Part shown: piece after piece, positions 1 through 64,000 of the stretch | Layout: each line of letters begins with the position of its first letter | Numbering within the stretch: position 1 is the first letter of the stretch | DNA from: Apostichopus japonicus | Lineage: Eukaryota; Echinodermata; Holothuroidea; Aspidochirotida; Stichopodidae | DNA: 64,000 bases | Assembly (NCBI RefSeq): GCF_037975245.1 | Contig: NC_092561.1 | Location: forward strand, 2,902,501-2,966,500 | Reading direction: 5' to 3' | Notes under the pieces: generated by a model | Seen by the model: only the letters and a program-made list of their open reading frames with translations | What the model was told of the DNA's origin: nothing | Databases searched by the model: none | Program-made: the position numbers and the translations under genes

Positions 1-3000
1 CAAGGAGCCACAGTGAATACTTCCAAGCATGACATCAACTTCCAAGTTTTATTGTTGCGACATGCAGCACTGAATCAGACGGGGATTGTTGGGTATGGGG
101 GATATGGTTTGAGGGGGAGGGGGGTCAGGCATAAGCATAGGCCCTATAGAGAGGGTGTTATTTTGGTACTGCCTTTTATCTATGTATTAAATTGAAGCTT
201 GATTGTTGAAATTAACTGACAAACATTTTTTCAGAACATTTCATCGGATGCATCAGCCTTAATGCAGGGGATGATTTAGTGTTCAGATTTTCGTAGCAGA
301 TTTGTGAATATTGTTGTTCAGAACTACTCCAAAATTTGTGTTTCTGTGTACAAGAAAACAATAACAAACTGGTATGCATCTATGCATGCACATTGCATCC
401 AGCATTTTCAGATAAAACATTCCCCATGATATCATTGCTCCTACCATACGATTTCCTGTACAATATCCTATGCAATATCCTGGTAGTAGATATGGATTCG
501 CCCTGAATTTCAAATATACTCATCAGTCATCAAGCATGTCTGTATGTATGAGCCATATTTGCATATACTGTATGACTGCCACTGGTAATTTACAATTCAT
601 TAACACATGGTGCCTGATCGATTACCACCTTGTCCTTGTTTTCTGAACCTATAGTATCATGCAGGAAATATATCAGCTGATTTACCGGAATGAAATTCCA
701 TTTTACGAACAGATGTATTGACCTTAGTTGTGTGGTGAGCCTTTCAGCGTTGCATATTGTCGGTACAAATTATTGAAAATTCTGCACAAAAGGTGTGTCG
801 CTTTGCCATTACCTTAAGGATCGATATAAAGGAAACAAGAGTGAAACGTGCCAAAAACACTAGTATCAACTTGGCAAGACAATTTTAGTATTGGCTACTG
901 TACAGTTTATTGTACCTATTGTAAGTTGATGGAAATGATTTTAGAGGGGAATACCTCAGTACCTTGAAGTGCCTATTTCTTGGAGAACCCTTGTTTTTAT
1001 AACACTTGTGTCATAGGCTGTGTTTACATTAGGGATCCAAAGTCCATGCATGCTCGGTCAATCGAACAGGATGCCTTTGATTTCCAAGCTCTTGGCGATT
1101 ATATTAGACACTGCTCAATATCAGACCCTGTTCTCGGGATCACCAATTGTCTTTCCTAGAAATAAGGGCACAAAACCAGAAGTGGCTCTATATACCTACC
1201 ATTCATTGCGTCAAGTTACACACGTAACAAACCTTAGATCATATTGTACCTGATCCGGGTCTACATTACAAATCGATGTCTATGGTTATTGTGTGTTATG
1301 TGATAGTTTATTGTCTACTTTTGTCTTATAATGGTTTGTCAAATGAGTTGACAAAGTTTCAATAGAGTGCTATTATAGTTGGATACACCCAATGGTTGAT
1401 GTCAGTTATGGTTGATGTCAGTTAGTGCTATTCTATTAATGGTGATTCCCGCCGGTTTTGAATTTCCTGGGATCTTAGGGGAAATGGCTGTCAAGACCTG
1501 TGTCAAAGTTGTGAAAAGCCATTCCGGGAAATAAAGTGCTAGTCAAGAGATTCATAAATTGAAAATATGTCATTAAAGTCGGACTGGATATTAAATTGGT
1601 TAATAGAAGATTCATTGCTTTTTCTCTATATCATGAGTTTAATTGGGGTGGATGAGGGGGGGGGGGTGGGTGGCAGGAGTGGGTTGCAGATGGGAGTGAT
1701 AGAGCAAGATAGAGGGTATCTCACCATTTGCATGCTGCAAAGTGTTCAAACATGGCAACAACCTACAGTATGGTAAATTTGCTTTGCTCGTTACTTTCCT
1801 GTCTCTTCACAATATCTGCACACTCGCTCTACCATGTCTAGAGTAATCTGGTAACCTTTGACACCGACCTTCCGTGGTGACCGGTTAACTCCACTCCCTT
1901 TACCTCCTCATTCTTCCACCCAAAGCGTCTAGTTGTACCCCATAGAGCTTTCAAGATCACTGTGTATGTTGACCGCCAGTAACCATCCTCCTGTATTTTG
2001 CGTACTTTGCGTATTTTGTGGTTTCAGAAGTCCAGTGGGAGGGAACCCAAAGTCCAACAGTACACACACAAAGCCTCTTAACCCTATCTCTTTTTGACCA
2101 CTTGAATACAATTTCATATAAGTTTCTTGGATAAAAGTCCTTGGTGTATATACTGTTTAACTGCATGAAAGCTATACCATAGTGAGTTTGTCTCTTGAAA
2201 TAATGTTCAGTTTTATCAACTGCACAACTGTATCAGCTTTTTCAGTATTCCCTCTTTTACAGTTTCTAACTTTAAGAAAAGAACGTAACCAAAAAAAAGG
2301 GAAAAAAAGAGGTAAAACAAATCAGAATTACTTGGAAGATGTGGCAGTTATATAACTTAGACAACAGGTTTGCATTTTTCTTTAATTTTCTTTACTTGAT
2401 TCATAATCATTCATACAAACATGTACATCTGGTACATGTATTGCCAAAAAAATGAACAGTCTTGCTGACTTCTAAAGGTGTAAGCCTAGTAGAAATATAT
2501 AACAAACTCATCAGACCAAAAAAAGGGCTCATTGTTTAAAATGTAGTAAGGCATCCCAGTTGTATGTGTTTACAGAGTGTTTTGCATTGCAAAAGTCACA
2601 ACCATTGCTAAGAAAGTTTACATGGTTTTTTAAGAGTTCAAAGTTTGTAACCAAAGAACAGCGGAAAGGCGAGGGTTACGTTATGTGTATCAAAATAGCG
2701 CATGGCTTGATTACCGAATGCCCTTTCAAATGCACACTGAACACGAGTACAGTTGTATTGAAGACCATTATAGTGTTTTGTTGTTTCTTACTACTCATAG
2801 TTCTCATGCCGGTTAATGTCCAGCACATATATATTTCAGCCGTTATATTGCCATGTGCAGCTCCTTTCATTGTACAGAGCTAGAAACACTGCAGGTAATG
2901 GGTTTGAGAAACTTTCATATTATAGTGGGTTGTACATCCATTACCTAACAACAGGTGGAATACATTACAGTTTACACATGTATGCACCGTACTCTTTCAA

Positions 3001-3100
3001 GAAATCCAATGAAATATATTTGTGCTGGTTTGCAAATGCACCGTAGTATATAAACTGTTAGTATCAATTGCATTCAGTCAGCTGGGATTTGTTTTTATTC
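1..3100. other. No supported gene
   Basis: I see no exon with a recognisable protein family here. Open frames are short and none shows family motifs. A G-rich run lies at about 1657-1680 and low-complexity A/G tracts at about 2290-2315. The open frame at 2560-2883 encodes a hydrophobic stretch near its end but has no recognisable domain or flanking splice signals that convinced me. Confidence 0.5.
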
Positions 3101-3107
3101 CAGTCGA

Positions 3108-3560
3108 ATGAGCTGACCTAGGTCAATAAGGGGATGGGCATTTTGGGGGTCCACTGGCAGGGGTACCCCACTAATAAAAATTACTGGAAATGCCCATCCC
3201 TTACATATAGAGTCCTGCCAATCATTTTCCAGTAGTTTTTAACTGGTTACCCATGAGCTGACCTCAGGTCAATGAGGGGGAGGGGCATTTTGGGGGTCCA
3301 CTGGCAGGGTTACCCCACTAATAGAAATTACTGGAAATGCCTATTTTTAAAAATATAGAGTTCTGCCTATCAGTTTCCACTAGTTTTCAACCTGTTACCT
3401 CATGAGCTGACATAAGTCAATGAGGGTAGGGGCATTTTGGTGGTCCACTGGCAGGGATACCTACCAATAAAAATTACTGGTTTGCTCATCCCTTGTATCT
3501 GAAGTCCTAACAGTAGGTTTCAAGTGGTTACCTCATGAGCTGACCTAGTCCATCCGTGAG
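3108..3560. repeat. Tandem repeat, ~145-bp unit, about 3 copies
   Basis: The phrase ATGAGCTGAC recurs at 3108, 3253, 3402 and 3535, giving spacings of 145, 149 and 133 bp. Each unit also carries GGGGCATTTTGG-like and CCACTGGCAGGG-like segments followed by a partially complementary TACTGGAAATGCCC segment. The last unit is truncated and diverged. No coding signal is seen in it. Confidence 0.85.
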
Positions 3561-4498
3561 GGGTCAAGTATTGATGACTGGCGAAGCTAACCAAACAAAA
3601 AATAATCACTGGCGATGGCCATTTGTTGCTCTTGGGGCCATACCTGACACATTGTACTTACTTTGATGGGGTTACCAATGAAAGCTGATCTAGTTTTGCT
3701 TTTAGGTGAATTTAAAATTGCCCTCCCAGCCACACCCACCACAGCAGGGTTGCCAGTCGTCTGTTTTCATATACAGGAATGCACTGTGAACATTGTGATG
3801 CACAAGGCAGTTGGTTACCTTTCCAGCTAACCAAACCCTCTGGGCTCCCAGTCTAAATCCCCCTGGGTATAAATATTGCTACAGTAAAACATAACCTAAC
3901 AGTAGGCCTCACTGCAGAACAATATCATCTTTGTTTATGGTGTAACTGGAGTAGGTAATTGCCATCTATGTAGGCCTATGTGTATTTGGCTAAAAGTATT
4001 CCTATACTATAGCTCCAAGTGTTTTACTAGACAAGCCCAGTTTGCATTGAGATAATTGCACGTCATTGACATATCAGTTTTTAAGCCTTCTTATTACACC
4101 GAAATCTTTTTGCAAGTAATTATCCAAAATTAGCATTGACGTAATCATGATGAACACCCTTGCTAGCTTGGTAATTTTGGAACTATTTAAAGGTCAACTA
4201 TGGAGACTTTTCGATGAACATAAAATCCCACCATTTTTCATGTATGTAATCCCTAACTCACTCCAATTACATTGCTGTATTTAACTTTGCCAATTTCGGA
4301 CGTTGAAAACGTGAAAAATGGGGAGAAAAGTCAGCTTTTTAGGAAACCTATTTCAGACAGTCCTGAAAAATTCCTAAGTCATCAGGTGACCATGTGACGT
4401 CATCTTTGGTATACGCAATCACAACAATACTCTTAGTGTGTAAAGTTGTATACTTGAGCTTCCAAAAACATCAACGATATGTCTCCTTTTTGCACGAA

Positions 4499-4658
4499 AT
4501 GCCTCAATTCTGTGTTTTTGGAGGTTGCAGTTATACCTCAGCCAACAAAAGCATCACCTTTTAGCTTTCTGAGTAGAAGAACTGACGTAAAACGCCGTAG
4601 ACTTTGGATCAAGTTTGTGAGATCCACGTGGAAAGATTTTTCAGCACTCGGATGCTGA
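4499..4658 (+). pseudogene. Broken THAP-type zinc-finger fragment
   Basis: A start codon at 4499 opens MPQFCVFGGCSYTSANKSIT, which has the N-terminal Cys-x4-Cys pattern and phrasing of THAP domains. It hits a stop at about 4562. A shifted frame from 4590 reads KRRRLWIKFVRSTWKDFS, which matches the middle of a THAP domain (basic patch and the invariant Trp), then stops at 4656. The expected downstream Cys-x2-His is not recovered. THAP domains are typical of P-element-type transposases and of host genes derived from them. With a frameshift and stops this is best read as a transposon or retrocopy remnant. The family call rests on recognition by eye. Confidence 0.55.
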
Positions 4659-5967
4659 ATTAGGAAGTTCTTGCTTACGTTATGCGTGTATGTATGTACA
4701 TGAACATACACGTGCACGCAGTGGATCGTGATTCGCATACAGGTACTGTATGAACTGGCGACTGTCTTGAGACAACTTTGTTAAAAAATATGTTAAAATG
4801 TTTTTTTCTTTGCTTTTGCGCGGACTTGTTTGTCTTAATTTACATCCATAAGTTCGTAAAACAATACTGCGACCATGGACTGATCCAAAACTGAAAAGCC
4901 AATAAATCGAATAAGTTTAGTTTTGACAAGGGTGAAGCTTCGAAGTGATGTTGGAACTTGCTGTACAGAGTACTGCGATGGCAATGTACGCAGATAAGTA
5001 CGTATCAGTCGTTTGCTTGCTTCAAACTGCTTAAAAACATTGGACAGCTTGACCGTTTCTGGTTGACTGTTTTACTTGAGATGCTTTAAAACTTTAAACT
5101 CATAGACTTTTAATTTTGAGCATAGACATTGATTTGATTTTCAAAATTATGACCCTTTGAAACAGTTTATTTTGACCCTTTGGCAGGGTTTTCAGATAAA
5201 ATAATACGAAAGATATATGCCTAAAATTTAGTCATTCATGTTAGTAGTACCACTGCAACTGTGGATTATAGTTATTGAACACAGAAATTGTCTAACGTTA
5301 TATTAAATGGTGATTTTTTGTATCTCTTTCAAACTGTTTCGGTTTGATTTAACTTCTTTAAATTTACAGCAACAGAGTTGTGCGATACATAACCACAGAC
5401 CCTCTACACCCGTGGCATAACACACCGACGAATAAATTAGCTAGATACTCAAACGCGTACCATTGTACATTCTGCTGCTAGACTGTTTTCTCTTTTTAGT
5501 GTACTAGGCAAAGTGGCCTTGTGAAATGTGGTATGTGATGAGCGATTCAGTGCAGCAGCTGCTAGTTGATATTGTAATGAAGCTTATGTATACGGACCTC
5601 AGCCAATGGGAGAGAGGTATACTAATCTTGGCCTTTACTGCGCAGGGAAAAAAAATCGCCACCCGGAGTATCTCATGCCCATGAGTCCACATGCATGACC
5701 CTGCCTCTGTGTATGCCGCAAATATCTCATTCTGCGAAACTGAACCGACAGCTGTGGCGGACATAGCTAATGTGAAATTGACCCTTTCAAGTCTCCTCGT
5801 AAACACGCCCTGGACGTCCTTACATGTATGTAACATTATATCACGCAATTGATAGTATACTATTTACTGTTTGAGATGACTGTATGTAGACCTTGTATAG
5901 ACCGTGCCTATAGAGTACTATTGTTAGTACATGTAGTGAGTTACAACTCTCGCCGGGGTTGGCTCAC

Positions 5968-5999
5968 AGCAGGGAGTTGTTCCATAACAACTCCCTGCT
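5968..5999. repeat. Perfect 14-bp inverted repeat (hairpin)
   Basis: Positions 5968-5981 are the exact reverse complement of 5986-5999, with a 4-base loop (CCAT). The two sides are followed by short direct repeats of GCTCACAGC. No flanking gene explains it; it could be a small foldback or insertion footprint. Confidence 0.8.
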
Positions 6000-7309
6000 C
6001 ACAGCATGTGTAAATAGTCATGTTAGGATTTCATCGCATTTATCCATTTCATTTGTTGTGTTCCAGTATCGTGAGTTAGTGATACAAGTGTCATATTGTC
6101 AAGTGTTATGTTTGTTCCGGCATCTGCATGGTCCAAGGAGTGGAATAAAACCACTACTATATAGCGATCGGACGTTTTATTTCGTTAGTGACTGTCTTGT
6201 GATTGTGGAATGTTACTGGTCAAGGCCTGTTTCAACTAGACCTAACTCTATGGAATTACACAGAGTCACGGTAGTATTTCGCCCAGGATTGAACGAGAAA
6301 CGTGGATTTGGATATTCACTGCTAAATTTGGTTTATTGACAGGATACTTTTTTCTGACGTCACAGGGTGACCAGAGGCTCCTTTGGGTCAATCTCTGTTT
6401 TCAGACATTCTAGAGGTACATATCACGTGACTACCAAAAATGTCCATTTTCGTGGTCGTTTTTTGATGGGTTATAGTAGATTTTCGAAGATTTTTTTTAC
6501 ACATGTTGATTATGGGTATGTGAACTCCCAAATTAATGGAAAATCCCCCAAAAAATGTTGTCTCAATAGTTGGTATTTATGTATTCGCCCGCCTTGTCAG
6601 GTGACTGCGCGTGATGTATCTTCACATGTCAATCATCAAGTACTGTGGTGTCCAATATTAGATCAAATGTCTCGCTGGATAGCCTACAAGTTGGCCTTTC
6701 ATGGTACCATCAAATTTATGTTTCATGACCATGCACATTTTCTATCAGAGCCCCTCTCTCTCTCTGAAGTTCGAAATGGTCTTATTGACCCAAGATTTGC
6801 ACCACATGTAACTTCCACTCATACTCTGCAACATCATAGTCACAAAAAAAATATCCTTGTTGATACTGTAAAATATCACACAAGATGATCTCCTGTTTTT
6901 TTGTTTGTTTTTTTTTGGGGGGGGGGCACTTTTCCTGAAGGTGAACACTTGTGCATGGCGGATTGATTAAGACTGCTTTTAATGACCTTCATATCAGGCC
7001 TATGTTATTTTTCTGCTGTACTGTGTGTAATGTTCTTCTGTAAGATAATAGGAGAAAATTAAATTGAATTGATGATCTTTTGATGAGAGTTAACATTTCC
7101 GGCGGATGTACACTACCCTAACTGTGATATGACGCCTAAAGGAAAGCCGTAAGTTCCATAGCCTTGAACATTTTGTATAGTCCATGGTGCCAATTTGATC
7201 CAAAACAGGATCTGCAACTATATGGATTGCCCACTTGTTTATAACTATGTTACACGACTTTTCAATATTTTCGTCATTGCCAGGTACCATTTCTGAATTA
7301 ACTCCAAAG

Positions 7310-7630
7310 ATGGCAGGTATGACTAAGGAACACAGGGACGCATTAGATAAGACTTTGGTGTGTTTGACGAATTACTTGGGGGTCGATGAGTCTTTAGTTT
7401 ACCTACAAAGCGAAGGAATTCTTACGGAAAACGACGTGGAAGAAATTGAAAAACCAACTACTACGAGAGAAAAGAAAGTTACAGAACTTGTAAAACGCAT
7501 CAAACGGAAAGGGGATAACTCGTACTTGACGCTCAAGAAATTCTTGGAAGAAACTCCAGGATCTGAACATATCGCTAAAGAACTGGACAAAAATTTGAAG
7601 GAAGTCGAAGAAACACTGGCAAATGTGACG
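7310..7630 (+). other. CARD-encoding first coding exon
   Basis: This 107-codon exon encodes a death-fold domain of the CARD type. The helical pattern and the phrase GILTENDVEEIEKPTTTREK match the H2-H4 region of CARDs (GVLTxxxxEEI followed by a T-x-x-x-K/R helix start), then LVKRIKRKGDNSYLTLKKFL matches H4-H5. It ends with a GTAAAT donor at 7631. Family identification is by pattern; DED or death domain are less likely because of the helix 3-4 phrasing. An upstream non-coding exon is possible, since a pyrimidine-rich AG precedes the start codon near 7282. Confidence 0.85.
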
Positions 7631-10600
7631 GTAAATATTTTAAATGAGATCATTGTTAACCAAAACTGAAAGTCAATTATTCTGCAATGACATGAAAGGC
7701 ACTGTAGCCTACTGATACAACAACTTTTGAGAGATACTTTAAACACATGTGCAGCGGAGAAGAGGGAGGCTCAGGGGCGCGTGGCCCCTTTTCTGTTATT
7801 GACTGGAAAGTTCGCCCTTTTTTGTATAATCTAGTGGTGCTGATGTACCTTTCTGGTTTCGATGATAATCGTAACCTTTTGCATTCATGACGACGTGTGC
7901 GTTTGTGTGTGCGTTCGTGACGTTCAGCTTGTAAACACAATATTTGAAGAAGGGAAGGTCGGACCAATTTCATATTTGATGTGTAGAAGTAATACAAGCT
8001 ATTGTTTTTGTGGAGGTAAAGGGTCATTTGGGATTACAAGGGGTCAAATTGTGTAAACCTTGTAAACACGATATATATCAAGAAGAGAAGCTTGGGCAGA
8101 ACTCGTATTTGATGTGTAGTAGTAACACATTCAGTACAAGAAGCCTATTGTTTTAAGTGGAGTTCAAAGGTCATTTGTGGTCATCAGATGTCAAATTGTG
8201 AAAACCTTGTAAACATGATGTCTCAATATTAGAAGCTTGGGCAAATCTCAAACTTTGTAGGAAGGTGTATAACAATGAGTACAAGAAGCCTATTTTGTTG
8301 TGGAGGTCAAGGTCATTTGGGGTCACCAGGGGTCAAATTGTGATAACCTTGTAAACACGATATTTCAAGAAGGTAAGCTTGGGCAGATCTCATATTTAAT
8401 ATGTATATGAACTACATTGAGGTCAAAGGTCATTTGAATTCAACAACCGCCAAACATGTACTTGACTCCCCTCTTACTTGTCTCTCAACACTAACGCACC
8501 TTCTTAAACATACAGTAATATCCGAAGGGAAGCTTGGACAGATCGCATATTTAGTATGTAATTGTATCACATTGAGTACAAGAAGACTAATGTTGTGGGC
8601 GGATGCAATATTCATTTGAGTTCACCAGGGGTCAAATTGTGAAAACCATGTTTTACACAATATTTCAACAAGAACAAATGTCATATTTAGTATGTTGATG
8701 TATTACATTTAGTACAAGAATCCGGTTATTGAGGTCAATGGTCATTTCAGGACAGCCTGTGTCATTGTGAATTTATTGTTTGTCACATCACACTGCTTTT
8801 CACTGTATTACTAAGGTCAGGTATGTTGTACACCTACACTATACATTACGTCATAAACCTGCTCATGTCACATCATCAAAACCAATGCATTTTTGCATTC
8901 TGTTTTTTTATGAAACGTAAATTGTTGTTTTCAAACTTAAAATCCCTATGTTGACGTCTTTTAGTTATCGTGTATAACGTCACGCCAGTATTTGAAGAAA
9001 CATTCAAACACTAGAACACAATTAATGCAAATAGTTCATCTTGTCAGTTTTGACGTAATTTGATTTCCTCCTGCCCTGTCTTTGGCAGATCCCCTAACCC
9101 TCGATGTTTCTATCCCTAGCTCCGGACTTATTCTTACCTCTTCCAGTGATTGTAGTACCGTTAGCAATACTACTAGTTTTACTTCCCACTTTCAGAAACC
9201 GTTTACCATAAATCTATCACAATCTCCCGCTTGTCTTTATATCTAAATTGATGCAGGTCAGTTCGTTCAAAAGTTGTTGAAAATGTTGCAATGTTGGACT
9301 GAGTATAGATAATATGATAAGATACCAGAAAAAGAGAAAACGGAAAACTTATGACACGCGCACTGGCAAGTATGATGAATAGGTTTAGCGCACGGAAGGA
9401 ATGTTTGGGATGCGACTACAAGTCCTATGCAAAGTTGCAAATATTTCAGCGTAAACACAAACCAAAAACCACTGCTGGATTTATGACAGAAAATGAGCAA
9501 GTAATGGACCCATCAAATATAAATATTCAAGCACAACAAATGCTCGTTAGCTTCTGACGAAGGTTGCATCCACAATAGAGCATAAAATATCAAATAAAGT
9601 ACCAGCTTAAGGCACGAAAATTTGGTAGTGAAAGGTTTTCACGGTTGGTTAAATAGTAACATGTAAATTCGTACATATTGGCAAGACATAAAGAACACCA
9701 ATGTAGGTCAAATGATGGAACTGATAACACAGCTTTACATTAATAGACTCTTACCGAAGCATACATAAATGAGACCTTCCCTAGAACGGATGTAAAACAT
9801 ATTGTCTTTAATGTCGAAGCAGTGGCAGACTATAGCACATTTGCATCTACGCACCCTTCATTTATACAAAGTATATTATACGGGAGAGAGTACACTTTCC
9901 ATTAAACCCTTCTCAGGCTGGGCGACAATCATATTAAATTCGCCGTTGCTTTAACCAATGGTTCCGCCCCTAAGGTGCAACCTTTACCGTGACATGAAAA
10001 GTTTTCAATACATAGGTTAACTAAACATTAACTCTCTGAATTTAAAATGGGGACACAAGTTTCGCTTTTCCCCCTCACCACGAAAGCTGATTACGCGCTA
10101 TAAAGAACAACTATTGTTATGGGAAGGCGTTACCTATTGAATAAAGTTATAAAAAGATTATATTAATGACAGTTATTGTACTGGAAAAAATCTTGAAAGA
10201 ACCTGAAATAAAGCAGTTGTCTTATTTACATCACATATAACTAGATTAATAAACCTAACGTCGTCCATTCAATTGTACTTGTGGTTTCCTTTAGAATTCG
10301 ACCTATGATGAAAGCATGAGAGATTCATTAGAGAAAGTAAGAAGTTATATCTATCATAATTTATTCAATGTTTCTTTATTGCAGCAAGAAAGAGAGAAAG
10401 CAAGAGAAACAGGAAAATGGAAAAAACTTGAAGAGAAATTCCACCTTCCAAGTTTTCCCTGTGAGCATGACAGAATCCATCAATATCAAGGTATCTCTAG
10501 AGATATCAATGTACTTTTGATCGGCCAATGTGGAGCTGGAAAGAGCGCCACTGGCAACACTCTCCTCGGAAAAGACATCTTTGAAGAAAGTGACACCGAT

Positions 10601-13600
10601 GCACCGGAAACAAAGTCAGTAAAGTTTGAGACTATCCAGGAGGGTACATTTAATATAACGGTAGTCGACACACCCGGGATTCAAAATGAGGAATTATTAC
10701 TTAATGTTGTAGAAAAGATGATTGATTTTGAAGGAGGCATCCATCTTTTTCTCTTGATTTGCGAAGAGAAGGCAGATCAAGAAATCATTAAGGTGATTTC
10801 GGTTAGTATTGAAGTCTTTATGCATAAACTTTTTTAATCTTTTGCCTGTGACCTAGCTTTATGTCGCTTATAATTCCCATGCTAAAAAAAATCAATGTCT
10901 AAAAAATGACAAAAGGATGATAATTGATGAATCGTATATGTCGTCAACCCGATAATTGTACAATTCTTTTGCCTTTTGCAGAGCAGTATAGAGTGTATAA
11001 CGGTCATCATAAGATCACGAACGTTTGTGTTTTCAGTTGACACATTGGTTATTGATAAGGTTGTTGTTCCTGACATTGTTTGCCAGGGCAGAATATTAAC
11101 TTGTGATTACTGTAGTACAGTAAAAAGCTACGTCAGAGTGATTTTATTCTACCAATCCTGAATGGGAAATATGTCTCGTGATACCACGTGACCGTTAAAA
11201 TGTTCGATGAGAGAAAGATGTAATGTCTTTGATAATTCTGCAAACCAAAAACTACGTCAATGTTTATGTATCATATTTTACACAATGTTTTTGTACTTGT
11301 GAAAATCTAGAAATCTTCGGACATATCCCTTATTATATTTGTTTGTCCATCAAACAGTTTCCAGTATCCCATAACCCATTCTCCTAAATAAAAGCTTCAT
11401 GGATGCTGACACCGCAACATAACCAATCGAATCAACCGTTGTTACTTTCTAATACCGTTGAGGTTTGAATTGTTACTTTAAGTTGAAAATAAAACTGATC
11501 ATTTCAAACGTCAAAATTATGAGATAACACATCATACCTTAGCGGTAAAATATGAAATTTGTGACTAAAATATACTTAGAATATGGAATATTTGACATAA
11601 AGTTGATGATTTAAATGAGCGTTAAAATTTCGTGGTGGGATGTAGACAGTAAGAATGTTAAGATAAATCACAACACTAAATCATTAATTTCCGACACTGC
11701 GATATAGCTTGTCGAAGTACCGATTTATAACTTCAACAATCTGAAATAAAACGTCAAAATATTGAATAAAATATCATAAAAAGTCATACAAAAGTGTAAG
11801 GTGGAGTGCACTTCGAATAAAAATATTGTGAAAACGTTAAAATTCCGATATGAAACGTCACAAGTCCTAGATGAAACGATTAGCGGAGCATTTACAACAA
11901 CAACAAAAAACAACTTCTGTCATACGGCCCTAACTGCTGAGCTTATCACCTTCTTGAAAGCTTGTGCTGGGTCACTTCTATTTCTGATTGATGCGTGTGT
12001 TTATAACTAGATACTGGAAATACAATACAGCACTATACAATGCAAGGGCGTAGGAACCGGGGGGGCTGGGGGGCGCCAGCCCCCCCAGTGAAAAATGTGG
12101 AGGGGCGGAAGTATCATTCCGCCCCCCCACTTCGCAAGTCAAAAAACCCCTTTTTCATTTCCAAATGAGAAAAAAATCTCATTTGGAGCACCAAATTGCA
12201 TCTAAGGCCAGGTGAAAATACAAAATTTAGTTTACAAAATGGAGTGGGTGTTGAAGTGTGCTATATTGCACCAAATTGCATCTGAGGCCACCTGCAAATG
12301 CAAAAAAATCCAAAAGGGGAGGGGACACCCCCTCCCCTTAGACCCCTCCCCCAGGCCGGCCATCAGTCTTCAGCCCCCCCACTCAAAAGTAACTTCCTAC
12401 GCCACTGATACAATGTGTACAACATGTCCAGTGTGGTAGACTGAGGACAATATGCCAAGAAGTAGCAAGTAGAAACGCTCAATATGCAAATGTTTTGCTT
12501 ATGAACCACTGGTGGATGTTGATCTGAGATCGCAGAAATTATATGATTAGACCTCATATTTAAAATCTTGAGTGCTGAAATTGCAGAAAGTACCCTCGTA
12601 CACATGTTTGTACATGTACGCAGAGAGTACCAATTCCTTTCCGACACACCGGGCGACTACCACTCTACTTCAGTCTGGGTGGATCATCGCCCCTGATATT
12701 AGAAGTGTACAACAATTGCTTGCCCGAGTTCCATGACAAACCTCAAAGATTGTTTTCATAACGGCGTCTATGGCACTCCGGAAAATAATTGTAAGGGCTT
12801 ACACTGCCTACCGTACACCTCTCGTTAGTGACGCATTTGGTTATATGCTGCGCAGTGTACTAAACCATTGACACCAACATGGTACCACATATACAAATAC
12901 ACTGACCAATACCTCATATCGCAGAATAAGAAAATCTGATAAATTAGATGAAGTTAATTCAGAGACTTTGTGTAAGCATTTTTAGAACTGCTTCGGACTA
13001 CACTGCTAAAAGTGAACCTCCATACTTTCTTGCTTAGTTTTAAATGGTCTAGTCACGACCTTCGGTCAAATATGGGAGAGCAGTGGCACAGGATCGACAA
13101 CAGAATTTTAGTTTGTATATACTACATTCGTCCAACTGCACGTTGGAAATCTTAACGATTATCTCACAATTTCTATTACATTCCATATCATTCTTTGATG
13201 TGATGTAATCACTTCTTTCCACCTCTCACACCACTTTTGGCACTGAATTGAATTAAGTGAATTGGTGAGAATGCACTGGTAGTAAAGGGTGGCACAATAA
13301 CATGTGAAGCACTCGGATATAAAGAATTTCAAGTCCTCACACTTGTCAATTCCTATTAAGAAAGAGCCCTTCAACGTATAAATCTTTTCTTTTCTTTAAA
13401 TTATCGATAGGGTATCTGAAAAAAAGTTGATGTTCATGCACACTTATAGACCATTCTTCTTCACAATGTTTTATTTTTAATCAGAGAATACTTGCCGAGA
13501 CTGCCTGTGACCAATGTGTTGTTATATTAACAAATGCACGTGCACGATTCGTTGGTAAAAAAAAGATGATACTGCGAGATTACATCGAACGAGAAAAGGA

Positions 13601-16600
13601 CCGTGGAGAGCCTCTGGCGGATCTCTTCCAGCTAGTCCAACAAAGAGTAATAGCAGTTGAAAATTGCTTTGATGAGGACGACGACACAATGATAGATCAA
13701 CAACGCCAAAAACTTCTCTGTTGTCTTGCTCAGGTGATAAAGGATAACAAAGGGTTGGTTTATTCCAAGAAATCGTTCCAAAATGCCAAGACTAGGATTA
13801 AACAAGATGAGGCTTTGAAGAACATGAAAGGACGTCTGCATGAATATCTTCTCCAGACGTATTTGAAAACGTTATCGCAGCGGCAACTCGACAACATACA
13901 AACTACGCTTAATGACAATGTAAAGGACATCATGCAGGCTTCCCACGTTTTGGATCTTTGCCCAAACATCACTGAAGGAGATGCAATGCAATATATGAGA
14001 TTGTTCATCAAAGAAAACGAAAACGAGATATCCAACGTGAAAAATGAGCTCTGTCAAAAGGTAACGTTATGCCCAGGCCTAGTGATGCAATATATAGATC
14101 GATATATATATTTCCACAGTATTTTTAAGCAGTAATTAGTTAGGTGCTAAGTGAACTCTTTATAATTAATTGCAAATAATGTTCAGCTACTTTTGTTTTT
14201 AAATCCTTTCTTGAGTATTTCTGAAGTAATATTCAAAGATGGATATGCCTACAGCCAAAAGGCAGACTAAACAGGACGCTAGAGGTTTTGGTTGAGTACC
14301 CTGATGTCACCAGTGGCGGAGCGTCCATATAGTCAGGGGGCGAATGCCCCCCCCCCCCTGGCTGCCTCAAATGGACTGTTTCTTTCAGCTTTTTACCACT
14401 TTTTACTTATTCGCGATTATTGACTTTTTTATTGCGCTCTCATCTACCTATTGACATTTGTCACATTTTGTTGGTGTAATTTTCTGTCAAAATGCTCTAA
14501 CGGCTATTTATTCTTCGTTTATCTGCAAATTAGAAAGGCCCGGAAAGGGTCATTTCCGGCGATCTAGGGAGTATCTTTACTCAAAAAATTCTGTACGCTC
14601 CCCGCAAACCTGTGGTGGCGCTCCCCTTAGATAGTGTCGAAAGCGCCCCTAAAGTCCATTCTCGCCCCATCTGACCAATACCCCTAGCTCCGCCACTAGA
14701 TGTCACGCCTGCAATTATTCTTCTCAAAAGTAAAGAAATTCTTCAAACATAGTTAAAGAGAAATCATCGACAAAGTTACAGAGAAAGAGTAAGTCACAGA
14801 ATTGAAAAAAAAAATTAAAAGGGGAGAAAAATGCTTACCGAGTTTTCAAAAAGTAATTAGGAAGTTTCGTAAAGTTTAGCAGCAGAATTATACAAGAATA
14901 TACAGATTGTTGAAGCAGAATGGCAGGGTTTAACGGTATTTGTTATGTTAAGATACATATGTACCTATTTCCTTTCCCTTTTTTTATAATTTGAACATTC
15001 AAGAAAATATAATTGGGTCATTTGGGACCAATGAGGAAAGTATAGAGGATATAGTACTGCAGACTCTTCAATTAAAACGACCAAGGATAACAAGCGTAAT
15101 AAAGATCTGTAGATATTGAGCCAATGGGTGTCAATCACAAAGTTATCAGGTAATTTGTGAAACGTATCCTGTGAAGACACTTAATGGCTGGGGGTCTATA
15201 CTGGTGAGAAGCAAACTCATTAGCTACATCAAAATGATGTTATCAGATGATACAATCCTCTGCGTGCCCTTGGCACTTTTCGAAATTCGGTTGTGGAGAG
15301 AAGGGGTAAACCTTAACATTTAATTTTGTATTCACCTAGATGTATCCTGGGCGTGTTTGTTAGGATTAAAATTATCTCACCTATTATTCGAAGGAAAAAA
15401 GTAGTACGTGAAAGGAATTTGGATTTATTCACACTGACTGATTGATACGTTTCTACAACAATTTTATCGTAGATACAAGCAGAAGAAAAAAGACAGAATG
15501 AAATATGGAAAGCCTTAGAAGAGAAATGTTATTGCTTCAGCTGCATACATGACAACATAGGAAAATACACAGATGTTCCGAAAGAAATTAATATACTTTT
15601 GATTGGAAAAACTGGGTCCGGTAAAAGCGCCACTGGAAACACAATTATCGGGAAAGCTTCCTTCGAAGAAAGTGGCACCAGTAAGTCGGTGACTAAGACA
15701 ATTAGCATGAAAAGCATGAAAGAGGGTGGATTTCAAATTACCGTCATTGACACACCTGGTCTATTTGACACAAACACAGTTATTAAAAATGAAGATACGC
15801 TGCTTGAAATAGCGAAAACGATGATCAATTTTAAGGGAGGAATCCATATATTTCTGCTGGTTTTGAGTTCTTCATCGAGATTCACGAAGGAGGAACAACA
15901 AACTATTAAAGTAATCGAGGTAAGTTTGATCGTCATGAAGTATTTAAGTTTGCAACTTTCAGAAAACCGCTCAGTTTCCTATATACAAATTTCCCAATAC
16001 GTAGTGTCCTATAATAAATGAGTGCTCACTGAGTATATTAAATTATTTGAATATTTTATCTTGCGCCCAACCAGGAATTCCTTGGCAAGAATGTTTTCAG
16101 GAATTGCCTCTTAGTTCTGACCAACGCTCGTTCAAAATTTTGTTCTGAGGAAAAGAGTTCGTTGCAACAGTACGTCGAATCGGAAAGGAAAGAAAGGGGC
16201 CAGTTTTCGGATCTACTTAACCATGTCAGCAATCGAATAATAGCCGTTGAGAATTGCTTTGACGATGACTTTTTGACAAAGAAACATCGTCAAAAACTCC
16301 TTTGTTGTTTAGCTCAAATGATACACGACAACAAAGGGTCTGTGTATTCCAACAAGGCGTTTGGACAAGCCAAGGCAAAAGTCGAGCAACAAGAGGAAGA
16401 ACGAAAGAATAGAGTCGCCAGGGAAAAAGAATTGACCCATATGAAAACCATATTGCGAAAGTTTCTTGTGCATAAGTATATGAATCATTTAACAGAGGAA
16501 GAACTCGACAACATTCATACGAAGGTTAGGAATGAGACACTACACATCATGAAGAATTCTGGGGTGGGGCAGTTAAAATTCATCACAAGGGAAGATGTCA

Positions 16601-18225
16601 AGACATACGCAGAAACCGTAATTCGGGAAAATGAAGTCCTCATTGCAAAGTTAAAAGACATGAGAATTCAAGATGCGATACAACAAAAAGAATACGAAGA
16701 TACTAGAAAGCGGCTAAAAGATGAGGAGGAGATTAATAAAGTGCAAAGCATTGTACTACCTTTGGTAAGTGAGAACTTAAAACAACAGTCAAAACAAGAG
16801 TTAGAACAGATAGTTCAACGCAAGCGTCTGCCTGATGCTTTGACTGATCAAATAATTGCGAATCTTGAATCTAACATTGTGCATGTTGACTTGAAACTAA
16901 CTAAACGTTATATTCAGGAAACAAACTTTGCAAATCCAAAGATAATCCAAGGGTACATTGATGAGAAAGTTTTCATAGAAAAACTTGAAGAAAAGTCGAA
17001 ACAACTGCAAAGGGTCCAAAGAGAACAGAAATTAAACGAAATCATGGAAACTTTAAAAAAAGACCTTAATGAAAACTTGAAAGGTAAGCCTATCAAAGAG
17101 TTAGAGGAACTAATGAATGACTTAAAAGACATAGAACACCCTGTTCTAGGTAATTGGGAATCAATATTGACTGAACTTGTAGGAAGTAAAATCATAGGCT
17201 CTGATATAAGTATCATAGAAATAACCAACTTGTTCTTAAAGCAGAAAAATAATTGGATTCAGAGTACCTTGGGAATCCAGTTAGAAAAAAGGCAACAACA
17301 AATAGAGGCAAAACTTTTGCAGGATAGGGAAGAGTTAAGGAACAGTGCCTTCAGTTTAATTTCAAAAGAAATTAAAGAAAATCTTGAGTCTTACTTAACA
17401 GATAAGACTACCAGCCAATTAGCAGAATTGGAGGAACAGATAGGTAAAAATGAGGTTCCTATAGATGTCTTTGATAAAGTGAATGAAAAGCTTACAAGTG
17501 CACAGCAGCAGTCTTTGAGTACCAAAGAAAAAGAAGATGAAATACTGAAACAAATCAAGGGCCAAAGCAAGGTTATTGAGGAATGTAAGAAGGCGGCTAG
17601 GAGATGCTTTGCGGGTTCCTCTGTAGTTAAAATCAAATATAAAGGCATCGCTAAAATATCTAATGTGAAAGTAAGTGACGAAATTCTAGTTTTTGACGAG
17701 AACGGTCATCTATTCTATGATAAGGTTTATCTCATTTCTCATGCAATAAAAGATGAAAGTATTACATTCATCCGGTTGAAAACATCTTCAGATAAATACC
17801 TACGTATTTCACCAGGTCATTTGTTGCCCGTTGGTAGTCTTGGTAGTAACGTCGCCGCTAAGAACGTGTCCCTTGGTAACGTCATATTTACATTACAAGA
17901 TGGTGTGATGGTGCCTGACAAAGTTACCTCAGTAACTTACGAGCTATGTCGAGGAGCGTATTGTCCAATGACAATGCATGGGACTATTGTTGTCAATGGC
18001 GTAGCAGCATCCTGTTATACAACTTTCTTCCCATCTCCTCTTGCTCACGCTTTGCTTTCTCCCATAAGACTCCTCTTCAGTTATTTACCTCTGCCTCTCT
18101 TTAATCGATTACTTCCATATGATACTGAGGAAGGGATGCCGGTGCTGCTCCTAAAATGCCGTTCGATCGTCATCAGATGGCGTTCATTGTTTACAAGGAA
18201 TGATAACCTAAGCAAAAGCGTATAA
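7310..18225 (+). CDS. CARD - GIMAP - GIMAP - helical repeat - Hint fusion protein
   Basis: Spliced model of about 1317 residues. Exons: 7310-7630, 10295-10336, 10385-10801, 13485-14060, 15473-15919, 16075-18225 (stop TAA). Every junction is phase 0 with GT/AG borders. Order: CARD (1-107), linker (108-121), first AIG1/GIMAP GTPase (about 122-340, P-loop 168-175), helical segment, second AIG1/GIMAP GTPase (about 453-700, P-loop 497-504), about 400 residues of charged helical repeats, and a Hedgehog-type Hint domain from Cys1112 to the end. The ATG at 7310 has a good context (AAGATGG). CARDs recruit partners by homotypic contact and GIMAP GTPases oligomerise on membranes in immune cells, so an innate-immune or cell-death role is inferred, not shown. 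A polyadenylation signal AATAAA lies at 18842. The weakest link is the 2.66-kb first intron joining the CARD exon to the rest. Confidence 0.8.
7925..8765. repeat. Diverged tandem repeat in intron 1, ~140-150-bp unit, about 6 copies
   Basis: Units begin with CTTGTAAACACGATAT-like sequence and continue through AAGCTTGGGCAGATC, a CATATTT..ATGTG segment, AGTACAAGAAGCCTATT, GGTCAAAGGTCATTTG and CAGGGGTCAAATTGTG. Copies start at about 7929, 8060, 8205, 8347, 8505 and 8640 and differ by substitutions and indels, so the array is old. It lies inside the first intron of the CARD/Hint gene. Confidence 0.8.
10385..14060 (+). other. First AIG1/GIMAP module (exons 3-4)
   Basis: Exon 10385-10801 carries the P-loop GQCGAGKSATGN (G1) and VVDTPG (G3), followed by the AIG1 phrase FEGGIHLFLLI. 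Exon 13485-14060 carries the second half: LTNAR in the G4 place, RVIAVEN in the G5 place, then a helical tail with LDNIQTTL. The AIG1/GIMAP family binds GTP and forms membrane-associated oligomers. Compared with the second module, a few residues are missing just before the intron (EEKADQ versus SSSSRFTKEEQQ). The donor at 10802 is GTTAGT. The 48-nt intron 10337-10384 is in frame, so retention would only add 16 residues. The exon start after it matches the start of the paralogous exon at 15473, which supports splicing. Confidence 0.88.
12035..12415. mobile_element. Non-autonomous hAT element (MITE) with 8-bp TSD
   Basis: The element spans 12043-12407 (365 bp). The left end CAAGGGCGTAGGAA and the inverted right end CAGTGGCGTAGGAA form terminal inverted repeats of the hAT type. 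An exact 8-bp target-site duplication, ATACAATG, lies at 12035-12042 and 12408-12415. The interior is rich in G and C homopolymer runs and contains two CACCAAATTGCATCT copies; no transposase is present. It sits in the intron between the two exons of the first GIMAP module. Confidence 0.88.
14303..14706. mobile_element. Second non-autonomous hAT element with 8-bp TSD
   Basis: The element spans 14311-14698 (388 bp). The left end CAGTGGCGGAGC and the inverted right end TAGTGGCGGAGC are terminal inverted repeats. The exact 8-bp duplication GATGTCAC lies at 14303-14310 and 14699-14706. The interior has no open frame of note and carries a C-rich run at about 14347-14358. It lies in the intron between the two GIMAP modules. 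Confidence 0.88.
15473..16420 (+). other. Second AIG1/GIMAP module
   Basis: Exon 15473-15919 carries GKTGSGKSATGN (G1), VIDTPGLFDT (G3) and FKGGIHIFLLVL. The next exon from 16075 continues with LVLTNARSKF (G4 place) and RIIAVENCFDDD (G5 place). The exon borders fall at the same places and phases as in the first module, so the two modules arose by internal duplication of an exon pair. The G4 place reads LTNAR in both modules, lacking the Asp of the usual TKxD or TRxD. Confidence 0.9.
16420..17604 (+). other. Charged helical repeat region
   Basis: About 390 residues rich in Glu, Lys, Gln and Leu, predicted helical or coiled coil from composition. A degenerate motif of the form hydrophobic-x2-hydrophobic-Leu, then about ten residues later x-S/K-x-x-E-Leu-x-x-hydrophobic, recurs about every 80-90 residues. 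Examples are EEELDNIHTKV, KQELEQIVQRK, IKELEELMNDL and SQLAELEEQI. The first of these is also present at the tail of the first GIMAP module (RQLDNIQTTL). No known domain name is assigned. Confidence 0.7.
17605..18225 (+). other. Hedgehog-type Hint (Hog) autoprocessing domain
   Basis: 206 residues starting at Cys1112. It opens with CFAGSSVVKI, matching the CFxGS start of Hedgehog C-terminal domains. SDEILVFDENGHLFYD follows at the spacing seen in Hedgehog. SPGH places His72 and Ser69 where Hedgehog has its catalytic Thr-x-x-His. The end reads GTIVVNGVAASCY and then LAHALLSPIRLL, closely matching the last strand and downstream helix of Hog domains. About 65 residues follow, comparable in length to the sterol-recognition tail. 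Hint domains cleave the peptide bond before Cys1 through a thioester. Position 46 is His, not the Asp needed for cholesterol activation in Hedgehog. The residue before Cys1 is Arg rather than Gly. Confidence 0.9.
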
Positions 18226-19416
18226 GTGTTGAAACGAACTGCTAGGGCCGTAACAATTCCTTGATAATATTGCGTCACCACTTTCTTCGTTTTTGTGGAG
18301 AAAAGTGGAATTTACACAACAGTTGCTTGTCAATTGCATTTCCTTTGACATTAGCAAACAAATGTTTTGACTCGCTTAATATTTGTAGCAGCAGACAGTC
18401 TGATTAAGAGGTGTGTAAAAGCAAGTATATGAGAAAACACACAAGTCCAAGAACTTGAGAAAATCAAGTTTGTTAAGTGTCATTTATAATTGTTTATAGT
18501 CTTCCAGCCTGTACAAAAGAAGTAAACCTTACAATACCATCTTCTTTGTTTGTTTTACAAACACTTCTAATGTCTTGAGTGCGATTACGCGATGTCACAG
18601 TTGTTTATTTTTACGTAATTATTAATTATTCGATGTATTACCGTAGTAGTTAATACAGGAAGGTTTGTATTTGTATTTACACTTCACCATTTCTTTTCTT
18701 TTCTTAACTCTTTATTCTCGTTTTGTAGCAAAAATTGATATTACTTTTCTTTCACACCAAAGTCCCTCTTTTCCTTTCTTAATTGACTAGAACTTGAAAA
18801 GTACTTAACATTATATTTTTCAACTTGTATTATTTCTAATTAATAAATCATATTGTCATTAATGTCACATATACACGGACGTAAAATTTAGCAAAACATT
18901 CTTCTTTAATTCCAAAATTAAAGTTTGTTACCTTCTGCGTCATGTTGACGCCGTCAACCATTGATGAGATCAATGTAATACCACATGAGGTTACACTTCC
19001 AGAGTAATACGTTTAGTTAAATGTTATTTAATTCATTGACCTTGCTGAACAGTGAGGGTGCACATGTTAAGTACGATTGGTAGTCCTAGCAGCGATGTGT
19101 AAAACATCGCTGGTTTTGGTGTTTATTAATTTCGTATTATATGTATAAGATAGTAATACAGCTTATGACTACTGTTAAACACGTAAACTAATCAGTAACA
19201 GAAAAACAAATATACCTTGCATTCATAAGCTGGTGTGCATTAATATGAGACAATATACGACCACGTCTTTCAAAAAAGATCCGACCACGCCACCTATACT
19301 TAAATATTAAATCACTCTCAATATGCAAAAAGCAATTAGATAGATACAATTTAGTACAATATCTAACGTAATATGCCTACATATACGTTTACTATAGAGA
19401 TACATTCCATACTTTT

Positions 19417-20008
19417 GAATTATGAATGTAGTCAATCTTATCATTCATCTCCATGAAGCAGTCTTTGGCTCTATTAGTTTGAATAAGTGGTCGAGTAGTA
19501 GACCTAGACCAATGATAGAAATTTTTCAGCCAAATTAGTTTTGTTGTATTTTATACCTGTGATAGAAGTAGTTTCGTTAGTAGTTTAGTATTTGACTCGG
19601 GCAATTAAACCACGTATGGAGGCAATAAAGAGCAACGTAATTAGAACAATGTGATGTTGTTCAATCGGCTAAAGTTATGATGAAAAGTACTAATGATTAT
19701 GCAGAAAATACATAAAAAAAACATGTACATTTGTAAAAGGGTCAAATTCCGGACAAGTTTTCTTCTGCATCCATCGTTTGGAATTATGAATGTAGTCAAT
19801 CTTTCCTTTCATCTCAATTAAGAAATCTTTTGCTCTGTTAGTTTGAATTTGTCTAATTAATGTCAATATAAAGAGGTCGAGTAGTAGACCTAGACCAAAT
19901 GATAGAAATATTTTAGCCAATTACATTTGTTGTATATTATGCTTGTGATAGAAGTAGTTTCGTTAGTTGTTTAGTATTTGACAATTTAACCACGTATGGA
20001 GGCAACAC
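19417..20008. repeat. Direct duplication of a ~210-230-bp segment
   Basis: Segment 19417-19626 is repeated at about 19780-20006, from GAATTATGAATGTAGTCAAT through CCACGTATGGAGGCAA, with indels. On the minus strand both copies keep an open stretch reading QTNRAKD..(M/I)EM..KIDYIHNSK. Whether that is coding is unknown; both flanks of the peptide contain frame changes or stops. Confidence 0.75.
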
Positions 20009-21942
20009 GCCGTATTTTTGATATATTTTTTAATTTCTTTTTTAGCTTTTTTACAATGAATTGTAATTTTGCACTTATTTTGCCTTCTAATAATTAATCC
20101 CTTTTTAAAAATTAAATGAACTTTAGACCCAGCTTGTTTATGTAACGTCGCTTATATGCATAACCTTATTTCATTTGTACTGTATTTAGTAATTCACTTT
20201 GTAGCTGCATCATGAAATATAATAAACGAATGTAGTTCATTTCAACACGTCCTGTCGATTATCATTCGCATAAACTGGTCTTATTCACTACATTGATTTC
20301 ATTTGTCATAGCTCCAAATTAAAACTCCCCATTTCAGACCCGTGTAAATCCTATGTTTATATCCTAGAAGGTGAAGCCTAGCCAAGGTGAAGCCTACGTA
20401 TTGGACCTAAATTTCCCATTCATTCTTCATCTGAAAATGATAGCGAAAGCATGCATTTCCGACGTACGTAACAATGCTAGCACTTACTTCAGTTCCGTAG
20501 GTTACAGATAGCTGAACCAAAGTTGAGTCCTCATCTCAAATGTTTCCTTGCAAATTTTGCTGTATTTCAAAGATGACGCCGAATAACCTAACAGCATGGT
20601 TTTAGGTTACCAAGGGGGACGGCCATTTCCCGGTCTTAATAATGGAGTATTACTTAAACAGGTAAAGGGGCTTTCACATTCTTGCATGAGAAGAATTTCC
20701 TTATCCGTTCAAGAAAACTTTCATCTGCTCATTTCTTTGAATGTGATGGTGCGAGGTATAATTTGCATATATGGAAAACTACTGTGCGAGCTACTCCAAG
20801 CATTCTTTTGAGAAACACTGGGACGGCTAGACAATGGTAGTACCTGCACAAGTTTTTCATTCATGACGTCATTTGTTTTCTCAAATTGGAGAGTGAGATA
20901 TGTTTGTCACTGTGGTGCGTTGACAAGGACCTGGTCTCGAATTAACAGACGGCGACGGGACTGTCTATACTCTATACGTCCACGTAATGAAGTCAAACAT
21001 TATGCGGTAACGACGGTAGCGACTATCGTACACCATTTGACCTCATTCTTTTCTCGATCCAAATTTAAAGTTTATTATCAAATATGAATCATGGCTCAAA
21101 AGTTGCCCGAGACTTCCTAGCTGGTGTTAGCGTCAGACTGCCATTCACCAATTGAGAGGGATTGCATAAGGATCCTCACGATGAGCTAGTCGTACTGTTT
21201 AACTAATGTTCTCATGAAACGTTCTGTTTCTCTCATTTCAAAGATATTTGATAACAACGCTTTAATTTGGCTGAATTCTTCACATTTACTTTTCTGACTT
21301 AAATCACACTTTTTTTGCGAATTTATCACAAATAGTAACAGAAAATAATCTCGTGGACAATTTTGCAGGGTGTCTGGCGACTATAACCTGCAGAAGAAAG
21401 ACTGGTTCTCGTAGACTGTTCATAAACAAGTCCTGGAGTTTTTTCTTCGTAATCGTTTATTGAACCGTAAGACATATGTTACAGCCCACCCATCATTCAT
21501 GCGCGGATTCAGGGGTGTAGGGATTACAACCCCACCCCTTTACATTCAAATACCAAAGTATTAATCACTACAACCTTCCATGTCACGTAATTCCATTTTA
21601 TACGTCTAAGCTTAACATGTTTTTCGGACCTACATGGGCGTCGGATACATTGGGGAGTAGTTCTGAGGGCTCCCTGTTTTCATCGCACCCAGGGTCACAC
21701 CCTCTCAATTATAACATTCCGGGTCCCTCCCTCCAATGGGGTAAAACAGTGTTGCTTATTATGTAGGATTGGATGGACGTGAGGGCCGGTGATGGGGTAG
21801 GAGAGGAAAAGATGATTCAACAACCATGAACACCACTTAACCACTTTAAAGCTGGTCACACCATTACCGTTATTTGAATAAACGAAATATTCTTATTAAG
21901 ATATATACAAAATATTATATAAAATTTTCTCTTAATCTTAGA

Positions 21943-22326
21943 GAGCAAGCTTTTCATACTTCAGGTGGAATTAAAGACAAATATTCTGAAAATATATCGG
22001 TGAACAGAAATGGTTATACCGGCCGCTTTGGATCTCATTTAGTTACTATGCCATGCGACTACATGCTCCAAAGTACAATTTTCTACTTCACAAAACTTCC
22101 ATTTTCTTTAAAACACATTTCCAAAAATCCTTTACTCAAGATGAGGATTAAAGAAAGGGAAGAAGCAACGAAATATGTTGAGCTTGAACTGTTTTATTTA
22201 TTCCATCAGATTACATTTACAGACGAATATAGATGGTATATATTAAAAGTTGAATTAACTGACCTTTTACCTCCAAATAAAACAGTGTTAACAGTCGAAA
22301 ATGGAGGGATGAAATGCAATATTTAA
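21943..22326 (+). CDS. Unrecognised open frame, possible exon
   Basis: An open frame runs from a non-ATG beginning near 21874 to TAA at 22324-22326. A good pyrimidine tract and AG (TTTCTCTTAATCTTAG) end at 21942, so 21943-22326 could be a terminal exon of about 127 codons. The peptide is Lys- and Phe-rich and contains EREEATKYVELELFYLFHQI; no domain was recognised. Length in such AT-rich DNA could be chance. Low confidence. Confidence 0.18.
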   Translation, partial: EQAFHTSGGIKDKYSENISVNRNGYTGRFGSHLVTMPCDYMLQSTIFYFTKLPFSLKHISKNPLLKMRIKEREEATKYVELELFYLFHQITFTDEYRWYILKVELTDLLPPNKTVLTVENGGMKCNI

Positions 22327-23220
22327 ATGAATTAACTGTTTCTTAACATGGGGGAGAACACAACAGCCTGAGTTATATTGAACCTCATCTTCATTCACAT
22401 GTCTCTGACTTGACCACTACTCACGAGATTCTGTCTATTGTCCAATAATTACATAAAATGGTGAAGATTGAGGTAAGAGCTATTTACTGTATATTGTTAC
22501 TTATCGGATACTGCTTAAGCAGTAGGTTAAAATCAAGGCTGGTCATGGCCAACTAAAACTTAACTTCTTCCCGTTTAAACCTTTTACCTTTCCATAAAAT
22601 AAATTTATTGCATTCGGCTCAAACAATTAAAGAAAATACAAGCCAGTGATTGATAGCCACAACACAATATTAACAGTATCAAGCTTACTTTTTGGAATAA
22701 AATGAGCACCAACACAGCGAAGGTGTCTAAGCAATATTGAAAAAACCATTAACTGTTAGACATCCTGTATGATGGTTTATACCAAGATGAAACAAAGCAC
22801 ACAGGGAGAGGTATGTATGATGCAAATTTAAGTTGTTTATCAGAAAATTAAGAAATACTGCATTTACAGTTTTCAACATCAATTTGGTTGTTAATGGCAG
22901 AGAGCGTTAATGACAAATGACACTGCATTTTACGATTAATTTGTAGCTGCTTATGATCAATTTTGTTTTGCCCAGCATTTTTAGATCAAACCACAGCCTC
23001 ATAGGTTATGGTTAGTGAAGATATGAATTATACAATGAAATGCAGTTTGTGAATGTATCTGGCAACAATAGAGTGAGCACACAGACAAAAAAAAAAAAAG
23101 TGTAGTAAAAAGTTTCGTTGTGATGAAATTCTAAATACAGAAAACATTGACAGCAAAGCAAGTATATTCAATATTTGGGAAAATGGAGCTTGAATTTTGT
23201 TCAGACTGAATAAGCGTTAG

Positions 23221-23276
23221 TTATATATGTGTATATATGTGTATATATATATATATATATGTTGATATATATATGT

Positions 23277-23302
<26 letters not shown>
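23221..23302. repeat. (TA)n microsatellite
   Basis: Mostly alternating T and A with interspersed TGTG and GTTGAT interruptions; it abuts the foldback arm. A second TA run lies at about 23538-23562. Confidence 0.9.
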
Positions 23303-23312
<10 letters not shown>

Positions 23313-23480
23313 ATACTAGTTGAGACTAGTGGAACACTAGTAGTTGTAACTCGGAGTTTCACGCGTTAAAGCGATCGTCAGACAACTCAACTCAGAGTTG
23401 TCTGACGATCGCTATAACGCGTGAAACTCCGAGTTACAACTACTAGTGTTCCACTAGTCTCAACTAGTATCAACATATAT
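23303..23480. repeat. Near-perfect long foldback, 86-bp arms, 6-bp loop
   Basis: Positions 23303-23388 and 23395-23480 are reverse complements over 86 bp with a single mismatch (TTAAAG versus TTATAG), separated by AACTCA. The left arm follows directly on a (TA)n tract, and another (TA)n tract lies 60 bp downstream. Short extra copies of ATATATGTTGAT precede it. This would extrude as a cruciform or form a hairpin RNA. It looks like a foldback transposable element inserted into a TA microsatellite. Confidence 0.92.
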
Positions 23481-25260
23481 TCCGCTCTGTCCAATGGACA
23501 TAGAGCACTCTGCGCCAAGATAGACGCCAACCAACTCTATATATATATATATATATATATAGCATTAAGGTACACACATGGCCCATGAGATGTAAAACTA
23601 ATGAGTTCATATAATTATGCAAACGATAAACATATAAACAATTCAAATGTTATCAATATATCTGACAAAATGCAAGTACTCTTTTTAAATATGTTTTAAA
23701 CTCATGTAAGGTAAGGTATCATACTGAAACACACTTTTCTTTTTCCAAAGACCTTCAATATTCTCAACTGAGCAACAAAAGCCTAGCCCCTCCCTCCCCC
23801 ACCCCCCCCCCCCACTCCATACTTCTGCACTCATATTAACACCACTCTACAGCTAGTACTGTGCTAGCAAGTTAAACAATACAGTCAGATCAAATCTTGA
23901 TCAAAAGTAACACTTATGATATAAATTGCTTCGTGATTTTCTCAAATTCAAAAAGGTTTAAAATAACCAGAGTCGACACGGAATTTTGAGAATATGCAGC
24001 AAAAAGAAATTAATACATTAAGCACTATTTTAAGTAATGCCAAATTCTATTCTAACAAACAATAAACTTCGAGCTACAGTTAGCAATAACAGCAAACAGC
24101 TACTGACCTTATTGAACATGGAATGCAAAATACAAAATTGAACATTATAATATAGTAGACATGCAATAAAACATTAATGTACTAGCTATTCTAATAACTT
24201 GGCTCATTTTTATCATTTAAAAGGATTTTTCTGGTGACAAATAATATGAAACTTTTATGGAAGAGAAAAATAGTTCACACTGCTAGTGCTAGTTGAAAAC
24301 CCCAATTTGACATCTTGCCACTTACTCGAGATACGGTTGATTGAATGTAACACATTTTGACTGGCAAAACCTTCAAATACTCCAGAAAATTGGATCACAG
24401 TACAGGGTCTGTGATGTCACCTGGGCAAATAGTATTCAAAAGCTTAACTTTGGCTATTATAATCTTCTGTTGATTTATTATAAAAACCTGAAACATTTGG
24501 AATATTTCCAAAGCTGTCAAAGTCCATATTAGATTTCATTAAAATCTATCTTTCTTGTAGAAATGATCTTTCCTTCTGTTTATATACAAATTATAAAGAA
24601 AAACATACACATGTTCAGCTGAATTGCCCAGATGACATCATCCATTCTGCTGTTGCCAGATGCATTAACAAAGTATCACAAAATTTGAAAAATTCAAATG
24701 TTTGCCATACAACATCCTATGAGGTTCTTGCCTAGATATGCAGGAACTTTTCAGCAATTTTGCTAAACCATCAACGCAGCCACCAGAATATCCTTTTAAA
24801 CTAACTGTAAGAATGACTTAAGTAATAGCGCATTCTGAGCAAGATGGACACAAGGAATACCAATGAATGCCATGGAAGAAAAACATAGGAGAATGAACAC
24901 GGAGCTCAATAATCTTTAAACCTGATGATTGTCATACACAGCAGTTACCAAAATACAACCAAGGTAACCACGGTAACCAAGGTAGCTGTTTGGTAAAAGA
25001 GTGTCTAAGAGTGCCTAGCACTAATACACTGTAATGTATGCATTGATTGACATTCATTTTATAGTGTAGTCTTTTAAGTAAAATCGACCAGAAGCAGAGA
25101 ACATTGCAAATATAATTTGTTTATATGACATTAAAAGATGCACAGTTTTGCATTGCATGCAACTGACATATGCTTATTTTATGGTGCTCTAATGATGCAA
25201 TGAGGGTGTTAACTTTTGGAAAGAGTCCAGCAACAGCCATCCATTATTTGACACAGAATG

Positions 25261-25262
25261 TC

Positions 25263-25333
<71 letters not shown>
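25261..25333. repeat. (TG)n(TA)n compound microsatellite
   Basis: A run of TG dinucleotides passes directly into a run of TA dinucleotides. It is the reason the open frame across it contains VCVCVCIYIYIY, which is not a protein. Confidence 0.95.
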
Positions 25334-25335
<2 letters not shown>

Positions 25336-27255
25336 CAGAACCACCAGACCCATTACTTCACTAGTACATATCCCTCATACTTCTTCACCCAGTACCCAAC
25401 CAACTAACTTTTTGATTGCATACAAAGAGTCATGATTTTTTTTTTGGCAAGAACTGACACTTTTTATTTGTTTCTCGGTCACTCGGTCCCTACATTCATG
25501 AATGTCTTGCAAACATTAATTATATCTATTGCAAGATAAACACTTAAAAAAAAATCTAATAATGTTCATATATGTATGCATTCCAAAATGAGAGGCATTT
25601 CACAAACATTATGATAATTTACACAATAATCAACAAGCAAATTCATAACAAACTTTTATGCTGTGTATTCTATAGCTATTAGATAACTTAATAGTTACAC
25701 ATTCCATAAAACATATTAGAATGCATTAAAATGTTATACTAATGGTTTTAAAATATAACAGTTTTGACCTATGAGTGGGACATTTGTTTTTCTATAGATA
25801 AAACAGAGTTTACTTCATAACTTTTTACAACTGCATCTTATTTTAATTTAAAAGAAAACAATCAAAGCTAACAAATAAGTAATGAAGCTTATTATTACAC
25901 ATTGAGCCTTACATCAGCTACTTGTGTACCTTTGCTAAAATTACCCAAACATTGCTCCAGATTGTCTCATGTTACTGGTCTAAATAATACAACACTTATG
26001 TCTGCTCAAAACTTATCAACGTTTGGCATAATTAGGTCCATTTGAGCCGGACCGTATACAGAGGTGTTCCATCCTACCTTTGGTTTTATGTTACTCACAC
26101 ATTTTATTGCATAAAGTTCCTACCTAAGACCCTGAACACCCTCTTTGCCAGTCATCCTACCTAACACCCTTAACACCCTTTTCACCAGTCACCAGTTCTA
26201 TTTGGACTTCTTTCCTGTTAGGTTTTTATCCTAGTCTCTAAAATACTTAAGTCTCACTTTCCAAATTCTTAGATTTGCATATCACAATTAAGCTTTGCTC
26301 AACCTCTACTGGTGACTTCTTAAATTTAGTCATTATAAGGCTCACTTGCAAACAACTTGAGCATTTAACATATGTATTATTAGAATACAATCAAACTTAA
26401 AACAATTTTTGGCATTTAATTCAAATATGAATAAGATCAACTGAGAGTAATTTGGTAAATAAGCATAGGATGGACTGATATTCATGGAAGTTGCAGAGAA
26501 TTAAGAGCTTTAATTAATCGAAGGTAGTAACGGTAAATTGGCTTCAGTTGTCCATACCACTTGCCATACTGCACTCAATTTATAATCATTTTACTTACAA
26601 GAACAACTGCTGTGCCCCTTTATAAATCAAGTTGCAGTGGGTGTCCTGATAATTATATCGTTTACTGAACTTCATTATCAAACTAAATTAGCGCTCAAGG
26701 TTGCCAGTAACTTTGCCAATATTTTTCAACAGAAAAAAAGCTGTTTTGCAGCTACTGGAACTTTTAAAAGTTTGACGAATCGTTTTATGATAAACATTTG
26801 CTGTCATTTTCATATTTGTGTTTTCTCTAATAGATTGGAAAAGAATAAGATGCATAAGTGACTTTAAAAGTTTAGAGCTGAAAAATTGCAGGGGTGACCT
26901 GTAATATCAATGAAAATATCCATGGGCCTTAATTCGAGCCCTGTTGCTGAAATAAAAAAAATAAACATATACATAGAAGCATGATAGAGTCCAACAGCAA
27001 AGAGGGCAATATGTCAAATATGGAAAGAAACAGTTGAGAGAAACTTGATAAAATCACCTGAGAACACTTCTGCAGAGGGTGGATGGTTGACAACAGAAGA
27101 ACCTAACCTTCCAAACATCCATAGATACATCTATTTCTACCTCCACCGATATATATTATGTCAATTTTTATCACCTGAATAGGAAACTATCTTGGAGGGA
27201 ATTTTGTAGCTTGCTTGACTTGTCCAGGGTTACAGAAGAGGATGTTCGATAGTAT

Positions 27256-30200
27256 TTAGTTTAATAACCTGCTTGTCCTGTCAATAACAAATTCTCCGAC
27301 ACCGATGAAATAGACTCCTTGAGCGATACCGAACAGAGGAGCGATGACAAACACACGTGCCATGGCACCTTTCAAAAATGCCATTGGGCCTTCCAGTTTC
27401 CAGATCTTCACGAAGCAATCCTTGACGCCGGTGTAGGTCTGGTCTCCTTCGGCTTGTTGTAAGGTCTGTATTCTGGTCTTCACCACTGGAAGGAGGTAAT
27501 AATTATCAATCAAACTAAATGTGGATTCCCAAGTTGAATCGATAAATCTATTAAGAGATCAACCCACCGGTAGTAGGTACAGCGTTCATGCGAAAATGTT
27601 TACTCCGGAGATGAATAAACTGAGAAGTAACAACTGTCAGTATATTGCATTCTTGTGGTTAAAACCGACTGTGGTAGCTACCAAGCTGGTTGTTACACAA
27701 ATTTAGAATTTAAAACCAACTGTGGTAACTACCAAGTTGGTAATTACAAATATTTAGAATTTAAAACCGACTGTGGTAACTATCAAGCTGGAAATTATAC
27801 AAATTTAAAACCGACTGTGGTAACTATCAAGCTGGTAACTACAAAAATTTAGAATTTCAAGCCGACTGTGGTAACTATCAAGCTGGTAATTATAAAAATT
27901 AAGAATAGCTGTTGTCACCCTTGTTTTATTGGTAACATCAAATCTTATGTTTAGTGTAGTCAATTCTAAACAAACTATTCCATCTGCTTTTCATGAAATT
28001 AATATTCTAACAGGAGAACAACATGAGAAGTTAGAGCATCGTTTAAAACTTCATAAGATATTATATTGTCTTTATTTCTCTTATTTAAATTAATATATGG
28101 GTTTAACACTAAACTTTCCAATAATCGGACAAACGGAGGCTAACGAAAGCAATTTTAGATATTTTGTTTTTTATTTTCAAGGCTTCACAATATTTTATAC
28201 CCTGACCTCCTCCCACCCCCCAACCCCATCCCCCCACCCAACCCCATCCCCCACCCAACCCCCTCCCCCACCAAACCCACACTTTAAATGCTTACTTGCC
28301 TCAAATTCCATGAAGCAAGTTAAAATAGCTTTCCACGAACAAGTGGATTTTCAACACCAAAATACAGGCCACTTAAACATCCAGTTTGGCCAGTTCAGTT
28401 TCAGATAATTTACAGTAAAATCCTTCTGATGCAATTGGAGATTAATTCCATAGTGATATAATTAAGTGATTGCAGGAAAGGATTTCTAGACTCAAATCAT
28501 TATTTATAAACATTATAAGCTTGAGTATCCTTCCGTTGATCATTTTTCCTAAATGTTTTCAAATATTATAAATCAGTATTATTAAATATTGGACTCACCA
28601 TCAACAGGATTTACAGCCACAGAAGCAACACAGGCTGCGACACAACCAGCTACAAACGAATGTTGGAAAGTAGCCTTCTCTGTTCCTTCTGCATAGCCCT
28701 ACAGGGAGACAACAACAAAAAACAGCAAAATATCTTCAGAAACATCCAACAGAATATTTTGAAATGAGTGACACAGGCAAAAATGCTAAATTAGTTTACT
28801 GGAGTTTTGTAAAACACAAAAACAAGAAAAGACCTATTAGATCCAAGCTAAAACAAATTGTGGACAATGCCACCCCTTCCCAACCTTGCCCCTGCCCCCA
28901 CCCCACCCCTGCTGGCAATAAAACAAAATGTAAAACTTACAAGTGAATTTACTGTATACGTGCAAACAAAGTAAAAAATAGATGACTGAGAATGGAATAC
29001 CTCTAGCTAATATAAATTGTAGACAACACCACCCCTTCCAACACCTCTCCCCTGCCTACCCCCCCCCCCCTGCTGGCAATATAGCAATATGTATAAACAA
29101 ACAAGTGCATTTATATGTGCAAAAACAAAGGAAAATAGATGACTGAGAACGGGATATCTCTCGCTAAAATAAATTGTAGACAACACTACCCCTTCTGACC
29201 GCTCTCCCTGCCCACCCCACCCCCCCCCCCCCTGCTGGCAATAAAGCAAACTGTATAAACTAACAAGTGCATTTATATGTGCAAACAAAGGAAAATAGAT
29301 GACTGAGAATGGGATATCTCTCGCTAAAATAAGTTATATATAACACCACCCCTTCTGACCGCTCTCCCTGCCCACCCCACCCCCCCCCCCTTGCTGGCAA
29401 TAAAGCAAAATGTATAAACTTACAAGTGCATTTATATGAGCAAACAAAGGAAAATAGATGACTGAGAATGGGATATCTCTTGCTAAGGTTGCTCCTAAAC
29501 CTTTATACAATCCAAAAAAGCCTCTGGTCCTGATCAGGTCCCTTGTTAAGTCCATCGCTGTTAACGAGCCAGAAGCGGCCCCTTTGACGACTCCACTCAC
29601 GGCCGCTTCCACACCTTCCGCTGTCAGCTGTGTTTTCTTGTGAACTGAGAAAAAGTAGCAAGAAACAGATTGTATTTACAAGGATATCTTGGAGCAAAAA
29701 TATCGCAACATGCATGATTGTAAAAATTGTCAACTTTGGTCATAATTTGACAATATCCACCGGGTACGAGGTTTTCAGGGAAGGGAACTCCCCTTTTTTT
29801 TCAACCTGACACAAATATTCAAAGATAGTTATAAAAAAAGAACATTCTATTTGGACCTGAGCACAATTGTATAAATAACATGTCTCCAAAATGTGCCTCA
29901 GATTCTCCTTCTGAGGTATAAAATTGATTTGATAGTTTTTGAAGAGGGGGAGGGAGGGGTGGAAAAATATCCCCAGATACCTTGAAGGGGAGTTGGATTG
30001 AATCACACCGAGGGCCACACCTCTCCTTCATAAAATCATAAATCTGCCAATATGATATCAGCCTAAGACTATAATTGTGAAGCCTGAGGAAGACTGAGGT
30101 CAGCAAATGCCAGTTTTGGGACAGCTCACCAGCAGAAATTCATGAAATGTCGAATCTCAGAAAAATCTGTTTATCAACCACTTATAATACATTTAAGATA

Positions 30201-32831
30201 TAATAATATTAATATTGATATTTCATGGAAGCACATCAAATGTGAAGTGAATGTACGTGATGTTGTGTGATGTGATTTCACGTTGCATCGCAATAGCCTA
30301 CAATCAATCATACCCTATGGTATATATTATGTACCGTAATCAAGGATTGATCAACGTGAGAATCGAGGGCAGTCTTTATGTACCTTTCCTACCAGCATCC
30401 TGTAGTTGAATTTTTAGTAATTCCATAGGAGTAGTGGCAATAACTTGACAAAGTCCAGCTCCTGCACCGGCAAGTAGCTCTCGATAGAAAGGTAGTTTAC
30501 TGCAGAAAGAATGAAGAAAACTATAACTTTAAGCTTAGGTGAGTTGTGTAAATAGGCCTTACAAATATTTTGGAATAATTCAGATAAAATTTGAGTTTTA
30601 TACAACCACTGATACTTTTTTTGTGTGATAGAGGAGGAAGGAGAAGGGGGGAGGCGGAGGGAGTGGGAACGTCAAGACAGAGCCATGTAAGGTATTTTAC
30701 TCACCCATCGGTACGAAGCATGTATCGGAAAAAGTCGTTTCCGACTAATTTGAGAGCTTTCTCAGGAGTGATTAGTGTAACGTTAACTCCATAACCTACC
30801 AGGAAACATGAAAAAAAAAATAACAATAATAATAAATTAATTAAAAAACTTGTATCTTGAAAATTACAAATTCTACATGCTTGTACCGAACTAATCAAAA
30901 AAATAAACACATGAACTTGACTAAACTTGAATACTTCTATCCCATTCTTTCAAAGCAGCATTTACTTTGCCTATATTGAAGTTCCTGGAAGTTTTTCCAA
31001 AGTTATATTCAAAAGCAAATCACTCTTCTTGCTTCGTGTTTTCCTGCATGATCATTGCCTAGTGAGAAACAAATAAATAGATCAGAAATGAGTACTTTCA
31101 GCCGGAAACTTGAAATATTAAACCTCACACAAACCTTTATATAAACCAAAGAAACCTTCGGACCTTGCAGTTTTTATGAAGCAGTCCAATCTGGTAACAA
31201 AGATATGGAAACAGAATGTCAAAGGGCAGTCATAAAGGTCAAGCAAAGTAAATTTGTGTCCGACAAAAAAGTGAGTAGGAATAGACGGACTAGTGTCAAA
31301 TGTTCTCCTTGTATCATTACAATCTCAAAGGTTGTCTGGTTGAGTACAGTCAATAAAACTTTCGATAAACTGCAGTGTACTGCAAATGTATTTACAATTC
31401 CCTCGTAAAAGCGTACCCTTACTGTACTCGTAAAAGCAACCCTCACCTCGTAAAAGCTACCCTTACCTGGTAAAAGCTACTGGGCAAGACCCTTTAAAGG
31501 ATGCCCATCAGTTTATTACACATCACAGTATTATTTTGTGTTTACAGTCAATTTTTTACTTTTTTTAATTTGGACAAACACATAATTATTTCGATATATT
31601 TTGGCACCACATCTCCTACCCAACATGTAACTTTATGTGGACAAAGTTACAGAAACAAAAGTCTGCTTTTGTAACTTAATTATTGAACAAAACAAAAACT
31701 GATCACATTGGCAGGACAATGGGACGAACGAGCAGCTGATTTACACAGTGTGCAATGTACACACACATCACATGTGTCCGACAGGCTGACTTCCTGACAA
31801 ATAAAAGATACCTTATCTTCCTTGCTTCCTCTACAGGGTGTCACTGTTTTCATGTTACATCCTCTCTCACTCTTGCCAAACAGGAAATATTCCTTTGGAA
31901 CAAAAGCTTTTAACAACACCTGACCACCTAAAGGATAAAAGTTCAAATCCTCTCCTGGATCACTGTTTACCTATTTGATCTATTTTACTATTGTTCTTAC
32001 TTTCCTGAAAGACCGCAAAAATGTGACTGACTTTATTTCAATGCAGTATCTACAAATACTGTGCCTTACAATGAAGCTTTCCATCTCTGAGTTGGTTGGG
32101 ATCCCTAGAAAACTTTAATTTGCTAGGGATGCCATAAAATTTAAGTCACAGCATCTTTTCACTGTGCAACCCATAAAGGGAAGGAACCCTTATGCAAGCA
32201 GAAATCTTGATTAGATATAAGATACATCAGGTCGAAAACACATAACATTATATGTGACAACTCAATTTATCCTGATCAAAATCATGCATATTAAAATTAC
32301 AGTACAACAATATTTTCCACGTTTTTTGCCCCGACCATCTGCAATTTCTGAGCATTTTGAAATTAATTTGTTTTCCCCCAAAATATACAGCCCTGGGAAG
32401 ATTATCAGACATTACCAAACAAGTCCAATCTGAAGTAAAAACTAGAATTTACTCCAAATATTAAACATTTTTAACAAAATACTTGCGTCTTGAAACTCAC
32501 CACTTCTCATTGAAACTGGAGCCCAGTGTCATTATATGTTTGCAACTTAAAATCTGTAATTCATTGATACAGACCAAAAAAAACAATGATTTGATATTCT
32601 AGGAATGGAAGCTTTTCCTTTAAATACATGTCCTACTACACTCACATGTTCTTGTACATGGGTTTGCCATCAATGATCTGTTGGTTCTGCAGCCTCGTTT
32701 TGACCAGATCAATGGGAAACACACAGGTGACTCCTGCAATACCAGCAACTGCCCCATTTATAACCTTGGATGGTAAGCTGGAAAATAAACAACAATTATT
32801 ATTTCAAATTAGACTAAACTTTAGCTATATT

Positions 32832-32888
<57 letters not shown>

Positions 32889-33482
32889 TGTAACATTATT
32901 TACTTAGTAGATAAGATCAGCAAGTAAACACATACAAACTGAAAGGCAACTTAACATGTTACTTCACTTATTTTATTGCTATGCAGTTCATAAGCCTAAG
33001 TGCATAGGCAGTGTCTTGAGCTATAAAGTGTCAGCTGTATACATGAAATTGCAACTTGCTGCTTATAAAATCATTGTTTGAAGAATAAACAATCAACATT
33101 TCAACCAAATTTACTTGTTTACTTGAGACATACAGTACTTTGTGTTGTCATGTTGTACATATTCTCTCTTTACATTATTACATAGTATCGGACAGCGTGA
33201 TGTACAAAACAGGTACGGTACACGTCAGCTACAGTACTGTAGCCACTAAGAATCAAACCTAACATAGAATTCACAACAATATTAATGATAAATAAAATCA
33301 CTGTTTGATAATTTCTTCATTTTAATTGTTTCCAATATAAACATTTCTCATTTCTTATTGTGAGGGTGGGTGGGGGGGAAGGGGGTTTGGGGTGGAGTGA
33401 GAGGAGGTTGGGTGCAGTAACAGAGATGGAATTTGATGGGTTGGGATGTGGGTCTAAGTCTTATTTACCTTATTTCACTCAT
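27256..33482 (-). CDS. SLC25A22: Mitochondrial glutamate carrier, SLC25A22/SLC25A18-like
   Basis: Eight coding exons, highest coordinate first: 33469-33482, 32646-32777, 31135-31190, 30705-30795, 30393-30499, 29424-29644, 28599-28698, 27256-27485. All have GT/AG borders and consistent phases, giving 316 aa (human GC1 is 323). The family has six membrane helices in three repeats. The three signature motifs are present: PIDLVK (26-31), PMELLK (122-127, with Glu for Asp as in vertebrate glutamate carriers) and PVDVVK (239-244). Phrases such as [16 protein letters not shown]-like [20 protein letters not shown] and [14 protein letters not shown] identify the glutamate/H+ symporter group. It acts in the inner mitochondrial membrane. 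The first coding exon carries only 14 nt of code (MSEI plus two bases). The C-terminal half is closest in wording to GC1/GC2; which of the two vertebrate paralogues it equals cannot be decided for an invertebrate gene. Confidence 0.93.
27660..27905. repeat. 50-bp minisatellite, ~5 copies, in carrier intron 7
   Basis: Units begin TTAAAACCGACTGTGGTA at about 27659, 27709, 27760, 27805 and 27856 (spacings 50, 51, 45, 51). Each includes CTATCAAGCTGGTAA and an AT-rich end. The array lies just upstream in coordinate of the last coding exon's acceptor on the minus strand; it does not touch the exon. Confidence 0.88.
28930..29475. repeat. 159-bp tandem array copying the end of carrier exon 6 and its splice donor
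   Basis: GATGACTGAG occurs at 28981, 29138, 29298 and 29457 (spacings 157, 160, 159). The copy at 29457 is the real exon 6; the other three lie in intron 6. Each unit carries the last ~55 nt of the exon (minus strand, coding [15 protein letters not shown]), the donor, and a C-rich intron run with TGCTGGCAATA. Donor versions on the minus strand are CTT|GTAAGT (real), CTT|GTTAGT, CTT|GTTTGT and CTT|GTAAGT. Confidence 0.92.
32836..32886. repeat. (AT)n microsatellite in carrier intron 1
   Basis: About 25 AT dinucleotides in a row beside the acceptor side of coding exon 2. Of no coding meaning. Confidence 0.95.
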
Positions 33483-33615
33483 CTTGGCATTCCTCTGTAC
33501 CCTGTCAGGAACCTCTCATAAGTGTCTTTGGTTAATTATTTAACGTCTCAATCACGTACAGGTAGAAGTTATCAACACTCCGAAGGAAGGCACAGTACTG
33601 ACGTAATCTTCAAAT
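33469..33615 (-). other. Putative 5' UTR part of the carrier's start exon
   Basis: On the minus strand a TTTTATTTAG acceptor ends at 33616 and is followed by non-coding sequence to the ATG at 33482-33480. A strong minus-strand donor (GAG|GTAAGT) at 35931 could close a non-coding first exon. This is inference from splice signals alone. Confidence 0.35.
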
Positions 33616-34517
33616 CTAAATAAAACAACAAGAGAGATAACGGTGACAACAATTTAAACAGAGTCAACTATTCTGTACTATACATTTGAGTTTGGTGTGG
33701 AAAAACTGTTGATACAGCTTTTAAATGCAAAGTATACTGTATACGACAGATAGCAAAGGCTGTGCCATGTACTGCTCTGATACATGACAAGTGAAATGGA
33801 TGGCTTTTGCACGTTGCTCAGTCACAATTAAAATAAGTTTTCATTCTTCTGATTAACCTTATTAATATTTAATTTATCCTGAACTATGGACCTGAAAAGA
33901 CTTGTGAACAATAAGACAGTCTGAACTAACCAACAATGATTTCCATTTAACAGATCACTGGAAACAAACAAATTGAGATTAGACAATGGTGCTGATATGT
34001 ACTTTATAATATAGTGTGTTTACAGTGGAGTATGTTCACATTGAAACCTAATTGGTCATTCTGACAAATTTATGGCCGATCGTTAGATCATAACAGGTTA
34101 TTTAAAGACAAGACAAGAGAATGGATCGATCCTGATATGATAGTTTAAACAAATAATGCTGAGATTATATGGTGTTAAAGAAAAAAAAATCATCGTGCAC
34201 ACAGATAAACAAACATGAATGCATTACACAATTCCTGTTGAGTATTGATGTACAAAAACTGTGTTACAAACAGATACACAGACCTACTGTACTACTATAA
34301 ACACACAGACAAACACACACAGATACGCAGACACCCACAGAACCTTGATAAGTTCCATTGATATCAAGTCTGCACATTCAGTGGCACAACAAACCCTAGA
34401 ACTGCAGACCATGCAGGTTACTTTATACAACATATTATTTGGAAGTTTCTGGTAAATAACTCAGAGTTCACACTTTGTTAGTAGTATTTGAAGTGTATGA
34501 AGCTGTAACAGCACTGA

Positions 34518-34605
34518 AGAGAGCGTTGTGGTCAAGCGGTTAAGGTAGTGGACTTGTGATCTAAGGATTACAGGTTCGCGTCTTGGCCAGATCACATTTT
34601 TTCAG
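34518..34605 (+). mobile_element. tRNA-derived SINE fragment
   Basis: Contains a polymerase III A-box-like TGGTCAAGCGGTTAAGG and a B-box-like GGTTCGCGTCT at 34573. It shares GTAGTGGACTTGTGATCTAAGG with the copy at 40.6 kb. Not an intact tRNA gene: the acceptor stem is not closed and the B box has a G in place of A. Confidence 0.7.
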
Positions 34606-36593
34606 CAATTTCTCCTCTTTGTCTTTCTTTTTTTTGCCTTCATTTGACATACTGGTCAGATACAAGATATTTCTTTGTTTTAAAATGCAAGAAAAATTAT
34701 ATTGGATAGACTGAGTTTCATTTCACTGTACTCTATGTGTACACTATTGAAAGGCCAATCCTGGCTGTTGTTTTGTTGCCCGGTCTACATGTTCTCATAG
34801 TGTTAATTGTCATAAAACCACTTCAGATGTGACATGTGTGAACAAAAAGAACAAAAATTTCAATGAGCATATATTTATTGCTAAAAAAACTATTACAAAT
34901 ATTACAAGGATTACCATGTACTTTATGATAATATTAGGCAATCAGAATGAAAGTTTTAGATTTGCTTCCATTGCCTGCATGCTCCAAAAACCTCCCACCT
35001 AAAAATTTCATTATCATAATAAAATATTATTATTTACATAAAACAGGCACTCCATAAAAAAAATTCAAGTTTCAAATCATCAAACAGCGGTAAAAGGGTT
35101 TAATTACGCACTTATTACAGTACATAGCATACATGCAGCATACCGCCAACAAGCTTTTGATCTTCACTAGCAGTTAACTACATACATATGTACCTGTAGA
35201 TTGCAATTAAATCATGGTGTAAGTTCAGTAACTTACAGCAGCAACAAATCACAAATACAGTAATGAAAACGCAAAATAAGCCTGATGCTTTTTGAAAAAT
35301 ATCCAGATGCAAATTTAAAACTTTCATGCTCATTGCCTTACTGTAGGAATATTTAGTACACAAAAGTTGGATCTGTTCAGCAGGGAACTAATTTAGCAAT
35401 CACTTTTAGAATGATAAAAATAATATCATCACATTGGGAAATTTGTGCATAAATCTAACATACCGATACTAGGGTATCAATGTTACACATCTGCGTCTAC
35501 CAGAAGAGCATCTACCGACAACAACTCTTGGACAATATATTGCTAATTTAGATTAGATTACTATAAAAGTGGGATTTTGGAATCATTCAAGTTCACCTTT
35601 TTCTTGATCTAAATAAATTGAATATTGAAATGATGAAAAGTGAAGGGATGAAAAATAGTAAGGCCCACTGCAGCCACATGTAAAATTGTAACATTGTTAT
35701 AGTTAGACTGTGTTCTAGCCCAGGGCCTATATCACCAAAAAGTTAACTTACAAAATATGAAACAGCTAAACAAGTTTGTCAAACGTTAACATCACGCTAG
35801 GCTACAACGGGCGCTCCTAACGATTGCTACACAGAAATGTATTAGTAATTACTTTGTATTTGGGAGAGCCAGTGTGGCATGGTTAGGCCTGACTGACTTC
35901 AGTCCTATTAACGATTTATCCTTTACTTACCTCCAATATATATCGCGTAATAACCTGAAATGATGACGTAACTATCCGGCTCTTTATTCATTACATACCG
36001 CTATAAACAACATACCGTAATATGCGTACCGTTACATTAATACCGTTAGATACATTCTTTCCATGTCTCTTTCCATTACCTTGAGATTCCTCAACTTCTA
36101 ACCTAGGCGCGCTGAGACCTATGCACTACAAGAACAGCTAACCAGCTTTTTGCACAGCTGATGATTTACCATATGTGTAATGTAATGACAGTACTGTACT
36201 GCAATACATATGCCCGAACCCACGTGTCTACCAATACGTACAGCACAAATAGCCTCATTGAAGGTAGCAGCCACTAAGAGCAGACACTAACAGCAGCCAC
36301 TAAGAGAAAAGGGACAGTAAGACATGACACAAGTACTACCACTGCGGTCGTGTGTGTTAGTTATAACACTGTTTTTACCTCCATGGTTAAGGTTAAGATG
36401 GAGGTCTGTTTTACCTCCATGTTATAACTGACTCTGCGGTCGAGTGTGTTGTTCAAGAAGAGCATAAATAGGAGAGGTATTTTTTCCTTCAAAATCGATT
36501 AATTTCTGTAATCGACCTAATGAGTTGTCCAGATAGCACACTAAAGTAGAAAAGTTCTTCTTTCACGTGGTGTACCTCTATATCGGTAACAGA

Positions 36594-36950
36594 ACCGATT
36601 TCTTGACCAAAAGTGGCCTTAAAGTATTAACCCCGATTTTTCAAAATCATCTGGAATAATTTCTTGACCAAAAGTGGCCTTAAAGTATTAACCCCGATTT
36701 TTCAAAATCATCTAGAATAAAACTTTTGGTCACGTGTCCACTTTTGGTGTCCACTTTTCCGCCACAGCATACCCAGTGCTCGTCAAAGTGTACAAACATC
36801 AGTGGCCAACGTGTAATGTGTAGCGATCCAAGAATTTTTTTTTCCTCAAAATCATCGAGGATAAAACTTTTGGTGTCCACTTTTGGTGTCCACTTTTCCG
36901 CACCAGCGTACCCAGCGCTCGTCACAGTGTACAGACATCAGTGGCCAACG
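36594..36950. repeat. Nested direct duplications
   Basis: A 62-bp segment (ATTTCTTGACCAAAAGTGGCC to TTCAAAATCATCTGGAAT) occurs twice in tandem at about 36598-36721. A second ~142-bp segment (AAAACTTTTGGT, GTCCACTTTTCCGC, CAGTGGCCAACG) occurs twice at about 36717-36860 and 36861-36952. CACTTTTGGTGTCC is itself repeated inside. Confidence 0.85.
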
Positions 36951-37301
36951 GCGCGCAACGTTGATGTATACACTATTGGCTACTGTTAGTGGCTGCTACG
37001 TTCAAACAGGTGCACAGATACAGCTGTCTAAATACTTCAAAGTCTGGAATATGCTAGTGCTGCTATTGTAGACACTACGGTGTTCCTCACAGGACAATAT
37101 ACTATTTTCTTGGAAGTAAATTATTAATAATGGCACATAACGTCTGGTCATCATTACATTATCTAATAAAGTTTGAGAATTCGTTAAGAATGTTCGAGAT
37201 TAAACTTCCAGATATCTTGAAAAGATGTCAAAATTTTGACAATTTCGAAATATCGCGTCAAAATTTCCAGATGTACATTTCGAAAAATTATGATTGTGTA
37301 C

Positions 37302-37344
37302 GTAAAAGTAAGTTGGCCTGACATTTCGATCCTAGCAGGATCTT
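37302..37344 (-). repeat. Dispersed repeat with hammerhead-like core, minus-strand copy
   Basis: Read on the minus strand, it matches the copy at 55007-55049 over about 43 bp (AAGATCCTGCTAGGATCGAA then A(T/C)GTCAGGCCAACTTACTTTTAC). It keeps the GATCCT/AGGATC hairpin and the following GAAA, but its CTGAAGA box is lost. Confidence 0.75.
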
Positions 37345-38400
37345 ATGATAGCAGGAAATGATGATTGGCAGAAATGTTCGTATAATTATGTTAAGATATC
37401 ACTGTGTTAAATCATATCTGTCAGTGTATATTTTACTTTCGGCCTGAACCATGTACTCAGCTATAGTCATTTTGTGAATAACAAGCTGGTACGTAGATCA
37501 TTGATCTAGGCTATCAGCCGGCTGTTTCAGGCCTGAATAGATGGATCAACCACTGGCAGATGAGATGTTACACGATTTTTCCGACAACTTAAAAGTATAT
37601 ATCCCCCTTCCCCCCCCCCCTCCCCCACCCACCACTGCGCCACTTGAGTTTTTTTGCCAAACGCGGCAAGGGTTCCCCAAAACCCGACTAAAATATCCGT
37701 GATAAATATAAACCAATGATCATATATGAAACAACTATAGATGCAATGACTTTGAAGACTTCTAACTTCATCCTTTAAATTTAATAGCATGTCGAAAATT
37801 ACACTGAAATCATCATCGAGATCGTCAATATTTCCAAGTCTCTGAACCGCTTAGCCACACGACAAACTATATACACTTGCGCTTCGTTTGCGCGCGCTTC
37901 CCTTGTGCTTCACTCTTACGTTTCCTTTCAATATTTATTATAAAATGTTGATATTTTAGTCGGATGGGAATGGGTTTGCTGTTTTCAGGATGGTAGTATT
38001 AATTTCAGTGTTTACATTCTACATTGAAAATATGAAAAGAAGACCAAAATAACGTAAACAGTTGTCATAGGGACAACAAACGAGCAAGCTGTATACAGTA
38101 TGTATGTTAACTCACTGTTTGAAGAAGCTAGTCTTCATTAAGATATTTATGATATAAGCCAAATATGGTTATTGGATTTGTGTAAGCTTAAAATTAAAAT
38201 AAATAGATTAAAACAAGTTATTACGAAACATCACAGTCATTTACGGCCACTGTGGTATGCATTTCTGTGGTATGCGTCTGTTATTATATGATAGAACTAA
38301 TACATTTCGACTTCGAGTACTACTTTTGCGATATGCAAAGACAACGCTCTTATTAACTTCGATCATAGTCAAAGGTACCCGTGACAACCTGTGTGTCAGA

Positions 38401-41400
38401 ATGGGTGGAAGCGTCTCAGCCCCTGATGTTACTCTGTCAAAAGATAGGACATTTCTTATCACTGGAGCGAATACAGGTACAGTATATAGCTAGGCGTAGA
38501 CCAGATATAAAATGTATGGTCATTGGTCAACGCATGCTCCAAAACACTTGGAACGTTTTCCTCCACTATAAATACAAAGTTGAGTTAGGCTAGGGCCTAG
38601 CCTAACTTTGGCCAAATCACAGGGCTCTTTTCATTAAACGTTGGCCTACTATATGTCATGATCCCTTCCCTCTTTTTTCTCCCTATCCACATCCCGAAAA
38701 TTCTGCTGTGAACATGCCAGGACCACTAGCTGCAATAATTGGCATTTCCCTGTTCTTAAGAAAGCACTCTCCTTGGCAACATGCCCTAACTGTACTACTG
38801 TATATGTTATACTTTTACTTAGCCAGGACTTGGCCTATATGACTGAATTAACCTCATTTTGTTTTTATGCATATTCTTTCATCAGGCATTGGATATGAGA
38901 TTGCCAAATGGATCGCCAGATGCGGAGGCAGTGTGATCATTGCCTGCAGATCTGAAAATAAAGCGAAAGAGGTAACGAATGGGTAGAAGTATGTTGTGGA
39001 TCAAAACTACATGCTGAAGTTATTTACAATATATATAGTAACATACCTTGGCTATACTACAGAAGTTATTACCTAATTAAAGGTATTGAAGACTCGCCCC
39101 AAACGGTGTGCCGTGCTCTGAAAAAGTTAACTTTCCAGTGCTTGCAAGTGCAGTTTTTCTCTTGTCGCTACAAAATGCAGACAGTAATGAAACGTGAAAC
39201 CCTGTTTTCTCTAGTGGGAGATGTCCATCGCTATATCGTGTGTAATGTGCTGTGGGTATTGACCCAGCTGTTTGTACTGACTGTACACTAGTGTCTAAAT
39301 ACGATGGTAACAAGCTGTGTGTGTATTTTCTGGGATCGATCGTGGTGTCTAACACTTCTGTTACACCTCATTCGAAACTAGGTCAGATTTCCGGCATTAG
39401 ACGTTTTTTTTGGGCCCCGAGTCTTCACGCCCTTTAATCCATATTTACTTTCAAAGTAAAAACGTCATAAACTCTTGTAAAACTACCACTCCAATTGTCT
39501 GGATATATAAATAAAAGACCTATGGTATGCTAAACAGTAGCAAAGCCTTCGTGCACAGCTGAGGTACTGAACAACTGTGAGTCATCATTTGGTGAGAATC
39601 ATTCAGGATAATGAAAGGTCTTCTAATGTAATGTCAACACAATCTTTGGCATTAAGGAGACCATGTAATAATTCAAAAAGTACCTACTCCAGCTAAACTG
39701 TAACTTGACCACAGATTAAAAAAAATCTTACTTTAGTTTTAAAGGTCATTCTATGAGGGTGAGAAAGTGCCCACTGTTGAGTTTTGATTAGTCTGCCCAT
39801 CTTTAAACCTTTATTATAGTCCACAAAACAGTAATAATAATCAAATGAAAGTTCTGTGTTTGGTGTTGGAGGGATCATGCATATGAGAGCTGTTTGCAAA
39901 TCCTAAATCTTTATCTGTAAAGTACCAGTCAAACATTTACCAAACTGTCATGGATGGACAACTTTATTTAAGTTCCTTGCATCATAAGGACAAATGTGAG
40001 TAGACTTTCTTTTCCAGGAGAGTACATTTTTAAGAGCTAGAAACTTTTCAGCTCCCTCCTTGTTTTTATTATTTTCTTGCAGGCCATTGAGAAAATGAAA
40101 AAAGAAATACAAGAAGAGTTTGACCAAAAACAGGTAACTTTACTTTTCTTGATGAAAAGCAGAAGGATTTAGAGCCAGGATGGGCCCACAAGAACAGTAT
40201 ATTGTATGAAGTCGAATTTTTTCTTGACATATATTACAAAAAATGAGAAATAATAATTATCTTTTTTCATCCGGGCCTTTCCCACCCCCTCTTTTCATGC
40301 ATAACAAAGAAACTGAGTGGGGTTTCTTGGAAAAGGTGACAAGTACACGACAAGTTTTATTATTTGATACAGGTAGATAAGACGGATGAGGTAGCAGCTC
40401 CCTCTATTAATGTTCAGTACATGCATCTGGATTTATCGTCTTTAAAGTCAGTGATCGACTTTGTAAAGAAGTACAAGGAGAGCGGACTTCCTCTTCACGT
40501 CCTCATTTGCAATGCTGGAGTCTTTGTCGCTGACAAAGGTAAGAGTTTGACCCTGCCATTTAGTGAGAGGGTTGTGATCAAGTGGGTAAGGCAGTGGACT
40601 TGTGATCTAAGGTTTGCAGGTTCGAGTCCTGACCTGAATATTATGTTGTGTCCTTGGGCTTGGCACTTTATCTCCATTACCTGTCTTCACCCAGGTGTAT
40701 AAATAGGGACTTGTGAGGTAACTTGTAAATTAATTTACATGCACCAGTTTGTGGCTGCACTCTATGGGAAGTCCTCCAGGGGACACAGAGATGTGGTGCA
40801 GTGTACTAGTGTCCCAGGAGGGATTGTTTGAATTGTACATTTTTGGTGTGTGGGTATGACAAGTTACCAATCATCAGGGGTTAAGTTATAAAGCTGTATG
40901 AGGGGGCAAGAATGTAAACCTGTAACTTTCATTAGTCTGTGTGAGTCTTGTCAGTTTTGTGCCTACAGCATATCTGCTATCCATTACTATGTATCACTCC
41001 TATCCATAGTTGCTGCTGTCACCTTGTATGCTAGGCTTGCATCTGCCATAAATTAATTCATGATGTAATGCTGCTGGAGTCATTTTAACAGACAAAGGTA
41101 AGAGTTTGACCTTTGACCCTATGTAATTTGAATTATTCATTATTATTTCAACAGTCTGCCTACATACTGTTTGCATCATGACTGCTTTTCACTGCCTTTT
41201 ATTAGTTTTATCACACAAGTATCCATATTATTGCTGCTGCCACCACTGAGCATATAATAAAATAACGAACACTTACATTGGATTATAAGGAGGGGCATCA
41301 TAGTATTGATTTCATGTGTGAGACATTGAGCATCCTTCGAAAAGGAGTGACAGTATGATGAAAACTGTGTGCAAAATTATGTCTGTCTTCAACTTTTTCT

Positions 41401-41947
41401 TTCCTGTCGAGACTACAGTACTGTATAACTAATCAACATCTACCTAAACTCACAGCATTCTTAATCATTTAAATTAAATTTCCATTCACATTTCCTGCAA
41501 AGTGGTGATTTCCTATCCTAACTGTTTTGGTTTTGCTGCTGTCATTTTCTGTATTTTTATTTTTTCAATCAGTATTTGTTTCTTTTCTGTTCAGAGCTGA
41601 CGTCAGATGGTTTTGAGAAACACTTCCAGGTGAACTACCTCTCTCATTTCCTCTTGACTCTGCATCTGTTGCCTCTCATCAAACGAAGTGGCCCAAACAG
41701 CCGCATCGTCAACGTTTCTTCAAAAGGGCACTGGTTCGCAGAGTTCAACCTGGAGAATATCCAAGCACAGAAATCTTTTCATGTCAACACATTTTATGGA
41801 AACTCAAAATTGTTCCAGGTAATGAGGTAACAAATATACACTATATATATATATATATATTTGTATATATAAATGAAAATAGTAATGAGTTGGAAAATCA
41901 AGAAAAGTGAATAAACTTTCAGCCTCCACCGGGATTCGAACCACAGG

Positions 41948-41980
<33 letters not shown>

Positions 41981-44659
41981 CATAAAGATATCAAGCAAGT
42001 AAATATATCTTTTGTTAATCTTTAGGGAATTCAATCTATAAGCTGTGACCTTTATGGGTGAATATTCGGTAAACTGTTCTAAAGTTACCACAATTTTGCA
42101 TATATTTTTTCCAGCTGGGTCAAAGGTTATGTGTTGTACAACTGATTTTGCTAAAATGTACACACATGACAGTCAAGCCTGCCTATAGAAAAACAGTCCT
42201 CCTAAAATGCACTTGGGCAATAAAAATGAAAAAAAATAAAGTACTGCCATTAGGATTCAACCTTGATCGCACCTAATTAGTTGACCAGCCAGGGTATTGC
42301 TCTAATGGCCAGTGTTACTTTCCTGTGGAGACAAATTTAGCTTGACCAAGTGTGTAAAGTACACTGTGTGTTTAATCATAAATTTGTGCAGAGGAGCATT
42401 CAGTATGGCTAGCATTATCAACTCGGGTAGATATTCAATCTCCCCTGATTTTGGCACAAAACGGGACACAGAAGGTACTTGCTATTGGCAGGGAAGATGG
42501 TTATGCAAATATACATAAACATGCTTCTCTGACCTGTTTTTGAGACTGACATTCATTAACTGAAAATGTTCTTTTGTTATCCAAATTGATTTCACGTAGA
42601 TAATGAGCATGTATCAGTTGTCAAAGCGGTTGGATAAAGAAACGGTATCGGTATTTTCAGTTCACCCAGGATTCGTGGACACAAACATCCTCAAGTTTGG
42701 AACGGGGTTTTTACAACTTACAATAGATCTGGCAGTACGGTTTGGTAAGTTTTGCTACTTTACTGAAGTACTCATTCTCTCATAATCAGCAATTAAGAAT
42801 TTTCAAGTGACTCACCCTCTAATTGGGGTGGGGAAGGGGGGGAGGAGGTCGGGTGTAAAGGAGAAACTAACCTAACGGTCATCATCGGTCTGTGTGGTAG
42901 CAATGAACTATGATGTACAACTTTTACAATTAGAAAAGTCTTATAAATTCTTCTTAGGAGACATCACAGGTGTAACGTTCCCAGACTCAAAAGGTTCAAG
43001 ACTTGAGAAAATCTAAATATGATATTAATTTTTTTATGATTCCTTTATCACAAATCAATATTCAATATTTTGGTAAAATTCCTTGAGCAACCAAAACGTT
43101 TAGTTTGCAGGATGTCTGTGTAGGAAACACAAGAAAGAAGAATATTATTAGAGACTTTACCCATCCCGACAGTTATACCTGAACGCCAAAAGTGGAGTTC
43201 TTGTAACTTTAATACATATTTGGTGTTTCTTCTGGGCTCTTCTATTCTCATTTCGTATGAAGGGCATTCTTATCTTGTTTGTAATTGTATTAAGCATTGC
43301 TTTTTCCTATTGGTCAGTCATTATTATTCTTGTCTTGGTTTTCACTTCTTGTTTGATTTAATAACAAATGTTATTGCTTGTTTGAATACATGATTGAAGT
43401 CATGTTTTTGTTCTCTATTTTTCTCCCTTGTTTTGTATGAAGGGATGGCAAGGAAGCCAGTATCGGGGGCAGTAGGACCTCTGATTGCTGCTCTACATCC
43501 TTCCCTGAATGGAGAGACGGCTTTATATTTCTCTGAAGAGAAGCAGAAACCTCCTTTTGACATAGCAAGGTACATAAACATGATTAAAAGGTGTTTGTAA
43601 GCTCCAAAGAAGTCATTCTTTCTACTGTTTTGGGATCCGTAATGGTTTTCCTTTTTTGGTAGGCTGTATACTGATCAATATTATATCTGTCTGATCAATG
43701 TTCTGTTGTGTATGTTGGTTTCAGATCGATAATAGTTGATCGGTTCTGTGACAGTCTAGTTTAAGTGGCCAACTAGCAGTATAATCTGAATCTGTGACCA
43801 AGGATTCACTCTGTAGGTTGGTTTCAGATTCATAAGTTGATCGGTTCAGGGGCAGTCTGTTTTCCTTCAATTTTATCAATGATCAGCTTATTAAAAACAA
43901 TCACTGATCTGAAATCAATGATATATATATGTTTGGATTCTGGTACATTAATTGATCTCTTCTGTGGTAAGGTTTGCTCCATTAATAGATCTGTTATGCA
44001 GTTGAATTCTGGCCCATTTAATTAATCTGTTTCGTAGTTTGGTTCTGGTTCATTAATCTATCTGTATGTGGCAGTTTTATAAATCAATTAACTGTGTCAT
44101 GCTGATGTGCAGTGTAAATCAATGACACTGTATAGATTAGTTTCACAAAATCGATTAGTTCATCTGTTGACCTGCAATGTTGAGTGATAATCTGTAACAG
44201 TAATCTGTGGTCTGATCAGCGATCTTCTGTGTAGATCAGTAACAGGTCACTGGTCCACATGAAATCCTTTAATACTGATCTTCAAATCTTTAATTTTTCA
44301 GTTTGATCAGTGATAAGTTGCATTGTTATCTGCATTCTGGTGTCTAATCCAAAAATAGATCTGTTCTCTCCCAACATAGTAATTGATCAATATGAACAAT
44401 AAATCCCAAGTTTTAGTCAATAATTTGTAGTGCAGCCTGTGTTATTGATAAACAAGTAATTTATACTGCTGGTGTTCTCAAACTATTTCCCTCATTTCAT
44501 TCCAGGGACGAGGCTAAGCAAGATATAATTTGGACTTACAGCCTGCAGTGCTTGAAAGGTTACCTCAACGATGACGTCTTGGAAGAAATAGGATTAAAAC
44601 TGGAAGACATCCAGACTTTGGAAGAAGCCACAGATCCAGCCATTGGTTCCGAGATATGA
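38401..44659 (+). CDS. Short-chain dehydrogenase/reductase (retinol-dehydrogenase/WWOX/DHRSX-like)
   Basis: Eight coding exons: 38401-38476, 38886-38971, 40083-40133, 40373-40538, 41595-41818, 42600-42744, 43443-43569, 44506-44659 (TGA). All phases agree; the protein has 342 aa. Classical SDR features are present: TGANTGIG cofactor loop (21-28), CNAG (117-120), the Ser of NVSSKGHW (168-169) and YGNSK catalytic Tyr194-Lys198, then HPGFVDTNI. Arg47 (ACRSENK) after the second strand favours NADP(H). No substrate can be assigned; the wording is closest to retinol dehydrogenase, WWOX and DHRSX-type SDRs. The N-terminus MGGSVS fits an N-myristoylation signal, unusual compared with the membrane anchor of many RDHs. 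The start has A at -3 and G at +4. The 3' UTR is long and repeat-filled; AATAAA occurs at 46221. Confidence 0.9.
39077..39437. mobile_element. MITE with TTAA target sites
   Basis: The element 39081-39433 (353 bp) is bordered by TTAA at 39077-39080 and 39434-39437. The left end AGGTATTGAAGACTCG and the inverted right end AGGGCGTGAAGACTCG are terminal inverted repeats. TTAA sites suggest a piggyBac-type origin; no transposase is present. It lies in intron 2 of the SDR gene. Confidence 0.75.
40566..40870 (+). mobile_element. tRNA-derived SINE in SDR intron 4
   Basis: Contains A-box-like GTGATCAAGTGGGTAAGG and an exact B box GGTTCGAGTCC at 40619-40629, then a tRNA-unrelated body (CTTGGGCTTGGCACTTTATC, CCCAGGTGTATAAATAGGGA, GTCCCAGGAGGGATTG). 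It shares its head with the fragment at 34.5 kb. It is inserted 30 bp after the splice donor of SDR exon 4. Confidence 0.8.
41066..41115 (+). repeat. Diverged copy of the end of SDR exon 4 with its splice donor
   Basis: GCTGGAGTC..(12-13 nt)..GACAAAGGTAAGAGTTTGACC at 41073-41111 matches 40514-40552 without gaps at a constant offset of 559 bp. The match covers the exon end, the donor GTAAGA and the first intron bases. Further similarity follows (TGCCTACA.. and GCTGCTG(T/C)CACC). The SINE at 40566-40870 was inserted between the copies later. Confidence 0.8.
41836..41985. repeat. (TA)n runs flanking a truncated SINE
   Basis: TA runs lie at about 41842-41862 and 41950-41980. Between them, the minus strand carries an exact B box GGTTCGAATCCC at 41930-41942 followed by a body fragment, so a 5'-truncated tRNA-SINE was inserted in or beside the microsatellite. 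Confidence 0.65.
43670..44440. repeat. Degenerate repeat-rich intron 7 of the SDR gene
   Basis: Motifs of the kind TGATC(A/G), TTAAT(C/T)GATCT and TCTG(T/G)T recur every 40-60 bp across about 750 bp with poor conservation. It resembles an old decayed minisatellite. No exon is visible in it. Confidence 0.5.
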
Positions 44660-44732
44660 GGCGTCAAAGGGTGATTTGGGTGAAAAGCAAAGTCGAGCAG
44701 ATGCAAATGACCAATTTGCTACCCCTGAAATA

Positions 44733-45085
44733 TCTGCAATAGCTGCACATGCATTATCAGGGCTCAAAATAAGTCTCTGCTACTTTGTGGTTGGTGGAGT
44801 CTGTAGATTAAGGTGGGGGGGGGGGGGTGAGAAATAAATTTAGACAAAAGAACATTGTCTGGTGTAACTATTATTTGTAGGTAGCCGATTGTTATGAGTT
44901 TAGTAAAACTGCAATAGCTGCACATGGATTATCAGGGCTCAAAATAAGTCTCTTCTACTTTGTGGTTGGTGGAGTCTGTAGATTTAGGTGGGGGGGGGGG
45001 GGCTGAGAAATGAGAAATAAATTTAGACCAAAGAACATTGTTTGGTGTAGCCAGTATTTGTAGGTAGCCGATTGTTATTAGTTTA
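44733..45085. repeat. ~175-bp duplication with hypervariable G runs in SDR 3' UTR
   Basis: The segment from CTGCAATAGCTGCACATG to GCCGATTGTTATGAGTTTAGTA at 44738-44905 is repeated at 44909-45090. Each copy contains a run of 12 or more G. The repeat lies 75 bp after the stop codon, so it is probably transcribed. Confidence 0.88.
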
Positions 45086-45239
45086 GTATAATGAAAGTAA
45101 AAGTTTTGAAAAAAATGTACAAGGTTCATAGAAAGTGTACTAAATCCCTGTCGAGCTTTAATATATAAACAATATATATAGGGTCAGCGCTACTGACCTA
45201 GACTCTGCCGAACAGCCGTTCAGTCAGTAGAACTTACTA

Positions 45240-45640
45240 ATCTTCTACAAAAAGTATACCAAAAATATATATTTTACAATTAGATTTATGAAATACATTT
45301 TCATTTTTCAGATATAATCAGTTTTTGTAGGAATATAGTAATAATAATAAATATAATAATAAAAATAAACACAGTATAATACCACCAAAATATGTATATT
45401 TTATGTATATATTTGTGACATCTATTTTCATTTTTCAGATAGAATCAGTTATTGTTGGAATATAATAATAATAAATAAAATAATGATAATAAACAGTATA
45501 ATACCAAAAAATGTATACTTTTTGTATAAATTTATGAAATATATTTTTTTATTTTTCAGATAGAATCAGTATTGTTGGGATATAATAATAATTATGATGA
45601 ATTTAATAATAATAATAGACATACAGTAGCATAAATTACC
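45240..45640. repeat. ~125-bp AT-rich tandem repeat, about 3 copies
   Basis: TTTTTCAGATA(T/G)AATCAG occurs at about 45306, 45432 and 45555, each followed by TTGT(A/T)GGAATATA, an AATAAT run and CAGTATAATACCA. It is likely part of the SDR 3' UTR or immediate flank. Confidence 0.85.
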
Positions 45641-46229
45641 AGTATCCATCCCTCTCCCTTCTCTCCCCCTTACCCCTTACCCCTTCACCCTCCCTATCCC
45701 TCCACTTCAATATGATGACTGCTCACAATTTTTAGCGGAGTACATCAAAAGCATTAATGTTATTTTGGCACAAATGATTCCAAGATGATTTATTTATTGA
45801 ACATTTGTAAGAAGAAAATATCTCAAAAAGTTGTGCCCGATGACCTTCTTAGCAGCAAAATTCATCCCAAGAAGGGAGAACAAGGAAACTTTTAAGTAAA
45901 AAGACCAAATTTCTGTAAAAACTTGGCCACAGATTGGATTAATATGATTGTGAAATATCTACTAAGACTTGATAGTATTACCTGTAGATATACTAATTGT
46001 TTATTACAATCTGAAAAGTATTCTATGAAAAGAAGCTAAGAAAAAGTTTCTAAAGCTTTCTGGTTTTATTAAGTATGGGTGTGATTGCCTTGGGTGACTT
46101 GTAAATGGTAGTAGAAATGTTTGTGATTATACTGTATGAAATATATTGTTCTTTAATTTGCTCGGCAACCTTGATCTACTGTTACTGTAATTTTTATACT
46201 TGTTTGTTGACTAATTTAAAAATAAAACA

Positions 46230-48427
46230 AATACTGTTAGCAAACTGCTTATCCACTAAAGAGCCTGAGTAAGAGACAGTGTAAAAGTAAGTGGGCCTGA
46301 CTTGCAGTGGTGGGGATGGCAGCTAGAAGAATGTAGATACTGTTGTGTGTCTGTGGTGTATAAGTCAGTGGAGAGAGAGCCGTCTTTTATTAATTTAACT
46401 GAGCTCAATTGTCACAGATCCACAGTCAACACCATGACCCTGGTTGGAGAACACTTCAACCTTCCCAACCATACCATTAATGACATGTCCCTACAGGGGA
46501 TTGAATCCTTAGGTAGCTGTCCTGACCTACTGTAGTACGACTCAGCAGAGAGAGACTGTGGATGCAACGACTTCGCACCATTCAACTTCATGGGCTCAAC
46601 ATTCATTAAGGAAGTGACTAACCTTTCTTCTGCTTCTCCATCTCCCCTTGTTCCCCCTTTGTCACCCTCTTCTCCTAGTTCTCTTCCACCCTTTTCTCTA
46701 CACTTTCCTGTCCTCTCTTTGAGGAAAAATTAATTTGTCTATGTTTGAGCCCTGGCCCATTGCTGGCTAACTGACAATTTACACACAATATTAGAGGAAA
46801 ATTCCTTGCTACAAGCAAGCAAGATTCGTTCTTTAACCACATGCAAGATATTGATATTGCTCAGTTCTTTACTTTTTAATTTTCCAGTTCATGAGTAGGG
46901 CTGCTATGTTTACTCTGCACATTCGTCATCATACTTTGGTAGCTGCATCTCAGAACCCTAGTCTAATGTCATAGCAGATTACAGAAGCGGGGTTTTGGCA
47001 AGTTGGTTTCTGATTCTCGATCCAATACATAAAAAAAAACGACTTGAGCAAGCCTTACTCCACGTCAACTAAAGCAATTGGTGCCAAAGATTCGGAATTT
47101 AATTGATATTCTATTCCAACAAGACCACTGCTCTCAATACTTTATCGAAATCACGCCCTTCAAAAGTATTAAATAAAAGACTGGCTGCAGTATTTTTTAG
47201 GTAAGTGGTGATTTAATTTGTCTTTGACAAGGCGTATTAGGCTGACGTACACAAAAGATAGCGTAACACTAACAGTAACAGCAGCACTAACACAACAGTT
47301 ACACTACAGTAACACAGTTACAAGTAGGGAAACGTATGCCCGTATGAATTACTATGAATGATGTAGGCTAGGCCTAACTGTACCCGGCCTAACTTAATGT
47401 AGGCTCAAACTAACACTAGGTCCATAAGCCTAGCCTTGGGCGAATAAGGAAGACATTTCCATGTAAGGTATTGCTAGCCTAAAACATTAATTAACGAAGT
47501 AACATGTATACTGAACCATGCAAACTCAGAGATACAAGTAGGCCTACGGTAGGCTACAATCATAATGCGAACCACACAGACTAGCCTTGCTATAGTCTGT
47601 CTAGATGCCTGAGTTAGATTGCCAGCCATGATTGTGAGGCAGTAGCCTAACCTAGAGTAGACTAATGTCAGACTAGACCTCAGTCAAAGGTGGAAAAAAT
47701 TTGGGACTAGGCCCCCTAATCTTATTATCTTATTTCTTTCACTTACCATTTACCATATCATTTGTTTAATCTTAATAAGAACTGTTTTTTTTTATGTACG
47801 CCTATTTATAAATATTTTATATTTATACTGGTTTAAAATAAATCGAAAATTAGTTAATCGGATTAACTAAACGACTGGAATCTTTGAAATGGCTTTTTGG
47901 AATCTTTGATATCGTTTTTAGATCTTAGTTCGGAGAGTATGTTTTGACATTTTAGGTATGTAAAAATATAAAAAAATCATTGACATGGACACATGGTGGG
48001 TGCAAGATGTGGCATTTAAGCTGGTCATTTGAATCATCAAAATCCTTCCTCCAGCTATTATTTATCTTAGAACTATAATTAGATCCCATTGTGAAAGCCG
48101 AGGAAGGGCACACTAAAACTTCAAACTCACAATCTGCCCATAATGTTGAATAAATTCCTCTCATGACTAACTTCCTCAGTGTGTTAGCAACATGCATCTA
48201 TAACAATGGTTTAAACATATTTTGATTAAGGAAACCTGGATGAACTATTTGAAGTGTTTCCCCACAAACGGTTCCTATATGTGTTATAGTTCAGTGTTTT
48301 ATAATTGATATTTGAGGTTAAAGTTTGAGGGTTATGTTTAAAATAAAGATTGCCCATTTTTTTGATGAAGACATCCTATCCTGATAGAAATATTTCAATC
48401 TGTAATTTGTGCATGATTCTTTTGCAG
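46230..48427. other. Intergenic/COPB1 upstream region
   Basis: No coding exon recognised. The stretch 47.3-47.7 kb is dense in TAGGCC/GGCCTA words and has GTAGGCTA-type variants. A non-coding first exon of COPB1 must lie upstream of the acceptor ending at 48427, probably in this interval, but its donor cannot be fixed by eye. A pyrimidine-rich stretch lies at 46625-46700. Confidence 0.45.
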
Positions 48428-48459
48428 AACTTGGACTGATCATCAACATATTATTCAAG

Positions 48460-51400
48460 ATGACAACTACCTCTGAACAACCATGTTATACTCTTATCAA
48501 TATCTCCATGGACTCTGAGCCACCAAATGAGATGCAGTTAAAGAATGACATTGGTGAGCCTACTGTAGCAACATTTTGTCATCTATTAACATCTTGATAG
48601 TTATTTTATTAAATCTTTTTTGATAATTTAGAGGTTACAGAATAGTGCTGTTTGCAAGTGGAACAGACAAAAACAGACAATATTTACACTTATGATCATG
48701 AATATGTGGAATCCTTTTCCAGTTATAAGTACTTTGAAGGCTATTAAACTTAATATAAGCTAACAGAACTCTTTGGCAAATCTTTGTTTTGTATTCTAAA
48801 GAGACAGAAGTTTGAGAGTGGGTCAGCCTTGTTATGTTGTATGATGGATGCATGGCCTGCTCCATGATAAACTTCAGCTGTGCTGACTTTACATTCATCA
48901 TTAGATAAATTTTTAACTTTTAAGACATGTAAATGTTTTACAAAATTTCAACAGAAAATGGGGACGCCAATGCAAAGAGGGAGGCACTTAAGAAACTGAT
49001 GTACCTCATCTTGAATGGAGAGAAGATGCCAAGCCTGTTGATTTCTGTTATCAGATATCTCCTACCAATGAAGGTAATTAGCAAATCTTGCAGTCTTTAT
49101 AAATTGCTCACATCCTACAGCTCTAAAAGAACTACAGTAGTAGAGATATAACTGTTCTATCCTTATGTTTCACTGCTAGCTAAATCTGATTCACAAACAA
49201 ATATCTCTGATGAACAGATTGTTTGGTTTGACCACCACCAAAGATAAATTTCAGTATTAAACATTTCAGCTTCAAAATCATACTTTTGAATTTGATTTTT
49301 CAGGACCATGCTATCAAGAAGTTGCTGCTGATTTTCTGGGAAATTGTACCAAAGACACACCCAGATGGTAAACTACTCAGTGAGATGATTCTGGTCTGTG
49401 ATAACTACAGAAGGGTGAGCATATATATACTTCAAGGATCATTTAATTAAAACTGACCAGAAGGGTGAGCATATATATACTTCAAGGATCATTTAATTAA
49501 AACTGACCAGAAGGGTGAGCATATATATACTTCAAGGATCATTTAATTAAAACTGACCAGAAGGGTGAGCATATATACTTCAAGGATCATTAATTAAAGC
49601 TGACCAAAAGGGTAACATATATACTTCAAGGATCATTTAATTAAAGCTGACCAGGGCAAAATATCACAGCTCAATTACCTTAATCAATCAAGATGATGAG
49701 TTTCAATTAAATGTACAGCTTAGTCCATGCTATCGATGTACCAGTGCTTTACCTTCATTATCTATGCTATCTTATAGTACAGTATGTCCATGGTACCAGT
49801 GCTTTCATTTTATTATCTGAGCTACCTGCAGCCTACTGCCTATATTTCTGCAAACTAACTTATAAGTTCTTTCATCAGGGCTCATTTTGATCTTTTGCTT
49901 GCTTCGTTATTAGGACTTACAACATCCCAACGAATTCATCCGTGGATCGACCCTCCGTTTTCTCTGCAAGTTGAAGCAGCCTGAATTACTGGAACCCCTG
50001 ATGCCCTCTATCCGAGGATGCCTGGAGCACCGTCACAGCTATGTCAGACGAAATGCAGTCCTTGCTATATTCACTATCTACAAGTAAGGAGTTATGGTTG
50101 GATTTGAGAAGTCTACAGATGAATGCTACCTTGTGCATCCTTTCATTATGTTGTATCACATTTTCTTAGTCTCAGATAGCTACAGTAGTAGCCTGCAGTA
50201 GACTCCATCATGGCTTATAATAGCAAACATCACCTGTGAAAGATACTTGGCTGTAGTCATTTTGCTGGGTTGTTCATTCAGTGTCCTGGAGAAGAGACAG
50301 CACGAGCCGGGATAAGTTTACCTGGAAATAAGATAGCAAAATGCAATGCAAAATATTCCAATTGCTATACCAGCCCAAAGATGTATGCAGTGGTTTTGTA
50401 GGAACTGGATCGTAGTATTTTAGAAGAGACAAAATTCTACAAAATGGTTATATGACATTTAGGTTTAAGCAATGTGTTGATAAGGTAGTGGAAGGAACAA
50501 TAACAATGTTATCTCCATTTTTGTATTTCAGGAACTTTGATTTTTTGATTCCTGATGCTCCTGAACTCATCCACAACTTCCTGGAGCAAGAAGGAGATGC
50601 CTCGTGTAAGAGGAATGCTTTCATGATGTTGATTCATGTTGACCAGGTATGACATGTTAACTTGTTCTGCATGATAAAGGACTGAATTCTGCTGGGGTGA
50701 GAATTCCAAACAATTGTAGCCATGGTTTCATAAGCTTGAGAAACCAAAATCTTGTATGTTAGAGATAGCAATGGACATAATTGGTGTGTCTTGTCTTATA
50801 ATTGTGTATGTTATTATTAGTATAGATAAATATCTTTGAAAACACTCAGCAAGTGGCCATTTTAAATGTTGCGTGCAAAAATAAATGAGATATTTTTATA
50901 TTAATAGATATTGATTAGGTCCATATATTTTCAGAGAGCTTGTGAGAAATAAATTGCTGCTGTGATCAGCTGGCACAGCATTGGCAGTATGTTTGGAAGA
51001 GTGTTTGGAGAGTGTTTTAAGGAGGTCTGTTGTTTTATTTCTGTGTATTTTATTCTTTGTTATCAGGAACGAGCTCTAGATTATCTGTCCACCTGCATTG
51101 ACCAGATCAACACATTCAACGACATCCTTCAACTGGTCATCGTGGAACTGGTTTACAAGGTGAAGAAATATCTATTGGTAGTCGTAAGAATTGTTAAAAC
51201 TTTATCAGAAGTCAGAGTCTTAGTGTAAGGGACAAGTATGAACAAGGGACAATAAGTATTGGAGACAAAAGGGACACTCAGGAATATTACAATCTTAATT
51301 ATCTAAGGATTGAAACAGAACATACATCTTTATTTTTTCCGCTGTCTCCGTTACTCCATCTCAATAGCTTGTTATACTAGTTATACGAATACTGAAATAA

Positions 51401-54400
51401 CTGCAACAGTGTCAAAAAGGTTTCCCATATTTTGCTAATAAATTATTTTCTTAGTTTCAAAGTTTGCCATTATTCATTTTCAAGATATCAATTCTCAATA
51501 TAGAAACATTTTCAAGTTTGCAAATGTGTCTCATCATCTGTGCTCGCTAGCTTGTGTTTGTCTTTCAAAACCTTACCGAAAGTGATCGCCTGCTTTCTTT
51601 CAGGTCTGTCATACCAATCCATCTGAACGAGGGCGCTTCATCAGGTGCATCTACAACCTACTGCAGTCGTCCAGCGCTGCGGTCCGCTACGAAGCAGCCG
51701 GTACTCTCATCACACTGTCTAGCGCCCCCACAGCTGTGAAGGTAAAGTGTAGTGTATCCGACGTCTGCGAGTATTGTAGTTCAGATAGTTGTGTAACTCT
51801 CACTCTCACTTCATTAGTATCATGTGATAAGGAAACTTGCAATCATATTTTATCTTCTTGTTTTTCCGTCTCTTTCGTTCAAAGGCTGCTGCATCTTGCT
51901 ACATCGACCTCATCATCAAGGAGAGTGACAATAATGTCAAGCTTATCGTTCTGGACAGACTCATCGCTCTCAGAGAGGATCCCAGACATGAGAAAGTCTT
52001 GCAGGTCTGTATCATTCTTGTTCTGTTAATAATTCATCTTTTTCTTCTGTTTTTGGTACAAATTAACAAACTGAGGAGAGCTGTCGGTTTATAATGTTCA
52101 TCACAGGGAGAACAGAGGAAGTTAAGAACCTTTATAGAAAGAAAAAAAAAATCAATTTTTGGATCAAAGTATTTATGAACCTGTAAATGAAGTCATTTCA
52201 ATACTTCCCCATTTCTCACAGGAAACCTTCATGATAGATTTTTCTGTCCTTTAATCTTTAGTAAATTTTGATGTGATTTTCCCCGCTTGTTTTTTAGGAT
52301 CTGCTGATGGATATTCTGCGAGTCCTGTCTGCTCCAGACATCGAGGTCAGACGTAAGACTCTGGAGTTAGCTTTGGACCTTGTCACCTCAAGGAATGTAG
52401 GAGAGGTGAGCCTACCGTCAAGTTAAAGTGAAGCCTTAACCACACCTTCTCATTGCAAATGTACAATCATGAAACAGAAGGACATGATTTATCTGTTATC
52501 ATAAAGTGAAATACTACAATTTGTTGTAAATTTGATAAGTATTATATCAGTTTGGTGCAAAACCACAACATTTTCAGTATTTTAGGATGAGCAGTACAAA
52601 ATTAAAAAAATAAACAATATTTATGTGTTGAGCTGCTGTGCCTTTATTGTCACAATATGGCATGTGCCATGTCATTGTGTATCCCTTTGAAATTTGATTC
52701 AACATTCAAGTGAGAGTATGTAAACATTTTAGTTTAAAGATAAGCTTTAGCTTAGTTTAAGTTGTAGGTACCATGATGATTAGCTTGCTATCATCACATT
52801 GCTATTATAGCAGAAACATAACACTGAATTGGAAGTCATAGATTGTTGGTCAATAAGATGGATTTGTTGCACAGCTTAAAATAATTGTTCTAAGCTTGAG
52901 AAAGTTATTTTTCTAACCATTTTCTGTTTTTTTCTTTTTCCAGATGGTACTGGTTTTAAAGAAAGAAGTCAGTAAGACAGAGAGTGTGAGTGAGCATGAG
53001 GACACTGGGAAGTACAGACAGGTGAGAAAAATCATGAAAATAAACAAAATATAATAATATAAAATGAACCCAAATCAAAATATGACTGCTGGTATCATTT
53101 AAGAGGATTTGAAGTCACTTTGACGGGGTTTTTTGTTTATCCTTTGTTTTTTGGGTATTTTCCATCTTGGTATGGAAAGGATCAGCATTGTGCCACTTGT
53201 TCTTGACCTATGCCCCTCTCTAGCTATTTAAAATCCATACAATGTCATGAATATGCATATATTTCAGAATCACTTTTATACTAGAGAATGAATCGTAAAA
53301 TAAACTATAACCGGTCCCGTTAGATGGTGATTGCTGTTTTTTTTTGCCGTTTGATATTCATGACCTTTAACACATGTATCTTTCTTTTTACTTCTGGTTC
53401 GCAGCTTCTCGTGCGAACCCTTCATTCCTGCAGTGTCAAATTCCCAGATGTGGCAGCTCAAGTCATCCCACTGGTAGGGTCGCAAGTTTTCTTTTGATAA
53501 CTTTAAAAATTAATAATTTCATCAGTTATCATTGTGGTTGACTAAATTGAGCATTGTAACATCTAAATACCTCCCTGTTACAAGAGATCTTCTTTCAAGG
53601 ATTAAAGTGTCCCTACCACCCCTAACGCTGTTCCCTATGACTAAATTATCATCCTTATTAATATCTCCTCACAGCTGATGGAGTTCCTGAGTGACACTAA
53701 TGAACTCGCAGCTGCTGATGTTCTGGTCTTCGTCCGAGAGGCCATCCAGAGATTTGAGCAGTTGAAGCCTCTGATCATCTCCAAACTGCTGGAGGTCTTT
53801 CCTGCCATTAAGTCCATGGAGTGAGTCATCCTGTCACCCTCCCTATCTGTCAAGATTAATTGTCAGAAATTTCTAACAAGACTGCAAACTTTAGTCAAGC
53901 TTGAAACTTTGTTACAGTTTTGTAGTTTTAGATGCTTTAGATGAAGTGTTTTGATATATTGCAAACAAAAGTAATTTTCCATGTTTACACTGAGATGATG
54001 ATGTGGTCCCATTGAAATGCATTTGGTGGCTGGCTGTTATGATGTAACATGTGGGAGTGTGAAAGGTATAATAATATTAATAATAAAGATACTTATTAAT
54101 ATAGTGCATTATACAAGAAACAAAATGAGTACAAATATACAGCAGGTATGCACAGGTGATGTGCTGGTCAGTGTTGACCAAATCAACTAATGGTCTTTAC
54201 ATACTGGTGCCTTCTGGGCATTAATGTAATTAGTAGCAAGGTTTGAAAAGTTACAGCAGTTACCTCCCTTGGGCATTCTGGCCCCCAACCCCCCCACCCC
54301 TCTCCCCACCCCTATTTTGTAGGTGTCTTCCTGTATTTATCCAGTATAAGTTATTGTACTGTACCCAGAAACGAATCATTTGCACACCTGATGTGATCAT

Positions 54401-57400
54401 TCTCTGGTCCCCTTGCCTACGTTTATCTTCCTGATGACTTTCTTCTGCTAGGATTCACCGTGCTGCTCTGTGGATCCTCGGAGAATACTGCACCTCTGTG
54501 GAGGACATCCAGAGCCTGATGAATGAGATAAGGAACTCCCTCGGGGAGATACCAATCGTCGACGATGAGATGAAGAAAGCAGCTGGAGAAGACACAGAGG
54601 GTAAAATCACTTTTCTTTTTCATATCCAAGCAAACTGGTGTGATACTCTCCTAACCCCCCCCCCCCCACCCCTCCTTGCAATCATATTGTTATAAGTTTC
54701 TAACTTTGCTTAACTGAATTTTCCAAGAAAAATATGGTGTATTAAGTTGTTTAAGTCATGTGGTTGCTCTGCCAGTTGAAACACCCTAATGTTCTTATGT
54801 TAATATCAAGACTGAAATTTCCTATCAGTAGATGCTAGATAGATATTTTGTGTAAGAGATTAGAAAAGCCTTTTGCTTAAATATTTTCTTAATCACCAAT
54901 CAAGGAGGTGACACTATCATATATATATTACTGCCTATGATCTCCCTGCCGTTCCACCTCCCTTTTGCATTCAGCTGTTCTTTTACCCTCTATTTAGCCT
55001 CTGAAGAAGATCCTGCTAGGATCGAAACGTCAGGCCAACTTACTTTTACACATACTTTTACCCTCTATGTAAGATCTGTTCATCACTAAAGCTAGAAAAC
55101 AACCTTTTCAAGTTCATTCAATGTAAATTATGTATCACTTTTCTCTTCTTTTAAATCAATTCTTTAAACTCGACCTGTTTGCACAGAGGAGAGTGTAGCA
55201 GTGACAGGCCAGCGTTTGGTCACAGACATGGGTACCTATGCCACTCAGAGTGCTCTGAGCTCTGCACCTGCCAAGAAATCTGAAGAATCAAGGTTGGTAC
55301 TAGTTATTTTGATGAAACCATTTAGGTTCGCCAGATGATATCTTATTACATCAACATTAATGGTTCCCATCTCTCCAGTTATTATGATGTGCTCTCTATA
55401 AACCGAAAGTTCTCTCAAAATTTGCTTGTTAAAACACATGAACGTTTTTTGTTACTTTAGTTCTTCTTTTGTTTCCTTTTGTTCAGACCTCCTCTGAGAG
55501 GATTCTTGATGGATGGTAATTTCTTCCTCGGATCTTGCCTCTCAACGGTACTCACCAAGCTGGCTCTCAGATACATCGCTCTGAGGAAGGACATCACAAA
55601 ACAAAACGTGAGCACCTATGGATATGACTTTTACATAAACCTTACTTGTACAAGATTTTGATAATTTAAAAATTTATTAAATCTATTTCATAATTCATTT
55701 CAAATTTCATGAATGATGAAGCTATTCTCATTTGTTTCTTCCTATTACAAGTTATACATTTTGAGTTGTTTTTATGATGAATATAATTTCCTCTTTTTTT
55801 TTTTATTTACAGACATTTTTGGCAGAGTCTATGCTTATCATGAGTACAATCCTACATCTGGGTCGATCAGGCTTGGCAAAGAAGGTGAGAAAGGAAAAAA
55901 ACAAATAAATATTGACAGGTTTAACTGGAGTAACTCCCACTGCCTATATCAATGTTATACAGTCCTGCAACAAGACCAATTCCCTCTTTCATCTTGTGTA
56001 TAGCTGTGTAGAAAGTATGGATCAAGGTTGGAATTAGATGTAACAGCTTAGAGCAATGGAAATAGAAACAGATTGGCATGAAAGTATTAACTTGGTGATC
56101 TGCTCAGCTATTTCCATCTTTTTGGGGAAATATGTCCATAACATAATGGGTACCATGGCTATTGAATATCAGTATTGTTTGGTAGCTTCAATGAAGCAGA
56201 GTCTGTTCAGGAATAAATGCAGTATTCCAATTGGCTGTTAGTAGGACATGGCTAGTAGATAAGATATGCTTGTATAAATTGCAATTTTGAGAAGAAAACT
56301 GTTTTTTGTGCAATTTCATATTGCTAAGATTCTTCTTTGCTTTATTACAGAACATCACCAACGATGATTTAGATCGTATTGCTCTCTGCTTAAAAGTTCT
56401 GGCAGAGCGCCACCCTGTCATGAGCGAGATATTTGGTGAGAAGTGTCGCGGATCCTTAGATGCTATGTTGTTGGCTAAACAAGAGGAAACCAAAAACACA
56501 GAGAAGGTAAATGACAGACCAGCATGTTACTTAGGCTCTGCAATCTGATGAGATGTTCAACAAACAATCTGGAGCAATTTAGGCAGTGTATTAACAAAGA
56601 AGGGGGCCGCATGGGCCTGGGGGGGGGGAGGGCTGGTGGCTGGTCATTTGCAAATATTCATTCACATGATGAGAGCTTATTATGTGCAATTGGAAGAAAT
56701 ATATATCAAACATAATAAGTACTATGGCTTACATAAGGAATTCTCTTTCAAATCCATAAACAATTTCTGGTTTTTATTTTTTACTCAATTTGTTTTATTT
56801 TGCTAGGATGGCTTTGAGAAGAAAGTGGTCAAAGTTCAAGCAGATGACCCGATAAACTTCATGCAACTATTGGCCAAGGCTGATTCTGGAAACTCAGAGG
56901 TGAGTGAGCTTAGGAAGTAATTGAACTCTCTATTGACAAATATCTCCACTCCTAGTACTCAATGGATTCTACAAGCAGTTTGAAGTTTTCCACAAAGTTG
57001 TATTTCAACTTGATGACTTTAGCATCAAACTGACCAATAGAGCGAACAAGTTTGTTCAATATCATTATGATTATTGCCTGTATACTTATTAAATTGATGA
57101 AGAAATCGGCCTAAAATATAAGAACCCTATCATTTTGTTCCGTAAATTTTGTTTTGCTAAGTTTGCCAATTGTAATGTTTTGTTGGTTTTTACAACTGTT
57201 TTCTGCTTTAAATGTTTCAAGTTTACGGGATGTGTTTTGGGGTTTTCTCTTACAGGATCAACTTACTCTAAGTCTTACATTGGCTACGATGGGAACACCA
57301 GCAAAGAAGGACACCACTTCTCTTACACAGTCTAAGCTTAGTAAGGTAAGATCCCTTAATTGAGGAGGACCCCCCAGTTAATTTCTGTTAATTGCAACAT

Positions 57401-60400
57401 ATTAATATCTCATACCCATTTCAAGTAAAAGAATATGAAGCTGCTCTGGCCAGAATCAAATCTCATTGGGTGAGTGAGGAGCAGGCCCTGAGAGGTGGAA
57501 GTCCTTGTGGAGATAGGAGTTGGCCTGGGAGAGAGGGCCCAGGGGGAGAAGGCCTTGGTGAAAATGAGTAGGCCCTAGGGGGTGGAAGGCCTTTGGGAGA
57601 TAGGAGTTGGCCTGGGTAGAGTGCCCAGGGAGAAGGGGGAGGTCTTGGTGAAAGAGGAGCAGGCCCTGGGGGGTGGAAGGCCTCAGGGAGATTGGAGTTG
57701 GCCTGGTGGAGAGGGCCCAGGGGGAAGGGGGAGGAAGCCTTGGTGAAAGAGGAGCAGGCCCTGGGGAATGGAAGGCCCTGGGGAGGTAGGAGTTGGCCTG
57801 GGGGAGAGGCCCAGGGGGAGAAGGCCTTGGTGAAAAATGAGCAGGCCCTGGGGGGTGGAAGGTCTTAGGGAGGTACTAGTTGGCCTGGGGGAGAGTCCTC
57901 AGCGGGAAGGGGAGAAGAAGCCTTTTGGGAGAGAGGATCATGCTCGGGGAAAAAGGCCTTAGGGAGGGAAATGGGCAGATCCAGGGAGAAAGACCTTTGG
58001 GAGAGAGACATCTTGTTTGCTGTGTCTTCTCATTTGTCAGTGTGGATTAGTGCAGTAACATGAAACAGTCAAGTACCGCTGATATGTGTGTGACTGGTCT
58101 GCATCCCTATCAAATAACCTGTGTAGAATGTAGCTATGCATTGCTGGACAAATTACCCTTTAACCTCCAAACACCTCTAACAAGCTTCACTAGGCTTTTG
58201 TAGAATCTGCAATTATGTATAATATACACACGTAGGTCTGTGTTCTGTGTTGATTTATTAAACTAATTGACTGTAATTAACATAATGTCCTAGTCTTTCT
58301 AGACTTTAATGTTTGATGAAATTGTTTTACAGGTGACCCAGTTGACTGGTTTCTCAGATCCGGTGTATGCTGAAGCCTACATCAACATCAACCAGTATGA
58401 CATTGTCCTGGATGTGTTGATTGTAAACCAAACATCAGATGTACTTCAGAACTGTTCCTTGGAGTTAGCGACCTTAGGTGAGAGTTCAATCAACACGTAT
58501 TGAATAAATTTAAAACCTTTTTTCATCTAAAACAATAAAATTGAGCAGTATCAACTTCTGTTTATGTTCATCAGGGAGTTTCTTTACAAATGTGGGCAAG
58601 AAATCTTGCTTAGTCGAGTTGATACATTCAGATAGGAAACAGTCAGAAGTATATCTCTTAAATAAGAGGTTTAGTGGTATATAGATAATGTTCCTTGGAG
58701 TTAGCGACCTTAGGTGAGAGTTCAATCAAAATGTATTGAATAAATTAAAAACCTTTTTTCATCTAATACAATAGAATTGAGCAGTATCAACTTCTGTTTA
58801 TGTTCCCCAGGAAGTTCCTTAACAAATGTGGGCAAGAAATCTTGCTTAGTTTAGTTGATACATTCAGATATGAAACAGTCAGAAGTATAGCTCTTTAATA
58901 AGAGGTTTGCTGGTATATAGATAATGTTACAAAGGAGTGAGGCAATTGAAACCACTAAACTGCATCTTGGTTAAGAGATGGTTGAATCAAATCATTTTCT
59001 ACTATGCAGTATGCACCAGTAATCATTGACATTCATGGCATGTATTTTAAACATATCTTATTACCAGTTTGATTTTCTTATATTTTATTGTTTGTTTATT
59101 GTTGTTTGTTTTTTGTTGCTTGTTTTTGTGTTGTTTTTTGTTATTGTTTAAGGAAGATTGTTGATTGTTGAATCGTTGTTTATTTCCCTTTGTTTATTTA
59201 GGTGATCTAAAGTTGGTTGAGAAACCACAGCCAATGACCCTAGCAGCTCATGACTTCTGTAACATCAAGGCAAACATTAAAGTGGCCTCTACTGAGAATG
59301 GAATCATCTTCGGCAACATTGGTAGGTCAAGAAAAGTGACCAGAAGTGGTTGAAGACTGACTGGTTAAATTAATGTCAGCGAATCAACTAGTAGTGTGTG
59401 TAGACAGACCCGTTAAATTAATGTCAGCAAGATCATACTTTATGAATACAGTCTGTGCTCTAGGGCACTGGATGGACAGTTCACTGTGGAGAAGAGGCTG
59501 TACAGCTGTAGACATGAAGGAATATCAGTCATCATGGAGTTGAAGTCAGGGCACTAGCAAGCAACGACTCCCATTGATGGACAATGGACAAGATTCCTAA
59601 CAAACTTTAAGAGTTCCAAGGCAGTCACAGGAATGGATTTCAGGGAGCCAATAGTTTCCTTCTAAATACTTCCTTCTCATTGTCATTATAGAACTTAAGT
59701 AGTCTGACGGTAACATGAATTGTATAATTGAATCCTACCCTTAGGATATAGGAAAATGGTTTTATGCAGACATTTAAAAATTGTTACCAAGGCATTTCCT
59801 TTGTTTACTCAGAAAGAGGAATGATGGCTTCAACGTTTGTCCAATATATCTATGTCTGCTTGTTCAATCCACAGTTTACGATGTTTCCGGGGCAGTGAGT
59901 GATCGTAACGTGGTGGTACTCAATGACATACACATAGATATAATGGACTATATCGTACCAGCTGTCTGTACTGACGCAGAGTTCCGAACAATGTGGGCAG
60001 AGTTTGAGTGGGAGAACAAGGTAAAACATTGCTCGGTCAAAGTTCATTGTGGGACAGCTTTTTGGTGTCCATGTCTAGATTTTAGATGAATCTAGACAGT
60101 TTCTCTGTGGTTATGGTACCTTGAAGTAATAATTAGCATGAGAAGACTACAGTAATGTGTACAGGCACATCGGTTTCATTTTAGATGGCTTTTGTGAAGT
60201 TTTTTGCCCATGTGATTATCATCAGATGATACTTATTCAGTTGCATTATTGCATAAAATGTCTGCATCGTCTTTCTGCCATTTTGTTATATCTATCTGTT
60301 TATTGTCAATAATTTCTCTGTCTATTCCCATTGTTCTACAGGTGACTGTCAACACAAACATTGGAGATTTAAGAGAATACTTGAAGCATCTGTTGGGTTG

Positions 60401-61770
60401 TACTAACATGAGATGTCTGACCCCAGAGAAGGTAAGAATAGTAATATTAATATGTCATGCCTCAGTGTGATTTAATGCAATCATGTGGATAATTCTTATA
60501 AAAGGATAGTAATATTAGGATGTTATGCTGGACTGTAATTTAATGCAATCATGTGGATAATTCATATTAACGGATAGTAATATTAATATGTCATGCTGGA
60601 GTGTAATTTAATGCAAGCATGTGGATAATTCATATAAACAGATAGTAATATTACGATGTCCTGCCTGAGTGTAATTCAATGCAATCATGTGGATAATTCT
60701 GATAAACATTGCCCTGTACCATTGTAAGATCTATATCAGTTTTGTCATGCCTTATTTAAGATCTTCAGAAATTGACTGTAAGAATCTTATACAAAGTGTC
60801 TTCGCTCGTCTACAAAGTGTCTTCTTGCCACCAGCCATATCCCAAACACAAAGTTTTATGGAGAAAGAGCCTTCATCTCTGCTGCACCTCATCTCTGGAA
60901 CAATCTACCATCTTCAATTCGCAATGCACCATCGGTTGACTGTTTTAAGCGTCTCTTAAAAACTCATTTATTCCAAAAATTTACAGTGATTTGACTTGCA
61001 TATTTGTGTACTTGTTTAAGCGCTTTGAGGCCTTTGCATAAAGCGCTCTATAAATATTTGCTTATTATTATTATTATTATATCTTTGTTTGCAGGCCATC
61101 TCTGGTGAGTGTGGGTTCCTGGCTGCCAACCTGTATGCTCGTTCCATCTTTGGTGAAGATGCCCTCGCTAATGTCAGCATCGAGGTGCCTTCAGATTCCT
61201 CCCCTGGAACCCCAGTCTGTGGCCATGTCAGGATTAGGGCCAAGAGCCAGGTGAGATAAACAGATGATATTTGTAGTCAGCAACTTGAAAAGTATGCAGT
61301 TAAACTAAGTAATAACAACTTCCTAAGCAACAAGATACAATGCAGGGATGTTGGTGGTTGATAGGCAGGGGTATATTATTAGTAACTAGATAAAAGGTGA
61401 TAAAGGATGAAGAGATCAGAAATGAGGTAATAGATATATAGATCAGTGGTGTGCTGCCGGCTGGGCCGGCGATGATCGTCGGTTAAATTTGTGAGACGTC
61501 TCTAAGGAAGTGGTGGTGGGGGAATATTTTCCAGCAACTGGAAATGTTGTGTGGATGTAAGAAAATCAAAACAGTTGGAATAAAGAAGCATGAATATGTA
61601 TTAAATGTTGGAAAAATCTTCAACAAATTGTAACAAAAATGAAATCGTGGTTCAATGTGATCTTATTTCTTCAATGTGATCTTATTTCTTCGTTCAATTT
61701 TCAGGGAATGGCCTTGAGTCTCGGAGACAAAATAAACTTGTCACAGAAGAAGGACCAGGCGACCAACTAA
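48460..61770 (+). CDS. COPB1: Coatomer subunit beta (beta-COP)
   Basis: 25 coding exons: 48460-48553, 48955-49073, 49304-49414, 49914-50083, 50532-50646, 51067-51159, 51604-51741, 51885-52004, 52298-52405, 52944-53021, 53405-53473, 53675-53820, 54452-54600, 55187-55292, 55487-55607, 55813-55884, 56351-56506, 56807-56899, 57256-57345, 58333-58477, 59202-59321, 59875-60020, 60342-60431, 61095-61250, 61705-61770. All phases join; 956 aa (human 953). The N-terminal two thirds is the adaptin-like helical solenoid ([23 protein letters not shown]-type phrasing), then the linker and the C-terminal coatomer beta appendage ([28 protein letters not shown]-like [22 protein letters not shown]). Beta-COP is a core COPI coat subunit for Golgi-to-ER and intra-Golgi transport. 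The start exon begins after the AG at 48427. A possible AATAAA lies at 63021. Confidence 0.97.
49409..49650. repeat. 50-bp tandem array copying the COPB1 exon 3 splice donor
   Basis: AAGGGTGAGC occurs at 49411 (the real exon-intron border), 49461, 49511 and 49561, with one more diverged copy (AAAGGGTAAC) near 49606. Each 50-bp unit contains CAGAAGG|GTGAGC, ATATATATACTTCAAGGATC and ATTTAATTAAA(A/G)CTGAC. The first three units are nearly identical, so the expansion is recent. Confidence 0.95.
55001..55049 (+). repeat. Dispersed repeat with hammerhead-ribozyme-like core
   Basis: CTGAAGA (55001-55007) fits CUGANGA. A 6-bp hairpin GATCCT-GCT-AGGATC follows (55009-55023), then GAAAC (55024-55028) and GTC (55029-55031). 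GCCT at 54997-55000 pairs with AGGC at 55032-55035 as an outer stem. This order is that of a minimal hammerhead, as found in Penelope-like elements. Catalysis is not claimed. A diverged copy is at 37302-37344 on the other strand. Confidence 0.55.
57474..58010 (+). repeat. G-rich ~90-bp minisatellite in COPB1 intron 19
   Basis: GAG(C/T)AGGCCCT recurs at about 57479, 57564, 57656, 57750 and 57839. Each unit includes GGGGTGGAAGG, GGAG(A/G)TAGGAGTTGGCCTGG and GGGCCCAGGGGGAGAAGG. The strand is rich in GGG runs close enough to form G-quadruplexes. Composition differs sharply from the AT-rich surroundings. Confidence 0.88.
58453..58930. repeat. 236-bp tandem duplication copying the end of COPB1 exon 20 and its donor
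   Basis: TGTTCCTTGGAGTTAGCGAC, the next bases to the donor (TTAG|GTGAGA) and the following intron are repeated from 58453-58688 to 58689-58930 at an exact 236-bp offset for the first 40 bases, with about 5 percent mismatches further on. The real exon ends at 58477. Confidence 0.93.
60436..60710. repeat. 68-bp tandem repeat starting at the COPB1 exon 23 donor
   Basis: TAGTAATATTA begins at 60439, 60507, 60575 and 60643, an even spacing of 68 bp. Units share ATGTCATGC..GAGTGTAATTTAATGCAATCATGTGGATAATTC-type content. The first unit starts at base 8 of the intron (GTAAGAATAG), so it abuts but does not copy the exon. Confidence 0.92.
60712..61080 (+). mobile_element. 3' end of a CR1/L2-type LINE
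   Basis: One frame reads [20 protein letters not shown] followed by [20 protein letters not shown] and ends at TGA 60992-60994. This is the conserved C-terminal tail of reverse transcriptases of the Jockey/CR1/L2 kind (GxRAFxxAAPxLWNxLP...FKxxLKTHLF). Then come TTTAAGCGCTTTGAGG, AAAGCGCTCTATAAAT and an (ATT)n tail typical of these elements. It is 5'-truncated and sits in COPB1 intron 23. Confidence 0.88.
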
Positions 61771-64000
61771 CTAGTCTCGGACAGATGCCCTGAGGCTTAC
61801 ATTTACATTTTGACAGAAGTATTCTTCTGTATAATAACTGTTCAGAAATGAGTAAAACATTTCTCCTAAATCTTACAAATTACTAATTTTTTCTGATTTT
61901 CACTAAGGTTGACAGAACATTCCTCATAAAGTAAATCTTCCTTTCTTTTCTCTCTTTTGGAGAGATTTTGTCATCATGAGTTTGAAATGTAACAAACGGA
62001 AGGATGATGGAAAACAATATTGAAAATTTAAATATTATAGAAATATAACCGAGGGTTACAGTTATAGCATTTATCAAAAAGACAAAAAGAGGGAAAAGCG
62101 CAGTTTTAAGTATCATTTGAATTCAAGACAGTATCTGATTGGCTAAAAACAAATGCACTTAAACTCTTCAACTACTACTGTGAAATGGCCAGGATTTAGT
62201 GAATTTTTTTACTTCCATTGTTGTTAGTATGTTATATCTAGTGCTGCATTTTGAGTAGAAATTTGTCACAAAATTAATTCTTTCAAGGAAAGAAGGCCCA
62301 TGAAAGCGCATACATATTAGTTTAGTCCTGCAAAGAAAATACATGAAAGAAAATGAAAAGTTAAGCTTTTCATTATTTGTTTGTGTGGCACAACATTTTC
62401 TGTTCTGCATTTCACAGTAAATACCCTCAGTAAGTGAGTTTGTGTGGGAAGAGGGGGAAGGGAGGAGGGAGGGTGGCAGCATATATAACAAGAAATGGGA
62501 AACTACCTTGCATTGTCAACAGTCTTCTGCCAACTGAAATTATCTACTTGACTTGAATAATGATGCCAAGAACTTGTGGAATAACAAGTTGTGGTTATTT
62601 TCTTTGAGCCATTTCCTGAAGTATGAAGGCTACTGCTTGTAGGGTTGGGTAGGTGGATGATTCAAGGGGGGGTTGGTATATAATATCCACAATTTTTATA
62701 ATGGAGGTTTCTTTCAGTTGGTGTTGTGTAATAGATTACAGACATGAATATTCATTAAGCAGTGACCTATCATGACGTTCATGTGATTCTGGATGTTTGC
62801 GTTGGTTGTGGTTTGATCAGTCATGCATGAGGAGAAATTCAGTACTGAGAGTGATAAGGAAACAGGAAGGGGAGGGGGATGGAGGTGAGGGAAGGCGGTT
62901 TCCACAATTTTGTTCTTATCTCTTTCAAAATAATAATTGGTTCTTATAGATATTAATGACTTCTACTCAAACGTATTTATCAAGATTCTGTTGAGTTTTA
63001 AGAAAGATGCAAATAACATCAATAAAGTTGATGCTTTAAAAACCAGTTGTCTGTCTTGAGGTATTCTTTGTTCATTTGTATTTGCTTCTCTGAGATTTCC
63101 AGCTAATTTGATTAATGTAGAAACTCGAAAATCAACGAAAAAAACGAAAATCAATGGAGGTGGGAAGACCCGACATACTATGGAGGGTGACAGACCAATG
63201 CCCGACTTGCTAGGGAGGTGGGGAACCATACCCCACCCCCCCCATATGGAGGTTGGGGACCCTTCTTGGATCAATTGCCCTCTTACTTTTAGTGATACTT
63301 TGGTAGGTTTGGTCAACTTGTTGACCAATGCAAGAAGCTTGTAAGCAAGGGTATTTCCTGTCAAACTTCAAGACAATCTCTATTCTTATCTTGTTAGAGT
63401 ACTACACTTGTACTACACTGTTGTACTATACTGATGTACTACACTTGTACTACACTGTTGTGAGTGCTACACTGTATTCCCAAGTCCAACTTTTCTTTCC
63501 ACATTTTGTTCTTCATTCAGATGGTATGACATTTGAAGAGATAAATAAAAACATCAAAGAGTTTACAATATCAATTACAAATATATTGATTACCAAAGGC
63601 ATCTTCAATTAACAAGGAAGAAAATGTAAGTCACATGAATAATCATTAGGGTAGTTAATTTCCAAAATGTTTTGATAATTAAGTTTTATATATAATAAAA
63701 GTTTGCTTCTTGGAGTATACTTATATCTTCCCTTCCAACAAAACTTGCCAAGATAAATTTATGTCCTGAAGAATCTGGCAATCTTTCTTTTATTTTTTCA
63801 AGCTATTTCATTTGGAGAAAATTTTGAAAAAGCAAAATAGCTAAAAAACATAAGAGGAAATGAAAGCCACCCGAAAATTAAGCCAAAGCGGAGAGTTGCA
63901 TGTGTTATAAAAAAAAAAAAAAAACATATTTCATGAGAAAGTGTTTGTATATATGTACATTTGATAGGCATACCTTCAGACATAAAAAGATATAGTGAGA
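61771..64000. other. COPB1 3' region and unassigned sequence
   Basis: The likely COPB1 3' UTR runs from 61771 towards AATAAA at 63021, which is followed by a GT-rich stretch. A small repeat of TTGTACTACAC lies at about 63398-63475. A short open end (GMTFEEINKNIKEF..ITKGIFN) after a good acceptor near 63520 ends in TAA at 63612; it has exon-like signals but no recognised family. Confidence 0.4.

What the first reader, a model, noticed from the sequence alone, without database searches (positions are those of the whole stretch)
7310..18225. CARD - GIMAP - GIMAP - helical repeat - Hedgehog-type Hint in one gene
Seen: six phase-0 exons in one direction encode a CARD, two AIG1/GIMAP GTPase modules and a Hint domain that starts with CF and keeps the catalytic His. 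The two GIMAP modules and the Hint are tied firmly because the second module, the helical region and the Hint are in a single exon (16075-18225). Known: CARDs nucleate signalling assemblies, GIMAPs are immune GTPases, Hint domains self-cleave. I know of no described protein with this combination. Inference: GTP-driven oligomerisation could be coupled to self-cleavage or lipid attachment at Cys1112. This would be functionally analogous to the autoproteolytic FIIND/ZU5-UPA modules of NLRP1, CARD8 and PIDD1 but chemically different.
Basis: partly seen in the sequence, partly recalled or inferred. Interest (0 to 1): 0.95.

Follow-up and report, generated by a model that had tools for sequence, protein, structure and literature searches.

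The report
Immune GTPase with hedgehog self-cleaving tail
An echinoderm, probably a sea cucumber, carries a cluster of immune-type genes that end in the self-cutting, sterol-attaching module of Hedgehog with its key acid changed to histidine; the domain combination is already known from lancelets, but this chemistry inside a cell-death protein is untested.

Summary
A five-exon, all phase-0 gene (7310-18225) encodes 1,303 residues: CARD, two AIG1/GIMAP modules, a helical region and a Hedgehog-type Hint starting at Cys1098 (not 1112). It is one of eight GIMAP-Hint loci found in this genome; seven are clustered on one contig, four are two-module genes, one is broken. Dual genes arose by fusion of tandem CARD-GIMAP genes: a decayed CARD lies between the modules in three of four. 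The mitochondrial contig uses the echinoderm code. The architecture is not new: CARD+AIG1+HINT is published for lancelets (2025), AIG1+Hint for coral, snail and a fungus. What I did not find in print is the Hint chemistry. All eight copies carry His where Hedgehog has the catalytic Asp (D46/D303), which this genome's own Hedgehog keeps. The laboratory D46H mutant is reported active with a wider sterol range. Cys1, block-B His and the SCY Cys are kept, and the Hint is the most constrained part. SRR helix 1 is recognisable; the HWY motif and Gly-1 are not. Best reading: self-cleavage leaves a lipid-ester-anchored CARD-GIMAP scaffold. The GTPases lack a G4 motif, and the FIIND analogy is weak. 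No transcript or biochemistry was available.

The parts
7310..7630 (+). Exon 1: start ATG and CARD (residues 1-107)
   Evidence: PF00619 at residues 10-92; donor GTAAAT, in register in 7 of 8 GIMAP-Hint loci
10385..10801 (+). Exon 2: GTPase module 1, first half (P-loop GQCGAGKS, DTPG)
   Evidence: PF04548; acceptor/donor
13485..14060 (+). Exon 3: GTPase module 1, second half plus about 80-residue helical tail; degenerate G4 (TNAR)
   Evidence: tail homologous to that of module 2 (hhalign 99.1%)
14236..14935 (+). Decayed CARD of the second ancestral gene inside the intron between module 1 and module 2, in pieces
   Evidence: tblastn with paralogous CARDs (best 2.4e-11; pieces at intron offsets 176-251 and 624-875), no hit in 4 control introns
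15473..15919 (+). Exon 4: GTPase module 2, first half (GKTGSGKS, DTPG)
   Evidence: PF04548, best AIG1 match of the genome search
16075..16428 (+). Exon 5, part 1: GTPase module 2, second half; degenerate G4 (TNARS)
16429..17604 (+). Exon 5, part 2: all-helical region (392 residues), no Pfam family over cut-off; most divergent part among paralogues
   Evidence: (pLDDT 83)
17605..18018 (+). Exon 5, part 3: Hedgehog-type Hint; C1 17605-17607, H46 17740-17742, S69 17809-17811, H72 17818-17820, C137 18013-18015
   Evidence: PF01079; alignment to Hh structures; paralogues
18019..18222 (+). Exon 5, part 4: SRR-like tail; LAHxxxSPxR helix-1 motif (H148 18046-18048, R155 18067-18069), HWY motif absent; stop 18223-18225
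   Evidence: tail and 3' part of the Hint nearly identical to the paralogue at C1:2.87 Mb

Best explanation
The gene belongs to a young tandem family of echinoderm, probably sea-cucumber, immune-type scaffolds: CARD, one or two GIMAP modules, a long helical arm and a C-terminal Hog (Hint plus partial sterol-recognition) module. Most likely working: the intracellular precursor assembles through its GIMAP and helical parts; the Hint carries out an N-to-S acyl shift at Cys1098, and a membrane lipid alcohol, most likely a sterol, activated by His46 in place of Hedgehog's Asp46, resolves the thioester. The Hint leaves and the CARD-GIMAP-helical part keeps a C-terminal lipid ester that holds it on membranes, where clustering of the N-terminal CARD recruits CARD partners such as caspases. 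Shown: gene structure by sequence and paralogues, domains, gene family, fusion origin, residue identities, relative constraint. Inferred: cleavage (about 0.75), a lipid rather than water as acceptor (about 0.4), membrane anchoring and CARD signalling.
For: Domains and exons. Eight GIMAP-Hint loci, each with a CARD upstream on the same strand, one of them (C1:2.83 Mb) with broken exons. Of the 9 Hint matches of the genome search, the 8 GIMAP-linked copies have His at position 46 and the one Hedgehog has Asp. C1, H72 and C137 kept in 8 of 8. D46H in Drosophila Hint keeps structure, pKa and cholesterol activity and gains >200- and >300-fold on coprostanol and epicoprostanol (PMC9163320; wider range also in PMC8529194; passages); its structure 6tyy is among the matches. 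Constraint: pooled pN/pS 0.39 (bootstrap 0.28-0.55) for Hint+tail against 0.77 (0.65-0.90) for the helical part, 6 cluster copies. SRR helix 1: H148 and R155 align with SHH H374 and R381, which simulations tie to cholesterol recruitment and lipid head groups (PMC7906309, passages). The published AIG1-Hog protein GmGIN1 also lacks a signal peptide (PMC2362128, section 9).
Against: No transcript, protein or activity data. The residue before Cys1 is not Gly (R, R, T, E, E, R, K, K). The HWY motif of the SRR is absent and block-B Thr is Ser. 119 of 196 Hint+tail columns are invariant among 7 copies, so invariance of a few catalytic sites within the family is weak evidence by itself; gene conversion in the cluster adds to this. 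The match of the N-terminal half of the Hint, with position 46, to SHH is weak on its own (i-Evalue 0.85); Drosophila Hh and the own Hedgehog carry that alignment. Hedgehog processing is reported in the ER, while this protein starts with a CARD. The AlphaFold2 model of the Hint was too poor to check the active site (pLDDT 40). In one of 4 dual genes the exon-3 donor is lost.
Confidence: 0.45

Rival explanations
1. Hydrolytic self-cleavage only: the Hint cuts itself off (water or thiol resolves the thioester), as a maturation or release step, and no lipid is attached.
For: Only half of the SRR is recognisable: HWY motif absent, Gly-1 absent. For C. elegans Hog proteins it is unclear whether cholesterol is added, and the region is called 'adduct recognition region' (PMC2362128, passage).
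Against: The SRR-like helix-1 motif LAHxxxSPxR is invariant at H148, P153 and R155 in 8 of 8 copies, and pairwise omega of the tail is 0.26-0.63 (20 of 21 pairs; the other has no changes). A bare cleavage would not need it.
Confidence: 0.3
2. A non-catalytic relic: the Hint is kept as a folded protein-protein or lipid-binding domain and no longer cleaves.
For: General base changed, Thr69 is Ser, no Gly-1.
Against: C1, H72 and C137 all kept in 8 of 8 although identity to two Hedgehogs is only about 28-32%; Asp-to-His at this very site is reported active; pN/pS 0.39.
Confidence: 0.2
3. Two neighbouring genes: CARD-GIMAP module 1 ends in its own read-through stop at 14133, and module 2-Hint is a separate or dead gene.
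For: In the paralogue at C1:2.87 Mb the exon-3 donor reads AT, not GT, so joining is doubtful there. Exon 3 could read to a stop at 14133.
Against: Exon-3 donor GT kept in 3 of 4 dual genes and exon-4 acceptor AG in 4 of 4; the CARD in front of module 2 is decayed in 3 of 4 and not found in the fourth, and the borders are phase 0.
Confidence: 0.12

Closest known systems
Lancelet CARD + AIG1 + HINT proteins (PMC12373286, PLoS Genet 2025; passages read)
   Same: N-terminal CARD, AIG1 (also two or three in a row), C-terminal HINT; expanding, rapidly evolving family
   Different: Here in a genome with the echinoderm mitochondrial code, so not 'unique to amphioxus among animals'; the passages I saw do not discuss Hint active-site residues; orthology not testable here
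GmGIN1 of the fungus Glomus mosseae (PMC2362128, section 9 read; original paper not read)
   Same: AIG1-like GTPase followed by a bona-fide Hog domain, no signal peptide
   Different: Fungal; no CARD or second GTPase mentioned there
Coral AIG1 + Hint (PMC3723955) and Biomphalaria AIG1 + Hint and DD-CARD + AIG1 genes (PMC7053062), passages read
   Same: Same domain pairs; the snail genes also include dual AIG1 and tandem arrays
   Different: The passages report the pairs, not the full CARD-AIG1-AIG1-Hint set; the coral paper infers 'protein splicing', which a Hog module is not known to do (recalled)
Hedgehog (SHH, Drosophila Hh) C-terminal autoprocessing domain; D303H/D46H mutant, PDB 6TYY
   Same: Hint with C1, block-B His, SCY Cys and SRR helix 1; the natural sequence carries the same His as the mutant
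   Different: No Hedge domain, no Gly-1, no HWY motif, CARD at the N-terminus instead of a secreted ligand
FIIND/ZU5-UPA of NLRP1, CARD8, PIDD1 (recalled)
   Same: Autoproteolysis in a death-fold protein
   Different: Other fold and chemistry; here the CARD stays on the N-terminal product

Membership tests
CARD | Pfam CARD profile over curated cut-off | tested here: met
   PF00619 41.7 bits against 23.9, residues 10-92
GIMAP/AIG1 GTPase | AIG1 profile, G1 (GxxxxGKS) and G3 (DTPG) | tested here: met
   243 bits for the window protein; G1 and DTPG in 11 of 11 modules of the 7 Hint loci other than the broken one
GIMAP/AIG1 GTPase | G4 (N/T)KxD guanine-recognition motif (motif recalled) | tested here: not met
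   TNAR, TYAR, TYAH or SNAR instead; 0 of 11 modules keep it
Hedgehog-type Hint | PF01079 over cut-off; Cys1; block-B His; SCY Cys | tested here: met
   97.3 bits; C1, H72, C137 in 8 of 8
Hedgehog-type Hint | Catalytic Asp46/Asp303 | tested here: not met
   His in 8 of 8 GIMAP-Hints; Asp in this genome's Hedgehog
Hedgehog-type Hint | Block-B Thr (TxxH) | tested here: not met
   Ser in 8 of 8 (SPGH or SQGH); a conservative change
Hedgehog protein | Signal peptide and N-terminal Hedge domain; Gly before Cys1 | tested here: not met
   CARD begins at residue 10 and no Hedge match at E up to 1 (no signal-peptide predictor was run); residue -1 is R/T/E/K
Sterol recognition region (SRR) | Helix 1 with WAHxxFAPxR-like motif | tested here: met
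   LAHALLSPIR aligned to Dm and SHH SRR
Sterol recognition region (SRR) | HWY motif and second helix | tested here: not met
   No HWY; a second helix (180-198) is predicted only in a poor model
Autoprocessing enzyme | Cleavage at Cys1 and adduct | not testable with these tools
   Needs protein
Lancelet CARD-AIG1-HINT family | Same domain order | tested here: met
   against the description in PMC12373286
Lancelet CARD-AIG1-HINT family | Orthology by tree | not testable with these tools
   No lancelet sequences were at hand
FIIND/ZU5-UPA autoproteolytic proteins | FIIND or ZU5/UPA domain | tested here: not met
   Not among the 17 Pfam matches of the 1,303-aa protein at E up to 1

The most novel reading that the evidence does not exclude
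A natural general-base swap: the GIMAP-linked Hint uses His46, as in the laboratory D46H Hedgehog mutant, to ester-link an intracellular CARD-GIMAP immune scaffold to sterols other than cholesterol (for example bent 5-beta or 3-alpha sterols, or altered sterols of infected membranes), so that the sterol is at once trigger and membrane anchor of a death-fold signalling platform.
Probability: 0.15. Interest if true: 0.88.

Novelty: new variant of a known kind. Interest (0 to 1): 0.55.

Why it matters
The CARD-GIMAP-Hint combination has been reported as a domain list, but I found no mechanism for it in the listings. The Hint here carries, in all eight copies, the residue that biochemists introduced and found to widen Hedgehog's sterol range, next to a recognisable sterol-recognition helix and in a protein that starts with a death-fold adaptor. 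That makes a concrete test possible: does an immune GTPase lipidate itself with a sterol? It also puts GIMAPs, and this architecture, in an echinoderm, where AIG1 loci were reported absent from Strongylocentrotus (PMC3723955, PMC7053062), and it shows how two-module GIMAPs can be made by fusing tandem genes.

Tried and rejected
Sixth exon: phase-0 candidates in three introns were listed and none was compelling; five exons give the full frame. Helical 'repeats': not decided. Sequence support is weak, the predicted model is periodic. Fold of the helical region: model good (pLDDT 83), but Foldseek gave 0 of 81 matches at E<=0.001, and the second-look aligner's best Z was 7.0 (3kmi_A, rmsd 5.7, 144 aligned), under the level of about 13 that its note gives for helical models, so no fold is claimed; spectrin-repeat chains appear among the rows and are not excluded. 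AlphaFold2 of the Hint: too poor (pLDDT 40). Relatives in viral contigs: 41 pattern hits, 0 confirmed; genome contigs was not scanned. GTP-driven switch as main mechanism: weakened by loss of G4. FIIND-like release of a CARD: rejected on domain order. Recent capture of this genome's own Hedgehog tail: not supported, since the window Hint is about as far from it (54 of 195 identical) as from Drosophila Hh (51 of 158), while the two Hedgehogs share 59 of 156. Uniqueness of His46: not claimed. I recall, without any call, that nematode Hog proteins also have His there. Of the papers listed (2 of 2; 20 of 396; 12 of 22; 8 of 8; 10 of 31) I read passages of PMC9163320, PMC8529194, PMC7906309 and PMC2362128; in these the His at this place comes up only as the laboratory mutant.

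Paper listings for the architecture: 3 of 3; 15 of 24; 15 of 19; 3 of 3; 15 of 54; unlisted papers were not seen. PMC8195603 was looked at for GIMAP, AIG1, HINT and sea cucumber: no such protein in the passages.

Dropped before counts: the broken locus at C1:2.83 Mb (p283) was left out of the GTPase, dN/dS and helical counts (its Hint is in the 8 of 8); the locus at C1:1.19 Mb (p119, no Hint found) was left out of all Hint counts; the helical and dN/dS sets hold 7 of 8 Hint loci, the bootstrap 6 of 8 (p121 reported apart). p121's last frame runs on to 289 codons from Cys1, so its 3' end is uncertain.
Full report
Observation. The exon chain 7310-7630, 10385-10801, 13485-14060, 15473-15919, 16075-18225 is phase 0 at every border and translates to 1,303 residues. 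Pfam-A finds CARD at 10-92, AIG1 twice and Hint at 1096-1255, each family over its curated cut-off. I count five exons, and Cys1 of the Hint is residue 1098, not 1112.

Family. A search of the whole genome (671.6 Mb, 35 contigs) with the Hint profile gives 9 matches from 9 candidates: one Hedgehog gene on C4 and eight on C1, seven of them between 2.67 and 2.92 Mb and one at 1.21 Mb. All eight are preceded by AIG1 exons and, further upstream on the same strand, by a CARD. Four are dual-GIMAP genes with the window's exon plan, three are single, and one (2.83 Mb) is broken (stops in its CARD and AIG1 matches). CARD donors are in register in 7 of 8. The paralogue at 2.80 Mb gives an intact 1,301-residue protein from the same five exons. 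This makes an assembly artefact or chance exon string very unlikely.

Origin of the two-module form. The intron between modules 1 and 2 holds a decayed CARD in 3 of 4 dual genes (best E 2.4e-11 in the window, 1.4e-23 and 8e-33 in two others), closest to the CARDs of the single-module genes; the fourth gave no CARD hit but keeps neighbouring sequence (blastn 85%). None of 4 control introns gave a hit at E 0.05. Dual genes are therefore best read as fusions of two tandem CARD-GIMAP genes; the first has lost its Hint and the second its CARD. In one dual gene (2.87 Mb) the exon-3 donor now reads AT, so that copy may not be joined.

Organism. Contig C35 (16.1 kb) is mitochondrial. Its first 9 kb was translated with five codes; of these COX1 gives the motif STNHKDIG only with the echinoderm code, where AAA is Asn; cox1, nad4L, cox2, atp6, cox3, nad3, nad4, nad5 and cob follow in that order (gene names from the translations, by eye). 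I take it for an echinoderm, and from recall of COX1 and gene order probably a sea cucumber; the species was not determined. AIG1 loci were reported absent from Strongylocentrotus (PMC3723955; PMC7053062; passages).

The Hint. Aligned to Drosophila Hh and SHH, the window Hint keeps Cys1, the block-B His (H72) and the SCY Cys (C137), has Ser for the block-B Thr, and carries His at position 46 where Drosophila Hh has D303 (= D46) and SHH D243 (the SHH match of that half is weak, i-Evalue 0.85). The same residues stand in 8 of 8 GIMAP-Hints. The genome's own Hedgehog has Asp there, in an alignment without gaps from Cys1 past position 46. Reviews state that D303 is the general base and that D303H (D46H, PDB 6TYY) keeps fold (0.4 A), pKa and cholesterol activity and gains more than 200- and 300-fold on coprostanol and epicoprostanol (PMC9163320; PMC8529194; passages; the original paper by Zhao et al. 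2019 was not read). So the family carries naturally what was made in the laboratory as a 'general base swap'. I do not claim it is unique: I recall His there in nematode Hog proteins, untested.

The tail. After SCY comes LAHALLSPIRLL, aligned with SHH WAHRAFAPFRL; H148 and R155 correspond to SHH H374 and R381, which simulations link to cholesterol recruitment and lipid head groups (PMC7906309, passages). The HWY motif present in the own Hedgehog is missing, and the residue before Cys1 is R, R, T, E, E, R, K, K instead of Gly. The adduct may thus differ from cholesterol, or be absent.

Selection. Among six cluster copies (15 pairs) pooled pN/pS is 0.39 (bootstrap 0.28-0.55) for Hint plus tail, 0.77 (0.65-0.90) for the helical region and 0.87 (0.61-1.36) for the second GTPase half; against the distant copy at 1.21 Mb the values are 0.33, 0.56 and 0.41. 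Pairs are not independent, and the last 58 codons compared are identical between the window and the 2.87-Mb copy, so gene conversion contributes. Still, the Hint is the slow part and the arms are the fast part, as expected of a conserved processing module on a changing sensor or scaffold (inference). Because 119 of 196 Hint+tail columns are invariant in 7 copies, identity of catalytic residues within the family is weak evidence; their retention at about 30% identity to Hedgehogs is the better argument.

GTPase modules. G1 and DTPG are kept in 11 of 11 modules, G4 in 0 of 11, and module 1 lacks 7 and 5 residues present in module 2 after DTPG. Nucleotide binding is likely, guanine specificity doubtful, and module 1 may be inactive (inference).

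Helical region. 392 residues, no Pfam family over cut-off. AlphaFold2 on 7 paralogues gives pLDDT 83, all helices, with long helices of 50, 40 and 51 residues spaced about 95-110 residues apart and short helices between them. No fold match can be claimed.

Mechanism. Cleavage at Cys1 would free a 206-residue Hint and leave CARD-GIMAP-GIMAP-helical with a modified C-terminus. This is Hedgehog's logic, not FIIND's, since the CARD is not on the released piece. GIMAPs are known as membrane-associated scaffolds (recalled), so a self-installed C-terminal lipid would replace their usual anchor. I put cleavage at about 0.75, a lipid adduct at about 0.4, and the explanation as a whole at 0.45.

Novelty. 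The architecture is in print: CARD+AIG1+HINT in lancelets, called unique to amphioxus among animals (PMC12373286, passages); AIG1+Hint in coral (PMC3723955) and snail (PMC7053062); AIG1-Hog GmGIN1 in a fungus (PMC2362128, section 9). I found no echinoderm case and no comment on the Hint active site of these proteins in the listings or the passages read. Hence: new variant of a known kind.

Noticed in passing
G000:C4:14545427-14546062 (L008): This genome's own Hedgehog Hint reads STY where Drosophila Hh and SHH have SCY: the Cys143-equivalent is Thr, while Asp46 and HWY are kept.
   Followed up: no
window about 17870-18222 against the C1:2.87 Mb paralogue: The last roughly 350 coding bases are nearly identical (88/90, 88/90, 90/90, 69/69, 12/12) between two paralogues that elsewhere in this exon are about 68-91% identical per 90-base step: a likely gene-conversion tract over the 3' part of the Hint and its tail.
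   Followed up: partly
G000:C3:15312015-15312293 (L015): A lone CARD, 92% identical to the CARD of the 2.87-Mb gene, on another contig with no GIMAP exons found in the 9.9 kb fetched: a dispersed duplicate.
   Followed up: partly
G000:C1:1194811-1205285 (L012, L007): A CARD-GIMAP locus without detectable Hint, its second GTPase half in pieces nearly 8 kb apart, apparently split by inserted repeat sequence.
   Followed up: partly
window 51586-52029: Open frame matching the adaptin N-terminal region (PF01602, 31.8 bits, under the cut-off of 37), read by eye as coatomer-beta-like: an ordinary neighbour gene.
   Followed up: no
window 57477-57924: Tandem array (period 182, 2.5 copies) whose minus strand keeps two frames open with Pro-rich repeats; probably not coding.
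   Followed up: no
G000:C29:14745-31219: Five COX1 matches on a second contig, suggesting mitochondrial copies or concatemers in the assembly.
   Followed up: no
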